Assembly: GCF_011683955.1 (NCBI RefSeq)
Contig: NZ_JAAQPI010000002.1
Location: forward strand, 324,157-388,156
Direction: 5' to 3'
Length of the DNA stretch: 64,000 nt
Source of the DNA: Pseudomaricurvus alkylphenolicus
GTDB lineage: Bacteria > Pseudomonadota > Gammaproteobacteria > Pseudomonadales > Cellvibrionaceae
Shown here piece by piece: positions 1-64,000 of the stretch. The position numbers and the translations under genes are program-made. Each line of letters opens with the position of its first letter. Position 1 is the stretch's first letter. The notes below the pieces were generated by a model. It was not told the origin of the DNA. It worked only from the letters and a program-made list of their open reading frames with translations, and did not search any database.

Positions 1-55
1 ATCAATGCTTGTAGATCAGCGCATGGCTTTTCTGTAGCAGCTTGGCAGCAACTAC

Positions 56-502
56 TTACTCAGCAACAACGATAACCTTAACTGCCTGAATGACTTCAGC
101 GTGCAGCTGTACGTCAATCTCGTACTCGCCAACTTCACGCAGAGTTCCTGCAGGCAGCTTAACTTCAGACTTGCTGATCTCAACACCGCCCTGGGAGATG
201 GCAGCGGCCAGGTCACGAGTACCCAGGGAGCCGAACAGCTTGCCTTCATCACCGGCGTTGGCAGTGATGGTCACTTCCAGCTCAGCCAGCTGAGCGGCGC
301 GGGCTTCAGCAGAAGCCTTCTTCTCGGCAGCGGCAGCTTCCAGCTCGGCGCGGCGGGCTTCAAAGTCAGCCACATTAGCGGCGGTAGCGGGGATAGCCTT
401 CCCCTGTGGGATCAGGAAGTTACGACCGAAACCGGCCTTAACAGTTACCTGGTCGCCGATGTTACCCAGCTTACCCACTTTTTCGAGCAGAATAACGTTC
501 AT
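56..502 (-). CDS. rplI: 50S ribosomal protein L9
   Basis: L9 binds 23S rRNA domain V at the base of the L1 stalk and helps keep the reading frame. The protein is 148 residues, the usual length. It opens [19 protein letters not shown] and continues through [15 protein letters not shown], the conserved N-terminal rRNA-binding domain. A long Ala/Glu-rich connecting helix follows (about residues 45-75), then the C-terminal domain. It is the last gene of the rpsF-rpsR-DUF2232-rplI set, 44 bases after the membrane protein gene. The 55 bases left in the window after its stop show nothing clear. Identification is secure. Confidence 0.98.
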
Positions 503-546
503 TTCGTTAATCCTCTAAGTCAAATTGTAGTGTTCTGCGACAGCGC

Positions 547-1434
547 TTATTGGTCGCGATCATCGGTTTTGTCGATCTCCGATGTCGCCGGCGCCAGACG
601 CGAACGAAAGTCTGTCCAAGTATCCAGTAACGCAAGCACAATAATCAGTGGGCCTGCGAACAGAAGTACCAAATAAAACAAGATCAGCCACTGTGCACCC
701 ATACCCCTGGCCTTAACCAACCGATGGGCAATGGCTGCCCCGGTGACCATCAGCGGCAGAGCAAACAAGCTCGCCCAATGCTGATAGTCCAGCCCCTGGC
801 GCCAGCAGTACAGGGTTGCCGCGAAGCAAACCAGCGCCGGCACGGGCCCCAACCGCACTTGGTGGAACTCCGTCTGTAACCCGCCCGGGTTGTAGAGCAT
901 CGCCTGCCACCAGCGCGCCAGCAGCAGACTCAACAGGGCGTTTACCGCCATCACATAGCCAACCAGTCCCACCACAAATGTCTCGCTGGGCAGCGATAAC
1001 GGTGATGGTTCACCGGTCTGCTGGGCTTGCTCTTGCATCTGCTTGAGCATATCGCCCAGCGCTTCGGTAACATCCGCCACCGGGTCAGGGATAGAGCTGG
1101 CTAATACCAGGCTGCCAAGGCAACTCAGGGTGACCAGCCCCATCAGGCAGACTGACCAGTTGGAGCTGTTCCGCAGAACCAGCGCCATCACAAAGGTCAG
1201 CAACAAACCCAGCAGGGTTACCGAGGGCATCAAGGGCCCCATATCACTGAGCCAGAACGCGGCCAGTGCGGGTAACAGCGCCCACAGCAGGATCAGTGAT
1301 CCGTCCAATGGGCCGCGACGCAAGCTAACCAGCGCCGCTGTGGCCGGACTGATGAGTGGAAACCAGCTTCCAATCAGAGCAATCACAATGGCCTGTGCGC
1401 GGCCACGCATAATAAATTCTGCCAGAGCGCGCAC
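547..1434 (-). CDS. DUF2232-type integral membrane protein in the ribosomal operon
   Basis: A 295-residue, very hydrophobic protein with about seven or eight predicted membrane segments and a short charged C-terminal tail. It starts with GTG, 12 bases after rpsR. A membrane protein at exactly this place between rpsR and rplI is known in Pseudomonas and relatives, where it is annotated as a DUF2232/YybS-like conserved hypothetical. No catalytic motif is visible. Hydrophilic stretches around residues 115-150 probably form a loop. Position implies co-transcription with S6, S18 and L9, but its function is unknown. Family assignment rests on hydropathy and synteny rather than on a signature. Confidence 0.8.
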   Translation of the reverse strand: MRALAEFIMRGRAQAIVIALIGSWFPLISPATAALVSLRRGPLDGSLILLWALLPALAAFWLSDMGPLMPSVTLLGLLLTFVMALVLRNSSNWSVCLMGLVTLSCLGSLVLASSIPDPVADVTEALGDMLKQMQEQAQQTGEPSPLSLPSETFVVGLVGYVMAVNALLSLLLARWWQAMLYNPGGLQTEFHQVRLGPVPALVCFAATLYCWRQGLDYQHWASLFALPLMVTGAAIAHRLVKARGMGAQWLILFYLVLLFAGPLIIVLALLDTWTDFRSRLAPATSEIDKTDDRDQ

Positions 1435-1446
1435 AATAATCTTGTC

Positions 1447-1674
1447 TTAGTCGTGACTGTCCGTGTATGGCAGCAGAGCCAGGTAGCGAGCGCGCTTGAC
1501 AGCGGTAGCCAGCTGACGCTGATACTTGGCTTTGGTACCGGTGATACGGCTGGGTACAATCTTGCCGGTCTCTGAAACGTAGGCTTTCAGAGTATCCAGG
1601 TCTTTGTAGTCGATCTGCTTAACGCCTTCGGCGGTAAAACGGCAGAACTTACGACGACGGAAAAAACGTGCCAT
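1447..1674 (-). CDS. rpsR: 30S ribosomal protein S18
   Basis: S18 is a small-subunit platform protein that forms a heterodimer with S6 and contacts 16S rRNA. The product is 75 residues and opens [13 protein letters not shown], followed by the typical [17 protein letters not shown] and [15 protein letters not shown] segments. It lies 12 bases after rpsF, so the two are surely co-transcribed. Length and sequence are canonical. Confidence 0.98.
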
Positions 1675-1686
1675 GGTGTTGACTCC

Positions 1687-2130
1687 TTACTCTTCGCCAG
1701 CGTTGTCAGCGGCAGGGGCTTCTGCGGGAGCAGCGGCAGCTGGCTTCTCGGCAGACTCTTCACGGCGCTCTTGACGTTCCTGACGGTTCGCCTTGCGCTC
1801 GCGGCTCTCTTTTTCCGCTTTCATGATGGGAGACTCTTCAGTTACAGCCTCGTCGGTGCGAATCACCAGATTACGCAGCACGGCATCGTTGTAACGGAAG
1901 TTGGTAGTCAACTCGTCCAGTACTTCTTCAGTACACTCAACATTCATCAGAATGTAGTGAGCCTTGTGGATTTTGTTGATGGAGTAGGCCAACTGGCGGC
2001 GACCCCAGTCTTCCAGACGGTGAACAGCACCACCCGCATCCTTGATGGACGCAGTGTAACGCTCGATCATGCCTGATACTTGCTCGCTCTGGTCCGGGTG
2101 AACCAGGAACACAATTTCGTAATGACGCAT
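1687..2130 (-). CDS. rpsF: 30S ribosomal protein S6
   Basis: S6 pairs with S18 on the 30S platform. The protein is 147 residues: [18 protein letters not shown], then the RNP-like fold with [18 protein letters not shown]. After about residue 108 comes a low-complexity Glu/Arg/Ala tail ending in Glu-Glu. A C-terminal Glu pair is the site that RimK extends with glutamates in E. coli S6; whether that happens here is inference. It is the first gene of the operon, with a good Shine-Dalgarno (AAGGAG) and an upstream promoter at 2228-2256. Confidence 0.98.
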
Positions 2131-2227
2131 TTTAGCTCCTTACGGGTTAAAGCCTCCCGGGCGAAAATCGCTCAGTGAGGCAAGGAGAACCGGGAAGTTA
2201 AACCCCCGGCTATATTTCGGGCCGCGG

Positions 2228-2256
2228 ATAATAGGGCTTTTACCTACCAAATGCAA
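2228..2256 (-). promoter_or_regulatory. sigma-70-type promoter of the rpsF operon
   Basis: On the minus strand there is TTGCAT (2251-2256), a 17-base spacer and TATTAT (2228-2233). Start would fall near 2221 and give a leader of about 90 bases before rpsF. The leader is G+C-rich and able to fold, and S6:S18 leader autoregulation is known in other bacteria. I cannot confirm a binding motif here. Confidence 0.65.
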
Positions 2257-2301
2257 GGCAGGTGCAACATCCCAGCGGATATTGACTACTCTTATACATG
2301 G

Positions 2302-2316
2302 ATTGTTTGGAACAAT
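2302..2316. promoter_or_regulatory. 6-3-6 inverted repeat before the Pycsar-effector-like gene
   Basis: ATTGTT-TGG-AACAAT is a perfect dyad ending 11 bases before the start codon at 2328. It lies between two copies of ATACATGGAT (2294-2303 and 2324-2333), the second of which spans the start codon. Position suggests an operator, but 6-base arms can arise by chance. Confidence 0.35.
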
Positions 2317-2327
2317 AGAGCCAATAC

Positions 2328-2876
2328 ATGGATCAGAGCACGACCACAAAACCCCCTGCCGGCGTCGCTGAGCCGGATAAAGACGTCATATACGCACTGC
2401 GCACCGCCCAGCAAAGCCAGATTCAGCTCAGCATTGTGGCGGATCAAAAGGCCAACATCGTTATCGGTATTTGCCTGATTCTGATGTCCATTATGCACAG
2501 CCGCCTGCTGGTTAACGCCGCCCTGCCGCCCACACCCTTGCTGCTGGTTTCCTGTGCCATCGGCGTGGCTTTTGTAACCGCAATTCTGGTGGTCATGCCA
2601 CGGACAAAGACCCTGCACCTGGATGCCGCCCGTGACATGCCTGACCCACTGTTCTTTGGCAGCTTTGCCAATATCAGCCTGGACGACTATCGCGATTATA
2701 TGACCACTACGCTGACCAACAATGAAACCGCAAGGCGTATGCTGGTGACAGACATTTACTTTGCCGGAGCCGTTTTGGGTCGTAAGTACCTTATGTTGCA
2801 AATCAGCTACGCAGCGCTGCTGCTGGCCGGTATTCTGTCGTTCGGCGCCATACTGTCCCAGAGCCTGCCCATTTAG
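2328..2876 (+). CDS. Pycsar effector-like membrane protein (DUF5706 / PycTM family)
   Basis: A 182-residue membrane protein. The family signature is the N-terminal helix plus ADQKANI (residues 38-44) leading into the first membrane segment (about 43-58). A second segment spans about 68-90. After a cytosolic stretch comes [19 protein letters not shown], with [10 protein letters not shown] running into a third segment (158-176). This layout matches the DUF5706 domain, described as the membrane effector of Pycsar anti-phage systems that responds to cUMP or cCMP. No uridylate or cytidylate cyclase gene is next to it: the flanks are rpsF and a UPF0178 gene. It is therefore a solitary member, and defence function is not shown. 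The Shine-Dalgarno is weak. Confidence 0.75.
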
Positions 2877-2925
2877 TGCTCCCTCAAGTACACTGGCGGC
2901 CCTGCACACACTGTCCGGAGCGCAC

Positions 2926-3390
2926 ATGAAGATCTGGGTTGACGCCGATGCCACCCCCAAACCCGTCAAGGAAATCCTGTTCAGGGCAGCTCAACGTGAG
3001 AAAGTGACCACCACCCTGGTGGCCAACCAGGGGCTCAGCACTCCCAACTCTCCTTATTTGAAGGCGGTCCAGGTCAGCAGTGGTTTCGATGTGGCCGACA
3101 ACTATATTGTGCAAGAGTGCGAGGCAGGTGACATCGTGATCACAGCGGACATCCCACTGGCCGCAGAGGTTGTCGAGAAAGGGGCCCTGGCCATCAACCC
3201 TCGAGGTGAAAAGTACACCCGTGAGAATATCCGCCAGCGTCTGGCCATGCGGGATTTTATGGAACAGATGCGCTCAGCGGGCGAAGTGACGGGTGGTCCC
3301 AAGGCCTATAACCAGCAGGACCGGCAGGCGTTTGCCAACAGCCTGGATCGGCTGCTGGCTCAGGCCAGGCGCATGCAGCTTAAACCATAG
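2926..3390 (+). CDS. yaiI: UPF0178 (YaiI/YqxD) family protein
   Basis: A 154-residue protein opening [19 protein letters not shown], the hallmark of UPF0178. It contains [22 protein letters not shown] and the basic [19 protein letters not shown] segment. The acidic DADA and TADIPLA motifs resemble PIN-like nuclease active sites, which is the fold usually suggested, but the biochemical role is unproven. The start at 2926 was chosen because CGGAG lies 6 bases upstream and the conserved N-terminus begins there. The gap to the preceding gene is 49 bases on the same strand, so co-transcription is possible. Confidence 0.9.
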
Positions 3391-3444
3391 GCCCTAATAA
3401 CACAGATCTTAATAACGCAGGTGCAGGCGCTTGGAGACAATGCC

Positions 3445-4662
3445 TTATTGGGTCACCCGGGCAGCTCGCGGCAGGCCGGTCGATGCCAACGCCGCCAGCA
3501 ACACCATCAGCGAAGAGGCCAGCAAGCAAGCCTCAAGACCAAAGAACTGGTAGATGCTTCCGGACAACACCGTACCCAACAGGCGTCCGGCAGCATTAGC
3601 CATATAATAGAAGCCTACATCCAGCGACACGCCATCTGCCTTGGCGTAGGACACAATTAAATACGAGTGCACAGCGGAGTTAATCGCAAACACACCGCCA
3701 AAGGCCAGCAATCCGGAAACCACTACCCACTCAGCAGGCCAGCCCAGCCAGCAGCCCACCGCAATCAGAGCCGGCAACCCACTTAACACCATTGCCCACC
3801 ACAGTGCCGCATGGCCGTCCGGAACTCTTCCTGCAGCCTGTCCGGTCAAGCGCGGCGCCTGGGCCTGCACTATGCCATAACCGATCACCCAAACTGCCAA
3901 CAGACTGCCAACCGCTGTATGGCTCCATCCCAACCGGGATTGGAGAAATACCGGCAAAGCCACCACAAACCATACATCCCGAGCTCCAAACAGAAACAAC
4001 CGCGCGGCAGACAATCGATTGATGGAGCCGCTCTTGGACAATAGATCCTGGAATTTCGGCTTGAAGGAGGTCTTGCCCAAATTGCGATCAAGCAATAGAA
4101 AGCTGGTAACCAAGACAATCGCCAGAGCAGCGGCCATAACTGCAACCGCGCCACGAAACCCCAGCCAGGTCATTAACACCGCTCCCAGAAAAAAACCCAC
4201 TCCCTTCAGCGTGTTTTTGGACCCGGTCAATAGCGCCACCCAGCGATACAGCTGACCTTGCTGATCATCAGGGATCAGCGTTTTGATACTGCTCTTGGCA
4301 CTCATTTTGTTCAGGTCTTTAGCGATACCCGACAACGCCTGAGCCACCATGACGTAGGCCACACCAAGCAGGGAGGGCTCCACAGCCAGCATCCCCAACG
4401 CGACGATCTGCAGTCCCAACCCCATATGCATGGTGAGGTTGAGCCCTATCCTGGCCGCCAGCCAACCTCCCACCAGATTGGTAACCACCCCGAAAAACTC
4501 GTACAACAGGAACAGGGTTGCCACTTGCAACGGGCTGTAGCCCAAACCGTGAAAGTAGAGCACCACCAGCATCCGCAGGGCGCCATCGGTCAGGGTGAAA
4601 GCCCAATAGCTGGCGGTCACAACCAAATACTGAGCAACACTTCGGGGCAGCTGGGAAAACAT
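3445..4662 (-). CDS. arsJ: ArsJ, organoarsenical efflux transporter (MFS)
   Basis: A 405-residue major facilitator with about 11-12 membrane segments. It opens with SVAQYLVVTASYWAFTLTDG and carries the conserved SGIAKDLNKMSAKSSIKTL region and a GARDVWFVVALPVFL segment typical of ArsJ. In the known pathway, arsenate replaces phosphate in the GAPDH reaction to form 1-arseno-3-phosphoglycerate, and ArsJ exports this unstable product, which then releases arsenate outside the cell. The neighbours fit: a dedicated GAPDH 22 bases upstream and an ArsR before that. The gene is the last of the operon. Identification is firm from sequence plus context. Confidence 0.93.
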   Translation of the reverse strand: MFSQLPRSVAQYLVVTASYWAFTLTDGALRMLVVLYFHGLGYSPLQVATLFLLYEFFGVVTNLVGGWLAARIGLNLTMHMGLGLQIVALGMLAVEPSLLGVAYVMVAQALSGIAKDLNKMSAKSSIKTLIPDDQQGQLYRWVALLTGSKNTLKGVGFFLGAVLMTWLGFRGAVAVMAAALAIVLVTSFLLLDRNLGKTSFKPKFQDLLSKSGSINRLSAARLFLFGARDVWFVVALPVFLQSRLGWSHTAVGSLLAVWVIGYGIVQAQAPRLTGQAAGRVPDGHAALWWAMVLSGLPALIAVGCWLGWPAEWVVVSGLLAFGGVFAINSAVHSYLIVSYAKADGVSLDVGFYYMANAAGRLLGTVLSGSIYQFFGLEACLLASSLMVLLAALASTGLPRAARVTQ

Positions 4663-4684
4663 GCTCTGATTACCGACACCGCTG

Positions 4685-5683
4685 TTAAAGTGAACGCGCC
4701 ACTTTCGCAGCCAGCTCCATCATGCGATTGACATAGCCCACTTCATTGTCATACCAGGCCAGAATCTTTACCTGTGTGCCATTGATCACCATGGTTGATG
4801 GCGCGTCGACAACACTGGAGCGGGTGTCGTTGGTATAATCCACCGATACCAGCGGGCGCTCCTCATAGCCCAACACACCGCTCAAACGATCCTGTGAAGC
4901 CGCCTTCAACGCCTCATTCACTTGCTCAACGGTCACTCTACGCTCTATCTCGAACACGCAATCAGTAAGCGAGGCATTGGCCAGGGGCACCCGTACCGCG
5001 ACCCCATTCAACCGCCCTTTCAGTTCCGGAAAAATCTCAGTGATGGCTGTCGCCGATCCTGTGGAGGTGGGAATCAGAGACATGCTGCTGGCGCGGGCCC
5101 GACGTAAATCCTTGTGGTATTCATCGAGAATACTCTGGGTATTGGTAATATCGTGGATGGTGGTGATTGAGCCGTGGCGAATGCCAAATTCTTTGTGAAT
5201 CACATCCACCACCGGCGCCAGGCAATTGGTGGTGCAGGACGCTGCGGTGATAATGTCCTGTGAGCCGTCATAACGATCATCATTCACGCCCATGACCACA
5301 TTGAGTGTTCCATCTTTGACCGGTGCTGATACCACGACCTTGCGAACACCTGCGTCCAGATAGGGCTGCAAAGCTTCCTTGGACTTGAACTTACCAGTGC
5401 ACTCGACCACCAGGTCCACCTGCTGCCAGGGTCCGTCTTCAAGCGCCGTGCGACTGGAATAACTCACCCGCTTGCCATCAATAATCAATGCGTCGTCGTC
5501 GGCTCTGACCTCACGATTCCACTGACCATGGACGGAATCGAACTGCAGAAGGTGTGCCGCGGTGGCAGCATCACCGGCTTTTTCATTGATGTGCACGATT
5601 TCGATGTCTTCCCACCCCCAAGCGGCTCGCAGCGCCAGCCTGCCCATGCGTCCAAAGCCATTGATTCCTATGCGAACCGCCAT
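4685..5683 (-). CDS. gapdh: ArsJ-associated glyceraldehyde-3-phosphate dehydrogenase
   Basis: A 332-residue GAPDH. It has the Rossmann motif [16 protein letters not shown] at the N-terminus, the catalytic-cysteine motif [11 protein letters not shown], and [12 protein letters not shown] near the C-terminus. The segment [20 protein letters not shown] is characteristic of the GAPDH branch found next to arsJ, and an Asn stands where many glycolytic enzymes have Asp for NAD binding. Its role here is to make 1-arseno-3-phosphoglycerate for export by ArsJ. It sits 22 bases upstream of arsJ and 97 bases downstream of arsR, with an AGAGGTG ribosome site. A housekeeping gap gene should exist elsewhere in the genome. 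Confidence 0.92.
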
Positions 5684-5722
5684 TATTCGTCACCTCTATT
5701 CAAACTGCTTCAACCAAGAAAA

Positions 5723-5740
5723 TGCATATGCGTATAAGCA
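5723..5740. promoter_or_regulatory. imperfect dyad between arsR and gapdh, possible second ArsR site
   Basis: TGCATAT-GCGT-ATAAGCA has arms matching at 6 of 7 positions. It lies in a very A+T-rich 97-base gap. ArsR/SmtB repressors bind A+T-rich dyads of this size. Direct binding is inference. Confidence 0.35.
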
Positions 5741-5780
5741 AATATATTAAATAAAATCGATTGCAAAAATATGACCCGTA

Positions 5781-6122
5781 CTAGCAGCAGCCAGCACCTT
5801 CGACGGCGATCAGCTTTTCCAGATCGGCTTTAAAATCGACGCTCTGTGCTGCTTCGTGTTTGAACGAAGACAGCAGTTCCCCCATAAACGCCGGGTTACC
5901 CTGGAGCTGGTAGTGCACCCAGACCCCATCACGGCGGGTGGTGACCAAACCATTATTACGCAAATAGGCCAGGTGGCGGGAAACAACACTCTGGGACAGT
6001 TCCAGCGCTTCCACCAGATCACATACGCAAAGCTCGCCGCGTTCGGCCAACAGGTAAATCACCCGCAACCGTACCGGTTCCGACAACGCCTTAAACAGGC
6101 TGGCATATTCATTCACAGTCAT
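5781..6122 (-). CDS. arsR: ArsR-family arsenic-responsive repressor
   Basis: A 113-residue winged-helix repressor. It has EYASLFKALSEPVRLRVIYLL, the metalloid-site motif ELCVCDL (the two cysteines bind As(III) in ArsR), the recognition helix SQSVVSRHLAYLRNNGLV, and a C-terminal CC pair that could give extra thiols. It begins the arsR-gapdh-arsJ operon. The start at 6122 is where the family N-terminus begins. No ribosome-binding site precedes it, and the -10 box ends six bases before the ATG, so the mRNA is probably leaderless. The reading frame stays open far upstream but runs through the promoter and the divergent gene, so a longer protein is unlikely. Confidence 0.93.
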   Translation of the reverse strand: MTVNEYASLFKALSEPVRLRVIYLLAERGELCVCDLVEALELSQSVVSRHLAYLRNNGLVTTRRDGVWVHYQLQGNPAFMGELLSSFKHEAAQSVDFKADLEKLIAVEGAGCC

Positions 6123-6128
6123 GGCGCC

Positions 6129-6156
6129 ATTATATTTGCCTAGCCATATATAGCAA
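6129..6156 (-). promoter_or_regulatory. arsR promoter, predicted to give a leaderless mRNA
   Basis: Minus strand: TTGCTA (6151-6156), 16-base spacer, TATAAT (6129-6134). Six bases then separate the -10 box from the arsR ATG, so transcription should start at or next to that A. TTGC and GCAA half-sites flank the spacer and could form the ArsR operator over the promoter. Confidence 0.65.
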
Positions 6157-6178
6157 CACCTGTGATAAGCTGCCGGCC

Positions 6179-7051
6179 ATGGAAACACCTCAGCACCTTG
6201 AACTGCACCTGCCCGTGGAGGAATCCGGCCTGACCCCGCTGGATATACTTCCATCTCAAACAGGGCTGTCTCGCCAGCAGCTAAAGCAGGTAATGCAAAA
6301 AGGCGCACTTTGGATGACGCCTGGTGACGGCGCCATCGACCAGCCTCGACGCCACAATCGCCACACCCAGCGTTTGCGTCGCGCCAAACGCACACTGCAA
6401 AAGGGAGACACCCTGCATCTGTACTACGATGCCGACATACTCTCCAGCGAACCTCCTGCTGCCATCCTGATTGACGACCAACAGCAATACTCCGTCTGGT
6501 ATAAACCGCCCGGCATGTTTTCCCAGGGCTCCAAATGGAGCGATCACGGCAGTATCGGCCGCTGGGTGCAACGGCACCTGAGCAGCGAACGCGCGGTTTT
6601 TCTGGTACATCGACTGGACCGGGCAACCAGAGGATTGATGGTCCTTGCTCACAGTAAGAAGGCGGCTCGGGCGCTCACGCTAGCCTTCGAAGAGCGGAAA
6701 ACCCGGAAGCACTACCAGGCGATTGTGGTCGGTCAATTTCCGGATCAGCCTCTGAGCTGTAAAAGAGAAATCGACGGACGCAGCGCCTGCAGTCATTTCG
6801 AGCGCCTCGCCTATGATCCTCAAACCCAACGCTCACTGCTAAATGTCATTATTGAGACCGGCCGCAAACACCAGATTCGACGACATTTGACCGCATTGGA
6901 CTTCCCCATTGTTGGAGACCGGCTGCACGGCAGTGCACAGGCGGGGGACCCAGACCTGCAACTCTGTGCCTGGCGACTGGAGTTTCCCTGCCCTCGCAGC
7001 GGTGAGATCAGGTCATATGTACTGGAACCCAAATTGAGGCTGCCATTTTGA
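6179..7051 (+). CDS. RluA-family RNA pseudouridine synthase
   Basis: A 290-residue pseudouridine synthase. The catalytic motif HRLDRATRGLMVLAH has its Asp at residue 147. KHYQAIVVG and GRKHQIRRHLTAL follow, all in RluA order. An N-terminal S4-like region is present (about residues 20-80), unusually Arg/Gln-rich around 55-72. The RluA consensus after HRLDR is often DTSG; here it is ATRG. The substrate (23S, 16S or tRNA uridine) cannot be told from sequence. It is divergent from arsR with only 56 bases between starts, so its promoter must overlap the ars control region. Confidence 0.88.
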   Translation: METPQHLELHLPVEESGLTPLDILPSQTGLSRQQLKQVMQKGALWMTPGDGAIDQPRRHNRHTQRLRRAKRTLQKGDTLHLYYDADILSSEPPAAILIDDQQQYSVWYKPPGMFSQGSKWSDHGSIGRWVQRHLSSERAVFLVHRLDRATRGLMVLAHSKKAARALTLAFEERKTRKHYQAIVVGQFPDQPLSCKREIDGRSACSHFERLAYDPQTQRSLLNVIIETGRKHQIRRHLTALDFPIVGDRLHGSAQAGDPDLQLCAWRLEFPCPRSGEIRSYVLEPKLRLPF

Positions 7052-7063
7052 GGCAAACACGCG

Positions 7064-7069
7064 TATAAT
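7064..7069 (+). promoter_or_regulatory. candidate -10 box for deaD
   Basis: A perfect TATAAT lies just after the preceding stop codon. The hexamer 17 bases upstream (TGCCAT) is a poor -35 match. Transcription from about 7076 would give a leader of some 260 bases before deaD, as is typical of cold-shock mRNAs. Confidence 0.45.
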
Positions 7070-7335
7070 CCGCGCCCTCTTGTGATTCGGGATCACTGGC
7101 CAGACGCCTTGCTCCGGGCCGTTCACGACCTTCCTTGCGTTCTATCAATAGAAAAGGGGGGGTACGCGAACCCTGCCACGATGGCAGCCACCACCTTGCC
7201 CCAGATAAGCCCCATACTATGGAATAGGGGAGGCGAGCCGCCAATGCCCCCCTCCACGTGACTGTAATTGCGTAACAGACTCTGCCGAAATCTCCGGCTG
7301 CCCGCTATTGTTACGCCCATAGAAAAGGCGACTTC
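7070..7335 (+). promoter_or_regulatory. long 5' leader of deaD
   Basis: No reading frame here looks coding. It contains a C-rich stretch (about 7180-7255) and a stem-loop, GCGTAACA (7270-7277) pairing with TGTTACGC (7309-7316), with GCCG/CGGC inside. The helix ends 13 bases before the AAGGCG ribosome site of deaD. Long structured leaders occur in cold-shock helicase genes. Temperature or self-control is inference. Confidence 0.5.
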
Positions 7336-9138
7336 ATGTCCAATGATTCCGTACGCTTTGCCGATCTCGGCCTGGCGGAACCCGTATTAAAAGCCATCGA
7401 AGCAGTGGGTTACGAAACCCCCTCTCCGATTCAGGCGCAATCCATCCCCCACCTGCTGGATGGCAAAGACATTCTGGGGATGGCCCAGACCGGTACCGGT
7501 AAGACCGCGGCCTTCGCACTGCCCCTGTTGACGCGCATCGATGCACGCAACAACAACACTCAGGTTCTAGTACTGGCACCAACCCGCGAACTGGCCATTC
7601 AGGTGGCCGAAGCCTTCCAGAGCTACGCCGCTCAAATCAAGGGCTTTCACGTACTGCCGATTTACGGTGGCTCTGACTACCGCAGCCAGATCCGGGGCCT
7701 GCAGCGCGGAGCCCAGGTTGTGGTGGGGACACCAGGCCGGGTTATGGATCACCTTCGTCGCGGTACCCTCAAGCTGGACTATCTGCAAAGTGTGGTACTG
7801 GATGAAGCCGACGAAATGCTGCGTATGGGCTTTATCGACGATGTGACCTGGATTTTGGACCAAACCCCCAGCGAGCGTCAGGTCGCCCTGTTTTCCGCCA
7901 CCATGCCGCGGGAAATCCGCAAGGTCGCCGACACCTATCTGGATAACCCCGAAGTTATCAAGATCGAGGCGCAAACCCAGACCGTTGAGCGCATCGAACA
8001 GCTTTACTGGCTGGTTCGCGGCGTCAACAAACTCGATGCACTGACCCGAATTCTGGAAGTGGAAGAATTCGATGCCATCATCATGTTTGTGCGCACCAAG
8101 AACGCCACCGCCGAACTGGCGGAAAAACTGGAAGCCCGCGGTTATTCCGCAGCAGCCCTCAACGGCGACATGAGTCAGCAACTGCGTGAGCGCGCTATCG
8201 AGCGCCTCAAGAACGGCAAGCTCGACATTATCATTGCAACCGACGTGGCCGCGCGCGGTATCGACGTAGCCCGGGTCAGTCACGTTATCAACTACGACAT
8301 TCCCTACGATACCGAGGCCTACGTCCACCGTATTGGCCGTACCGGCCGCGCCGGCCGCAGCGGTAAGGCGATTCTGTTTGTTGCGCCGCGGGAAAAACGC
8401 ATGCTGCGCACCATCGAACGCACCACCTCACAACCTATTACTGAGCTGACACTGCCCAGTAAGGCGCAAGTGGCTGATAAACGTATTACTCAGTTCAAAC
8501 AGCAGATCAGCTCCGCCATCGATGAGCAGGACCTGACCTTCTTCCGCGAAGTGCTGATGAACTACGCTGAAGAAACCCAGGCCGAACCTTTGGATATCGC
8601 TGCAGCGCTGGCTTATATGGCACAGCTGGAAAAGCCGCTACTGCAACCAAAGGATATTGTGGAAGACAAACCGCCCCGTCGTGAGCGTGACTATGATCGC
8701 GACGATCACCGCGGTGAGCGTCGCGATCGCAAACGTCGCGAGCGCCCCAATGATGCGGATCTGGAAACCTTCCGTCTGGAGGTGGGCCACAACCACCAGG
8801 TGAAACCCGGTGACATTGTCGGCGCCATTGCCAACGAAGCCGATATCGACAGCAGCTTTATTGGCCATATTCGCATTCGCGAGGATTTCTCGCTGGTGGA
8901 TCTGCCCAAGGGCATGCCCAGCGATTTACTCGCCCACATGAAGAAAGTTCGAGTGCGGGGCCAGCAGATGCAGCTGACGCGCTTTGAAGGCAAGCTCGAA
9001 GATGATCAGGGTGGCTACAAAAAACGTCCACCCAAAAAGCACGGTCACCGTGGCAAGCGCTATGAAGGTAACCGCGGAGATGGCAACCGCAGGGACGGCA
9101 ACCGGGGTAATGGGAACCGCAGTCGCCAGCGCGACTGA
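7336..9138 (+). CDS. deaD: DEAD-box ATP-dependent RNA helicase DeaD/CsdA
   Basis: A 600-residue helicase. Motifs in order: F...GYETPSPIQAQSIP (Q motif), AQTGTGKT (50-57), PTRELAIQV, DEAD (156-159), SAT, then ARGIDVARVSHVINYD and HRIGRTGRAGRSG in the second RecA domain. After an Arg/Asp-rich linker (about 440-475) comes a DbpA/CsdA-type RNA-binding domain with VGHNHQVKPGDIVGAIANEADI. The basic tail has Asn-Arg-Gly/Asp repeats that help hold RNA. DeaD unwinds rRNA and mRNA structure and matters in 50S assembly at low temperature. It is monocistronic and follows a long leader. Confidence 0.95.
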   Translation: MSNDSVRFADLGLAEPVLKAIEAVGYETPSPIQAQSIPHLLDGKDILGMAQTGTGKTAAFALPLLTRIDARNNNTQVLVLAPTRELAIQVAEAFQSYAAQIKGFHVLPIYGGSDYRSQIRGLQRGAQVVVGTPGRVMDHLRRGTLKLDYLQSVVLDEADEMLRMGFIDDVTWILDQTPSERQVALFSATMPREIRKVADTYLDNPEVIKIEAQTQTVERIEQLYWLVRGVNKLDALTRILEVEEFDAIIMFVRTKNATAELAEKLEARGYSAAALNGDMSQQLRERAIERLKNGKLDIIIATDVAARGIDVARVSHVINYDIPYDTEAYVHRIGRTGRAGRSGKAILFVAPREKRMLRTIERTTSQPITELTLPSKAQVADKRITQFKQQISSAIDEQDLTFFREVLMNYAEETQAEPLDIAAALAYMAQLEKPLLQPKDIVEDKPPRRERDYDRDDHRGERRDRKRRERPNDADLETFRLEVGHNHQVKPGDIVGAIANEADIDSSFIGHIRIREDFSLVDLPKGMPSDLLAHMKKVRVRGQQMQLTRFEGKLEDDQGGYKKRPPKKHGHRGKRYEGNRGDGNRRDGNRGNGNRSRQRD

Positions 9139-9204
9139 TCAATCCGTCGCGGCAGACAAAGAGCGCCGACCCCGGCGCTCGACCATTTGCCCGGACTGAT
9201 CAAC

Positions 9205-9843
9205 TCAGAAATGACCGCTCTTTAGCCACAGGGTTGCGGGTTTACTCACCCATAGTACGGTTCCTCTGGGAGAACGATGCCAGGTGCCGGCTTCCAGATG
9301 GCTCTGCCCGGCTGCTTCCAGCCTGCCGTCCAACAGATACCACTCCACACTGCAGATATCGCTGAGATCCAGCTGCGTACCTTCCTCCAGGCGCAACATC
9401 TCAACCGACTCAGAAGCGGCCCGATGCAGGCGCAATCGTTGAATCCCTTCAGCTTCAACCAACCACTCGGATGAATTCAGATCGATACTGATGCGAGCGG
9501 AATCCTCCTCCTGAAACTGGTGCAGTTTCACCAGAATCAGACAACCTTCCCGACTAAACGGCGCGTGCACAAAACCGGCGGGGTTGCGAAAGTAAGTCCC
9601 TTTGCCAAAGTCGCCGGTTTCGTCTGAAAAGGTCCCTTCCAGCACCAGGATCTCTTCACCCCCGGGATGGTTGTGGGAGTGAAAGGAAGCGCCCGGGTCG
9701 TAGCGGACCACACTAGTGGCGTGGCCACGCTCCTGTTCTTCTCGAGCCAGCGGTTTGCGCCAGACGCCTTCACGGGGGCTGGCCTGCCAGGGTTGCTCAG
9801 CTGTGTTAATGGTCAGCGTTTGAGAAAAGTCCATATTCAACAT
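9205..9843 (-). CDS. ChrR-like cupin protein
   Basis: A 212-residue protein with a cupin metal-binding core: SVVRYDPGASFHSHNHPGGEE followed by LEGTFSDETGDFGKGTY and PAGFVHAPFSREGC, giving the usual HxH...E...H ligands. A second cupin-like half follows (about 110-212) with WYLLDGRLEAAG but without a complete ligand set. The arrangement resembles the cupin part of ChrR anti-sigma factors and stand-alone ChrR-like proteins. No sigma factor is adjacent. AGGTG lies 6 bases before the start at 9843. Activity unknown; dioxygenase and sensor roles are both possible. Confidence 0.8.
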   Translation of the reverse strand: MLNMDFSQTLTINTAEQPWQASPREGVWRKPLAREEQERGHATSVVRYDPGASFHSHNHPGGEEILVLEGTFSDETGDFGKGTYFRNPAGFVHAPFSREGCLILVKLHQFQEEDSARISIDLNSSEWLVEAEGIQRLRLHRAASESVEMLRLEEGTQLDLSDICSVEWYLLDGRLEAAGQSHLEAGTWHRSPRGTVLWVSKPATLWLKSGHF

Positions 9844-9891
9844 CTTGGCACCTGAAGTAATAGTTGCACCTGAATCTCTGGTCTCCGCGGA

Positions 9892-10515
9892 TCAGACCGC
9901 CAGACCCACCGCACTTTTCTGCATGGACACAAAGCCCTCCAGCCCCTCAACCCGAGCCAGCCAGCGGCGAATATTCGGGTAGTCCGCCAGCGATACATTA
10001 CCCTCCGGCGCGTGCGCGATATAAGCGTAGTTTGACACATCCGCCAGGGTAGCGTGATCGCCTACCAACCAATCACGGCTGGAGAGATGGGTCTCCATGA
10101 CTGTAAATAGATCCAAACTGATGGTGGCACAGCGCTCGGCATCCAGATCGGCGCCGAACAATGTAATCAAACGCGCCGCTGCTGGTCCATTGGCCACGCG
10201 ACTGGCCGCCACGGAAAGCCAGCTCTGTACTTCGGCGGCATTGCCCGGCTCCGTCGGCAACCACTGCCTGAGCGGATCATACTTGCTGGCGAGATACACC
10301 AAAATCGCGTTGGACTCGTAGAGGGTCGCTTCGCCATCTTCCAATACGGGCACCTGCCCAAACGGATTTTTGCTGAGGAAGGCCTCGGACTTTTGCTCAC
10401 CCTGCATAAGGTCCACATCCACGATCTCCGCATTGAGTCCCAGCAGAGATATCAAGAGCTGCACTCGATGGGCGTTGCCGGACAGAGGGTGGCGATACAA
10501 AGTAATGGTCGACAT
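9892..10515 (-). CDS. glutathione S-transferase family protein
   Basis: A 207-residue GST. The N-terminal thioredoxin-like domain has ITLYRHPLSGNAHRVQLLISL, NPFGQVPVLEDGE and the glutathione-binding ESNAILVYLA. An all-helical C-terminal domain follows from about residue 85. The start at 10515 was chosen because AAGGAG lies 7 bases upstream and the fold begins there. It is divergently placed from a sigma-54 activator and preceded by a -24/-12 promoter (10591-10607), so it is probably that activator's target. It may detoxify an electrophile or act in a catabolic pathway; the substrate is unknown. Confidence 0.9.
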   Translation of the reverse strand: MSTITLYRHPLSGNAHRVQLLISLLGLNAEIVDVDLMQGEQKSEAFLSKNPFGQVPVLEDGEATLYESNAILVYLASKYDPLRQWLPTEPGNAAEVQSWLSVAASRVANGPAAARLITLFGADLDAERCATISLDLFTVMETHLSSRDWLVGDHATLADVSNYAYIAHAPEGNVSLADYPNIRRWLARVEGLEGFVSMQKSAVGLAV

Positions 10516-10590
10516 ATTGGATTTCTCCTTTTTGAACAAATTTGGACTTGTGATCTTGTTTAACTCATCTTCAGTTCACCTCTGCTTAAT

Positions 10591-10607
10591 TCCAAAAGCC
10601 GTGCCAA
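10591..10607 (-). promoter_or_regulatory. sigma-54 (-24/-12) promoter of the GST gene
   Basis: On the minus strand the site reads TTGGCACGGCTTTTGGA. The -24 element TTGGCACG is perfect. Ten bases separate its GG from the -12 element, where TTGGA departs from TTGCA by one base. Transcription would start near 10580 and give a leader of about 65 bases. A sigma-54 activator gene lies immediately divergent, which supports the call. Confidence 0.75.
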
Positions 10608-10682
10608 TTATTTTCACCTTAAAAATCAATAAGTTAACAGATTTCGAATTTTCAGTATTTTGAAATTCACAATTTTCTGTGA

Positions 10683-10710
10683 CTCAATTTACAAAATTTT
10701 GTAAATTGAG
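10683..10710. promoter_or_regulatory. 28-bp perfect palindrome, probable activator binding site
   Basis: The half-site CTCAATTTACAAAA is followed directly by its exact reverse complement with no spacer. It lies about 90 bases upstream of the -24 element of the GST promoter and 46 bases before the activator's start codon. That is the usual place for an enhancer-like site of a sigma-54 activator and would also allow autoregulation. Confidence 0.7.
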
Positions 10711-10755
10711 GAACTGATACCACGTGCTGGGCCCGGACCCAAGGTAGTGCGAAAA

Positions 10756-12288
10756 ATGAACAAGCCTGCCCACTCCAATGAACTTCCCGTAAACCTGCAG
10801 AGTCTGAAGGACCGCCACCAACGGATCCTGGACGCCGCCGGGGAAGGCATCTACGGGTTGGACTGCCAGGGACGAACCACTTTCGTCAACAAAGCGGCAA
10901 CGGACATCCTGGGCTGGTGTGACAAGGCGCTGATAGGCAAGCCCCTGCACGATATCCATCACCACTCCCACGCGGACGGCAGCCCCTATCCTCGCGAGCA
11001 GTGCCCAATTTACGCCGCCCTGAGAGATGGAGAGGTACACACGGTTTCCAACGAGGTCTTCTGGCACAAGGACGGTCACTGCATTCCAGTGGAATACACC
11101 AGCACCCCCATCCGGGAAAACGGCAAACTGGTGGGCGCCGTGGTGGTATTCCGGGACATTTCCGAGCGTCTGCAACACCAAAAAGAACAGGAGCGCACTT
11201 TTAAGGAAATCCGCGAACTGAAAGACCAGCTGCAACAGGAGAGGGATTATCTGCGGGACGAACTCAATATCAGCGTCAGCTTTGGCGAAATTATTGGAAA
11301 AAGCCAGAATATCAAACGCACAGTGGCCCAGATCAGCGCGGTCGCCACGACTCCCGCCAGCGTGCTGATTTTGGGAGAATCCGGAGTCGGCAAGGAAATG
11401 ATCGCACGAGCGATTCACGCCAGCAGCAACCGAAGCGAACATCCACTGGTCAAAGTGAACTGCGCCTCCATTCCCGCCGAGCTGTTCGAAAGCGAGTTTT
11501 TTGGTCACCTCAAGGGAGCCTTTACCGGAGCCCATCGCGACCGGGTGGGCCGCATGCAATTGGCAAATGGCGGAACACTCTTCCTGGACGAAGTGGGGGA
11601 GATTCCACTGGACCTGCAAGGCAAACTGCTGCGGGCATTGCAGGAGGGTGAATTTGAGCGAGTCGGAGATGAACGCACGCAAAGGGTAGACGTGCGCATC
11701 GTCTCGGCGACCAACCGCTGTCTGTTAAAAGAGGTCAGAGCCGGGCGCTTTCGTGAAGACCTTTTTTACCGCCTGAGTGTATTCCCGATTGAGGTACCCG
11801 CGCTGCGAGAACGAATCGAAGATATCGGCCCCATTGCCCAACACTTTTTGCAACAAAGCTGCGAACAATTGGGCCGTCCTCCACTGCGGTTGACGCAACA
11901 ACAGCTGCGACAACTTCAGGATCACGCCTGGCCTGGTAATATCCGCGAACTCAAGAACGTGATGGAACGGGCTGTCATTCTCAGCACTGGCAAACATCTG
12001 AGACTGGACCTGGCACTGCCCGATATTATGGAATTGAAACTGGCCAATTCAACCTCATCAGCGCATTCACCACCGATGGTGCAAGACGCCCTTTCAGAAG
12101 AAGAGTTTCTGACTGACGCGGAATTTCGTCAATTGGAGAAATCCAATCTGGAGCGAGTCCTGCGGGCCGCAGGCGGCAAGGTCTCAGGCGCAGGGGGCGC
12201 GGCACAGCTATTGGGCATCAAACCCTCGACCCTGAGTTACCGCTTATCCAACCTGGGTATCGACGCGAAAAAAACCAATCAGTCCTGA
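10756..12288 (+). CDS. PAS-domain sigma-54-dependent transcriptional activator
   Basis: A 510-residue activator. An N-terminal PAS domain (about 15-140) has [19 protein letters not shown] and [13 protein letters not shown] coiled linker follows, then an AAA+ domain with Walker A GESGVGKE (207-214), the sigma-54 contact loop GAFTGA (254-259), Walker [11 protein letters not shown] and the arginine-finger region. A Fis-type helix-turn-helix ends the protein ([17 protein letters not shown]). The PAS domain should sense a ligand or redox state; no receiver domain is present. The ATG at 10756 is preferred over a GTG at 10747 because the AAGG spacing fits better. It overlaps the end of the globin gene by 10 bases. 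Confidence 0.92.
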
Positions 12289-12683
12289 GTGCGACTGCGC
12301 TCTGCAGGAACAAAAAGTTGCTCGATCATGTAGCGCTTGAAATCCTCCGCATAGGGCTGCTCTGCCAATGCTTTTTCCATACACAGTAACCAGGCGTCCC
12401 GCTCTGCAACACCAATAGGCAAATGGCTGTGCGCTTTGGGAATGGCGATGGGTCCATATTTTTCACGATACAGACGAGGGCCACCCAGCCAGCCGCTGAG
12501 AAAACGGGCCAGCTTATCCTTTGACTCGGTCAGGTCATCTTTGTGCATTGCACGGATGGTGGTGGCTTCCGGAAGCGTGTCCATATAGTGATAGAAGCGC
12601 TCTGACAAACGCTGCAGACCTTCGTACTGACCCGCTGCCTGATAGGAAGCGTCGCCATCACCATAAGCTCTTGATTCACTCAC
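12279..12683 (-). CDS. group II truncated haemoglobin
   Basis: A 134-residue globin of the trHbO/YjbI type. It has [16 protein letters not shown] in the B helix region, [18 protein letters not shown], the proximal-histidine region KAHSHLPIG, and Trp in [12 protein letters not shown], the G8 Trp of group II. Such proteins bind O2, NO or peroxide and are linked to nitrosative and oxidative stress. I chose the GTG start at 12683 because GAGGT lies 7 bases upstream; an ATG at 12704 has no ribosome site. It converges on the sigma-54 activator with a 10-base overlap. Confidence 0.88.
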
Positions 12684-12746
12684 TGGTGTTACCTCGTAAT
12701 ACATTCAAATACAACCAAACGCCTGCGTAAGCCGGCTTGATGTCCA

Positions 12747-13487
12747 TCAACTCTGACGCTGCCGCACAGCCTCAAACAGACACACACCGGTGGCAACGGA
12801 GACATTCAGACTGCTGACCTCACCCGCCATGGGAATATTGATCAGACCGTCGCAGCACTCACGGGTCAGGCGGCGCATTCCCGGCCCCTCGGCCCCCATC
12901 ACAATCGCCATTGGCCCCTTCAGGTCCTGTTCGTAGACGGACTGCTGAGCTTCACCCGCCGTACCGATGATCCACACCCCCAAATCCTGCAGTTTGCGCA
13001 GGCAACGCGCCAGGTTGGTCACCGGAATATAGGGCAAAACCTCAGCAGCACCGCAGGACACCTTGCGGGCGGTGGCCGTCAGGCTGGCGGAGTTATCTTT
13101 TGGAGCAATGACGGCATGAACACCTGCGGCTTCGGCCGTACGCAGGCAGGCCCCCAAGTTGTGAGGATCGGTAACCCCATCGAGCACCAGCAAAAACGGA
13201 TTGTCCCGGAGGCCCTCAATCAACTGGTACAAAAACTTTTCATCGTGCAGCTCGCCGGGAAAACTCATGGCAACCACACCCTGGTGATTGCCCTCTACCA
13301 TTTTGTCCAATTCTTTGCGGCTGACCTGACGAACTTTGATGTCCGACTTTTGCGCGGCCGCCAGAATTTTCTGCAGGCGTTGATCCTGGCGCCCCTGTAA
13401 CACCAGCACTTCGTTAACGCGATGGGGAGCACTTTTCAACAAGGCCTGCACCGCGTGCAGACCAAATACGGATTCCAGTTTTGCCAC
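12747..13487 (-). CDS. rlmB: 23S rRNA (guanosine-2251-2'-O)-methyltransferase
   Basis: A 246-residue SPOUT methyltransferase that methylates G2251 in the 23S P-loop. It has the N-terminal substrate-binding domain (SVFGLHAVQALLKSAPHRV) and the SPOUT motifs LVLDGVTDPHNLGACLRTAEA, VMGAEGPGMRRLTRE and IPMAGEVSSLNVSVATGV, which form the trefoil knot and SAM site. Length is as in E. coli. It follows rnr on the same strand, the usual rnr-rlmB pair, although 141 bases with a strong hairpin (13560-13587) separate them here. Confidence 0.96.
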   Translation of the reverse strand: MAKLESVFGLHAVQALLKSAPHRVNEVLVLQGRQDQRLQKILAAAQKSDIKVRQVSRKELDKMVEGNHQGVVAMSFPGELHDEKFLYQLIEGLRDNPFLLVLDGVTDPHNLGACLRTAEAAGVHAVIAPKDNSASLTATARKVSCGAAEVLPYIPVTNLARCLRKLQDLGVWIIGTAGEAQQSVYEQDLKGPMAIVMGAEGPGMRRLTRECCDGLINIPMAGEVSSLNVSVATGVCLFEAVRQRQS

Positions 13488-13559
13488 AAATTCTCTCTAT
13501 CTGTTATTTTCCGGGGAGTAAAACTAGCCAGTTCTACATTACCACTTCGGATCTTACCA

Positions 13560-13587
13560 ATTCCGTAGCAGCGGGCTGCTACGGAAT
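13560..13587. repeat. 12-bp-stem hairpin between rnr and rlmB
   Basis: ATTCCGTAGCAG pairs perfectly with CTGCTACGGAAT across a 4-base loop. Neither strand has a following U run, so it is not a standard intrinsic terminator. It may be an RNA-processing or 3'-end-stabilising element within the rnr-rlmB transcript. Confidence 0.5.
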
Positions 13588-13628
13588 CCACTCAAGCCCA
13601 AGGTGACCGAGCTGAACTCATTATTACA

Positions 13629-16298
13629 CTATTTCTTTTTGCGTTTCGGGGGCGCTTTTTTGGCGGATTTGGCCTTGCGCACCTGATTGCCTTTACTGGT
13701 TTTTTTGGGTGCTTTTTTAGCGCTTTTTTTGCCGGGCTCTGAGCGAGACCGACCGTCACCATCGGTGCCCACTTTAGCGCGTCCGGAAGATCTGCGAGAC
13801 GATGTCTTCTTGCCCCTCTTCTTTTCCTGCTCCTGCTTATACTCATCGGCCATTTGTTTGGCACGGGCACCGATCGCGGCAGGGTCCGCGGCTTTACGCG
13901 GCGAGTTGCTAACCTCATCACCCGACTTGCCTTTGCGGCGGGAGCTGCGTTTAAAACCCACCATATCCAGATCCACCTTGCGGTCATCCAGATTCACCCG
14001 TGCCACTCGCACGGTCAGTTCATCCCCCAACCGGAACACCTGGCGGGTACGCTCACCGATCAGTCGATGCTGGGCCGCCTCAAAATGGTAATAATCGTGG
14101 GGAAGATTGGTGATGTGGATCAAGCCTTCAACATACAGATCCCTCAGCTCAACGAACAATCCAAAACTGGTAACGGCGGAGACCACGCCCTCAAATACGT
14201 CACCCACATGGTCCTGGAGATATTCACACTTAAGCCAGCTGACCACGTCCCGCGTGGCATCGTCTGCACGACGTTCAGTCAGCGAACTCTGCTCCCCCAG
14301 GGTAAACATATCGCCGGTATCGTAAGGGTAGATACTGGCTTTGGGCAGCTGAGGTGCACCTTCCACCCGCTTCACCAGCTTACTGGCCATTGGGGAGCGG
14401 ACAATGTGGCGAATCGCCCGATGCACCAGCAGGTCCGGATAGCGTCGAATGGGTGAGGTAAAGTGAGCATAGGCGGTGTAAGCCAGACCAAAGTGGCCTT
14501 TGTTATCCGGCTGGTACATGGCCTGACTAAGGCTGCGCAGCATCACCGTCTGAATCAAATGGCCATCATTGCGGCCCTCGATGGATTGCAGTAGAGATTG
14601 GTAGTTTTCGGGTTTGGGTTGCCCCTTGCCGGGCAGGCTCAGCCCCAGCTCACCGAGAAACTCCCGCAGGTTTTCCAGCTTCTCTGCCCGCGGTCCTTCG
14701 TGAACGCGATAGAGCCCGGGTAATTCATGCTTCTCCAAAAAGCGGGCCGCAGAGACATTGGCCGCCAGCATGCATTCCTCGATCAGCTTGTGGGCATCAT
14801 TGCGCACCACAGGCACGATTTGTTCAATCTTGCGGTTCTCGTCAAACAGGATTCGCGTCTCGACCGTTTCAAAGTCAATCGCCCCCCGCTGACTGCGCGC
14901 TTGCCTCAATGTCAGGTAAAGGTTGTGAAGCTGTAGAATATGCGGCAGTACCGGCGCCACCGGATGCTCGGCCGGAAGTGGACTTTTTTTGCCCTTAAAG
15001 CCGACCACATCCAGAATCTTTCGACCCAGGCTGCGCTTTTCACCGGAGCGGCAAATATCCAGCGCTTCACCCACCTGGGTATAGGTCAGGCGGGCATGGG
15101 AATGTATCACTGCCTCATAGAACTTATAACCACTGACCCGACCACTGGCGGAGACGGTCATTTCGCACACCATCGCCAGGCGGTCCACTTTTGGGTTCAG
15201 GGAACACAGGCCATTGGACAAGGCTTCCGGAAGCATAGGCACCACATAATCCGGAAAATAAACCGAATTGCCCCGCACCTGGGCTTCACGATCCAGGGCA
15301 CTGCCCAGGCTCACATAGTGAGAGACATCGGCGATGGCCACATACAGCCGCCAACCGCCGGATTTCTTGGTTTCGCAATACACGGCATCATCAAAATCCC
15401 GCGCATCCTCACCATCAATGGTGACAAACGGCAATTTGCGCAGATCCACGCGGTTGTGTTTGTCGTTCTCCTCAACCTCAGCAGGCAAACGACCGGCGTC
15501 TGCCTGGACATCGCTGGGCCAGAGGTGAGGAATGCCGTGAGAACGAATGGCAACATCAATCTCCATGCCCGGGGCCATATGATCCCCCAGCACTTCAAGA
15601 ATCTGGCCAGAGGGCGGATTGCGACGACCCGGCTGATGAGTCACCTCCACCACCACAAACTGACCACGCTTGGCCTTGCCCTTATCTTCCGGAGCGATCA
15701 GCACATCATGGGACAAACGTGGATTGTCTGGGCGCACAAAGAAAATACCGCTCTCACTGAAAAATCGCCCCACCACCTGATGAGTATTGTGGGCGATCAC
15801 CTCAACAATGGCGCCCTCGCGGCGACCCTTAAAGTCATATCCGGTCTCGCGAACCAGGACTTCATCGCCATCAAACACCCGCCGCATTTGCTTATAAGAG
15901 AGATACAGGTCGTCACCACCTTCTGCGGGAATGGCAAAACCAAAGCCATCCTTATGCCCCTGCACCCGAGCGCGAATCAGGTCCATCTTATTCAGCACGC
16001 CATAACCATGCTTGCGATTGCTGAGCAGCTGCCCATCCCGGCTCATGGCGATCAGGCGCCGGCGCAGGGCCTCAACGGAGTCCTCATCCGCGAGTCCCAG
16101 TACATCGCACAGGGCTTCATGGGTCAGGGGACCTGGCGCTTGTTCCAGTACCTCAAGAATGTATTCCCGACTGGGAATGGGGTTGTCGTACTTTTGGGCC
16201 TCTCTGGCCTGGTGGGGGTCGCTGTCGACCGCTTTCCGTTTAGTCAAAGTCATTTCCTGTGTGGCGCCACGGCGTTGTGGCTGCGGTAGGGCATTCAC
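13629..16298 (-). CDS. rnr: ribonuclease R
   Basis: An 889-residue 3'-5' exoribonuclease of the RNB family. Order: helix-turn-helix-like N-terminus (SREYILEVLEQAPGPLTHEAL), cold-shock domains, RNB catalytic core with TIDGEDARDFDDAVYCE (metal-binding aspartates) and HFTSPIRRYPDLLVHR, an S1 domain (GDVFEGVVSAVTSFGLFVEL), and a long Lys/Ser-rich tail from about residue 800. RNase R degrades structured RNA and takes part in rRNA and tmRNA quality control. The start at 16298 has GAGGG 5-7 bases upstream; an internal ATG 15 codons later is less well placed. Confidence 0.97.
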   Translation of the reverse strand: MNALPQPQRRGATQEMTLTKRKAVDSDPHQAREAQKYDNPIPSREYILEVLEQAPGPLTHEALCDVLGLADEDSVEALRRRLIAMSRDGQLLSNRKHGYGVLNKMDLIRARVQGHKDGFGFAIPAEGGDDLYLSYKQMRRVFDGDEVLVRETGYDFKGRREGAIVEVIAHNTHQVVGRFFSESGIFFVRPDNPRLSHDVLIAPEDKGKAKRGQFVVVEVTHQPGRRNPPSGQILEVLGDHMAPGMEIDVAIRSHGIPHLWPSDVQADAGRLPAEVEENDKHNRVDLRKLPFVTIDGEDARDFDDAVYCETKKSGGWRLYVAIADVSHYVSLGSALDREAQVRGNSVYFPDYVVPMLPEALSNGLCSLNPKVDRLAMVCEMTVSASGRVSGYKFYEAVIHSHARLTYTQVGEALDICRSGEKRSLGRKILDVVGFKGKKSPLPAEHPVAPVLPHILQLHNLYLTLRQARSQRGAIDFETVETRILFDENRKIEQIVPVVRNDAHKLIEECMLAANVSAARFLEKHELPGLYRVHEGPRAEKLENLREFLGELGLSLPGKGQPKPENYQSLLQSIEGRNDGHLIQTVMLRSLSQAMYQPDNKGHFGLAYTAYAHFTSPIRRYPDLLVHRAIRHIVRSPMASKLVKRVEGAPQLPKASIYPYDTGDMFTLGEQSSLTERRADDATRDVVSWLKCEYLQDHVGDVFEGVVSAVTSFGLFVELRDLYVEGLIHITNLPHDYYHFEAAQHRLIGERTRQVFRLGDELTVRVARVNLDDRKVDLDMVGFKRSSRRKGKSGDEVSNSPRKAADPAAIGARAKQMADEYKQEQEKKRGKKTSSRRSSGRAKVGTDGDGRSRSEPGKKSAKKAPKKTSKGNQVRKAKSAKKAPPKRKKK

Positions 16299-16425
16299 AC
16301 CCTCAATGGGGCGGCTGAAGCGCCCGGATTGGGGCGACTATACCCGAATTATGGCCCAGGTTCCCGGATTTCGGGGCTTCTGACAGAGTGGCGTAAAAAA
16401 GTTACAGAAATTTGTGTGGAAGTGA

Positions 16426-16454
16426 TTGACAAGATCCAGGCTGCCCACTAATAT
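16426..16454 (+). promoter_or_regulatory. strong sigma-70 promoter of the tRNA-Leu gene
   Basis: TTGACA (16426-16431, perfect), 17-base spacer, TAATAT (16449-16454). It is followed by a G+C-rich discriminator-like CGCGACC, as expected for a stringently controlled stable-RNA gene. Confidence 0.8.
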
Positions 16455-16485
16455 GCGCGACCTCAACAGGGCAAGCCCTGTTAGA

Positions 16486-16572
16486 GCCCAGGTGGTGAAA
16501 TTGGTAGACACGCTAGCTTCAGGTGCTAGTGCTCTTACGGGCGTGGAGGTTCAAGTCCTCTCCTGGGCACCA
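16486..16572 (+). tRNA. tRNA-Leu, anticodon CAG
   Basis: An 87-base tRNA with encoded CCA. The acceptor arm GCCCAGG pairs with CCTGGGC, the anticodon stem CTAGC/GCTAG encloses the loop TTCAGGT (anticodon CAG, reads CUG), a long variable arm marks a class II leucine tRNA, and GGTTCAAGTCC forms the T arm. It has its own promoter and a terminator immediately after. Confidence 0.97.
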
Positions 16573-16577
16573 AATTC

Positions 16578-16610
16578 AAAAAGGCTGATCCGAAAGGGTC
16601 GGCCTTTTTT
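16578..16610 (+). terminator. intrinsic terminator of the tRNA-Leu gene
   Basis: AAAGGC..GA.CC and GG.TC..GCCTTT form a hairpin around GAAA, followed by a run of six T. It begins six bases after the CCA end. Confidence 0.85.
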
Positions 16611-16640
16611 CGTTCTGAGCCGGTAAGGTGGACACCGCTT

Positions 16641-17120
16641 CTATAAAACAGGAAACGGCTTAAACACCATTAACCAGAAAATCACCAATATAGCTGCAAA
16701 GGCCGGCACTCCCAAGGCCACCCATAGCCGCATCATGTTTTTAAAGTCGGGATCCAGCTCACCGGCATCCAACGATCGATCCGCAAGCGCTTTTAGCTTG
16801 TACTGAATAACGATGACCGGCGCCCAACAAACACCGATAAAAACGAACAGCGTAATCACCCAGAAAAACCAGGTGGAGGTAAAGGAATATCCGAGCTTCA
16901 ACATCAGAAGTATGCCCGTCACAAATTGAAGCAATACAGCGGGGGCTGTGAAAATCCAATCGGCCAATACAACATGACGAGCTGTCACCGCAATGGCCGC
17001 AGGATTGCTGGAACGACTTGCCATCAACATAAAAAAAGCTATACCTGCTCCTGTACCGGCCACAACCACCGCGCTCAGAATATGAATCAGTTTTAACAGC
17101 AGATAGTTATCCAATACCAC
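16641..17120 (-). CDS. DUF2269-type integral membrane protein
   Basis: A 159-residue protein with four predicted membrane segments (about 8-32, 50-72, 80-102 and 130-153). The opening LLLKLIHILSAVVVAGTGAG with its in-membrane His, and the HVVLADWIFTAPAVLLQFVTG segment, fit the DUF2269 family of conserved membrane proteins of unknown function. Membrane-embedded His residues hint at haem or metal binding, but that is speculation. It lies 11 bases after the dehydrogenase-like gene on the same strand, so the two probably form one transcript. Confidence 0.8.
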   Translation of the reverse strand: MVLDNYLLLKLIHILSAVVVAGTGAGIAFFMLMASRSSNPAAIAVTARHVVLADWIFTAPAVLLQFVTGILLMLKLGYSFTSTWFFWVITLFVFIGVCWAPVIVIQYKLKALADRSLDAGELDPDFKNMMRLWVALGVPAFAAILVIFWLMVFKPFPVL

Positions 17121-17131
17121 TCTCCGTTACT

Positions 17132-18271
17132 TTACTGTCCATGTGGTGATATCTCCGAGTGATGATAGATACCGAATTTTGAAGCTTCACAGTCAAACTC
17201 TCGCAGTGAATACAGCCCTAAACACGGCATCGCACCTCTGTCCTCCAGGCTGTCATTAATCAACTTCTTTGCCAGAATAATTGCAGAGAGCGTTGGGATA
17301 TAGGGACCGACCCCACGCTCGGCGCAAAGCGTCCACTTGATGCGCTTGGGCTCACGGTTTGCCCCCAAACCGGTGAGATTTATCTGCATACCACCAATGT
17401 CCGTGCCCAGCCCCCTGAAGATTTCGCTGGATTGAAAAATCCATCGGCTCAATACAGACCAGTTTTTGACCAACCCCATTTTCGCCAATAGAGCCATAAA
17501 CACCATACCGAAATGCAGAAATGGCAACTCCAGCCCCGCCTGGAAGTTAACCGTATGCACTGAATCGTAGCGCTGCGGGAACAGCTCCAAATCAGGAACG
17601 TCAACATTCGCCAACCAGCGCTTGCCAATTACTTTGTTAAAGAACAACTTTCTGGGAGACATCCAGCCATATTGATTCACCCACTGCCCCCTGGAAAAGA
17701 CCGAAAAGGGATGACCGGTGTAGGAGAGAATGCCTTTGACGGTGGCCTCACCACGCTCCGCTCTATTGCCAGGCGCAATGGCAAAATCGATGGCTTCAAG
17801 TTGTGTGAACTGCTCAACAAAACTGTCAATAACCGCCGAGGAAAGGCCCGGAACAGAACTGGCACCCGAGACCAGCAAAACCTTATTTTTAATCGCCTCG
17901 TCATTGAGCGCACGGATATCACAAACAAACCTTCGATCATCCGCCAGGTCAATATAGTGACTGCCAGCAGCTATGCATGCTGTGGGAACCCTATAGTCCT
18001 GCCCCTGAAAAGGGCCACCGGTATGTATCACCAGATCTGGTTTCAATGCCGCCAGTTCGTCTCGGAAGCACAGCGATGTTGTGTCGATCAGGGCTGGTTC
18101 TGTTCGTGCTTTCGCACCCATTGAGACAAGCTGAAGACACTGATCGCTGGCTTTGGAGTGATCACGGCCAGCGATGACAAGGGTAAGCCCTGGAATCATC
18201 ACCAAGATCTCAGCAATGCGTTTGCCGAAATTTCCATAACCTCCAAGAATCAAAATCCTATTTACTGCCAT
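17132..18271 (-). CDS. saccharopine dehydrogenase-like NAD(P)-binding protein
   Basis: A 379-residue protein with an N-terminal Rossmann fold: RILILGGYGNFGKRIAEIL, then GRDHSKASDQCLQL and LVIHTGGPFQGQDYRVPTAC with HYIDLADDR. This arrangement is that of saccharopine dehydrogenase / trans-acting enoyl reductase relatives, which reduce diverse carbonyl or imine substrates. The C-terminal half is not diagnostic. The start at 18271 has AGGGA nearby and places the Rossmann motif at residue 5; the frame is open for 78 codons upstream, but that part is basic and not family-like. Exact substrate unknown. Confidence 0.8.
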   Translation of the reverse strand: MAVNRILILGGYGNFGKRIAEILVMIPGLTLVIAGRDHSKASDQCLQLVSMGAKARTEPALIDTTSLCFRDELAALKPDLVIHTGGPFQGQDYRVPTACIAAGSHYIDLADDRRFVCDIRALNDEAIKNKVLLVSGASSVPGLSSAVIDSFVEQFTQLEAIDFAIAPGNRAERGEATVKGILSYTGHPFSVFSRGQWVNQYGWMSPRKLFFNKVIGKRWLANVDVPDLELFPQRYDSVHTVNFQAGLELPFLHFGMVFMALLAKMGLVKNWSVLSRWIFQSSEIFRGLGTDIGGMQINLTGLGANREPKRIKWTLCAERGVGPYIPTLSAIILAKKLINDSLEDRGAMPCLGLYSLREFDCEASKFGIYHHSEISPHGQ

Positions 18272-18533
18272 GCTATCCCTATTGCTCAGAGGTCGATGCC
18301 CTATTCTCCGAAATTGCCAAACGCGAGGATATTGACCGTTATCTGAGGGACCATCATATGCTGTTTTGTAGTGGCTTGTATCTCCCCAAAACCCGGATCC
18401 AAGCTTCTGACTGAGCGACCATGACCAGTCAAATTTAGCCGGGCTTCGACGCTCGGCACCGCACATATGGATTCCCCTTCGGAGATTGAACGTGCGCTTG
18501 GTCAATCACGTCTTATACTCATAAATAACGCTT

Positions 18534-20936
18534 GTGTTTATAACCACTGGTAAGGATGGCCTCTTGAAGCTCACCAAGGACCAATTGGGGCGGCGCGTCC
18601 CGCCCGATATCCTGGATTTCGCCACTACAAGGGAGCTGGCGGATTTTGAAGGTATCCTGGGTCAACCCCGGGCCACCGAAGCATTGGAGTTCGGCCTGGG
18701 TATGGAACAGCCCGGCTACAATCTATATATCGCCGGGGATGCGGGTACCGGACGCATCCGCTATTTGCTCAGTTATCTGCAACCACGTATCGGTCAGCAC
18801 CAGACTCCTTCCGACTGGCTCTATGTCAACAACTTCGATACGCCGCTGGAACCCCGCGCCATCAGTATGCCCAACAAGCAGGGCAGCCAACTGCTGCGGG
18901 ACATCGACCACCTGATTGACGCCCTGCTGGATACCTTTCCGGCTGCCTTCGAGAACCCCAGCTACATACAGCGTCGCAATGCCCTTCAGGCACGCTTTGA
19001 TGAAACCTACGACGACGCGATTTCTCAAGTGCGCCGCGCCGCGGTCAGTCGCCAGGTGGCTATGTTCTACGAGGAGGGATCGGTCAGCTTTTCGCCGCTG
19101 ATTGACGGCAAGGTCGCCGATGATGCTCAGTTTGCCAGCCTCGACGAAAAAGAGATGGACTACTTCCAGCAGCAAGTGGACCAACTGGAACAGCTGCTGA
19201 GCGAGGTGTTGCTGGAGTTGCCGCAGTGGCAGCGTGATCTTAACGATGGCATGAGGCAGCTGCGTGAGGCCACCATTGCCCAGGCACTTAAACCCCTGTT
19301 CCAATCATTGCGCCAACGCTATACCGGTTACGCTTCTGTGAGTATCTACCTGGCGCAAATGCTCAATCACTTGCCCAGGGTGATTGAGGAACACTTTGGC
19401 GGCCAGGGCAAAGCGCCCGCGGAATCCCCATCGCAGCAGCGAAAGCTGCTGGAAGGGATTTATCGACCGAATCTGCTGACCTCAGCCATGGACAGTGGTA
19501 TGCCGGTGATTCAGGAAAGCAACCCCAATTACCAGAATCTGTTTGGCCGGGTCAGCTTCAGTAATGATGAAAGCGCCGGTGCCTGCCAGCACATCACTCC
19601 GGGCGCCTTGCACCGCGCCAACGGCGGCTATCTGATTCTCAACGTGGAGAAGCTACTTGCCGGCGACAATACCTGGTCGGCGCTTAAGCGTATGCTGCGG
19701 GACGGCTGCATTAATCTGGAACCGCCTCCCGGCGAAATCCAGCTGGGCGGGGTGATTCCATTGAGACCGGAACCCATTCCGCTGGACATCAAAGTCATTC
19801 TGATTGGTCCCCGGGAAATTTATTACACTCTGGACCAGTTGGACCCGGATTTTAACGAACTGTTTCGGGTACTGGTGGACTTTGAGAGCGTGTTTGCCAG
19901 CAATGGCTCCACACTTAACCAGTTTGCTCATCTGGTGCATTCCCGGGCCCGGGAGTCCGGCCTGTCGGAATTATCTGCTGCAGCCGTGGCGCGATTGGCG
20001 GAACACGCTCACCGGCTGGCCGAACACCAACTGCGACTCACCGCCCGTATCGATGCCATTGTGGAGATTGTCAGCGAGGCCGACTTTGCCTGTCGCCAGG
20101 ACCGTGCGTCCTTGATCGAGGTTGAACACATCAACCGCGCCATCGAAGCCCGCAGCCGACGCAACGCAAGGCTGCGAGACCGATTACTGGAAGACATTCT
20201 CGACGGCACGGTGGTGATCAGCACAGAAGGTAACGCCAAGGGTCAGGTGAATGGCCTGTCTCTTTTGCAGGTAGGGGATATGGCGTTTGGTTGCCCGACA
20301 CGAATTACCGCAACCGTACACCCTGGCTCACGGGGAGTGGTGGATATTGAGCGGGAGGTGGAACTCGGGCAACCGGTGCATTCGAAAGGCGTGATGATTC
20401 TGACAGGCTACCTGTGCAGTTGCTACGCTCAGGAATTTCCACTGGGGGTATCGGCCCACATTGCCATGGAACAATCCTACAGTTACATCGACGGTGACAG
20501 TGCTTCGCTGGCCGAACTCTGCGCGCTGCTTTCTGCGCTGGTAGGCCAGCCTCTACGGCAGGATTTGGCGGTGACGGGTTCTATCAATCAGCGAGGAGAA
20601 ATTCAGGCCGTCGGCGGCGTCAATGAGAAGGTGGAATGCTTTTACGATCTCTGCCAGGCCCGCGGGCTTACCGGTAATCAGGGGGTCATTTTACCGGCCA
20701 GCAATCAACTCAATCTGATGCTGAGTGATCGGGTCATCGAAGCCGTGGCGAAACGACAGTTCAACGTGTATGCCGTAGCCACCGTCAACGAAGCGCTCGG
20801 CATTCTGACCGGCAAGGAGCCAGGCAAGGCTAACAGTAAGGGCCAGTTTCCCAAGGGTACGCTCAATGATCGCATCCTCAAACGCCTGGCCCACTTTGCC
20901 CGGCTCACTCGGTCATTGTCAGAGACCGGCGGTTAA
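18534..20936 (+). CDS. Lon-like ATP-dependent protease
   Basis: A protein of up to 800 residues with an AAA+ ATPase region and a C-terminal Lon-type protease domain, like the YcbZ/LonP-like proteins of proteobacteria. The P-loop reads GDAGTGR (68-74), with Arg in place of the usual Lys. A long insertion with coiled-coil character spans about 130-260. The protease dyad is Ser656 (DGDSAS) and Lys699 (GGVNEKV), 43 residues apart as in E. coli Lon. The first GTG is at 18534. A TTG at 18564 has AAGGA 7 bases upstream and may be the true start, giving 790 residues. It ends 4 bases into the convergent dehydrogenase gene. Confidence 0.88.
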   Translation: MFITTGKDGLLKLTKDQLGRRVPPDILDFATTRELADFEGILGQPRATEALEFGLGMEQPGYNLYIAGDAGTGRIRYLLSYLQPRIGQHQTPSDWLYVNNFDTPLEPRAISMPNKQGSQLLRDIDHLIDALLDTFPAAFENPSYIQRRNALQARFDETYDDAISQVRRAAVSRQVAMFYEEGSVSFSPLIDGKVADDAQFASLDEKEMDYFQQQVDQLEQLLSEVLLELPQWQRDLNDGMRQLREATIAQALKPLFQSLRQRYTGYASVSIYLAQMLNHLPRVIEEHFGGQGKAPAESPSQQRKLLEGIYRPNLLTSAMDSGMPVIQESNPNYQNLFGRVSFSNDESAGACQHITPGALHRANGGYLILNVEKLLAGDNTWSALKRMLRDGCINLEPPPGEIQLGGVIPLRPEPIPLDIKVILIGPREIYYTLDQLDPDFNELFRVLVDFESVFASNGSTLNQFAHLVHSRARESGLSELSAAAVARLAEHAHRLAEHQLRLTARIDAIVEIVSEADFACRQDRASLIEVEHINRAIEARSRRNARLRDRLLEDILDGTVVISTEGNAKGQVNGLSLLQVGDMAFGCPTRITATVHPGSRGVVDIEREVELGQPVHSKGVMILTGYLCSCYAQEFPLGVSAHIAMEQSYSYIDGDSASLAELCALLSALVGQPLRQDLAVTGSINQRGEIQAVGGVNEKVECFYDLCQARGLTGNQGVILPASNQLNLMLSDRVIEAVAKRQFNVYAVATVNEALGILTGKEPGKANSKGQFPKGTLNDRILKRLAHFARLTRSLSETGG

Positions 20937-21703
20937 CGCGGCTGCATCCGAATAGCGCCATCGCAGCGAATGGTTTCGCCGTTGAGGTAGTCATTTTCGA
21001 CGATGCTCTGAGCCAGTTTGGCGATTTCATCCGGCTTACCCAGACGCGACGGGTAGGGCACATTCGCAGACAGCGCGGCCACGGTTTCTTCGGGCAGCGA
21101 GTCGCACATCGGTGTATGGATCAGTCCCGGCGCAATGGTATTGACGCGAATACCGTAAGCGGCGAGGTCACGGGCGACAGGCAGGGTCATGCCGACAATA
21201 CCGCCCTTTGAGGCGCTGTAGGCCGCCTGCCCCATTTGCCCCTCAAACGCAGCAACTGAAGCAGTATTGATGATCACACCCCGGCCACCGTCCTCGTTGA
21301 TGGGCTCCTGCTGGCTCATAACCTCGGCCACCAGACGCAATACGTTGAAGCTGCCCACCAGATTAATACCAATAACCTTGTTGAACAGGTCGAGGGGAAA
21401 CGCCCCTTTTTTGCCAATGGTTTTGGCGGCATCGGCAACACCGGCGTAGTTGGAGCAGATGTGAATGGCACCAAAGGCGGCAAGGGTCGCATCGATGCCA
21501 GCTTTCACCGAGGCTTCGTCGGTAACGTTGACGTTCTGATAGATAACGGCATCACCCAGCTCGGCGGCGATGGCCTGACCGCGCTCTTCGTTCATATCAA
21601 AGATCGCGACCTTTGCTCCATTGGCGACGAAGCGGCGTACGGTTGCCTCACCGAGACCGGATGCACCGCCGGTAATAACAGCAACTTTGTGGTTAATGTC
21701 CAT
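20933..21703 (-). CDS. SDR-family 3-hydroxyacyl-CoA dehydrogenase (HSD10-like)
   Basis: A 256-residue short-chain dehydrogenase. The cofactor loop is TGGASGLGEATVRRF, Asp follows in IFDMNEERG (NAD preference), and the catalytic Ser/Tyr/Lys lie in NTASVAAFEGQMGQAAYSASKGG. APGLIHTPM and the C-terminal GETIRCDGAIRMQPR match type-II 3-hydroxyacyl-CoA dehydrogenases acting on short or 2-methyl-branched hydroxyacyl-CoAs. The usual NNAG motif reads SNYAG. It is the last gene of the thiolase - acyl-CoA dehydrogenase - SDR set. Confidence 0.9.
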   Translation of the reverse strand: MDINHKVAVITGGASGLGEATVRRFVANGAKVAIFDMNEERGQAIAAELGDAVIYQNVNVTDEASVKAGIDATLAAFGAIHICSNYAGVADAAKTIGKKGAFPLDLFNKVIGINLVGSFNVLRLVAEVMSQQEPINEDGGRGVIINTASVAAFEGQMGQAAYSASKGGIVGMTLPVARDLAAYGIRVNTIAPGLIHTPMCDSLPEETVAALSANVPYPSRLGKPDEIAKLAQSIVENDYLNGETIRCDGAIRMQPR

Positions 21704-21751
21704 GATAAATCTCCAACAATCATCTGACTTACTGAGCTTTTTCTGTATTGT

Positions 21752-22921
21752 TTACTGTATTTCCCGCAGCAGTTCACGGGCAATAATGACACGCTGCACT
21801 TCGCTGGTACCTTCGTAAATAGCGGTAACCCGTGCATCGCGAGCAAAACGTTCGAGCGGAACCTCCTGGGTGTAACCAACGCCGCCCATCAATTGCAGAG
21901 CGGTATAGCACACTTGGTTGGCGGTTTCCGTCGCATGCAGTTTGGCCATGGAGGCCGCCTTGCCAAACGCTTTGCCCTGCTGTTTTTGCCAGGCGGCATT
22001 CATCACCAACAAACGGGCAGCTTCAAGTTGGGTATAGGCATCCGCCATCATCCATTGTGGACCCTGCATCTTGGCGATGGCGGAACCGAATTGCTCGCGT
22101 TCGGTGGTGTACTGACGCGCATAATCCATCGCTGCCTGACCAACACCCAGAGCAAGAGAACCAATGCCTATGCGTCCGCCGGCTAATTCGGCCACGGCGA
22201 TGCGGAAGCCGTCGTTCAGCTTGCCCATCAGCGCGGAGCCGGGGATGCGGCAGTCTTCAAAGATCACCATATTGGTAGCGGAGGCGTGCTGTCCCATTTT
22301 TTCTTCGGCTTTGCCGATGGTCATACCCGGTGTACCCGCTTCCACCAGAAAGCAGGAAATGCCCTTGCCTTTGGGGGCGTCCGAGTCTGTGACCGCCCAC
22401 ACCACAAACACACCTGCGTACTCCGCGCTGCTGATCCACATTTTGGTGCCGTTCAACACCCAGTCGTCGCCATCGCGTACCGCTCGGGTTCTCATACCGG
22501 CAGGGTCGGAACCAGCGCCCGATTCGGACAGGCAGAAGCCTCCCGCCGGGTACTCGCCCGAACACAGCTTGGGCAGGTATTTCTGTTTTTGCTCTTCGCT
22601 GGCAATGGTCTGAATGACTTCGCCCACCATATTGGTAACCGACATGGTAACCGCGGTGGAGGCACAAGCTCTGGCGACTTCAGTAATCGCCACACTGAAG
22701 GAAACAACCCCCGCTTCGCTACCGCCGTATTCAGCACTGATGTTAAGCCCCATAAAGCCCAGTTCGGCCAGTTTTTTCAGGTTGGCAAGAAAGATTTGGC
22801 GCTCCGCTTCGGGCTCTTCACCGCGGTCCAGTTTGGCGGCAACCGGCTGCAGTTCGGCTTCTGCGAACTTGCGGGCCATGTCTTGAATCAGGGCCTGTTC
22901 TTCGGTCAAAGACATATCCAT
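21752..22921 (-). CDS. acyl-CoA dehydrogenase, short/branched-chain type
   Basis: A 389-residue FAD enzyme that oxidises acyl-CoA to 2-enoyl-CoA. It has FCLSESGAGSDPAGMRTRA (flavin and substrate site), WISSAEYAGVFVVWA, QFGSAIAKMQGPQWMMAD, and QLMGGVGYTQEVPLERFARDARVTAIYEGTSE with the Glu of YEGTSE near the C-terminus. Most short-chain ACADs carry the catalytic base there or close by. The start at 22921 has GAGGT 8 bases upstream and lies 10 bases after the thiolase stop, so the two are co-transcribed. Pathway context suggests isoleucine or short-chain fatty acid breakdown. Confidence 0.93.
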   Translation of the reverse strand: MDMSLTEEQALIQDMARKFAEAELQPVAAKLDRGEEPEAERQIFLANLKKLAELGFMGLNISAEYGGSEAGVVSFSVAITEVARACASTAVTMSVTNMVGEVIQTIASEEQKQKYLPKLCSGEYPAGGFCLSESGAGSDPAGMRTRAVRDGDDWVLNGTKMWISSAEYAGVFVVWAVTDSDAPKGKGISCFLVEAGTPGMTIGKAEEKMGQHASATNMVIFEDCRIPGSALMGKLNDGFRIAVAELAGGRIGIGSLALGVGQAAMDYARQYTTEREQFGSAIAKMQGPQWMMADAYTQLEAARLLVMNAAWQKQQGKAFGKAASMAKLHATETANQVCYTALQLMGGVGYTQEVPLERFARDARVTAIYEGTSEVQRVIIARELLREIQ

Positions 22922-22931
22922 GGGTGTTACC

Positions 22932-24131
22932 TCACAACATTTCAATAGCGATGGCGGTGGCTTCGCCGCCACCAATACAAAGGCTGGCAACGCCTCGTTT
23001 TTTGCCCAGGCGCTTAAGAGCATAGATCAGGGTCACGAGAATACGAGCACCCGAAGCGCCGATGGGATGACCCAGCGCACAAGCACCGCCGTTAATGTTC
23101 ACCTTGTCGATATCCAGGTCCAGCCCGCGAATGGCCAACATGGCGACCATGGCAAACGCCTCATTGATTTCAAACAGATCCACATCGTCTTTATGCCAAT
23201 GCAGCTCGTTCAACAGCTTGCGAATGGCAGCGATGGGCGTGATGGTAAATTCGCTGGGGTGCTGGGCGTGGCCTGTGTGACCGCAGATTTTTGCCAGCGG
23301 TTGCAGGTTCAGCTGTCTTGCCCTGGCGGCACTCATCAACAACAGTGCCGCGGCCCCATCAGAAATGGAGCTGGAATTGGCGGCGGTAATGGTGCCGTCT
23401 TTGGCAAAAGCGGGTTTTAAACCGGGAATCTTGTCAGGGCGGGCATTGCCCGGTTGTTCGTCGGTAGTCACGGTGACCTCACCGCGACGACTGCTGAAGG
23501 TGACCGGGACCGTTTCCTCCTCGAACCAGCCTTCTTCGATGGCTTGGTTAGCGCGGCTCAATGACTGCAGAGCGTATTCATCCATCTGCTCACGGGTGAT
23601 GCCTTCAGCATCGGCTTTTTCCTGGGCAAAGGTGCCCATGGCGCGGCCAGTGTAGGCATCCTCGAGTCCATCAACAAACATGTGATCCTTGATTTCGCCA
23701 TGCCCGAGACGCAAGCCATCGCGCGCCTTAGCGATAAAATAGGGGGCTTTCGTCATACTTTCCATACCGCCGGCGATGGCGATATCACAGCTGCCCGCGC
23801 GAATTTGATCGTGGGCCAGCATTGCCGCCTTCATCCCGGAACCACAGACCTTGCTGACGGTGGTGCATCGAGTGGGCAGATCCAGTCCTGCTCCCAGCGC
23901 GGCCTGACGGGCCGGCGCCTGGCCAACCCCGGCATTGAGGACGTTGCCCATCAACACTTCTTCCACCTGGTCCGGCTGCAGGCCGGTCCGCTCAAGCAGG
24001 CTTTTGATGGCCGCAGCCCCCAGCTCTGGTGCAGATTGAGAGGCGAATGCGCCCTGAAAACCGCCCATTGGGGTTCTCGCCGCAGCGACGATAACGACGT
24101 CCTGGTCGCTCAATTGGGTTTCGCTCGTCAT
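22932..24131 (-). CDS. acetyl-CoA C-acyltransferase (thiolase)
   Basis: A 399-residue thiolase. The nucleophile Cys lies in TTVSKVCGSGMKAAM, the His in NEAFAMVAM, and the second Cys/His region in NVNGGACALGHPIGASGARIL and ASLCIGGGEATAIAIEML. It opens with VVIVAAARTPMGGFQGAFAS. It may act as acetoacetyl-CoA or 2-methylacetoacetyl-CoA thiolase. It is the first gene of an operon with an acyl-CoA dehydrogenase and an HSD10-like dehydrogenase. An enoyl-CoA hydratase is missing from the set and must be supplied from elsewhere. Confidence 0.93.
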   Translation of the reverse strand: MTSETQLSDQDVVIVAAARTPMGGFQGAFASQSAPELGAAAIKSLLERTGLQPDQVEEVLMGNVLNAGVGQAPARQAALGAGLDLPTRCTTVSKVCGSGMKAAMLAHDQIRAGSCDIAIAGGMESMTKAPYFIAKARDGLRLGHGEIKDHMFVDGLEDAYTGRAMGTFAQEKADAEGITREQMDEYALQSLSRANQAIEEGWFEEETVPVTFSSRRGEVTVTTDEQPGNARPDKIPGLKPAFAKDGTITAANSSSISDGAAALLLMSAARARQLNLQPLAKICGHTGHAQHPSEFTITPIAAIRKLLNELHWHKDDVDLFEINEAFAMVAMLAIRGLDLDIDKVNINGGACALGHPIGASGARILVTLIYALKRLGKKRGVASLCIGGGEATAIAIEML

Positions 24132-24307
24132 AGATTCGACTCCTTTGTGAAGATGGGAAAGACAATCGCACCATCATAGGTCGATCACCGATTGATCAAC
24201 AGGGCGCGGGACCTCACAAAAACTCACAATTTTTGCCGTCCGTAAGGTCACCGCTCTGACAGAGTGACACTTCGCTCACAAAGGCAGTTGGATTGGCACA
24301 GTTTCGC

Positions 24308-24313
24308 TATAAT
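24308..24313 (+). promoter_or_regulatory. candidate -10 box for the SixA-like gene
   Basis: A perfect TATAAT lies 39 bases before the chosen start codon. No good -35 hexamer is present at 16-18 bases, so strength or dependence on an activator is uncertain. Confidence 0.4.
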
Positions 24314-24351
24314 CAAGAGGTCTGGTGCAACAATGTCACTCAAATCAGGCT

Positions 24352-24849
24352 ATGAAGACTTTGCATATGCTTCGGCACGCAAAATCCAGCTGGGATGATC
24401 CGACGCTGGCGGATGTGGACCGCCCCCTTAACGGCCGTGGGCTCAAAGCCTGCAGTACCATGGCAGGGGCCATGGTGGAGTCCGGCTGCGAATTTCACAA
24501 TATTTTTTGCAGCCCGGCCAAGCGTGCCCGCTCAACCATTGAGAACATCGCCGCGCAATTGACCGGCAGCGATATTCGTTGGCAGATCGACCGGGATCTA
24601 TACACCTTTAGTGATCAGGATCTCCTGCACTGGTGCCACCAGCTGGATGACGATTTGGATCAGGTGATGTTGGTAGGTCACAATCCCGCCATCACCGACT
24701 TTTGTAATCGGCTCAACCGAAATGGTGATTTTGTGGCAAATGTTCCCACCTGTGGATATGTGAGACTGCAGATTGAGAGTGTCTGGTCAGAGCTTGAGGA
24801 TAACGCGGCAAGCCTGGAGTTGCTGTTAACGCCCAAGATGCTGCGCTGA
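24352..24849 (+). CDS. SixA-like phosphohistidine phosphatase
   Basis: A 165-residue histidine phosphatase. The catalytic LRHAKSSWDDP is at residues 6-16, RPLNGRGLKAC follows, SPAKRARSTIENIA carries the second Arg, and VGHNPAITDF supplies the second His. SixA removes phosphate from phosphohistidine in phosphotransfer proteins such as NPr in E. coli; family members vary in substrate. The start at 24352 places RHA at the usual distance from the N-terminus. A GTG at 24325 with AGAGG nearby would add nine residues. It converges on the repeat-protein gene. Confidence 0.85.
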   Translation: MKTLHMLRHAKSSWDDPTLADVDRPLNGRGLKACSTMAGAMVESGCEFHNIFCSPAKRARSTIENIAAQLTGSDIRWQIDRDLYTFSDQDLLHWCHQLDDDLDQVMLVGHNPAITDFCNRLNRNGDFVANVPTCGYVRLQIESVWSELEDNAASLELLLTPKMLR

Positions 24850-24867
24850 ACCTGGTTTACAGAAGAT

Positions 24868-24901
24868 GCCGACAGAGATCGCCTAGTTGATCTCTGTCGG
24901 C
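24868..24901. terminator. hairpin between convergent genes, probable bidirectional terminator
   Basis: GCCGACAGAGATC pairs perfectly over 13 bases with GATCTCTGTCGGC across an 8-base loop. It lies 18 bases after the SixA stop and 50 bases after the repeat-protein stop. No clear U run follows on either strand, so it may act as a transcript-end stabiliser or with Rho. Confidence 0.6.
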
Positions 24902-24950
24902 GGTGGGGAGTTTTCCGGTGATCCCCACACCGCTGGGGTTTTGAGAGACC

Positions 24951-26678
24951 TCAGACAAACATGTCAGTGCTGTCGGCCATTGCACTGCCGCCCAGCAGCC
25001 CCATTTCCTCATAGCATTCTTCGCCGGTGCATTCCTCCAGAGGCTGTTCATCGTAATTTTCTTCCGCGAACATCAGCACACCGGTGTCGTCCATTGCCGT
25101 AGCACTGTCATCACCACCGGCCTGCTCTTCTCCCTCGGAGTTCTCGAACTCGAAAGCCAGCGCGTCATCCACTGGTTCTCCGTCAGGGCCGTAGGTGTAC
25201 TGGTTGCCATCGGCGTCGACCTGATAGCCGGAACCATCTGCGAAGGTGGCGCCATAGGAGCCATCGCTGCTGCTCCAACTGCTGGAGCCGTCCGCATGCC
25301 ATTGGCTGCCATTACCCTGCCCATCACTCCAGGAACCGGATCCGTCAGAGTTCCAGGTACTCATGCTGCCGTCGGCATAGTGGGCTTCACCATTGCCTTC
25401 GGCGTCGCTATAGCCGTAGCTGCCATCGGAGTATGACCAGCTGCTGGAACCATCAGCGTGCCATTCACAGACATTGCCGTCTGCATCACTCCAGGAACCT
25501 GATCCGTCTGCACTCCAGGTACTCACACTGCCATCGGCATAGTGAGCTTCGCCATTGCCCTCAGAGTCGCTGTGGCCGTAACTGCCATCGGTATAGGACC
25601 AACTGCTGGAACCGTCAGCGTGCCATTCGCTGACATTGCCTTCGGCGTCGGTCCAGGAGCCGGAACCATCGGCGTTCCAAGTGGAGACCTCTCCAGTTGC
25701 CGAGGTGTAGCTGCCCCAGCCATCGGGGTGATAGACCTCTATGGAACCATCCGGATAAACGGTCGTCAGTGAACCGTCTTCCTCCTCGAAGACCATCGCC
25801 TCTTCATCGTCGGGAGCTTCATCGTTTGAAGCGTCGTCGTTAGGAACTTCGTTGTACTGAGGTTCCTCATCTGGGGCCTCCCCGACACTGGCCTCCTCAT
25901 CCTGGTCAGGCGCCTCACCAATGGCAGGGTCGTCTTCAGGGGAATCCGGCAGTTCTTCCTCAAAGCTGTTGCCATCCGCATCGGTGTAAGTGTATTGACC
26001 GTCTGCGGTCATGGATTCACTGCTACCGTCGGGGTAAGTGACAGACCAGGAACCATCGGCGTTGTACACCTCTACTGTACCGTCCGGGCTGCTCCAACTG
26101 CCTGAACCATCTGCATTCCAGGTGGATTCGTAACCTTCGGCATCGGTGTAGCTGCCAGAGCCATCCGGATTCTGGACTTCGATAGAGCCATCGGCATAGA
26201 GAATGGTGATAGTGCCGTCTTCATCCTCCAGGACCTCGGCAGAGCCGTAGTAGGGGTCGTGTTCATTGACTTCACTGATGTTGCCGTCGACGTCGGTGAA
26301 GGTATAGATCCCATCGGCACTCATGCTTTCGCTGCTGCCGTCGGCGTAGGTGGCCGTCCAGGAGCCGTCTGCCTCGTAGCTGCCATAGTCACCATTGCCA
26401 TTGCTCCAGTTACCGGAGCCGTCGGCGTTCCAGTGCGCGGAGTTACCAAGGCTGTCCTGGTAGCCACCGGATCCGTCGGCGGCCCAGTAGTAGCTGCTGC
26501 CGTCGGCGTAAGTGGCATGACCGGAGCCGTCGGCATAGTAAGTTGCCGAACTGCCATCGGGGTATTCCCAGTGATTGGTGCCGTCAGCGTTAATGGTTTC
26601 GACACTGCCATCTTCGTGATAAATAACTTCCATGTCAGGGTTTTCTGAGGTTTGTACTTGTTCGTTGATTGCGTTCAT
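24951..26678 (-). CDS. acidic DGS-repeat protein, family not recognised
   Basis: A 575-residue protein made almost wholly of short units around (Y/W)xADGSxxxW or YPDGS, rich in Asp, Gly, Ser, Trp and Tyr and poor in Lys, Arg and Leu. There is no signal peptide or membrane segment. Residues 1-240 form a first repeat block and 240-297 a Glu/Asp/Pro linker. A second block from 298 contains 54-residue tandem units starting at 332, 386 and 440. The last 75 residues are acidic, include CTGEEC, and end STDMFV. An acidic residue followed by hydrophobics at the C-terminus is the kind of ending seen in type I-secreted proteins. Secretion and ion binding are inference. The units resemble MORN-like or other beta-hairpin repeats without matching a family I can name. 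Confidence 0.75.
   Translation of the reverse strand: MNAINEQVQTSENPDMEVIYHEDGSVETINADGTNHWEYPDGSSATYYADGSGHATYADGSSYYWAADGSGGYQDSLGNSAHWNADGSGNWSNGNGDYGSYEADGSWTATYADGSSESMSADGIYTFTDVDGNISEVNEHDPYYGSAEVLEDEDGTITILYADGSIEVQNPDGSGSYTDAEGYESTWNADGSGSWSSPDGTVEVYNADGSWSVTYPDGSSESMTADGQYTYTDADGNSFEEELPDSPEDDPAIGEAPDQDEEASVGEAPDEEPQYNEVPNDDASNDEAPDDEEAMVFEEEDGSLTTVYPDGSIEVYHPDGWGSYTSATGEVSTWNADGSGSWTDAEGNVSEWHADGSSSWSYTDGSYGHSDSEGNGEAHYADGSVSTWSADGSGSWSDADGNVCEWHADGSSSWSYSDGSYGYSDAEGNGEAHYADGSMSTWNSDGSGSWSDGQGNGSQWHADGSSSWSSSDGSYGATFADGSGYQVDADGNQYTYGPDGEPVDDALAFEFENSEGEEQAGGDDSATAMDDTGVLMFAEENYDEQPLEECTGEECYEEMGLLGGSAMADSTDMFV
25227..25685 (-). repeat. 162-bp tandem repeats inside the DGS-repeat gene
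   Basis: Three in-frame copies begin at 25685, 25523 and 25361 (reading down the minus strand). The first two are full length and differ at only a few codons; the third is shortened by an internal loss after about 37 codons. Each copy encodes STW..DGSGSW, EWHADGSSSWS, DGSYG and EAHYADGS. Near-identical DNA copies suggest recent expansion by slippage or recombination. Confidence 0.9.
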
Positions 26679-27017
26679 AACACACCGTCCAATAAGAATA
26701 TTGATAGTTCTTGGGTTGGCTCTCCAACCCTCGTTCTACGCACGTCCACAGCGCCCAGGTTGCTGTCTTCGTGAGATGTGAAGCCTTTGTGTGTCGCCCA
26801 TAAAGATGATTAACACGCCACTCATAATAGCCATGCGCGTTTTGAGAACAACGCAGAAAGATGAAAAATGCGACAGAGTTCAAGCAATACCTCTGTCAAA
26901 TCGGGCGGCAGAGGATAAGCGGTTGCCAGCCCGGGACAGGCGGTTTTCACGGTCTGGATAGGAATGGGGTTGTGAAAAAGGGAAACGCCGTTTCTGTTGA
27001 GAAAAATGTGATTCGGT
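26679..27017 (-). other. intergenic region upstream of the DGS-repeat gene
   Basis: A 339-base gap without a convincing gene. It holds a hairpin GGGTTGG-CTCT-CCAACCC (26713-26730) in the probable leader and a candidate promoter on the minus strand: GAACAA complement TTGTTC at 26846-26851, 16-base spacer, TATTAT at 26824-26829. A GTTCAC-T-GTGAAC dyad (27016-27028) spans the stop codon of the antiporter gene. The remainder shows nothing clear. Confidence 0.5.
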
Positions 27018-29504
27018 TCACTGTGAACGCTGCCGATCTACCCTTTGCACAGCCTCTTCGATTTCCGGATGATCATTACAAATCAGCCGCCAGCGTTCGC
27101 GATGCAACTCATATACTGTACAAGGAGTGATGGCCTCTACCGTGGCGTTGCGAGGTGTACCGTGCAGCAGCGCCGCCTCGCCGAAGAAGTCTCCAGCGTA
27201 GAGTCGTTTTAATTCTGTTGGCGCGTTTTGACGCTCATCAACAATGGCTACTAATCCACGGGCGATCATAAACAACGAGTCGCCGCGATCACCCTGACGA
27301 ATAATTTTTTCGCCCTTAGGCACACTGCGACGGTTAAGGTGTTTGATGATCGCCTGGAATTGGTCGTCAGCCAGGCCGCTAAACAGAGGCACCTTGTTCA
27401 GTAACTCCGTCACGCTGACCTCCAGGTAACGGGTCAGATCCCGACGTGCGATGTTGCGCAATTGTGTCTGCTGTTGTTTTTTGAGAGCTGCAATCACCCC
27501 TTCCGGCAGGATACCGATATTGCCTGCGCGCGCCAGCGCCTCCTGTTCGCTGATAATCAGCAGGCGCTGTCCCAGACGCTCTTGGGCGGCTTCAACAAAC
27601 TCGGGATAACTTTCACTGACCAGCGTAATTTCCGTTTCCATATCGGTCAGCACGTTTTCGTAAATTTGCCTGAGCTGCTCAACGGTGTCGCCACTCACGC
27701 CGCTTTCTTCCGCCAATTCCTCCAAACTCTTGAGTACACTGTTAGCGGTACGGTAACGGGCCCAACTGACATCATAGTCTCGCATCATTTGTCGGGTTAA
27801 CCGGTTTTGAATCGGTGTCGAAACCAGGGGAAAATTCTGCAGTGAACGCAATAACGCCACAAACGCATTGTGCGTCGGAGAGTGCCGGTAATCTGAACCA
27901 GGCAGATGGCCATAGTGTTTGGCGTCGTCGCTTTGCTGCTCCACATTGAAGAAGAGTTCGCGATAAGCCCAGTCTCCTATCAAACCGCGCCGGAAAAACT
28001 CTTCGTAGCGTTTTTTTTCTCGGGCCAGCGTTCGCAAAGACAGAATTCGTCTCGCTTCCTCCTTGGTCATACCAACGCTGAGGGTTTTAATTTCCCGCTG
28101 TAGTTGCTCAATAGACTTTTCCCCATCCGAACGTAACCGCTCCGCAACCCGCCGGGAAAAAAATCCGCCCTGTTCCAGCCGGTCTACGCTGGCCAGGCTC
28201 ATTTGCTTGGCATGCAACCCGCCTTCCTTTTCCGCCAGCTGGTCGGCAAACTCGGGTTTATCCAGGCCCAACCTTCGAACCAGTGTCTCGATGGACAAAC
28301 CCTGCACCAACAGAGAAAACAACACCGCGCCCATGACCACCGCAATCAGCGTGTCTCGCTGACTGAACTCCGGCAGCGAGAGCACAATGGCGACAGCGAT
28401 GGCTCCGCGCAGACCTCCCCAGTACATAACCAGTTGGTAGCTGCGAGAAACCGGCTCGCTGTCGGGTAATCGAGCCAGCTGTGGCACCAGGCCAAAAATA
28501 ACTAGCGCCCGCGACAGCAACATGGCCACAGCCACCAGCGCAATTAGCCCCAGGGAATCCCAATAGGCCAATAGATCAATTTTCATGCCGACCAGCAGAA
28601 AGATCATGGCGTTTGCCAGCCAGGCGGCATAGTCCCAAAAGTCGTGCAGGTAGTGTTCGGTAGAGGGTGAGATTTTGCTGCGACCATAGCTGCCCATTAT
28701 GAGGCCGGCGGCGACCACGGCCATAATACCGCTGACGTGCAGGCCATGTTCAGCAATCAAGAAGGCGAGATAGGCCAGAACCGTCGTAAAGCTAATCTCT
28801 ACTGCGGGCTGCGCGTCAATAGTACCGAGAATCTGGCAGACCAAGAATGCCAGCAACCAGCCAACCAGGATGCCACCAAAAAACACCTTGAGAAATTCGA
28901 TCAGACCACTGCCCACAGTAGCGAGATCAAATTCGCCGGTTAAAGCGATGCCAGTGAGAAGCGTTGCCAGCACTAGAGAGGTAGCATCATTAAACAGGCT
29001 TTCCCCCTCAACCAGGACCGTGAGACGCTCAGGCACCCCCAGCTGCTTGAATAGGGCAATGACGGATACCGGATCGGTGGCGCTGAGAATAGCCCCCAGC
29101 AGCATGCAGATGATAAAGGGAAAATCCGACAGGGCGTAAAAGAGCGAGGCAATGATGGATGTGGATATTAACAGCCCCGGTACGGCCAAGGTCAGCACCG
29201 GCAGGATATTCGCCTGCAGTTGCCGAACCTGCAGATTGTGAGCCGATTCGAAAATCAATGTGGGCAAGAATACAAAAAGTACCAGCTCCGGCGTCAATTC
29301 AAACCCGGCCAACAGATCGAAAAAGGGCGCTACCGGAGCCAGAGCGCTGATCATCATGCCTGCCAACACCAGAGCTATGGTAAAGGGCAGCTTGGGCAGC
29401 TTGTTACCCATCATGGCCGTCAAAGAGGCAGCCAGCATCAGCAGCATAATGCCGGCGACCAGATCCGGCAGGGCAGACACCTCTGTTGTGGTTGCCGTGT
29501 CCAT
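27018..29504 (-). CDS. Na+/H+ antiporter (CPA1 type) with C-terminal cyclic-nucleotide-binding domain
   Basis: An 828-residue protein. About 12 membrane segments fill residues 10-410 and include GAILSATDPVSVIALFKQLGVPERL and EGESLFNDATSLVL, the ion-binding regions of NhaP/NHE-type antiporters. A long cytosolic helical region follows (410-690). The C-terminal domain (about 700-815) is a CRP-like cyclic-nucleotide-binding fold with LFSGLADDQFQAI, IRQGDRGDSLFMIARG and the phosphate-binding cassette FGEAALLHGTPRNATV (from 774), whose Arg is the phosphate-contacting residue. The layout resembles plant SOS1 and sperm NHE exchangers and suggests ion exchange gated by a cyclic nucleotide. Confidence 0.9.
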   Translation of the reverse strand: MDTATTTEVSALPDLVAGIMLLMLAASLTAMMGNKLPKLPFTIALVLAGMMISALAPVAPFFDLLAGFELTPELVLFVFLPTLIFESAHNLQVRQLQANILPVLTLAVPGLLISTSIIASLFYALSDFPFIICMLLGAILSATDPVSVIALFKQLGVPERLTVLVEGESLFNDATSLVLATLLTGIALTGEFDLATVGSGLIEFLKVFFGGILVGWLLAFLVCQILGTIDAQPAVEISFTTVLAYLAFLIAEHGLHVSGIMAVVAAGLIMGSYGRSKISPSTEHYLHDFWDYAAWLANAMIFLLVGMKIDLLAYWDSLGLIALVAVAMLLSRALVIFGLVPQLARLPDSEPVSRSYQLVMYWGGLRGAIAVAIVLSLPEFSQRDTLIAVVMGAVLFSLLVQGLSIETLVRRLGLDKPEFADQLAEKEGGLHAKQMSLASVDRLEQGGFFSRRVAERLRSDGEKSIEQLQREIKTLSVGMTKEEARRILSLRTLAREKKRYEEFFRRGLIGDWAYRELFFNVEQQSDDAKHYGHLPGSDYRHSPTHNAFVALLRSLQNFPLVSTPIQNRLTRQMMRDYDVSWARYRTANSVLKSLEELAEESGVSGDTVEQLRQIYENVLTDMETEITLVSESYPEFVEAAQERLGQRLLIISEQEALARAGNIGILPEGVIAALKKQQQTQLRNIARRDLTRYLEVSVTELLNKVPLFSGLADDQFQAIIKHLNRRSVPKGEKIIRQGDRGDSLFMIARGLVAIVDERQNAPTELKRLYAGDFFGEAALLHGTPRNATVEAITPCTVYELHRERWRLICNDHPEIEEAVQRVDRQRSQ

Positions 29505-29653
29505 AGGGGCAATTCCCGCGCTAGTACCACTTGTTCCAAGTTATGAGTATGGCAGGCGTTTAAGGGATTCGCCGAAAATTGACCTGGGTACCATAGGTCT
29601 CAATATTTCATTGACTTGGGAACGCCTAAGAATTGGGCTCTGATCCGTACACC

Positions 29654-31354
29654 TCAAGCCAACGTCTGAAGCACCTGCGGCTGAGAGGAATTCAACTGAT
29701 CCAACGACTGGGGTTTGGCGTAGAAATAGCCTTGCACTTTCAAGTCTCGATGTCCGACATTCTGTAGCAATCGATCCTGTTGGGCGTTCTCCACACCCTC
29801 GACCACGGTGACAACCCCAAGCTTGCTGGTGAGGGCAAGAATCGCCTCCAGGGTGATGCGTTTCTTGTCAGTATTTTCAATATCTGTGGTGATGCCACGA
29901 TCGATCTTGATGTAGTCCGGGTCCACTTCGTTCAGAAATTCGAAGGTGGCATAACCTGCGCCGAAGTCGTCGAGGGCAAGCAGAAAACCGCATTGCTTCA
30001 GATATTGTATACGTCGTCGTACTTGCGCATCCGCGAAGTTGAAATGATCTGTCTCAACCAGCTCCAGCAGGATTCGCCTTCTGGCGATGCCACACTCATC
30101 AAGACTCTCGCACAGGTAATCTATCAATCCCTCATCCAGCGCTTGAGCCACATTGAGGTTGAGCGAGAAGATGATGTTATTGTCATGGGTTTCCAGGGCC
30201 AATACGGCTTCGATCAAACGATCCACGATCAGCAGACTGAGCTTGTGCAGGCAAGCAAAGGTCTCCGCCAGTCTGATAATCTGCTGTGGAGAAACGAAGC
30301 CGAGTTTCGGGTGCCTCCAGCGCAGTAACAGCTCCAAAACCTCCCAGCACCCACTTTGCAGAGCAATGATGGGTTGCCCCACCAGATATATCTGTTTGTC
30401 TTCAATCGCCGCTATAAGATCCTGCAGAAGCTGGAATTCCACTTCATTGGTGGCAGCGAGCTGGTCGCGATAAAAGGTCAAGCTGGTTTTTCGTTTGGAT
30501 CGGGATTGCCGCAGTGCGATTTCCGCCTGACGTAATAGTTCCGCAGAGTCAAAAGCGTCTCCGGGAAAAAGCGCGGCCCCAAGACTCAGCGTGGCAGCAG
30601 TTGCGCCCGGTTCGGGTTGTTCGATTGAGCGTAGTGATTGACAGAGCCTCTCCGCCACCTCATGAGCTTGCTCCAGTTGTCGGAAAGGACCGGCCAGAAA
30701 AGCAAACTCATCGCTGCCGAGACGATAGACATCTCCTGGACTGTCAACGTTGGCGCGCAGTGTTTGAGATATTTTTTTGAGAAGTTGGTTCGCCCCCTGA
30801 TGCCCGATTCGTTCGTTGACGGACTTAAAATCATCAACATTCGCCAATAACAGCATATGAATGTCGTCAGCCCGGTTGGCAAAATCAATCCGCATGTCCA
30901 AATCCCGCCGAAACATTCGACGATTGCCAAGACCGGTGAGCTCGTCAAAAAAAGCCAGCTGCCGATACTGCTGTTTCAAGGATTCATTTTCTGTAACATC
31001 CTCACTGAGTGACAGGTAGAGGGTCACCTTTCCGCCTTCATCTCTGATAGGCGCGATGGATTGCTGCGACCAATAACCGGAACCATCCTTACGCTTGTTG
31101 AGGACACGCCCCCTCCAGCGGCGCCCTCCTGAAATGGTGTGCCAAAGGTCGCGATAAAATTTTGGCGGCATTCTTCCCGAGTTAAGTAACCGGGGTGTCT
31201 TTCCCAGTACTTCATTGGCTCGATAACCGGTAATTTCGCAGAAGCGAGGGTTGACGTATTTAATTGTGCCGTGAACATCAGTGAGAATAATGGCGCTACC
31301 CGCGGCATTGATCACTTGCTTGAGCAGAAATTCATCAATGCTGAGATCCTTCAT
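29654..31354 (-). CDS. PAS-GGDEF-EAL protein with altered signature motifs
   Basis: About 566 residues. A PAS domain (about 10-120) has INAAGSAIILTDVHGTIKYVN, then a GGDEF domain (130-290) and an EAL domain (310-560). The GGDEF signature is GSDEF (215-219 counting from an ATG six bases upstream), so cyclase activity is doubtful. The EAL signature is ELL (343-345), but the metal and catalytic residues look kept: NLNVAQ, LELVETD, DDFGAGYATFEFL, IKIDR and VVEGVE. It is probably a c-di-GMP phosphodiesterase. I chose the ATG at 31354 because AGGGAG lies 7 bases upstream. It follows the chemoreceptor by 23 bases. Confidence 0.9.
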   Translation of the reverse strand: MKDLSIDEFLLKQVINAAGSAIILTDVHGTIKYVNPRFCEITGYRANEVLGKTPRLLNSGRMPPKFYRDLWHTISGGRRWRGRVLNKRKDGSGYWSQQSIAPIRDEGGKVTLYLSLSEDVTENESLKQQYRQLAFFDELTGLGNRRMFRRDLDMRIDFANRADDIHMLLLANVDDFKSVNERIGHQGANQLLKKISQTLRANVDSPGDVYRLGSDEFAFLAGPFRQLEQAHEVAERLCQSLRSIEQPEPGATAATLSLGAALFPGDAFDSAELLRQAEIALRQSRSKRKTSLTFYRDQLAATNEVEFQLLQDLIAAIEDKQIYLVGQPIIALQSGCWEVLELLLRWRHPKLGFVSPQQIIRLAETFACLHKLSLLIVDRLIEAVLALETHDNNIIFSLNLNVAQALDEGLIDYLCESLDECGIARRRILLELVETDHFNFADAQVRRRIQYLKQCGFLLALDDFGAGYATFEFLNEVDPDYIKIDRGITTDIENTDKKRITLEAILALTSKLGVVTVVEGVENAQQDRLLQNVGHRDLKVQGYFYAKPQSLDQLNSSQPQVLQTLA

Positions 31355-31377
31355 GGTCATTCTCCCTGTCGAGCGCT

Positions 31378-33123
31378 CTAGACTTTAAAGCTGCTGGTCA
31401 TCAGTTGCAGGCTGGTGGCCAGCTCTGCTAATTGGGAACTGGCATTAGCCGTCTGTTGCGCCGCCGCGGAGGTTTCTTCCGTTATCTGACTGATTTCGTC
31501 GAAAGAGCGGTTAATGTCTGTTGCTACAACGCCTTGTTGTTCCGCGGCGGTGGCTATTTGATCCGTCATTTGGTCGATGGATTGAATGGCCTCTGAAATG
31601 CTGCCCAAGGCCAGCGATAGCTGTTTGCTTTGCTGTTCATTGCGGGCCGCAACCTCACGCCCCTCAATCATTGCCTCTACCGCTTCACGAGTACCATCTT
31701 GCAGCTGCTCGATCATCGTATGAATTTCCAAAGTGGACTCTTGGGTACGCTGCGCCAGATTGCGAACTTCATCAGCCACAACGGCAAAGCCGCGGCCCTG
31801 GTCACCCGCGCGGGCGGCTTCAATCGCGGCATTTAAAGCCAACAGATTAGTCTGCTCGGCAATTTCGCGAATCACCTCCAGCACCACACCGATCCGATCA
31901 CTGCTTTGTGCCAGTCGTTCCACAATATCACTGGTTTGGTGCAGACGACGATTCAAGGTATCGATGCTTTCGCGGGCGTTCTCCGCAGCGCTTTGTCCCT
32001 GTTGACTGCGCTCACGGCTGCCGCTGGCGGCTTCAGCAGTTGTCGCACAATTTTCCGCAACTTCCTGGATCGACACCGCCATTTGGTTCATCGCGGTGGC
32101 GGCTCGACGCGTTTGTTGATGCTGATGGCGCATGCCGCTGCTGGTTTGCGTCGTAACCGCCGAAACTTCTCCGGCCGCTGCGGATAACTGGTCAGAAACT
32201 GCTTTGACCTTACTGACAATATCCCGCACCTGTTCACTGAAACGATTAAACGCCAGCGCAATGGCAGAGACTTCTTGCGCCCCATGTACCTCTAGCGTGA
32301 CTGTCAGATCGTTGTCGCTTTGAGCCTGTTCCAATCTCGCTACGGAAGCGGCCAGCGGCCGGGTCACAATCCAACGGACCAAGAAAACTAACACAACAAT
32401 CGTGCTGATAACCGTAATCAGGGTCCATTGAATGCCTTGGATCAATCCTTGCTGAATGTCGGCGTTCGCAACTGCCAAGGGGCGAATAATTTCGAAAGCC
32501 CCATGCAGATCACCCTCTTGTTTGCCATCCATTTTGAATCCGGTAATGTCCTTACCATCCAACGTGCCCCAAAGCGGTATGGACTGCGCTGGATCTCCAT
32601 GACAATTCATACAGCTTTTTCCCAATCTGACCGGTCGGAAGTACCTTACCGCGTCCATCTCCTTGTCGATAATAACGTGTTCATTGGCACTTGGGTTATT
32701 GGCGAAGAATTCCAGAGCGATATGTTCCAGATCATCCGGTTCGTTACGTATGTCTCGGGCGTTTGCACGCGGCGTTCGAAATTCAAAACCTCCCTCTTTT
32801 GCCTTGGCTTTTGCGGATTCCCAGGCAGCCACTACGGGAATTGTGGCTAGGATTTTTTGCTTACGCTCGGCGGTGCTCGCGTAGTTGAGTTGCCGTAACA
32901 CTTGAGGAGAAAAGATCCCCATCTCCCACTTCGATTCCATATTTTCCCTAACGGATTCAGCCATTAACACCAGATTTCTGGCCGCGTGAATCTCGGCGTT
33001 GATAAACTCCTGGCGGCGCTGCCCGGCATTCAGAAGGAGAATCGCAGTTTGAGTGAGAATCACTACGAAAGCTATGGTGATACTGAGTCTTGCTCCCAGA
33101 GAATTGAAACCCGGCACTCTCAT
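31378..33123 (-). CDS. methyl-accepting chemotaxis protein with DUF3365 haem-binding sensor
   Basis: A 581-residue receptor. Membrane segment 1 is at about 12-32; the periplasmic domain of the DUF3365/Tll0287 type (33-230) holds CMNCH at 171-175, a c-type haem attachment motif. Membrane segment 2 is at about 231-251, followed by HAMP and then the signalling domain with the hairpin tip [20 protein letters not shown]. The haem should sense redox state or a gas such as NO or O2. The first segment anchors the periplasmic domain, so covalent haem attachment by the Ccm system is plausible. It is followed by a PAS-GGDEF-EAL gene 23 bases downstream, so chemotaxis and c-di-GMP signalling may share the cue. 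Confidence 0.92.
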
Positions 33124-33501
33124 AATGTGTCCCTTGTTGTTATCGAAACTACGAACAGAAGCATTCTGCTTTTCCCTGTTGTTCAGAACCTGGCGGTTGA
33201 AAACATAACCCCTAAAAATGCAGTCTCGTCATATATGCCACTGGATTCGGGCTAACCGTTGACGAGCATCAACGACAACCGGCTTGCAAGGTTATATAGG
33301 TATAGGTGCGGGCGGAGCAATAGAAACGTCCTTACCTGTGACAGCTGTAAACTTTCAGTTGATTGTGTTGCCAAAGCGCATCTCATAGAATGTTCACGGT
33401 CACAGAAAATCAGAAGTGGCGTTGTAGAGAAAAGCCGCTCAATTCGAACCGCCTGGCGTCTGTTGCACTTAGGACGCTGGCATGGACCGGAAGTCATCAG
33501 A
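33124..33501. other. intergenic region between the chemoreceptor and XRE genes
   Basis: A 378-base gap between divergent genes. The frame of the XRE gene stays open back to a TTG at 33259, but that part encodes an Arg-rich, Cys-containing stretch unlike the XRE N-terminus and lacks a ribosome site, so I treat it as non-coding. An A+T-rich segment at 33165-33240 could hold promoters for both genes. I see no clear promoter, terminator or RNA gene. Confidence 0.45.
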
Positions 33502-34188
33502 GTGCAAAAAGATGAGAAAGCGATTCCGCAGGGATCGGAAATCGAGTTATTGGGGTCATTGGGAGATCGACTCCGCCATTTGCTGAACTGCCGTGACTTG
33601 AGCGTCACCGACTTGGCTCGTGAGCTGAATATTTCCCGTCAATCCTGCTATAAGTGGCTGCGGCACAGCGCAATTTCCGATAGCAATTTGCATCGTCTGG
33701 CCGACTTTTTTGAAGTATCTCCAGAATGGATCAAGTTCGGCGTTGCCGACCTTTACCGCGCCACCTCTCAATGTGACGTGGAGGCCTGTCTCAGCAACTG
33801 TGCACTCAAGCAGAATTTTATTGTGCAACATCAGCAAAGTGAGCTGATCTGGGAGCTGTGTCTGGAGCGAAAATCGCTGATTTGGTATGGCGACAGCCAC
33901 GGCGTATTTGGCATTGATGCCGATTCATTACCTGCAGATTTGGCCAGGTTGGTCAGCCTGATTGGCGAGGATTACCGAGATATATTTTTGCGCCCGTTAC
34001 GCCAGGCCATATTGTCTTCAGAACTGGCCACCGTATTGGTGCCCATTTGCGATCGTGACGGAAACCCTTCTCGCTGGCTGAATTGTACGCTCCACGCAAA
34101 CTGTGCCGGCAAGATGATCGTCGGCAGCTTCAGCGCCACGGAAATGCGCCGCAGCCCCCGTTTGGAACGTGACTGTGCTGACGCCTGA
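33502..34188 (+). CDS. XRE-like helix-turn-helix protein
   Basis: About 228 residues. An N-terminal helix-turn-helix lies at about 33-55 (SVTDLARELNISRQSCYKWL), followed by HRLADFFEVSPEWIKFG, typical of XRE/Cro domains. The C-terminal domain (about 80-228) is not one I recognise; it contains LIWYGDSHGVFGIDADSLP, three cysteines between residues 92 and 101, and VPICDRDGNPSRWLNCTLH, somewhat PAS-like. GTG at 33502 was chosen for GGAAG upstream and position of the motif; a TTG at 33259 would add 81 residues. It may regulate the divergent chemoreceptor operon or hisA downstream; neither is shown. Confidence 0.7.
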   Translation: MQKDEKAIPQGSEIELLGSLGDRLRHLLNCRDLSVTDLARELNISRQSCYKWLRHSAISDSNLHRLADFFEVSPEWIKFGVADLYRATSQCDVEACLSNCALKQNFIVQHQQSELIWELCLERKSLIWYGDSHGVFGIDADSLPADLARLVSLIGEDYRDIFLRPLRQAILSSELATVLVPICDRDGNPSRWLNCTLHANCAGKMIVGSFSATEMRRSPRLERDCADA

Positions 34189-34271
34189 GCCTCCCTAACA
34201 CAAGTCCAATTGAGCTGGATATCAGGTATAATCGCAGGCTTGAGATTTAAGAAGTAAACCGGAGCCAGACC

Positions 34272-35036
34272 GTGACCCTTTTCCGCCCCTGTATCGATCT
34301 GCACCAAGGCCAGGTCAAACAGATTGTGGGAGGCAGCCTGAACGATCAGGGTGCAGACACCAACTACATCAGCCCTCATGATGCCGGTTACTATGCCGAC
34401 CTATACCATCAACACGGACTGACCGGCGGTCATGTCATTGCTCTGGGCCCCGGCAATCAGGAACAAGCGCTGAAAGCGTTGTCCGCCTGGCCCGGCGGTC
34501 TGCAGTTTGGCGGAGGCGTAACCGCTGAAAACGCAAGCGGCTATCTGGAAGCGGGGGCGTCTCACGTCATCGTTACCTCCTACCTGTTCGAAGACAATGA
34601 ATTCTCCTGGGATCGACTGGAAAAGGTCAAAGCAGAGACCGGAGCCGAGAGGTTGGTGCTGGACCTCAGTTGCCGTCGCACAGACGGCGGTTGGAATATC
34701 GCCACCAACCGTTGGCAGACAATAACCTCAATGCCGGTCAACACCGAATCCCTTAGGGAGCTAGGCCACCATTGCGCCGAATTTCTGATTCACGCCGCCG
34801 ATGTGGAAGGCTTGCAGGGGGGCATCGACCAGGACCTGGTGCAATTATTGGGAGATTGCTGCCCCATTCCGGTAACCTATGCTGGCGGTGCTCGTCATCT
34901 GGATGATCTGAAGCTGGTCAGTAAACTGTCCGCCGGCAAAGTGGATTTGACCATCGGCAGTGCCCTGGACATTTTCGGCGGCCGCGGTGTCACCCTGGAT
35001 GAGTGCATTCAATGGAACCGGCAAGTCGGTCTATAA
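34272..35036 (+). CDS. hisA: eukaryotic-type HisA (ProFAR isomerase)
   Basis: A 254-residue TIM barrel that should catalyse the Amadori isomerisation of ProFAR to PRFAR in histidine synthesis. It opens FRPCIDLHQGQVKQIVGGSL and has LQFGGGVTAENA, VLDLSCRRTDGGW, EFLIHAADVEGLQGGID, VTYAGGARHLDDLKLVSKLS and KVDLTIGSALDIFGG. These blocks follow yeast His6 much more closely than the usual bacterial HisA. The first Asp (CIDLH) and second catalytic Asp (HAADVEG) are present. The start is GTG with GGAG 9 bases upstream. No other his gene lies beside it; hisZ is 3 kb away on the other strand. Confidence 0.9.
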   Translation: MTLFRPCIDLHQGQVKQIVGGSLNDQGADTNYISPHDAGYYADLYHQHGLTGGHVIALGPGNQEQALKALSAWPGGLQFGGGVTAENASGYLEAGASHVIVTSYLFEDNEFSWDRLEKVKAETGAERLVLDLSCRRTDGGWNIATNRWQTITSMPVNTESLRELGHHCAEFLIHAADVEGLQGGIDQDLVQLLGDCCPIPVTYAGGARHLDDLKLVSKLSAGKVDLTIGSALDIFGGRGVTLDECIQWNRQVGL

Positions 35037-35058
35037 TCCCGGTAGAAGGCAACCCCGA

Positions 35059-36045
35059 TCAATAGGGTAGATTGCGATTACGCCGCATTTGATCCAGGCT
35101 GTCCATGCCTCGCTGTTGTCGATAGTAATCAACGGTATCCGTCATTCGAGCACGCAGAAATTGATGCGCCCGTGAGTGTTGCGTGCGCTCATGCCAGACC
35201 ATCACGTACTTAAGCATCACCACTTCATCGTCCGGCAAGGGTAGTGCAATCACGTTATTGCTGAGATCCGATTCCTCGATAAAAATCGGAGGACCGGGTA
35301 AAAGGTAATCCGTACTCTTGATCACTTGCAATGCGGTAAACAGATGCCCGGTTTGGAGATGCGGCTGAACCTGTGATTCATAGCGAACGAACTGACTATC
35401 GCCTTGGGTCACGAATTGCGTTTCTCCCAGATCCGGAATATAGACCCTGACTTGCGGGTAACGGGCTATCATCTCCCATGTCAGGGTCTTGCCTTCCAAG
35501 GGGTGACCTTTACGTGCCAGCATGACTGGAGGTGCAAAGCCTACAGTCATGATTTTGTAGTCCGTGGGATAATGCTGACGTTCCACCTCAATCATCAGAT
35601 CGAGATTTCCCTCGGCCAATTGATCTAATTGGTTATCTGCGCGGCTGAAGGTTTTTAACCGTAGTCCGGGAGCTTGGCTGGCCAGACGTTTCATTAAATC
35701 GGGAATCGCCCAAAACCCCACGAAGTCCGGGATGACAAGCTGAAATTCCGCACTGTGGGTTTCAGGCTCAAATTCTTTGCTGGAAACCAGGTCCTGAACA
35801 CCGCAAAGCAGTCGCGGCAGTTTTTCCGACAGTTCCAACGCACGCGGTGTGGGTACCATGCCAGCAGAAGTACGGGTAAACAGGCGGTCATCAAACAGGT
35901 CGCGCAGACGGCCCAGGGTTTTGCTCATCGCAGACTGGGTTAGGTAGAGCCGCTCAGCAGCACGCGATACGCTTTGCTCTTCCAGCATGACCTGCAACGC
36001 GACCAGCAGGTTCAGGTCGATTCGGTCAAGGTTTTTAATATCCAT
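35059..36045 (-). CDS. LysR-family transcriptional regulator
   Basis: A 328-residue regulator. The N-terminal winged helix (5-65) has DLNLLVALQVMLEEQSVSRAA and LTQSAMSKTLGRLRDLFDDRLF; the substrate-binding domain follows (95-300). Sequence resembles the NodD/SyrM/LeuO-like branch, with the substrate domain starting LVIPDFVGFWAIPDLM. It converges on hisA and is divergent from the 24-codon peptide gene, the usual geometry for a LysR target. The inducer is unknown. Confidence 0.9.
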   Translation of the reverse strand: MDIKNLDRIDLNLLVALQVMLEEQSVSRAAERLYLTQSAMSKTLGRLRDLFDDRLFTRTSAGMVPTPRALELSEKLPRLLCGVQDLVSSKEFEPETHSAEFQLVIPDFVGFWAIPDLMKRLASQAPGLRLKTFSRADNQLDQLAEGNLDLMIEVERQHYPTDYKIMTVGFAPPVMLARKGHPLEGKTLTWEMIARYPQVRVYIPDLGETQFVTQGDSQFVRYESQVQPHLQTGHLFTALQVIKSTDYLLPGPPIFIEESDLSNNVIALPLPDDEVVMLKYVMVWHERTQHSRAHQFLRARMTDTVDYYRQQRGMDSLDQMRRNRNLPY

Positions 36046-36179
36046 TCACACACCAGTTATCAGCCGTACTGGACTCACACTGGCATGCAAGAAATAACAC
36101 TCAATACAAAAACATACATAAGATAATGTACAGATGTTTTAAGTGCCCAGACCCAATATGACTTAAATTCATGAGATAG

Positions 36180-36208
36180 TTGAAAATGTACCATTGGAAG
36201 AATATTAG
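36180..36208 (+). promoter_or_regulatory. promoter candidate for the 24-codon gene
   Basis: TTGAAA (36180-36185), 17-base spacer, TATTAG (36203-36208). It lies in an A+T-rich 230-base gap divergent from a LysR gene, 68 bases before the start codon. Confidence 0.5.
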
Positions 36209-36275
36209 TGCACTTTTTACACTGTGCAACAAGCCTAACGGCTAACCCAATTCTTTTCTCTCGGAGGTATTAGTC

Positions 36276-36350
36276 ATGTTGATTACCGTTGGAATTTATG
36301 TGTCTTTGCTGGCTGCTGTCGCATACGAGGACTTGCAGGACGTGCTCTAG
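36276..36350 (+). CDS. 24-residue putative membrane peptide
   Basis: A short frame starting ATG at 36276 and ending TAG. GGAGG stands 8 bases upstream, one of the best ribosome sites in the window. The peptide begins MLITVGIYVSLLAAVAY and ends EDLQDVL: one hydrophobic helix and a short acidic tail. A promoter candidate lies upstream and an intrinsic terminator 56 bases after the stop, so the whole unit looks like a free-standing small-protein gene of about 200 bases. I recognise no homologue. It could be a membrane regulator, a type I toxin-like peptide or a leader peptide. The LysR gene is divergent. Confidence 0.55.
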   Translation: MLITVGIYVSLLAAVAYEDLQDVL

Positions 36351-36406
36351 GCAGCCCTGCCAGTTGCGTTTATTGACAGTCGGTTTCCTACGTACAATCT
36401 CTCTTT

Positions 36407-36428
36407 AGCCCGCGTTGCGGGCTTTTTT
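36407..36428 (+). terminator. intrinsic terminator after the 24-codon gene
   Basis: AGCCCGC-GTT-GCGGGCT followed by five further T. A compact, strong hairpin on the plus strand. Confidence 0.85.
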
Positions 36429-36454
36429 ATTGACAGGGTATTTCCGGCGGGCAT

Positions 36455-36485
36455 AAAAAAACCGCTCCGGAGAGCGGCTTTTTCG
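36455..36485. terminator. bidirectional terminator, end of the purA transcript
   Basis: CCGCTC-CGGA-GAGCGG is flanked by a run of A on the left and T on the right, so it can work on both strands. On the minus strand it comes 16 bases after the purA stop. Confidence 0.85.
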
Positions 36486-36500
36486 CAGGCGATCAATCCA

Positions 36501-37796
<1,296 letters not shown>

Positions 37797-37822
37797 TCAA
37801 ATAACTCTCAGATCGATAAAAA

Positions 37823-39004
37823 TTACAGGGATTTGACGCGGTACTCGCCCGCTGCCAATACCAATTGACGGTCACAGTCCACATTAATGTCAGCGACTCC
37901 CTGTCCTTCGAAGCCACACACCACCACTTCGCCCTTGGCTCGCAATGCACTGATGGCTTGCCACTGGGCGTTGTCATCGCTAGCCGGCGCAAATATCGCA
38001 CCCTGGCTGTCGACACGGTTCTTTAACAGGCCGTCAATGGCCGTAATATCCACATTGAATCCGGTTGCCGGCCGGGCATTACCAAATACTTCGCCGACGT
38101 GATCATAGCGACCACCATTCGCCACAGCTTCACCATAGCCGGGTGCAAACGCTGCAAACACAATACCCGTATGGTAGTTGTAGCCGCGTAGCTCGCTAAG
38201 ATCAAAATAAAGGTTTGCCTGGGGGTAGCGTTCGATCACAGCGGCGGATACCGCTTCCAACGCATCGATAGCTGTGGCCACAGCCTCTGGTGCAGCCGCC
38301 AGTTGCTTGCGTGCCCGGGCCAGGACTTCACGTCCACCGGCCAATTCAGGCAGAGCACGCAGCATTGCGGCCAGTTCGGGATTCCCGATATTGTCACTGA
38401 CCCAGCTATCGATATCGGTGACGGCCTTACCTTGCAACAAATCAAACAGATCCTGCTCCTGAGTGGCATCCAGATTGGCCGCTGACGCCAGGGCTCTGAA
38501 AATGCCGACGTGACCCAGATCCATATTCAGTTGTTGCAGGCCGCATTCCTGCAGAGAAGCCAGCAAAAGTGATATAACTTCGATATCGGCGCTCAGCCCG
38601 GCTTCTCCGTAGAGTTCAACACCCGCTTGAATGGGCAAGCGGGTTGCCAGGGGAGATTTGGGTTTGGCATGCAACACATGACCGGCATAACAAAGGCGAG
38701 AAGGGCCTGTGCGCTTGAGGCTGTGCGCGTCGATTCTCGCAGTCTGGGGCGTAATGTCAGCCCGGATGCCCATAGAGCGGCCCGAGAGCTGGTCAGTGAC
38801 TTTAAAGGTCATCAGATCGATATCTCGGCCCAGGCCAATCAGCAGGGACTCCGTGTACTCGATCAGCGGTGGAATCACCAGCTCGTAGCCCCAGCGTCGG
38901 TAGAGGTCCACTAGGCGGCGGCGCAGGGACTCAATGCGAGCGGCCTTTTCAGGAAGAATATCTTCGACACCATCAGGCAATAACCAACGGTCAGCGTAGG
39001 TCAT
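37823..39004 (-). CDS. hisZ: ATP phosphoribosyltransferase regulatory subunit
   Basis: HisZ is a catalytically inactive HisRS paralogue that joins the short form of HisG for the first step of histidine synthesis. The 393-residue protein opens WLLPDGVEDILPEKAARIE and has RRWGYELVIPPLIEYTESLL, MGIRADITPQTARIDAH and GRYDHVGEVFGNARPATGFNVD, the class II synthetase-like motifs. Placement just before purA is typical for gammaproteobacteria of this group. Its presence predicts a short-form HisG elsewhere in the genome. Confidence 0.96.
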   Translation of the reverse strand: MTYADRWLLPDGVEDILPEKAARIESLRRRLVDLYRRWGYELVIPPLIEYTESLLIGLGRDIDLMTFKVTDQLSGRSMGIRADITPQTARIDAHSLKRTGPSRLCYAGHVLHAKPKSPLATRLPIQAGVELYGEAGLSADIEVISLLLASLQECGLQQLNMDLGHVGIFRALASAANLDATQEQDLFDLLQGKAVTDIDSWVSDNIGNPELAAMLRALPELAGGREVLARARKQLAAAPEAVATAIDALEAVSAAVIERYPQANLYFDLSELRGYNYHTGIVFAAFAPGYGEAVANGGRYDHVGEVFGNARPATGFNVDITAIDGLLKNRVDSQGAIFAPASDDNAQWQAISALRAKGEVVVCGFEGQGVADINVDCDRQLVLAAGEYRVKSL

Positions 39005-39023
39005 GGTCGCTTGTCTGCCTCAT

Positions 39024-39209
39024 TTAATTCATCAGATATAACAGGCCGGCACCCAGCAGCATGCTGAACAGGCCCATATAGCGCAGTTGGTGGTCATTGA
39101 TATTGGCCAGCTGGGTAACCAGTCGACGCCAACGCTGGGGATAAAGAAACGGGACTATGCCTTCCAGCACCAGCATCAGACACAGCGCTCTGCCCAGTTC
39201 TTCCCACAT
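39024..39209 (-). CDS. yjeT: DUF2065 (YjeT-like) small membrane protein
   Basis: A 61-residue membrane protein with two hydrophobic helices (about 4-20 and 44-60) joined by a basic RWRRLVTQLANINDHQLRYMG loop, the DUF2065 pattern. The gene sits between hflC and hisZ/purA as yjeT does in E. coli. The start at 39209 gives the family length; an in-frame ATG at 39269 would add 20 residues, and neither start has a strong ribosome site. A terminator at 39302-39329 separates it from hflC, so it may head a yjeT-hisZ-purA transcript. Confidence 0.8.
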   Translation of the reverse strand: MWEELGRALCLMLVLEGIVPFLYPQRWRRLVTQLANINDHQLRYMGLFSMLLGAGLLYLMN

Positions 39210-39301
39210 AATTGGCCAATTTGCCCAGATTTGCTCGCCCGCAGGGCGTTTTTCAATGACCTGCCCCATTAATTCCAGCTAGGAGCTCTGGCAAATGGCA
39301 C

Positions 39302-39329
39302 AAAAAAACCGGGCCCATTGGACCCGGTT
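39302..39329 (-). terminator. intrinsic terminator after hflC
   Basis: On the minus strand AACCGGG-9 bases-CCCGGTT is followed by a T run (A tract at 39302-39308 on the plus strand). It lies 56 bases after the hflC stop. Confidence 0.85.
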
Positions 39330-39384
39330 GCGGCATTCTACCACCGTTGGTGGGCCGGGAACAATGTCACACGGCCCGTGGGGG

Positions 39385-40257
39385 TTATTTACCCTTGCTG
39401 TTCTTGAGGTACCGGAAGAAGTCGCTGTCCGGATCAACCAGCATGACGTCGTCTTTGTTCCTAAAGGTTTCCTTATAGGCGTTGAGACTGCGGACAAAGC
39501 TGTAGAATTCGGGATCGCGATTGTAGGCGCCGGCGTATATAGCCGCCGCCTTAGCGTCGCCTTCACCGCGCAGCAGTTCTGAATCCCGGTAGGCTTCAGC
39601 CTCCAGAATTGTACGCTGGCGATCGGCATCGGCGCGAATGACTTCAGCCTGCTCTTTACCCTTGGAGCGGTGCTCACGGGCTTCCCGCTCACGCTCGGTG
39701 GTCATACGGTTGAACACGGAGTCACTGACCTGCTCGGGCAGGTCGATACGCTTGATACGCACATCCACCAGCTCTACACCGTACTCTTCGTTGGTCAGTT
39801 TGTTGAGACTGTCTGTGAGGTTGTTCATCAACTGGTCACGTTCACCACTGACCACCTCTTGCAACGAGCGATCGCCAAAGCCATTACGAAGGCCTTCATT
39901 GATGCGCTGGGCAAGCAGGCGTTCGGCGCGGGCCTCTTCACCGTTAGTGGCGGTGTAGTACTTGCCCACATCCTGGATGCGCCATTTGGCAAAGGAATCA
40001 ACAATCATGCCCTTCTTTTCAACCGTCAGGAAACGCTCGGGACGGGCGTCCAGCGTCAGCACACGGCTGTCAAACTTGCGCACCTCATCGGCCATGGGGA
40101 ATTTAACCCCCAGACCCGGCTGCAGATCGTTATCCACCACCTTGCCAAATCGCAACTTAACCCCACGTTCGGTCTCTTTGATGATATAGAGGGTGTTGGA
40201 GGCAACAATGACAGCGATAAAAAAGCTGGCCAAGAGGACCATCATTTTGTTGTTCAT
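39385..40257 (-). CDS. hflC: HflC, modulator of FtsH protease
   Basis: A 290-residue SPFH/stomatin protein with one N-terminal membrane anchor (6-25) and a periplasmic domain. HflC and HflK form a large cage around FtsH and limit its access to membrane substrates. Motifs include IIKETERGVKLRFGKVV, DSFAKWRIQDVGKYY and GEGDAKAAAIYAGAYNRDPEFYSFVRSL near the C-terminus. It starts two bases after hflK, so translation is coupled. Confidence 0.96.
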   Translation of the reverse strand: MNNKMMVLLASFFIAVIVASNTLYIIKETERGVKLRFGKVVDNDLQPGLGVKFPMADEVRKFDSRVLTLDARPERFLTVEKKGMIVDSFAKWRIQDVGKYYTATNGEEARAERLLAQRINEGLRNGFGDRSLQEVVSGERDQLMNNLTDSLNKLTNEEYGVELVDVRIKRIDLPEQVSDSVFNRMTTEREREAREHRSKGKEQAEVIRADADRQRTILEAEAYRDSELLRGEGDAKAAAIYAGAYNRDPEFYSFVRSLNAYKETFRNKDDVMLVDPDSDFFRYLKNSKGK

Positions 40258-40259
40258 GC

Positions 40260-41408
40260 TTAACGAACCTCCCTGCGGCGGGTGTTGGTGATTGCCTCTC
40301 GGCGCAGCTGGTCGGTCACCCGGTCTGTGATTTCACGCACCACCTGTGGGGAGATTTCCATGTTGCGTATGGTCCCGGAGGCGGAGGAATTGACGATCTT
40401 GTCCAAGGGCAGGTAGAGCATGTTGTTGCCCCCTTCGACGTCGATCATCACTTTAGAGCTGTTGGCCATTACTTCCTGCACGGCATCCAGATAGAGTCGC
40501 TCACGGGTCACCTTGGGCGCCTTTTGATATTCGGCCAGCAGCTGTTCAAAGCGCTTGGCTTCACCTTCGGCCTTCGCAACCACCTGCTCACGGTAGGCGG
40601 TGGCCTCTTCGATCATACGCTGTGCCTTACCACGAGCCTCAGGGATGATGCCGTTGGCGTAGGCTTCGGCTTCATTCTTGAGACGCTCTTCGTCTTCACG
40701 GGCCTTGTTCACGTCGTCAAATGCAGCCTGTACTTCCCGGGGAGGATTGGTTTCCTGAACGTTGACCTTGTCCACTCGAATCCCGGTTTCATAGGAATCC
40801 AGGTACTGCTGCAGTCGGGTTTCCACATCGATGGCGATTTTTTCACGCCCTTCGGTCAGCACTTCGTGCATCTCAGTGGAACCGACAACATGACGCAGGG
40901 CACTGTCTGTGGCCTGGGCAAGACTGCGTTCGGGATCGCGGACATTGAGGACAAAGCTCTGGGCATCGTCAACGCGGTATTGAATGGAGAGATTAACCTC
41001 CACAATGTTGAGATCCTGGGTCAACATCTCACCACGGGAACTGTGTGTTCGAACTTTGGTCACGTTGAGCCGGGTGACGTCATCGACCAGTGGCGCATTC
41101 CAGCGCAGACCCGCATCCTTGGTCTCCAGGTAAACCCCAAAGCGCAACACTACCGCCCGCTCCTGTTCGTTAACCTGATAGAAACCAAACAGCCCGTAAA
41201 GGATGGCCACTATCACAAACAACAGGCCCATCGATGCCCCGCTCATACCACCGCCGGTGCCACCACCGCCGGAGCCGCTGCCTAGAATTCCGCTGAGTTT
41301 GTCCTGGAACTTCTTCAACGCTTCGTCCAGATCCGGGGGACCGTCATTACCGCGGTTATTGCCCCCCCAGGGATCCTGATTATTACCACCCGGTTCATTC
41401 CAGGCCAT
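40260..41408 (-). CDS. hflK: HflK, modulator of FtsH protease
   Basis: A 382-residue SPFH protein. A Gly/Asn-rich N-terminus (MAWNEPGGNNQDPWGG) precedes a single membrane segment at about 62-82, then the SPFH domain with FYQVNEQERAVVLRFG and a coiled-coil with EDEERLKNEAEAYANGIIPE-type sequence. It is encoded with hflC, and the two form the FtsH-associated complex. The gap to hflX is 182 bases and may hold a promoter. Confidence 0.96.
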   Translation of the reverse strand: MAWNEPGGNNQDPWGGNNRGNDGPPDLDEALKKFQDKLSGILGSGSGGGGTGGGMSGASMGLLFVIVAILYGLFGFYQVNEQERAVVLRFGVYLETKDAGLRWNAPLVDDVTRLNVTKVRTHSSRGEMLTQDLNIVEVNLSIQYRVDDAQSFVLNVRDPERSLAQATDSALRHVVGSTEMHEVLTEGREKIAIDVETRLQQYLDSYETGIRVDKVNVQETNPPREVQAAFDDVNKAREDEERLKNEAEAYANGIIPEARGKAQRMIEEATAYREQVVAKAEGEAKRFEQLLAEYQKAPKVTRERLYLDAVQEVMANSSKVMIDVEGGNNMLYLPLDKIVNSSASGTIRNMEISPQVVREITDRVTDQLRREAITNTRRREVR

Positions 41409-41590
41409 AGTTTGTCTCCATAATGTCTGTTCACTCCATTCGGCACGGAAGGCACGTGGAATTAGGTGGATTCTAGCAAAGCCGACTGAATTATTAACCG
41501 CAAATTACCTTTCTGTGCAGTAATCTTATCGGCATCGATCAATAAATAGTCGATTTGTTTTTCCGAGGCCATGCCGGCCGACATCGCTCG

Positions 41591-42883
41591 CTAGGCCTGC
41601 CAGCTCAAAGCATCAAATTCCAGCTGCTCCTGACTGAGAATACGCAGCAAATCCGTTTTTTGGATGTTGATATCCAGCTCGATAGTGCCGTTGTCGGCAT
41701 ACTGTTCACCGTTAACCGCGTTACTGGCATAGAGCTTGGCGCGCAGCCGCGCCTGATCTGGCTGCAGGTACAACGTCTTTTGGACCCACTCCTGCCCCAG
41801 CAATTCCGCCACTGCGTCAAACAGCAGCTCTACACCCTCACCACTGTGGGCGGACAACCAGACCGCGACCGGCATGCCCTGGTCATCCCGGTCAATCCGG
41901 GGGTTGGGTTCGTCGAGCAGGTCTATCTTGTTATATACCCTGAGCTGCGGAAGCTCAGAGGCGCCAATCTCTTTGAGCACCTGCTCCACCTGTTCAATAT
42001 TGCGGCTGCGCTCCTCCGCTGCCGCATCGATAACATGTAACAGAACGTCAGCGCTGGCGGCCTCTTCCAGGGTGGCCCGGAAGGCTTCGACCAAGCGGTG
42101 AGGCAGATGGCTGATAAACCCTACCGTATCCGCCAGCACCGCCGCACCAATGCTGGGCAGCTGGATTCGACGCATGGTCGGGTCCAAGGTTGCAAACAGT
42201 TGGTCCTGGGCGTAAACATTTGCTGCGGTAATGTAATTGAACAGCGTCGACTTGCCAGCGTTGGTGTAACCCACCAGCGACAGGGTTGGGACTTCCGCGC
42301 GCCGGCGTGAGCGCCGGCCCTGGTCACGCTGCCGACGAACCTTCTCCAGGCGCTTTTCGATGGACTTGATGCGCACCCTGAGCAAGCGGCGGTCCGTTTC
42401 CAGCTGGGTTTCACCCGGGCCTCGCAGACCGATACCGCCCTTCTGGCGTTCAAGGTGGGTCCATCCGCGAATCAGGCGTGTCGACATGTGGCGCAGTTGC
42501 GCCAACTCAACCTGAAGCTTACCTTCGTGGGTTCGCGCACGCTGGGCAAATATGTCCAGAATCAATCCGGTTCTGTCCAACACGCGGCATTTCAGCTCAT
42601 GTTCGAGGTTCCGCTCCTGACTGGGAGACAGATTGTGATTGAAGATCACCAACTCTGCCTGGTGCAATTGCACGCACTGCTTGAGCTGTTCCAACTTGCC
42701 GGTTCCCACGAAATAGCGGGCGTGAGGCGTGGAGCGTTGACCGGTGACAAAATCTACCGGGTCGCCACCAGCAGAAAGGACCAGTTCTTCGAATTCGCGG
42801 GGATCATCGGGATCGGTGTGTTGGGGAAATTCCAGGTGAACCAGCACCGCCAGTTCACCGGAATCGGGACGTTCAAAAAACAA
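41591..42883 (-). CDS. hflX: ribosome-splitting GTPase HflX
   Basis: A 430-residue GTPase that rescues stalled or stressed 70S ribosomes. The N-terminal HflX domain has VHLEFPQHTDPDDPREFEEL and GTGKLEQLKQ; a helical segment carries RRLLRVRIKSIEKRLEKVRR. The G domain follows with GYTNAGKSTLFN (G1), DTVGFI (G3) and YNKIDLL (G4). It follows hfq by 17 bases, and the order matches the E. coli locus. Confidence 0.96.
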   Translation of the reverse strand: MFFERPDSGELAVLVHLEFPQHTDPDDPREFEELVLSAGGDPVDFVTGQRSTPHARYFVGTGKLEQLKQCVQLHQAELVIFNHNLSPSQERNLEHELKCRVLDRTGLILDIFAQRARTHEGKLQVELAQLRHMSTRLIRGWTHLERQKGGIGLRGPGETQLETDRRLLRVRIKSIEKRLEKVRRQRDQGRRSRRRAEVPTLSLVGYTNAGKSTLFNYITAANVYAQDQLFATLDPTMRRIQLPSIGAAVLADTVGFISHLPHRLVEAFRATLEEAASADVLLHVIDAAAEERSRNIEQVEQVLKEIGASELPQLRVYNKIDLLDEPNPRIDRDDQGMPVAVWLSAHSGEGVELLFDAVAELLGQEWVQKTLYLQPDQARLRAKLYASNAVNGEQYADNGTIELDINIQKTDLLRILSQEQLEFDALSWQA

Positions 42884-42900
42884 CGACGTACCTCAAAGTG

Positions 42901-43158
42901 TTAGCTGTCACTCTCTTCGCCTTCTGAGGCTTGAGGGTTGAGCATCGGCACACGCACAGCCCGCGACGGAACAACCGTGGAGATGGCGTGTTTATATACC
43001 ATTTGACTGACTGTGTTCTTCAGCAGAACTACGAATTGGTCGAAGGATTCGACCTGCCCCTGTAATTTAATGCCGTTCACCAAATAGATGGAAACGGGAA
43101 TGCGCTCTTTGCGCAAGACGTTTAGGTAAGGGTCTTGTAGGCTATGCCCTTTTGACAT
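42901..43158 (-). CDS. hfq: RNA chaperone Hfq
   Basis: An 85-residue Sm-like protein that pairs small RNAs with mRNAs. It opens [20 protein letters not shown], with the Sm1 motif [20 protein letters not shown] and Sm2 KHAISTVVP, then a short acidic tail (EGEESDS). The start at 43158 is preceded by AGGAG at 7-8 bases. The frame remains open for 50 codons upstream, but that part is not Hfq. Confidence 0.98.
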
Positions 43159-43315
43159 AATTATTCTCCTTCTCTTCGAATATACAAAAGCGTAATCGCA
43201 CACCGCCAAAAAAGACCGGTAAATCAACGGGTTACCGGAGGCGGCAATAAACGTTATGAAACATAACTGCAATAAACTGACTGTAGCTGAATCCAAAGGA
43301 TTCAACACAGCCCTA

Positions 43316-44320
43316 TTATAGGGCCTGTTCGGGTAAAAAGTTTAAAATTTCGTTGACGAGCACACTTTTTTTGCGACTTTGCCCCTCAGGGGTGTCTGTA
43401 TAGACCCAATTGAGGCCCTCCCAGCCCCTGAGCCAGGTCAGCTGTCTTTTCGCCAGCTGGCGGGTCGCAGCGGTGGCACGCTCGATCATTTCCTGCTGCG
43501 AAGATTCCCCCGTCAGGTATTCCCATACCTGACGATACCCAACCGCTCGTATAGCCGGCAGATCGGGATGCAAGTCCCCCCGTTGCATCAGCCCTTTGAC
43601 CTCCTCAAGCAGCCCATGTTCCAACATTTTTTCAAATCGGGTTTCAATGCGCCGATGCAGGACAGAGCGGTCTCTGGGTGCAATGGCAAACTGTGCCACG
43701 TCATATCGTTGGTGCAGATCCTGTGCCTGGCGGTCTTGCTCCGCGCGCAGCTCAGTCATGGTGCGTCCGCTGCTGCGATAAACCTCCAGAGCACGGCTCA
43801 AGCGCTGTGAGTGATTGGGATGAATCTCTGCCGCCGCATGGGGATCCACCGCTGCCAATTGTTGGTGAATAAATGGCCAGCCTTTCTCTTCTGCTTCTTT
43901 CTCTATCTGCTCCCGGATTTCAGGGGCGGCCGCCGGCATGTCGGCAAGCCCTTCCAGCAAGGCCTTGAAATACAGCATGGTGCCACCGACCAGCAAGGGT
44001 ATTCGCCCGCTTTGATGGATATCATCGATCTCTCGCAGGGCATCGGTTCTAAAATCAGCGGCCGAATAAGGCTCTGCCGGATCCCGGATATCCAGTAACC
44101 GATGGGGGGCCGCTCGCTGCTCTTCCTCACTCGGTTTGGCCGAGCCCACATCCAAGCCCTGATAAACCAGGGCGGAATCCACACTGATCAGTTCAACCGG
44201 CAATTGCTGGCGCAGCGCAATAGCCAGATCCGTTTTACCCGAGGCTGTTGGGCCCATCAGGAATATCACCAAGGGTTTGCCGGTGCGGGAGCGAGAAGGT
44301 GCGTTAGACATCATCAACAT
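43316..44320 (-). CDS. miaA: tRNA dimethylallyltransferase
   Basis: MiaA adds a dimethylallyl group to A37 of tRNAs that read codons beginning with U. The 334-residue protein has the P-loop [69 protein letters not shown] and [15 protein letters not shown]. Start selection is unsure, because several nearby ATG codons lack a clear ribosome site. It leads the miaA-hfq-hflX-hflKC block. The usual upstream neighbour mutL is moved 4.4 kb away by an opposite-strand insertion. Confidence 0.97.
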
Positions 44321-44572
44321 GGCATTGAGAAAAACCTGTGCATATTACCAGTCTTTGCCCCGGGATCGAAAATTTGAGTTTGGGCGGCAACCCAAAAGTC
44401 AAGAATCTGAACTACACTCTGGGAGAAACCTCCCTGGAATGGCGCGTCAAGCATTTGGGCAACCCTCAAACAAGGATGCGGAGGCCAAGTGATTCAACCA
44501 CTCATTGCACTTCCTGATGTTGCAAGAGGATCTGTAGCGCGGTCCTCACAACGCGGTTCTGGTGTGCCCACG

Positions 44573-45010
44573 ATGCGCAGATATTTGTCCCGCTGCCTGA
44601 TTCTGTGGCTGTGTCTGGCAGGCCCCTCTATGGCGGATGCCAGGTTGACCTTGAATCCGCCTCCCCACGTCGAATCGTTGAGTCTCAATGAAGTGAGGGC
44701 TATTTTCAGTATGCGGGTAAGGGCCTGGCCCGACGGCAGCCCCATCACCGTGTTTGTGCTGCCGGATGACGACCCTCAGCATCAAACATTCGTCCGTCAA
44801 GTTCTGACGCTGCTTCCACATCAATTGCGCCGAAACTGGAACCGCTTGGTCTACACAGGTATCGGCCAGGCCCCCGTTGAGGTTGCCAGCGAAACGGAAA
44901 TGCGCCGTCGTCTCGCTGCAACCCCGGGAAGCATCGGCTACTTGAACACTGATGCCAATGAACATAAAGGAAACGCCCATGGACGCCTTGTTGTTGTCTC
45001 GCTGCGTTAG
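44573..45010 (+). CDS. small periplasmic phosphate-binding-like protein
   Basis: A 145-residue protein with a signal peptide (MRRYLSRCLILWLCLAGP..ADA). The mature part has SLSLNEVRAIFSMRVRAWPDG, ITVFVLPDDDPQHQTFVRQVL, and a C-terminal TPGSIGYLNT motif. These are features of the short PstS-like (PBP_like) proteins often annotated as phosphate ABC transporter substrate-binding, although no permease or ATPase gene is near. It overlaps the next gene by 32 bases. It probably binds a small anion and works with the barrel and the c-di-GMP protein downstream. The start at 44573 was chosen for the signal peptide. Confidence 0.7.
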   Translation: MRRYLSRCLILWLCLAGPSMADARLTLNPPPHVESLSLNEVRAIFSMRVRAWPDGSPITVFVLPDDDPQHQTFVRQVLTLLPHQLRRNWNRLVYTGIGQAPVEVASETEMRRRLAATPGSIGYLNTDANEHKGNAHGRLVVVSLR

Positions 45011-46250
45011 TGACAGGGTCGGCGCGCGAAACTCGCGCTTGTTAAACCTGTTGGCATTGTTATTCAGCCTCAGTTACGCCGCCGCCACCGCAGCGACTGA
45101 ATTGACTCAACCCAAGCTACACGGGTACGTCAGCCAGGGATTGACGCTGACCAGTGATAATCGGTTCTTTGGCGATAGCGAAGAGCTCAGCTGGGAATTC
45201 ACCGATGTCGCGGTTGGTTTCACTTGGCGCCCCTACACAAAACTTCAGATTGCAGGACAGGCGCTGTACCGGCGAGCGGGCGACACCTCCCGTGATGATG
45301 TCTATACGGATTATGCACTGATGGATCTGACCCTGATGCAGGAACTGTCGGGGCAGGCAGGCTTCAGAGCGGGGAGAATCAAGAACCCTTATGGCTTTTA
45401 CAACGACACCCGGGATGTCGCCGCCAATCGCCCCTCGGTGCTCTTGGCTGAGTCAATCTATCGAGATCCCATCAGAGATGTCTATCACACCTCGGACTCG
45501 GTTTCCTTTTACGGGAACTATTATCTGGGTGAACACCTCTTCCAGCTCGACTTGCTCAAGGGAACGCCGCAGATGACGGATCTGGTCGAAAACGAATTTC
45601 TGATCCCTATAGGCATGCAAGGCGACCTGGTGGACGAGGAGATTGAACTCGGCAGAGTGTTGTTGGAAAGCTATGGCGGTTTACTCAGATTTGCTTACAC
45701 TCAAGTACGCGTTCAGTCGGATCTGGAACCGGATCCCGGGACCCGTCAGGTGGAAGTGGAACCTGGGGTTTTCGTTACTATACCTCTCCATGGATATCCC
45801 GGGCGCACAGTGACCAGAGTCAAACTCTGGTCCGCCGAACTGAACTACGAAGACTGGCAATTGACGTCCGAGTTCCAAAACCTCACCTTTCATCGCCGCG
45901 ACAGCTCACCAAGAGGGCGAGTGAATCAACCGACACGCAGCTTTTACATCAGCGCCGCTTACCGTATAAGCGGCAGCTGGCAGGTATTCATCCGCAGGGA
46001 TATCTATTACGCGCACAAGGACGACAAGCATGGTCGCGAGTTCGAATCCGCTACCGCAATCCCCTCGTACACACAATATGCCTACGACACGACGCTGGGG
46101 TTACGTTATAACGCGGGCAAGCGCTGGCATATAGGCGTCGAAGCACACCGAATCAAGGGAACCGCCTGGCTGTCTCACAATGAGAATAACCTGGCGCAAT
46201 CGGAAAAGAACTGGTCTCTTTTTGTGGCCAAAGTGAGTTATCAGTTTTGA
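44979..46250 (+). CDS. outer-membrane beta-barrel (porin-like) protein
   Basis: A 423-residue protein with an N-terminal signal sequence (NLLALLFSLSYAAATAA region) and alternating amphipathic strands. It begins HGYVSQGLTLTSDNRFFGDS and ends [12 protein letters not shown]; a terminal aromatic Phe is the usual BAM recognition signal. It contains GFRAGRIKNPYGFYNDTRDVA, similar in style to phosphate-selective porins and related barrels. The ATG at 44979 has AAAGGA 7 bases upstream. It overlaps the previous gene by 32 bases and the next by 4, so the three are translationally coupled. No exact family is recognised. Confidence 0.75.
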   Translation: MDALLLSRCVSDRVGARNSRLLNLLALLFSLSYAAATAATELTQPKLHGYVSQGLTLTSDNRFFGDSEELSWEFTDVAVGFTWRPYTKLQIAGQALYRRAGDTSRDDVYTDYALMDLTLMQELSGQAGFRAGRIKNPYGFYNDTRDVAANRPSVLLAESIYRDPIRDVYHTSDSVSFYGNYYLGEHLFQLDLLKGTPQMTDLVENEFLIPIGMQGDLVDEEIELGRVLLESYGGLLRFAYTQVRVQSDLEPDPGTRQVEVEPGVFVTIPLHGYPGRTVTRVKLWSAELNYEDWQLTSEFQNLTFHRRDSSPRGRVNQPTRSFYISAAYRISGSWQVFIRRDIYYAHKDDKHGREFESATAIPSYTQYAYDTTLGLRYNAGKRWHIGVEAHRIKGTAWLSHNENNLAQSEKNWSLFVAKVSYQF

Positions 46251-48736
46251 ATGCTTCAAGAGATAAATCCAATCTTTTTTTCAGCCTCAAATGGAAGGCC
46301 ATCAGCCTGATACTAGCCGTGCTGTTGACACTGTGTGGCTTCTTGGTTTTCCTGAATTCCTACCAGATGAGTTCCCTCGCGTCCCAGCAACAACAAAGCA
46401 ATTTTCACGACTTACAAAATGAGCTATCCGGATTATTATTGCAATCCTATCGCCAGAGTCTGCAACTGATCGACCTGATACCATCTCTGGGTAGTGGCGA
46501 TGCAGAAAATCGTGGAGACTCGCATTCTCTGATCGATAATTTGAATCGAAATTGGCCCACGCTTCAGCTGAACTGGGGCATTGAATCTGCAACACTCTTT
46601 GATGAACATGGTAAACGAATCTGGCAAACTGACCTTGGTAACAACCTGTCCGGCGAAATGGCGCCAGCCCCGATCTGGCAAATAGACTGCCATACCACCT
46701 GCAGACAAGTCATCAATTCACCCGTCATCGACGATCACGGCAACGCTTATCACATCCAGCTGGAGGTTTCCCTGGCGGATCTGCTCATTGACTTCAGTCT
46801 GATCGCCAACACCAGCATTGGCATTCTCATCCCCTCGGTCGATAACCGGGGAGTATCTGTTAAAGATCTGAAGAATTGGCAACAGACCATTAAGTTAATG
46901 ACCAATCCCAGTCAGTCACTGCCACTGCTGCAAAAGTTGCAACGGTCTGTCAACTTTAGTAATGCTGTCAACAACATACAATCCATACAGGTGGATGAAA
47001 ACACCTATGAAGTGTCGCTGACATCGCTACCTAACGTACCTGATTCCGTCCATTTTGTTATTGTGGTGGACGTCTCCAAACGCTCTCAGTGGATGGAGTC
47101 CGCGCAGAATTTCCACATCGTGGTTGCCATAGGCGGCATTACCCTGTCTTGTCTCCTGTTACTGTCTTTGCTTTGGCAACCCATCAGCCGGTTGCATCAG
47201 CAGGCGCAGTTACTGCCATTATTGATAACCGGAGAATTCTCCACGGCGCTCGACCGACTAAAGAAAAACCGGACAACCCATTGGTTTAGAGACGAAATCG
47301 ATATCCTCAATGAAACCGAGGAAGAGGTGTGTCGAAAACTCACTGACATGCGCCAGGACATCAACCGCAAAGCCGACACGCTGCACGCCATGGCCATGTA
47401 CGACAGCCTGACGGATCTGGCCAACCGCCGCGCCTTTATGGAGTACATTTCAGAAGCCTTGCAAAACGAAGATATTGAATCACATCCATTTGCACTGTTG
47501 TTTATTGATTTGGACAATTTTAAGCGCATTAATGACTCGATGGGTCATAACGCCGGCGACGAACTGTTGAAAATCGTCGCGCAGCGGCTGCGCAGTTGTG
47601 TGCGCAACACAGATATTATTGCCCGGCTTGGCGGGGATGAATTCTGTATTATTATCAACGGCCTCAATGACGAAAGTGATCATGAAATTGTCGCTGACCA
47701 TTTACTCAAGCGACTGCGGGTACCCATCAGACTCCGTTCCACAGAGTTGATTATCTCCGCCAGTATTGGCATCGTCACCGCTCCCAAGGATGGTCGCACC
47801 AGTGAAGATCTTTTGCAAAATGCCGATCTGGCGATGTACAAAGCAAAAGCCCTGGGTCGCAATAAATTCCAGCGCTTTGATCGCATCATGACAGATCAAG
47901 CCGTTGAACAGCTGGCCATGGAGAGTGAGCTGAGGCGGGCTATCCGCGCGCAGGAATTTGTTCTGCATTACCAGCCTCAGGTGGACCTTGCCAAAGGCAC
48001 CATTATCGGTTTCGAGGCGTTGGTTCGATGGCAGCATCCCGACAGGGGGCTGCTGTATCCCGACCGCTTTATCGGTCTATTGGAAGAAACGGGACTGATT
48101 GTGCCCCTGGGCAGTTGGATTATCGACGAATCCTGTCGGCAATTGCACGAGTGGCAGTTGAGAGGGGCCGGAGATATACGACTGGCCATAAACATCTCGC
48201 CCCGACAGCTGCAGAACTGCGATCTCGCCAATCAGGTAGAGCAGGCATTGCGACGTCACGAGCTCAGTCCCGATTGCCTTGAACTGGAAATCACAGAATC
48301 TATGTTGATGGATAACATTGAACTGACCAGCCGCCAGTTGAGAAGTCTGCAGGTATTGGGGGTTACCGTGGCCATTGATGATTTTGGCACCGGTCATTCC
48401 TCATTAAGCTATCTGAAATCACTGCCACTCGACATCCTTAAAATCGATCGATCTTTTATTAAGGATTTGACGCAAGAAAAGGACGATGAAGAAATCGTCA
48501 GTGCCATTATTGCCATGGCCCACAAACTGAATTTACTGGTAGTCGCGGAGGGCATAGAGACCGAAGCTCACCAGAGTATTCTGAACCATCACCAATGCGA
48601 TTTTGGCCAGGGCTACTTGTATTCAAAACCACTCACGGCCGAACAAGCCCTGGAGTTCGTCTGCATGCAACAGACACAAATCGAGACACTCGCCAATGTG
48701 GTGCAGGACTCGGCACTACTGGCCTCGCAGAAATAG
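46247..48736 (+). CDS. membrane-bound GGDEF-EAL protein with periplasmic sensor
   Basis: An 829-residue protein. One membrane segment lies at about 16-34, a periplasmic sensor domain at 35-285, a second segment at about 286-308 and a HAMP-like linker. The GGDEF domain has GGDEF at 462-466 (intact) and the EAL domain has EAL at 590-592 with [35 protein letters not shown] and KIDRSFI, so both halves look active. The start is TTG, overlapping the barrel stop by 4 bases; no ATG would include the first membrane segment. The 3' end overlaps mutL by 21 bases. It probably reads a periplasmic cue supplied by its two partners. Confidence 0.88.
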
Positions 48737-50596
48737 TTTGTCCAATTCGTCCAGTGTCTGCAGCGTCCAGGTGGGCCGGCCATGGTTGCACTGACCACTG
48801 CGTTCGGTGGCCTCCATGTCCCTCAGCAGTGCATTCATTTCGGCTATGCTCAACTTGCGATTGGCCCGCACCGAACCGTGACAAGCCATGGTCGCCAGAA
48901 TCTCATTGATATGGTGACTGATTCGTTTACTGGAACCGTATTCCACCAGATCCGACAACACATCTCGCACCAATTGCTCCACGTTTGCACGATTGAGCAA
49001 TACCGGTATCTGTCGAATCAGCAAACTTTCAGGTCCCGCCCGCTGTAATTCAAACCCCAAGGAGCGGAACGTTTCCGGGTGCTGTTCAGCCAGATCGGCC
49101 TCCTTCTGACTGACGGCGATCGTCTCTGGAACCAGCAGCGGTTGCGCCTGAAGCCCTTCGGCGGTCACTGCCTGCTTCATTCGCTCGTAGGTAATGCGCT
49201 CGTGGGCCGCATGCATATCGACAACCACCAATCCCTGGGCGTTCTCCGCAAGAATATAAATACCCTTGAGTTGAGCAATCGCATAGCCCAGCGGTGGCAC
49301 TTCACCATTGGCCGCCTCAATATCCTGCATGCTCGGCACCGGGGCAGTCGATGTATGTTGTGCTGTCGGTATACTGTTGCTAATGGGCGCCTGGTATTGG
49401 CCTGCCTGAGGCTCCACGGAATATAGCTGCTGATAAGCTGGCATTTGCTCACGCACGGAATTGGGTGAGTGACTCGTTGGCCGAAAACTCATGGCTTCTT
49501 GCTGTTTGAACTCTCCGGCCGCAATTCCGCTCGCCGCTGCATTGGGCGAGGGAACCAGTGAGTCTTCCGTAGGTGAAGTGAGCTGATCCTGGGGCCTCAC
49601 CTCAGCCAGGGCATGATGCAGACTTCGGAACAGAAAGTCGTGCACCATGCGACTGTCGCGAAACCGGACCTCATGCTTGGTTGGATGTACGTTGACATCC
49701 ACCGTCGACGGGTCCAACTCAAGATACAAAACAAAAGCGGGATGACGACCATGAAACAGCACATCCTGATAGGCCTGCCTGACGGCATGAGTGACCAGTT
49801 TGTCTCTGATGGCGCGGCCATTGACGTAAAAATGCTGCAGGTCTGCCTGGCTGCGGGAAAACGTGGGCAGCGCCACCCACCCCCAAAGCCGCAAACCACT
49901 GCGCTCAACATCGATATGTACGGCGTTTTCCATAAACGCCGGACCGCACACCTGCGCCACGCGGCGCTCGCGTTCGAGTTGCGACGAAGCCGCCCGCCAA
50001 CTGTGAATCACCCGGCCATTGTGTCGTAAGTTAAAGGAAACCTGAAATTGCGACAGCGCCAGACGTTTTACCACATCCTCAATGCGGTTGTACTCTGTCT
50101 TTTCGGTGCGTAAGAACTTGCGCCTGGCGGGGGTGTTAAAAAACAGATCGCGTACCTCCACCGTGGTCCCCTGAGGATGGGCAGCGGGAGATACTTCAGT
50201 GTGCATATCCCGCCCTTCGGCCTGAGCGCACCAACCATTGCTGGCCTCCCCGGTATTGCTGGTAATGGTCAGACGCGAAACAGAACTGATACTGGCCAGA
50301 GCCTCTCCCCGAAACCCCAACGTGGCGACCGCCTCCAGGTCATCGAGGTGATAGATTTTGCTGGTGGCATGGCGACTCAGAGCCAACGGCAGGTCGTCTT
50401 TGGCAATGCCGCCGCCGTTGTCCCTCACCCGCATCAGTTTGATGCCACCATTCTCTATGTCAACATCCAGTCGGGTCGCGCCTGCGTCCAGACTGTTTTC
50501 CAGAACCTCCTTGATCACCGAAGCCGGGCGTTCCACCACCTCACCGGCAGCGATCTGGTTGGCAAGACGGGGACTGAGTAGTTGTATTTTTGACAT
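48716..50596 (-). CDS. mutL: DNA mismatch repair protein MutL
   Basis: A 626-residue GHKL ATPase that links MutS to downstream repair. It opens [20 protein letters not shown] with [35 protein letters not shown] and [14 protein letters not shown], the ATP-binding motifs. A Gln/Pro/Ser-rich linker (about 340-440) precedes the C-terminal dimerisation domain with [10 protein letters not shown] and [15 protein letters not shown]. An endonuclease DQHAxE motif is not seen (the sequence is [10 protein letters not shown]), as in other MutH-type bacteria. The start at 50596 is where the family begins. It overlaps the convergent GGDEF-EAL gene by 21 bases. Confidence 0.96.
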
Positions 50597-50633
50597 GGAT
50601 AAACCGTGAATTGTGTTTGACTGCCGATTGGGT

Positions 50634-52031
50634 TCAGGAGGCAGGTATTTTGAGGCGTTGGCCAACTTTAATGGAACTGCCGTTAAGTCGATTGGCCTTC
50701 TGCAGGTCTCTGACGCTGACATCATAGCGGCGGGCGATGGCGCTGAGGGTGTCACCGCGGGCAATAATATGCTCTCGTGCTTGACGCCCTGTCTTACCGC
50801 CGTTCACAGCGGCGACCTGAACGCTACCGTTTTGTACAGCAGCTACATAGGTTCCCGCTGGCGGAAATGCACTGAAGTGCTCCTTGATCCCCTTAAAGAT
50901 CGCCTTCGAGAGATTTCTGCGGTAATACTGACTGTTCAGTTTCTTGGCTTCGTCCGGGTTGGAAATAAAACCCGTTTCAACCAAGATACTGGGTACATCC
51001 GGCGACTTCAGTACCGCAAAGCCGGCCTGCTCCACCTGTTGCTTGTGCAGGCGAGCTACCGAATCCATATTGGACAGTACCTTGCTGCCCACCTGCAGAC
51101 TGGAACCCAGAGTGGCGGTCATCGAAAGGTCCACCAGAACGCCGCGCAATACGGCATCCTTGTCATCCAGACTGACGCTGCCGACACCTCCGATCAGATC
51201 AGCCTCATTTTCCTTTTGTGCCAGAAAGCGTGCCGTCTCACTGGTCGCCCCCCGACGGGAAAGCGCGAAAACCGAGGCTCCACGAGCTTTGGGATTTTTG
51301 AAGGCATCGGCATGAATGGAAACAAACAGATCAGCCCTTTTTTCTCTGGCCAGATTGCGGCGCTTGCGCAAGCCAATGTAGTAGTCTCCGGTTCGGATCA
51401 GCTCCGCCCGATAACCTTTTTCGGCATTGATCAGCGTCGCCAGCTGTTTGCTGATGGCGAGTACAACATCTTTTTCACGCAGCCGCCGCTTGCCTATTTT
51501 GGGCCCCAGGGCCCCCGGGTCTTCGCCGCCATGCCCCGCATCAATAGCGATAATGATATCCCGCTGCTTTTGTGCCTGGGAAACCGCCTTGGGTACTGTC
51601 TTTTCCTTGACCTTTCTGCGATCAAACAAGTCCACCACCAGGCGGTCATTCTTGTCTCCGTGTTTTTTCAGCAGAAAGCTCTTGGGCTGGATTTGCGCCG
51701 TCAGATCCAATACCACACGAAGGTCTTTGCCATTGCGAGGTGCGCTGCGGACTTTTTTGATCGGAGTTTTATCGATCTGCAGGTTCGATAAGCTCGCTTT
51801 CAAACGCGTGTCTTTGAGATCAATCACAATCCGGGATGGGTTATCGAGCGTAAACAACTTGTGCTGTGCCGGTGCACTGAGATCAAATACCAAACGCGTG
51901 TGGTCCGGTGCCCGCCAGATACGAACGCTGTCCACATCGGTCATCGCCCGGGCAATCGGGACTGTGCACAGGGCCAGAATAACGGCAATCCAAAGCGGCA
52001 GTTTCAATGTAGCGGCCCTAAACTCTGGCAA
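50634..52031 (-). CDS. amiC: N-acetylmuramoyl-L-alanine amidase (AMIN, amidase_3, LysM)
   Basis: A 465-residue cell-separation amidase. It has a signal peptide (about 1-29), an AMIN domain (32-135) that localises it to the septum, the Zn amidase domain with [30 protein letters not shown] and [13 protein letters not shown] (Zn and catalytic residues), and a C-terminal LysM ([19 protein letters not shown], ending RLKIPAS) that binds peptidoglycan. AmiB of E. coli occupies the same place before mutL. Whether to name it AmiB or AmiC cannot be decided from sequence alone. The gap to mutL is 37 bases. Confidence 0.93.
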
Positions 52032-52139
52032 ATAAATGCAGGAACATAGACACAGGAAAAAAGATCTCTCATTGATTGATCAATTGATAGCCAGGATAAT
52101 ATGTCAAACTTCCGCACAAAACGCCAACATCCCCCCTGG

Positions 52140-52598
52140 TTACTCTGACACCAGTCGCGCCAGAATGTCTTCACCACGCGCTGTGCCCGCACGCAAGATC
52201 ATTTCTCGTCCGGGAGGCTTTGAACCCAGTGTTACCTCGATATCCGCCAGGGGCAATATGCCTGCACCGCGTTCGGGCCATTCAACCAGGCACACATTGT
52301 CATCCTCGAAGTAATCCCGAATGCCCATGTATTCAAGTTCCTCAGGATCCCCCAATCGGTAAAGGTCAAAGTGATAAAGCGTGCAATCCGAAAGCTCATA
52401 AGGTTCCACGAGGGTATAAGTGGGGCTCTTAACCGCTCCTGAATGACCGAATGATTGCAGCACACCGCGACTAAAGGTGGTTTTTCCGGCCCCGAGATCT
52501 CCTTGCAGAAAAATCACGGCTCCGGCATCCAGACTGTTGCCAAGACGCTGTCCCCAGGCCACGGTGGCATCCTCATCAGTCAGATACTTGACCATCAC
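52140..52598 (-). CDS. tsaE: tRNA threonylcarbamoyladenosine biosynthesis ATPase TsaE
   Basis: A 152-residue ATPase needed, with TsaB and TsaD, for t6A37 of tRNAs reading ANN codons. It has FLQGDLGAGKTTFSRGVLQ (Walker A), KSPTYTLVEPYELSDCTLYHFDLYRL and CLVEWPERGAGILP, all canonical. It overlaps the preceding nnr gene by 4 bases and precedes the amidase, the usual order. Confidence 0.97.
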   Translation of the reverse strand: MMVKYLTDEDATVAWGQRLGNSLDAGAVIFLQGDLGAGKTTFSRGVLQSFGHSGAVKSPTYTLVEPYELSDCTLYHFDLYRLGDPEELEYMGIRDYFEDDNVCLVEWPERGAGILPLADIEVTLGSKPPGREMILRAGTARGEDILARLVSE

Positions 52599-54169
52599 AC
52601 AGCCACCTCGCTATTGAGCAGTTGGCGGGCATAAAGCAACAGATCGGTTGCCAGCAACCCCCTTTGGCCCGACTCTTCCGCCGCCAGGTCCGCAGCGCTG
52701 CCATGCAGACACACCGCCAGGCAAGTCGCATCCAGTGGCGACAGTCCCTGTGCCAGCAGCGCACCGATCATCCCGCTCAATACATCGCCCATGCCTCCGC
52801 TGGCCATGCCGGGATTGCCCACATTAGCAACATACACTTGTTGCTCATCGGCAATCAGCGTCCCGGCTCCCTTCAATAAAACCACACCGCCGTATTTGCG
52901 CTGCAGTGTCTGCACTGCCTTGAAGCGGTCCGCCTGCACTTCAGCAACACTGCAGCCCAATAGGCGTGCCGCCTCGCCGGGATGTGGTGTCAACACTCGG
53001 TTGGCACGAGGCGTCGATTCAACAACCTTCCCTTCTGCCAGAATATTAAGGGCATCGGCATCCAGCACTTGGGGCAAATCGCTCTGCGCCGCCTGAAGGA
53101 GCAATTGCTCGGACCAGGGCGAGCGCCCCAGCCCGGGGCCAATCACCAGAACGCTGGGACGCTGCAACAGTGGTTTGAGTTCCTGTCCACTCGCGACAGC
53201 GGTTGCCATCAACTCCGGACATCTGGCAATGATTGCCGCCAGATGTTCAGCTCTGGTGACCACACTGGTCAGCCCCGATCCGCACCGGGCGGCGGCTTCA
53301 CCCGCCATCAGTGCGGCGCCGGCAAATCCATGGTCACCGCCTACGACCATCACATGACCAAAGTGTCCCTTGTGGCTGTCGGCATCGCGGGCAGGCAGCC
53401 GCTCCAGCAAAGTCGCCAGATCCAGCCTGTGGGAGGCCGGTGGCAAGGCGGCGGTAATTTCCTCAGCCAATTCCAGATCGGAATAGAGCAGTTGGCCGCA
53501 CAGGGCCGGACCTCTGCCGCTGAGCAACCCCTGTTTCAGTCCGATGAAGCTGATCGTGACCTCGGCCTTTACGGCCAATCCCAATTCGACGCCGGTATCC
53601 GCACACAAACCGGAGGGCAGATCCACCGACAACACGGGCAGACCACTGGCATTGATTTTTTCGATGGCTTGGCGGTACTCGCTACGGACGTCGCCCTTTA
53701 AGCCGGTGCCAAGCAGGGCATCCACCAGCACGGAGGCGGGTACAGGTTGCTGTTCGTCAAACGGCTGCATCAACACCCCTTCTCGCAGGGCAAATTCATA
53801 GGCCCTCAGGGCGTCTCCCTTAAGCTTTTCTGGCGCGGCAACATGCACAACTGTCACCGGAATACGGCGTTGAGCCGCCAGGGCTGCCACAATATAACCA
53901 TCACCGCCATTGTTGCCGGCACCGCAGAACACTGTGATTTGTTCAGTCTCCGGCCAGCGATCCAACAGTGCCCCAAAAGCAGCACGACCGGCACGTTTCA
54001 TGAGTCGGATACCGGCAACCTGGTGCTCTTCAATCGCGATCCGATCCAGCTCCCGGACCTGTTCGGCCAGGTACAGCTGGGTGGGAAGCCGGGTGGTGTA
54101 ACGGGCAACTCCATTGGAATATGCAGATGAAGGGGTGATGGAAAACTCATCGGAGGGGCTGGTAGCCAT
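52595..54169 (-). CDS. nnr: bifunctional NAD(P)H-hydrate epimerase / ADP-dependent dehydratase
   Basis: About 524 residues repairing damaged NADHX/NADPHX. The N-terminal epimerase (YjeF_N) half has REHYMATSP-type start, FCGAGNNGGDGYIVAALA and VDALLGTGLKGDV. The C-terminal ribokinase-like dehydratase has KGHFGHVMVVGGDHGFAGAA, VIGPGLGRSPWSEQL, PHPGEAARLLGCS, LKGAGTLIA and GNPGMASGGMGDVLSGMIGA. The start at 54169 has GAGAG 7 bases upstream; the frame is open to 54253 but would then overlap the divergent queG start. Confidence 0.95.
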   Translation of the reverse strand: MATSPSDEFSITPSSAYSNGVARYTTRLPTQLYLAEQVRELDRIAIEEHQVAGIRLMKRAGRAAFGALLDRWPETEQITVFCGAGNNGGDGYIVAALAAQRRIPVTVVHVAAPEKLKGDALRAYEFALREGVLMQPFDEQQPVPASVLVDALLGTGLKGDVRSEYRQAIEKINASGLPVLSVDLPSGLCADTGVELGLAVKAEVTISFIGLKQGLLSGRGPALCGQLLYSDLELAEEITAALPPASHRLDLATLLERLPARDADSHKGHFGHVMVVGGDHGFAGAALMAGEAAARCGSGLTSVVTRAEHLAAIIARCPELMATAVASGQELKPLLQRPSVLVIGPGLGRSPWSEQLLLQAAQSDLPQVLDADALNILAEGKVVESTPRANRVLTPHPGEAARLLGCSVAEVQADRFKAVQTLQRKYGGVVLLKGAGTLIADEQQVYVANVGNPGMASGGMGDVLSGMIGALLAQGLSPLDATCLAVCLHGSAADLAAEESGQRGLLATDLLLYARQLLNSEVAV

Positions 54170-54251
54170 GTAGTGCTCTCGAATCTGGAGGAAATCTGGC
54201 ACAATTATACGTAAATTTGTCTTTAACCTCATCGAGTTAGCAACACTGTCC

Positions 54252-55409
54252 ATGCCACCCTCACCCTATTCAGAGCACTTTCTGCAACAACTGGCGGATC
54301 AAACCAAGACCTGGGGCAGGGAGCTGGGTTTTCAACAGGTGGGAATCGCCGACATCGAGCTGAGTCAGGAGCAACAACGGCTGCGCCAGTGGTTGCACAA
54401 AGGCTACCAGGGGGATATGCAATGGCTGGGTGAACACGGCGACAAGCGCAGCCGACCGGAAAAGCTACTGCCCGGAACCCAGAGAGTTATCTGTGCACGC
54501 CTGGACTACCTGCCCGCCGATACGGAGCAGATCCGTATACTCAAGCAACCAGATAAAGCCTATGTGTCGCGCTACGCCCTGGGCCGCGACTACCATAAGT
54601 TGATTCGCAAGCGACTGAGTCAACTGGCCAGAAAAATAGAGCTCGCCGCCGGCGACTATCTCCAGCAGCAAAGCGCCGATGACACTGGCGAAACTGTACA
54701 GCAGAGGGCATTTGTCGACAGCGCCCCGGTATTGGAACGCCCCCTGGCCGCCAAGGCCGGACTCGGTTGGGTGGGCAAGCACACGCTGCTGCTCAACAGC
54801 CAGGCTGGTAGCTGGTTTTTCCTCGGAGAGGTGTACACCAACTTGCCGTTGCCAATAGACACTGAGCTGGAACGCGACCAATGCGGGGATTGCCAGGCCT
54901 GCCTGAAAGTGTGCCCGACTGATGCTTTTCCACGCCCTTATGAACTGGATGCCCGTCGCTGTATTTCCTATCTGACCATTGAACACAAGGGAGCCATCCC
55001 TGTGGAATTCCGTGAACCGATGGGCAATCGGGTATTCGGCTGTGACGACTGCCAGGCCATTTGCCCCTGGAACAAATACGCGAGCTTTACCACTGAGTCC
55101 GATTTCTCCCCCAGGCACAAACTTGATCAGGCGGAATTGACCACGCTGTTTGACTGGGACGAGACCACCTTTCTTACCAACACCGAAGGCTCCGCGATCC
55201 GCCGTATCGGCTATGAGCGCTGGCTGCGCAATCTGGCGGTGGGCCTGGGTAATGCCGATGACAGTGAATCGGCCGTCAACAGTTTGCAACAGAAACTCGA
55301 TTATCCTTCAGCACTGGTGCGCGAACATGTGCAATGGGCACTGCGAAAACACCAACAACCGCGACGGCGACGCCAGCGCAAGATCAAAAATCCCCATAAA
55401 GCAGTTTAA
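54252..55409 (+). CDS. queG: epoxyqueuosine reductase QueG
   Basis: A 385-residue cobalamin- and Fe-S-dependent enzyme that makes the last step of queuosine synthesis on tRNA. It has LGFQQVGIADIELSQEQQRL, YALGRDYHKLIRKRL, AAKAGLGWVGKHTLLLN, and two 4Fe-4S motifs, CGDCQACLKVCPTDAF and CDDCQAICPWNKYA. A basic, Arg-rich tail follows. It is divergent from nnr. The methyltransferase gene follows 4 bases after its stop. Confidence 0.97.
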   Translation: MPPSPYSEHFLQQLADQTKTWGRELGFQQVGIADIELSQEQQRLRQWLHKGYQGDMQWLGEHGDKRSRPEKLLPGTQRVICARLDYLPADTEQIRILKQPDKAYVSRYALGRDYHKLIRKRLSQLARKIELAAGDYLQQQSADDTGETVQQRAFVDSAPVLERPLAAKAGLGWVGKHTLLLNSQAGSWFFLGEVYTNLPLPIDTELERDQCGDCQACLKVCPTDAFPRPYELDARRCISYLTIEHKGAIPVEFREPMGNRVFGCDDCQAICPWNKYASFTTESDFSPRHKLDQAELTTLFDWDETTFLTNTEGSAIRRIGYERWLRNLAVGLGNADDSESAVNSLQQKLDYPSALVREHVQWALRKHQQPRRRRQRKIKNPHKAV

Positions 55410-55413
55410 TTCT

Positions 55414-56028
55414 ATGAGCACCGTGCATTCCCGGCAGGCTTTTGGCCTGGAGATATTGAAAAACAGCCATCCGGATATCCGTCGTCTGAAGAAAGAGAGC
55501 GGTGAAGCCTCACTTCATGGCAACAAATTCTGGAAGTCCACCTTTGTGTTAATGGATTACTTGAATGAGTGCCCACCAGACCCAGGCAGCCGCATTCTGG
55601 AGCTGGGCTGTGGATGGGGCCTCGGAGGAATCTACTGTGCCAGACAGTTTGGTGCCGAGGTGATCGCGCTGGACGCCGATGACAGTGTTTTTCCCTATCT
55701 TGAGCATCATGCAAGAATCAACGGAGTCAACGTCGACACCATTCAAATGCGTTTTGAAGAGGTGACCACCGAAGATTTGACTCAGTTCGACATGATTATC
55801 GGCGCCGATATCTGCTTCTGGGACAGTATGGTGGATCCACTCCGTGAGCTGCTGGAGCGGGCGATGGAGGCTGGAGTCGAGCGAGCCCTGCTCACAGACC
55901 CCGGCCGCCCCACTTTTCGACAAGTGGGGGAAGAGTTTCAGCAAAATTATGACGCTGTATACACCGACTGGGATGTGCCCGAGCCCCACAATGCCTGGGG
56001 ACTGGTACTGGATCTCTACAATTCCTAG
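55414..56028 (+). CDS. class I SAM-dependent methyltransferase
   Basis: A 204-residue methyltransferase. Motif I is RILELGCGWGLGGIYCARQFG, with VIALDADDSVFPYL as motif II and DMIIGADICFWDSM as motif IV. HGNKFWKSTFVLMDYL before motif I recalls the METTL-type lysine methyltransferases of proteins and related NNMT-like enzymes. Substrate unknown. The start is 4 bases after queG, so the two are co-transcribed. It converges on orn. Confidence 0.82.
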   Translation: MSTVHSRQAFGLEILKNSHPDIRRLKKESGEASLHGNKFWKSTFVLMDYLNECPPDPGSRILELGCGWGLGGIYCARQFGAEVIALDADDSVFPYLEHHARINGVNVDTIQMRFEEVTTEDLTQFDMIIGADICFWDSMVDPLRELLERAMEAGVERALLTDPGRPTFRQVGEEFQQNYDAVYTDWDVPEPHNAWGLVLDLYNS

Positions 56029-56044
56029 GACACTGAATCAATAG

Positions 56045-56584
56045 TTACCTGATAAATGTCTTGCGGTAGTGACGCAGCTCTTCGATGGAGTCTTTGATAT
56101 CGTCAAGCGCCAGGTGCGCACCGGACTTTTTAACCCCGGCCAGAGCTTCCGGGTTCCAGCGCCGCGCCAACTCCTTCAGCGTACTGACATCCAGATTGCG
56201 ATAATGGAAGTAGGCCTCCAGTTTTGGCATATAACGGGCCAGGAAACGTCTATCCTGGCAGATTGAGTTGCCACAGATAGGCGACTTTCCTTCGGGAACC
56301 CACTGCCGCAGGAACTCAATCGTGTCGTCCTCTGCTTTGGCGCTGGAGATTGCACTCTCCAACACCCGCTTGGTCAGGCCCGAGCGGCCATGCTGGCGAG
56401 TGTTCCATTCGTCCATGCCATTCATGATCTCTTCACTTTGGGCAATCGCATAGACCGGGCCTTCGGCCAGAATATTAAGCTCGGAATCGGTCACAATGGT
56501 GGCGATCTCGATGATGACATCTTGCTCTGGCACCAGTCCGGTCATTTCCAAATCAATCCAAATGAGATTGTCTTCTTTCTTCAT
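56045..56584 (-). CDS. orn: oligoribonuclease
   Basis: A 179-residue DEDDh exonuclease that clears 2-5 nt RNA and pGpG, the product of EAL phosphodiesterases. Motifs: [22 protein letters not shown] (Asp, Glu), [19 protein letters not shown], and [16 protein letters not shown]. In this c-di-GMP-rich genome its pGpG clearing role is relevant. The start at 56584 is the family N-terminus. It is divergent from rsgA. Confidence 0.97.
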
Positions 56585-56696
56585 GTTGTTCAAATCCACT
56601 ACAATGCTGTTCTTTCGAAGGGCGTGTGGGCGGAAAACCGCCGTTATGTGGGTAACTATAGCCTCCCGCGTCACAGAAACCTATCGGCGCTGATAC

Positions 56697-57722
56697 ATGA
56701 GCAAACGCAAACTCTCCCGCCGCCAAGCCTGGCGCATCCAAAAAGTCCAGGAAGAGCGGGCCGCCAGGGCGGCGAAAAAAGAAGCCCAGACTCAAAAGCA
56801 ACTGACGGAAGGAGACCTTGGCCCTGAACAGCACGGCCTTGTGATCGCCCATTACGGTACTCAGGTCTCGGTGGAAGCCACAGACGGGGACAATTGCGGA
56901 GAAGTCTATCGCTGCCACATGAGGGCCAATCTGGGTTCTCTTGTCACCGGTGACCGGGTGGTTTGGCGCAGTGGAGACCCGCTCGGAGTGATCGTGGCGG
57001 TCTTGCCTCGTCATTCCCAATTGAGCCGACCCGATCCCTATGGCGATATGAAGACGGTCGCTGCCAATATCGATCGTATTGTGATTGTCATCGCTCCCTA
57101 TCCAGAGCCTCATGGGAACTTGATCGATCGCTACCTGGTGGCAGCCGAGACACTGGAAATCCAGCCCATTATTCTGCTCAACAAAATCGACCGCCTGGAT
57201 GACAGCAACCGCCAACGCCTGGAGGAAATGAAACAGCGTTACACGCAGTTAGGCTACGAGTGGCTGGATATGTCCACCAAAACCCAGGAGGGGCTGGCCC
57301 AGTTGACGGACTACCTGGCCAATTACACCAGCGTTTTTGTGGGGCAATCCGGGGTGGGCAAATCATCCCTGATCAATATGCTGCTGCCACACGAAGACCT
57401 CAAGGTGGGGGCATTGTCAGAAATAACCCAGAAAGGCACGCATACCACGACCACGGCGCAGCTGTTTCATTTCCCCCGTGGCGGGCATTTGATCGATTCT
57501 CCGGGCATTCGCGAGTTTGGTTTGTGGCATATGGATGAACAGAGTCTGTTAGAGGGCTTCGTAGAATTCCGCCCGTTTTTGGGCCATTGCAAATTTCGCG
57601 ACTGTGCCCATAAAAAAGAACCTGGCTGCGCCATTCGACAGGCCCTGGAAGACGGTGATATCAGCGAGGTACGCATGGCCAGCTTCCGGCATATTCTCTC
57701 TACTCTGGATAGCCAGCAGTGA
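56697..57722 (+). CDS. rsgA: ribosome small-subunit GTPase RsgA
   Basis: A 341-residue circularly permuted GTPase that checks late 30S assembly. The N-terminal basic region and OB-fold come first; motifs appear in permuted order: LLNKIDRL (G4), FVGQSGVGKSSLINMLLP (G1), THTTTTAQLFHFP (G2), LIDSPGIREFGLW (G3). The C-terminal Zn finger is GHCKFRDCAHKKEPGC. Placement next to orn is conserved in gammaproteobacteria. It overlaps the HDOD gene by 4 bases. Confidence 0.97.
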   Translation: MSKRKLSRRQAWRIQKVQEERAARAAKKEAQTQKQLTEGDLGPEQHGLVIAHYGTQVSVEATDGDNCGEVYRCHMRANLGSLVTGDRVVWRSGDPLGVIVAVLPRHSQLSRPDPYGDMKTVAANIDRIVIVIAPYPEPHGNLIDRYLVAAETLEIQPIILLNKIDRLDDSNRQRLEEMKQRYTQLGYEWLDMSTKTQEGLAQLTDYLANYTSVFVGQSGVGKSSLINMLLPHEDLKVGALSEITQKGTHTTTTAQLFHFPRGGHLIDSPGIREFGLWHMDEQSLLEGFVEFRPFLGHCKFRDCAHKKEPGCAIRQALEDGDISEVRMASFRHILSTLDSQQ

Positions 57723-59470
57723 GAGAACCGGTATTACAAAACAATCTGAGCGGTATTGAACCCAGGGTTGTTGATTTACCAGAGCCTCCCGGACTTGCAA
57801 AGTTGAAGCAGCAGCTGGCCGATCTGGATCAGTTGCCTATTCTGGCCGAGACCTTTGATACCGTGCTGGCTGCCCTGCATCACCCCAACGCAACAGCTGA
57901 CAATGTCGCCGCAGCCAGCCAGTCTGATGGGGTGCTGCAACTTCGCCTGATTACTCAGGCCAACAGGGTTCTGAAAAAAAACAATAATGAAGTCCGACAC
58001 CTGGCTCATGCCGTCAGTCTGATGGGCTTGCCACAGGTCGAAAAAATACTGCGAAGTGCCCCCAGGCTGTCGCGACAGCAGCAACAGACCCACGCCGGCT
58101 ATCTCGAAGTATTAACTCAAAGCGATCTGGCAGCCGGGATCATGGCAGGGCTGACCCAACCCAATGCCTCAGGAACTGAGGCACAAGTGCTGGCGACACT
58201 GTTTTTGCGGGTACCTGAGTGGGCATTATGGCACCACTACCCCGAACATATGCAGACTTTGCAGGGTTTGCAGGCCAATGGCCGACAACTCCGCAGTGTA
58301 CTGGAAACCAAGGTATTCGGTGTTACCCTGTGGCAACTGAGCAACGCGTTGTTTCCGCACTGGCCACTGCCGACCCTGGCACAGCAGGCGTGGCAACACC
58401 AGCCCAAACAGTTCCTGACAAGCTGTGGCCGCTGCCTGACCCTGGGATCACGTTTTTCACAATGGCTGTCTGATCAGGGAACTGTATTCGCTGACGAAAG
58501 CAGCACCCTGCCTGCTCAAATTGAGCATCGCTTTTATCACCCCAGCTCCGCGGTAATTGCAGCCAATGAAGTCGCCGCTCAGGGTGCATTACACTGGTCC
58601 CATCGCCATAGCCTTCGCGCCCAGCGATTGCTCTCCCGTATCAGTCGGATCGACCAGGATCGCGTATTACTGGCTTGCCGTCGGGCTGCTGTCAATACTC
58701 GCATGCCTTACGAGGTTTGGCCTCACCTTGCACACCGTTTACTGCAGGATTGGGATTACCGATACATCACGCCTCCCCTGATAGGGTCGCCACAAACTGA
58801 TCTACGCCCGAAAACAGTCCCGGACGGTGTAGAGGATGAGTTACCGGTGTTAAGACCCATGCCCGCCATGGAGTCCTTGCCGGATCCCTCTTCAGATCAA
58901 GCAGAAAATGGCAACACGTCGCTGGTTTATGCCAATCAACCGCTGCTTAAAAGCCTGTTGCTTAAACTGCAACAACGAGGTGCCCAATTCAATAACCTTA
59001 ATCAATTGCTGCTGACCGTTGTGAGTGCGCTGGGTGAGGGTGCCGGTTGGCAGCAGGTGGTGATCTTTGTCAGAAATGACCGCCAAAACTGCCTGCGCAG
59101 CCATTACTGCCACGGCGTTGATGAAGATTCGCCCATTAAACACCTGCAGTTACCGCTCAACGAAACGACTCGCCAGGGACTGATTGGTCAATTGCTGCAA
59201 CGCCCCGCCAGTTTGCAGATCAACCCCTCAAACATTGGATCGGTCAGGGAGAAGCTACCGCAGGCACTGCTGCCATTTATCTGTCCTGATCAAACGCTGG
59301 TTATGGGTTTATTCAATGGGAGCAAGGCCGTGGCTCTGGTCATGGTCACCCACAAGGGGGTTGAAGCCAGGCAATTGGACCAATTCAAGCAGGTTTGTCG
59401 GGCTGCCAGTCAGGCGATTACGGCGTTTGCACGAAAGCGTCGCCAGCAAAAAGCCCCCCGCAACGGATAA
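57719..59470 (+). CDS. HDOD-domain signalling protein
   Basis: A 583-residue protein. The HDOD domain (about 25-280) has LPILAETFDTVLAALHHPNATA and HLAHAVSLMGLPQVEKIL. It is a non-enzymatic HD relative often linked to c-di-GMP and stress signalling. The C-terminal part (about 400-575) has the pattern of a GAF domain: VVSALGEGAGWQQVVIFVRND and MGLFNGSKAVALVMVT. It starts with GTG overlapping the rsgA stop. No partner kinase is near. A role in motility, virulence or stress control is possible by family, not shown here. Confidence 0.85.
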   Translation: MREPVLQNNLSGIEPRVVDLPEPPGLAKLKQQLADLDQLPILAETFDTVLAALHHPNATADNVAAASQSDGVLQLRLITQANRVLKKNNNEVRHLAHAVSLMGLPQVEKILRSAPRLSRQQQQTHAGYLEVLTQSDLAAGIMAGLTQPNASGTEAQVLATLFLRVPEWALWHHYPEHMQTLQGLQANGRQLRSVLETKVFGVTLWQLSNALFPHWPLPTLAQQAWQHQPKQFLTSCGRCLTLGSRFSQWLSDQGTVFADESSTLPAQIEHRFYHPSSAVIAANEVAAQGALHWSHRHSLRAQRLLSRISRIDQDRVLLACRRAAVNTRMPYEVWPHLAHRLLQDWDYRYITPPLIGSPQTDLRPKTVPDGVEDELPVLRPMPAMESLPDPSSDQAENGNTSLVYANQPLLKSLLLKLQQRGAQFNNLNQLLLTVVSALGEGAGWQQVVIFVRNDRQNCLRSHYCHGVDEDSPIKHLQLPLNETTRQGLIGQLLQRPASLQINPSNIGSVREKLPQALLPFICPDQTLVMGLFNGSKAVALVMVTHKGVEARQLDQFKQVCRAASQAITAFARKRRQQKAPRNG

Positions 59471-59590
59471 CCTGCCACTACGGCTTGCAGAGCTTTTCCA
59501 GTCGAGGCGCTTTTCCAGTAAAATGCCGTCCGGTGCTACCACGTCTCAACCACAAGGCGTCTCATAAACTCTGTCAGACAGGACCTTCCC

Positions 59591-60400
59591 ATGACCGATT
59601 CCCTGTTGCCACTTTTGATCGAGGGGCAAGATCTGCAGCCTCATCTCAACAACCCTAAGATTCTGCTGGTCGATTTGTGCAGTATGGATTCCTATCTGGC
59701 AGGACACCTGCCCGGAGCTGCTCATGTCAGCCCCCAGGAACTGGTGTGTGGTCAGCCTCCCGCACCGGGCCGAATCGCCAACACAACGCAACTTGAACAA
59801 CTGTTCGAGCGACTGGGACTTGAACCAGACACCCATGTCGTAGCCTACGATGATGAAGGCGGCGGTTGGGCAGGTCGTTTTATCTGGACTCTGGATGCTA
59901 TTGGCCACCAGCACTATTCCTACCTCAACGGCGGAATACACGCCTGGCGCCATGACGCTTTGCCGCTCAGTACAGACCCCGGCCAACGCCAGGCCGTGCC
60001 TCAGCAACTGACGATCGATGCGGACGTGGTTGTTGAGGTCGACGATATTCTGGCTCAATTGGGGCAGGATGACTTTGCCGTTTGGGACGCACGCGGCCCG
60101 GATGAATACCGTGGCGAAAAAGTGCTGGCCCAAAAAGGTGGCCATATCCCCGGTGCCATCAATTGCGAATGGACCAGTATGATGGACCCAAGCCGGCAGC
60201 TTCGTATTCGCACGGATGCTCTGGAGCGACTCCACGCCCTGGGGCTTAACGAACAGCAGCATATCGTCACCCACTGCCAGAGCCATCATCGCTCAGGCTT
60301 TACCTATTTACTGGGTAAAATCCTGGGATTTGATATTCGTGGCTATCACGGCTCCTGGTCGGAGTGGGGCAATCACCCCCATACGCCAGTAGAAAAATAA
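59591..60400 (+). CDS. sulfurtransferase with two rhodanese domains (SseA-like)
   Basis: A 269-residue protein with two rhodanese domains. The first (about 10-125) has LLVDLCSMDSYLAGHLPGAAHV and is inactive, lacking Cys in its loop (AYDDEGGGWAGR). The second (145-260) has VWDARGPDEYRGEK, GHIPGAINCEW and the active loop HCQSHHRSG with the persulfide Cys. It moves sulfane sulfur from thiosulfate or mercaptopyruvate to acceptors; the loop is neither classic CRKGVT nor CGSGVT, so the donor is uncertain. It precedes psd by 25 bases, an order shared with Pseudomonas. Confidence 0.9.
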   Translation: MTDSLLPLLIEGQDLQPHLNNPKILLVDLCSMDSYLAGHLPGAAHVSPQELVCGQPPAPGRIANTTQLEQLFERLGLEPDTHVVAYDDEGGGWAGRFIWTLDAIGHQHYSYLNGGIHAWRHDALPLSTDPGQRQAVPQQLTIDADVVVEVDDILAQLGQDDFAVWDARGPDEYRGEKVLAQKGGHIPGAINCEWTSMMDPSRQLRIRTDALERLHALGLNEQQHIVTHCQSHHRSGFTYLLGKILGFDIRGYHGSWSEWGNHPHTPVEK

Positions 60401-60425
60401 CGCCTCGGCAGAGAAATAACGATTT

Positions 60426-61295
60426 ATGAAAGACAAGCTGTTTATCACTTTCCAGTATCTGGTCCCACAACACTTGCTGTCCCGGGCGGCCGGTTGGCTG
60501 GCCAACACCCCGATCAGTTGGATCAAGAACCCGTTTACCCGTTGGTTTGTAAAACGTTACAACATTAACATGGCCGAGGCAGCGCAGACCGACCCTTGCG
60601 CTTACGCCAGCTTCAACGACTTTTTTACGCGCGCGCTGAAAGACGGTGCTCGTCCGATATGCGCAGAGAAAAATGCCGTTGTCTGTCCTGCCGATGGTGC
60701 CATTAGCCAGATTGGTGATATTCGCCATGGCCGTATCTTTCAGGCGAAAGGGCAGGACTACAGCTTGTTGGAACTGGTCGGTGGGCGACAGGAGGATGCC
60801 AACGGTTTTGATGGCGGCAAGTTTGCCGTGGTCTATCTGTCACCCAGAGATTACCACCGGGTGCACCTGCCTTTGGCGGGTAAATTAACCCGAATGATTC
60901 ACGTGCCCGGTGATCTGTTTTCCGTCAATGACACTACTGCGGAAAATGTACCGCGTCTGTTTGCCCGCAACGAGCGCGTGGTGTGCCTGTTTGACACTGA
61001 GGCCGGCCCCATGGCCTTGATTTTGGTGGGAGCAATGATTGTCGCCAGCATCGAAACCGTTTGGGCGGGTCAGGTTGCCCCGGTACCACGAACGATCAAA
61101 ACCACCCGTTACGATGGCCACGACAGTTTTGAATTCGACACTGGTGATGAAATTGGTCGCTTTAAGTTGGGCTCCACCGCCATCGTACTCTTTGGCGAAA
61201 ACGCCATTGACTGGTGCGAAAACTATGAGGCGGGAACGCCAACCAGAATGGGTGAAAAGCTGGCCACCCTGACGCCTTCCGGTGACAACAGCTAA
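60426..61295 (+). CDS. psd: phosphatidylserine decarboxylase
   Basis: A 289-residue proenzyme that makes phosphatidylethanolamine on the membrane. It has CPADGAISQIGDI, FAVVYLSPRDYHRVHLPLAGKL, and the LGST motif (248-251), the self-cleavage site that yields the pyruvoyl enzyme. Early residues include RAAGWLANTPISWIKNPF, typical of proteobacterial Psd. Canonical length. It converges on the HD-GYP gene with 19 bases between the stops. Confidence 0.97.
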   Translation: MKDKLFITFQYLVPQHLLSRAAGWLANTPISWIKNPFTRWFVKRYNINMAEAAQTDPCAYASFNDFFTRALKDGARPICAEKNAVVCPADGAISQIGDIRHGRIFQAKGQDYSLLELVGGRQEDANGFDGGKFAVVYLSPRDYHRVHLPLAGKLTRMIHVPGDLFSVNDTTAENVPRLFARNERVVCLFDTEAGPMALILVGAMIVASIETVWAGQVAPVPRTIKTTRYDGHDSFEFDTGDEIGRFKLGSTAIVLFGENAIDWCENYEAGTPTRMGEKLATLTPSGDNS

Positions 61296-61314
61296 TCGGT
61301 CTGCTCACGGACCG

Positions 61315-62694
61315 TTACTTGCCTCGAAGAAAAGAAAACAGGCCTTTCTTTTTTTCGGGGCTGAACAGATAACTATCGCGCACGGCGGCAATATCAACGT
61401 CGAAAGCACTGGGTTCGAGATCCCGTACAATCTCGACCTTATCGACCTCGTCAAAGCGCTTTTTGCCGCTATCCACCAAAGCCTGCTTCTTGCTTTCATC
61501 TTCCGCCAGATCCACCAGGCTGTGTTTGGCAATCGGCCGCTTGCAGGCATCCGTCACCACCATCACTTTGGGCTTGAGCCGACGCTTAAAATTTTGCTCC
61601 ACCACAACGGCGACTTCGCCGGTATTCAATTCCACCAGTGTACCGGTAGGATAGAGACCAATGGCCCGGATAAACTCCACTACCAGTTCTTCCTGAAACT
61701 CCCGATCCCGGCATTCGTAGAGTTTGGCCACGGCTTTTGATGGCGACAGAGGATAGGCCTGTCCGCGAGGATTGGTATTCTCATCATAAAAGGTGACAAT
61801 ACCGGCGACTTTACCCAACAACGGAATCTTGTCACCGCGCAGCTGCTGGGGGAATCCGCTGCCATTTACCCGTTCACAATGGTTTTTTACCACCGCCACC
61901 ACGCGGGGTTCTACGTTAGGGGTTTCTCGCAAGATATCAGCCCCTAATTCAACAAAACGTTCGTATTGACGCTCTTCTTCCTCGGTACGATCTGTGTTTT
62001 CCAACAAGTGTGGATCAATTTTTGTCTTACCCACATCTTTAAGAAGAACACCCATGGCCAGTGTGTCCAGATCCCGTTTGCTCATGCCGATATGGCGCCC
62101 GAAGATAATCGCCCAGACTGCCGATCTCAAGGAGTGGCTGTAGGTGTGCTCGTCTATCTCCTTAACCCGTGACAACCAGCTAAATGCATCGGGATTTCGC
62201 AGTACGCTGTCCACCATCTCGCTGGCAACGCGTTTCGTTTCCTGAACATGGACCGTATTGCCTTGTTCGAGGTTACCCATCACATCGCCCAGGCTTTTGA
62301 AAACAGACTGATGCAGTTGGCGGGCCTGCCTGGCCTCCTTTTGAACCGGTTCGCTAATCTGCGGATAGGAGTTGTGCCTTATTTTGAGTGGGGCCACATC
62401 CATACTGACCTTACTGCTACGCAAAGGTCGCGTACCACGACTTTTGGGCTCCCGCGCCAGAGTTTTGAGGTTGGTGGCAACTGGCCCTGAACCTTTAACC
62501 ACGTCAATATAAACATGCTGGCAATGGGCTTTCAGGTCGCGGATATCATCCACGTTGCGGATATAAAAGCCCTGGAGAGGGAAGGGCGTTTGCGCCCAGG
62601 GACGATCCAGGCTTGAGACAAACATCCCGATCGTCAGCTCGCTGACATTCACCTTGATTTGTTTAATGCCCACTGCAACCGCTCCACCATTCAC
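61315..62694 (-). CDS. DUF3391 / degenerate HD-GYP protein
   Basis: A 459-residue protein. The N-terminus is a DUF3391 domain (about 10-110: VSELTIGMFVSSLDRPW, PLQGFYIRNVDDIRDL); a HD-GYP-like domain spans about 165-340. His187 (YSHSLRSA) is kept, but the HD pair reads KD (LLKDVGK, 219-220), the next metal His is absent, HHE is HCE (272-274), and GYP is GFP (GSGFP, 278-282). It probably cannot hydrolyse c-di-GMP and may instead bind it or a partner. A GTG at 62673, 8 bases after GGAG, could be the true start (452 residues); 62694 is also a GTG. The 232-base gap to hemE shows nothing clear. Confidence 0.85.
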   Translation of the reverse strand: MNGGAVAVGIKQIKVNVSELTIGMFVSSLDRPWAQTPFPLQGFYIRNVDDIRDLKAHCQHVYIDVVKGSGPVATNLKTLAREPKSRGTRPLRSSKVSMDVAPLKIRHNSYPQISEPVQKEARQARQLHQSVFKSLGDVMGNLEQGNTVHVQETKRVASEMVDSVLRNPDAFSWLSRVKEIDEHTYSHSLRSAVWAIIFGRHIGMSKRDLDTLAMGVLLKDVGKTKIDPHLLENTDRTEEEERQYERFVELGADILRETPNVEPRVVAVVKNHCERVNGSGFPQQLRGDKIPLLGKVAGIVTFYDENTNPRGQAYPLSPSKAVAKLYECRDREFQEELVVEFIRAIGLYPTGTLVELNTGEVAVVVEQNFKRRLKPKVMVVTDACKRPIAKHSLVDLAEDESKKQALVDSGKKRFDEVDKVEIVRDLEPSAFDVDIAAVRDSYLFSPEKKKGLFSFLRGK

Positions 62695-62926
62695 AGGAAC
62701 ACCCCGCTATACTCATTCTAAGTCATGACCACTGAAATCTCCGCCCGGATCCGTACTCTGGGTACTCTCTGCGGCGATCGGAGATCCCTTTTGATGACTC
62801 ACAGTATAACTTTGCGTGTTAATTCCCTTTTGCTGCCGTTCACATTTCAGCCAGTGTCTGAGTCGTTCTCTCTCTATTCTGTGCGATGGGTTGAGGTTCT
62901 ACAAGTGAGCATATGACGATCAGTTA

Positions 62927-63997
62927 TTAGGCCTGGTGATAGGCGCCGGAGAGTTCATGCACCGCCTCAAAGAAAGCGCCGGCATGGGCCGGATCCACTT
63001 CCGGGGTCACCCCATGACCAAGATTGAATACATGGCCACTGCCATTGCCATAGGCCTTGAGGATGCTGGCCACTTCCTCACGTATACGCTCTGGTTTGGC
63101 ATAGAGTACCGCTGGGTCCATATTGCCCTGCAGGGCGACTTTATCCCCCACCCGGCGGCGGGCGTGACCGATATCACAGGTCCAGTCGAGCCCAAGTGCT
63201 GTGGCACCGCTATCAACCATCAGCTCCAACCACTGGCCGCCGCCCTTGGTAAACAGAATGACAGGGATCTGACGGCCGTCATGTTCTTTGATCAACCCTT
63301 CGATAATCCGTTTCATGGGATTTAGCGAAAACTCCTGATACGCCGCATAGCTCAGTGCTCCCCCCCAGGAATCGAAAATCTGAACTGCCTGGGCGCCGGC
63401 TCTAATCTGCTCATTCAAGTAATCGGTGATGGATAACACCAGTTTATCCAGTAACAGGTGCAGTACTGCCGGCTGGTCATACAGCATCGCCTTGGTGCGA
63501 CGATAATCTTTGGAGGAGCCCCCCTCTACCATATAGGTTGCCAGCGTCCAAGGGCTGCCGGTAAAGCCAATCAGGGGCACACGCCCGTTCAACTCTCGGC
63601 GAATAGTGGCAACGGCATCGGTCACATAACTGAGGTCCTTGAGCGTATCGACTACGGGCAGTGCCTCGATATCGGCGGCAGTGGTGACAGACTTTTTGAA
63701 TCGCGGCCCTTCGCCGGTTTCAAAGTAAAGCCCCAGCCCCATGGCATCGGGAATCGTCAGGATGTCTGAAAACAGAATCGCCGCATCGAGCTGCGGGTAA
63801 CGATCCAGCGGCTGCAGGGTCACTTCGCAAGCCATTTCCGGATTCATGCACAGGCTCATAAAATCACCGGCCTTGGCACGGGTGGCACGGTATTCCGGCA
63901 GATAGCGGCCGGCCTGGCGCATCATCCAGACAGGGGTGATATCCACGGGCTGCTTGAGCAGTGCGCGGAGAAATCGATCATTCTTCAGTTCTGACAT
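62927..63997 (-). CDS. hemE: uroporphyrinogen decarboxylase
   Basis: A 356-residue enzyme of haem synthesis that turns uroporphyrinogen III into coproporphyrinogen III. It opens [21 protein letters not shown] with [11 protein letters not shown] next, the URO-D signature, and has [38 protein letters not shown] and [15 protein letters not shown]. The complete start codon is at 63997, three bases from the end of the window. Haem made here would serve the haem chemoreceptor and globin, as well as respiration. Confidence 0.98.
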
Positions 63998-64000
63998 GGG

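What the first reader, a model, noticed from the sequence alone, without database searches (positions are those of the whole stretch)
24951..26678. Unrecognised 575-residue DGS-repeat protein with recently expanded 54-residue units
Nearly the whole protein consists of (W/Y)xxDGSxxxW hairpin-like units, with 54-residue tandem copies at residues 332, 386 and 440 and a larger-scale duplication of the N-terminal half (residues 150-240 resemble 296-345). It is strongly acidic, has no signal peptide, carries CTGEEC near the end and stops with STDMFV. The ending resembles the acidic-plus-hydrophobic terminus of type I-secreted proteins. I know of no named family with this pattern. A secreted ion-binding or surface-coating beta-solenoid is one hypothesis; an intracellular scaffold is another.
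Basis: partly seen in the sequence, partly recalled or inferred. Interest (0 to 1): 0.8.

Follow-up and report, generated by a model that had tools for sequence, protein, structure and literature searches.

The report
Secreted single-layer beta-sheet rod protein
This bacterial gene encodes a very acidic protein that contains no lysine or arginine and is predicted to fold into three naked, one-layer beta-sheet rods like the sheet domain of the animal centriole protein CPAP; it is probably exported from the cell, and its function is untested.

The parts
24951..26678 (-). 575-aa Lys/Arg-free DGS-repeat protein (Tcp10_C family)
   Evidence: purifying selection against L016 (pN/pS 0.24-0.38 in three domains)
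26271..26633 (-). beta-meander domain 1, residues 16-136, 14 predicted strands
   Evidence: AF2 block pLDDT 71-93 up to residue 130
25956..26237 (-). beta-meander domain 2, residues 148-241, 11 predicted strands; the part closest to the 114-aa paralogue (47% over 68 aa) and to L016 (75%)
25797..25955 (-). acidic linker, residues 242-294 (EAPD/DDEE), predicted disordered
   Evidence: pLDDT under 50 for 244-283 and 285-289
25179..25796 (-). beta-meander domain 3, residues 295-500, 23 predicted strands
   Evidence: AF2 with 14-row alignment pLDDT 95.8; CPAP TCP best structural match
25524..25685 (-). 54-residue unit, copy 1 (residues 332-385)
25362..25523 (-). 54-residue unit, copy 2 (residues 386-439)
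25239..25361 (-). 54-residue unit, partial copy 3 (residues 440-480)
24954..25166 (-). disordered acidic C-terminal tail, residues 505-575; candidate export signal
   Evidence: pLDDT under 50 for 505-575
24954..24965 (-). terminal Asp-Met-Phe-Val, matches the Asp + three hydrophobic end of AprA-type substrates
24868..24901 (-). 13-bp inverted repeat with a weak T tail after the stop codon, possible terminator
   Evidence: 1 found, 1.8 expected in shuffles, so weak

Best explanation
The gene encodes a bacterial member of the Tcp10_C (CPAP/SAS-4 TCP or G-box) repeat family. Each 9-residue unit is one 4-residue beta-strand plus a five-residue turn, typically (Y/D/N)(A/P)DGS, so the chain runs as an up-and-down one-layer antiparallel sheet with both faces open to solvent: three strips of 14, 11 and 23 strands (the longest about 11 nm at the usual strand spacing, recalled) joined by flexible acidic linkers. 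The protein is most likely exported by a type I system that reads the disordered acidic C-terminus ending in Asp-Met-Phe-Val, and then folds outside as a highly charged rod at the surface or in the matrix. Shown: ORF, repeat, Lys/Arg absence, family match, purifying selection. Predicted: the fold. Inferred: export route. Inferred and weakest: role as an extracellular structural, spacer or cation-binding strip.
Against: The protein has none of the RTX repeats that precede the C-terminal signal in nearly all type I substrates; a review calls HasA maybe the only exception (PMC6891781, passages). No exporter gene was seen in the window. The C-terminal motif is four residues, could be chance, and its need for secretion is disputed (PMC2642768, passages). 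The genome carrying L016 has no PrtD-type transporter over the cut-off; its best (369 bits) looks LssB-like by eye (a MAG, perhaps incomplete). Of the five tabled exporter-linked relatives four begin with LEDRIAP, which the window protein lacks (the fifth, L098, is cut at its N-terminus), and none shows the Asp + three hydrophobic end. The Lys/Arg split may follow descent rather than location. In the PDB search the best single stretch has an independent E-value of only 0.002, so the match is a sum over repeats. TM-scores against CPAP are modest (TMt 0.29-0.65), and Foldseek's first row for the whole model is an Rhs protein (E 1.2e-10, but TMt 0.06 and rmsd 40.5). Nothing here tests function.
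Confidence: 0.5

Rival explanations
1. Intracellular scaffold: like CPAP, the sheets stay in the cytosol and bind partner peptides along their edge to organise a complex.
For: Same fold family as CPAP TCP, which binds a proline-rich peptide along one sheet edge (PMC3776556 section 7). No signal peptide seen. No RTX repeats. Several Arg-rich relatives sit near chemoreceptor, recombinase or other cytosolic-looking genes without exporters (by eye).
Against: Lys/Arg-free composition groups it with exporter-linked relatives; the C-terminal Asp + three hydrophobic residues are shared with L016 although the rest of the tail is not. No STIL-like partner was looked for.
Confidence: 0.27
2. Exported, but by the M50-HlyD/GAF-HlyD/TolC system rather than a type I ABC exporter.
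For: 6 of 20 loci read have an M50-HlyD gene with other exporter genes beside the repeat protein (L049, L050, L096, L097, L098, L100), and the window's genome has one such locus on C15. This route need not involve RTX repeats.
Against: That locus in the window's genome is beside a different giant protein and a SapC-like gene; the window protein has no N-terminal LEDRIAP; a homologue of the M50-HlyD protein occurs in 58 of 369 genomes of the class (E 1e-10, own included).
Confidence: 0.17
3. RTX-like Ca2+-binding beta-roll.
For: Nine-residue, Asp/Gly-rich repeats, acidic, T1SS-like end.
Against: 0 GGxGxD and 0 GGxGxDxUx; no RTX family among Pfam matches to E 10; models are antiparallel meanders, not parallel rolls.
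Confidence: 0.04

Closest known systems
TCP/G-box (Tcp10_C, PF07202) domain of CPAP/SAS-4
   Same: Pfam match over the curated cut-off; PDG-type turns; one-layer antiparallel meander, both faces exposed (PMC3776556 section 7); best structural match
   Different: CPAP has one domain of about 20 strands in an intracellular protein; here 48 predicted strands in three domains, no Lys/Arg, bacterial, probably exported
MORN-repeat proteins (Morn1 of Trypanosoma, Toxoplasma, Plasmodium) and engineered OspA sheets
   Different: no MORN match to the window protein up to E 10, though the relative L098 passes the MORN cut-off (28.6 against 22.5); longer repeat unit (recalled); below CPAP in Z
RTX nonapeptide proteins (serralysin type, PrtD/AprD secreted)
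   Same: 9-residue Asp/Gly repeats; C-terminal Asp + three hydrophobic residues as described for AprA-type proteases (PMC2642768 passages)
   Different: no GGxGxD; antiparallel meander rather than Ca2+ beta-roll
Rib/aRib and MiiA surface-protein motifs
   Same: short DG-containing motifs: window protein aRib 26.9 bits (cut-off 27) and MiiA 22.1 (cut-off 24); L016 is over the cut-offs of aRib, Rib, SH3_15 and MiiA
   Different: all weaker than Tcp10_C in the same proteins (89.7 and 84.4 bits); partial matches of 15-60 residues
Streptomyces 'AAWKG family protein' DG-repeat regions beside type VII genes
   Same: weak tblastn similarity in repeats, 25-32%
   Different: different secretion context; not followed up

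Membership tests
Tcp10_C (PF07202) | whole-protein score over the curated gathering cut-off of 36 bits | tested here: met
   89.7 bits, 6 stretches; three shuffles gave no match. Single stretches score only 24-27 bits in the genome search, so the match is a sum over repeats
Tcp10_C (PF07202) | one-layer antiparallel beta-meander with type I (PDG) turns | tested here: met
   predicted only; CPAP TCP are the top six rows; 36 turn-like motifs of the form [NYHSFWTDQ][APS][DE]G
Tcp10_C (PF07202) | common descent with CPAP/SAS-4 rather than convergent short repeats | tested here: inconclusive
   whole-sequence E 1.3e-6, best single stretch 0.002; cannot separate descent from convergence
CPAP/SAS-4 centriole proteins | centriolar function, STIL-type partner | not testable with these tools
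   bacterial host; no partner searched
RTX proteins | GGxGxDxUx nonapeptides | tested here: not met
   0 in the window protein and 0 in the four others tested (P2, L016, L017, L018), also for GGxGxD
PrtD-type T1SS substrates | extreme C-terminus Asp + three hydrophobic residues | tested here: met
   DMFV; DILI in L016
PrtD-type T1SS substrates | RTX repeats before the signal (general, not without exception: HasA) | tested here: not met
   rule from PMC6891781 passages
PrtD-type T1SS substrates | transporter in the same genome | tested here: met
   TIGR01842 776.9 bits, cut-off 510.15; on another contig, not linked
PrtD-type T1SS substrates | actual secretion dependent on the C-terminus | not testable with these tools
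   needs an export assay
LEDRIAP repeat proteins beside M50-HlyD exporters | N-terminal LEDRIAP motif | tested here: not met
   absent in the window protein and L016; present in L017, L049, L050, L096, L097

The most novel reading that the evidence does not exclude
Bacteria make and export long, unsupported one-layer beta-sheet tapes (about 50 strands here; more than 220 DG units in the Magnetococcales relative) from which Lys and Arg are excluded. They would be an extracellular structural polymer encoded in one chain: the centriolar CPAP sheet fold reused as a surface or matrix rod, delivered by two different export routes (C-terminal Asp + three hydrophobic residues, or N-terminal LEDRIAP with a non-ABC M50-HlyD/TolC system).
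Probability: 0.35. Interest if true: 0.78.

Novelty: new variant of a known kind. Interest (0 to 1): 0.58.

Why it matters
The authors of the 2013 CPAP structure called its TCP domain, to their knowledge, unique among natural proteins in being only a freestanding meander (PMC3776556, passages). A bacterial family with far longer, Lys/Arg-free versions would show that such sheets are a general building material, provide soluble amyloid-like models of known length, and offer a candidate substrate class for the M50-HlyD/GAF-HlyD/TolC locus. I saw no description of such bacterial proteins in the listings (some capped: 20 of 2,750 listed, 15 of 32). One Legionella comparison lists a T-complex protein 10 motif in a protein of unknown function (PMC4256840, one passage), so the domain in bacteria is not new as an annotation. 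The Lys/Arg rule makes a testable export prediction.

Tried and rejected
Beta-solenoid/RTX: rejected on motif and model. Recent expansion: rejected by synonymous divergence in the window protein; in L016 one pair of domain copies is recent (282/388, pS 0.16-0.19). Chance or low-complexity Pfam match: rejected by shuffles and by rarity (PF07202 rings in 3 of 369 genomes of the class, own included, and 0 of 14 control genomes; none was over the cut-off there, own included, because that search scores stretches singly). Phage origin: no tblastn match in the phage collection, one weak viral contig (31 residues, L021), two weak PHROG matches. Rfam: nothing at gathering score in 24000-30000. Own-genome M50-HlyD as proof of export: rejected, base rate 58 of 369. 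Synteny in the genus: uninformative, the neighbouring antiporter has no close counterpart in five other genus genomes (best 34%). The first whole-protein scan of genome contigs found nothing; the domain alignment found L016-L020, of which L019 and L020 are weak and were not used. G047 (weak) was not followed. CTGEEC: not seen in L016's tail, so not pursued. Left out of the Lys/Arg table: L100 (138-aa frame at a contig end) and L101 (weak match, giant protein beside an LssB-like gene). L088, L091, L092, L093, L097, L098, L099 and L100 lie close to a contig end, so 'no exporter nearby' is weak for those of them so scored; L091, L093, L097 and L098 are incomplete proteins. MAFFT alignment of long repeats can slip by whole units.

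Full report
WHAT IS THERE. The stretch 24951-26678 holds one ORF of 575 codons on the minus strand. A Na+/H+ exchanger with a cNMP-binding domain ends 339 bases upstream (27018-29504, minus), and a histidine phosphatase-superfamily gene on the other strand lies downstream (24325-24849, plus). A 13-bp inverted repeat follows the stop (no more such sites than in shuffles). The protein has 39 DG and 27 DGS, 34 of 38 DG spacings being 9 or a multiple, 131 Asp+Glu, and no Lys or Arg. Thirty-one other ORFs, picked by me from the 45 listed, have at least 5.8% Lys+Arg and 10.9% on average. It looks like a real, selected gene: against the relative L016, pN/pS is 0.24-0.38 in three domains, with pS 0.77-0.89.

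IT HAS A FAMILY. Pfam Tcp10_C (PF07202) matches with E 8.5e-26, 89.7 bits, cut-off 36; next come aRib at 26.9 bits (cut-off 27) and weaker ones, and in NCBIfam MiiA at 22.1 (cut-off 24). A phmmer search of the PDB gives five CPAP or SAS-4 TCP sequences at 1.3e-6 to 7e-6 and nothing else below 0.001; the best single stretch has an independent E-value of 0.002. Three shuffled proteins, one fully shuffled and two with all DG (or DGS too) kept in place, match no Pfam family up to E 10, so the match is not only the DG spacing. Single stretches score only 24-27 bits: the family score is a sum over repeats, and common descent with CPAP is not shown.

REPEAT HISTORY. The 54-residue copies are not recent: 332 against 386 gives pS 0.746 and pN 0.077, the other two pairs pS 0.60 and 0.72. 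In L016, domain copies at 282 and 388 are recent (pS 0.16-0.19, pN 0-0.004); copy 150 against these gives pS 0.44-0.51, and the other pairs compared give 0.61-0.91.

RELATIVES. In the own genome there is a 114-aa paralogue with Lys and Arg (L002:1453-1797, minus; Tcp10_C 36.2 bits, cut-off 36). None of five other genomes of the genus matches the 575-aa protein at E 0.001, and 2 of 100 in the family do, own included, the other weakly. PF07202 rings in 3 of 369 genomes of the class, own included, none over the cut-off. Close long relatives come from MAGs: L016, labelled Neptuniibacter, 927 aa, with the same order of parts and extra domain copies, also 0 Lys and 0 Arg; L017, Alteromonadaceae, 1622 aa; L018/L050, Magnetococcales, 2880 aa. 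All three pass Tcp10_C; L016 also passes aRib, SH3_15, Rib and MiiA. A domain profile finds 16 of 398 genomes of the phylum, own included (G542 there seems to be the L018 genome). Of seven further proteins checked in Pfam, six passed Tcp10_C and L089 matched nothing (L049; L088, L089, L092, L096, L098, L099). The genes beside the window protein, L016 and L017 are unrelated to each other (by eye), so the gene is patchy and may have moved horizontally (inference).

EXPORT. The window protein ends DMFV and L016 ends DILI although the rest of the tails barely aligns. Asp plus three hydrophobic residues is the stated C-terminal feature of AprA-type substrates; the same paper says its necessity is disputed (PMC2642768, passages). 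The own genome has a PrtD-type ABC transporter (776.9 bits, cut-off 510.15) with HlyD (380.9, cut-off 208.65) and a TolC-like neighbour, and an LssB-type one (1013.4 bits, cut-off 693.1) beside a giant protein (TolC-like genes by eye). Against a type I route: the protein has no RTX repeats, and a review names HasA as maybe the only type I substrate without them (PMC6891781, passages); the L016 genome has no PrtD-type transporter over the cut-off. Of 20 loci read (window, L002, L016, L017, L049, L050, L088-L101), six have an M50-HlyD gene with some of GAF-HlyD, HlyD and TolC beside the repeat protein: L049, L050, L096, L097, L098, L100. Family searches were run on such genes of L049, L050, L096 and L098; for L097, L100 and the others the genes were recognised by their end sequences only. 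L049's M50-HlyD protein has no Pfam match and is below the NCBIfam cut-off (187.9 of 300 bits). Four of the five tabled exporter-linked proteins, and L017, begin with ...LEDRIAP.... In the 18 proteins tabled, Lys+Arg in the repeat span is 0, 0, 0.2, 0.3 and 1.6% for the five exporter-linked ones, 1.9-8.0% for ten without exporter or motif, and 0 for the window protein, L016 and L017. Complete separation of 5 and 10 has chance 1 in 3003 if all were independent, which they are not (two pairs of the ten are 72-83% identical). I take this as moderate evidence that the window protein is of the exported kind.

HOW IT MAY WORK. Inferred: translated without a Sec signal, held unfolded by charge repulsion, recognised at the disordered C-terminus, exported, then folding outside into charged strips that act as spacers or matrix rods and may bind divalent cations. 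Nothing here tests ion binding, location or phenotype.

LITERATURE. The listings of searches of the held open-access library showed no account of this bacterial family, of the LEDRIAP motif, or of the M50-HlyD export locus (lists of 42 and 74 were capped); a Legionella paper lists a T-complex protein 10 motif in one protein of unknown function (one passage). Subscription papers are mostly not held.

Noticed in passing
L065 5884-19893 (window genome, contig C15): Locus with M50-HlyD, GAF-HlyD, HlyD, TolC-like and SapC-like genes, a further 670-aa gene and a giant protein (names by eye); a homologue of the M50-HlyD gene is in 58 of 369 genomes of the class.
   Followed up: partly
L017, L049, L050, L096, L097 N-termini: Shared N-terminal LEDRIAP motif followed by IGG in repeat proteins, four of the five beside M50-HlyD export genes; a candidate export signal, no paper with the string found.
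   Followed up: partly
L002 1453-1797: 114-aa paralogue in the same genome with Lys and Arg, perhaps the compact form of the repeat domain.
   Followed up: partly
L051 1-5031: Giant acidic repeat protein (Calx-beta-like by eye) beside the LssB-type type I exporter.
   Followed up: no
window genome: Genome of 8.88 Mb while five other genomes of the genus are 4.0-5.7 Mb.
   Followed up: no
L088, L089, L090, L095: Arg-rich DG-repeat proteins from genomes outside the window's class sit near chemoreceptor, tyrosine recombinase or other genes (by eye).
   Followed up: no
L014: Streptomyces AAWKG family protein with DG repeats beside type VII secretion genes resembles the repeat weakly.
   Followed up: no
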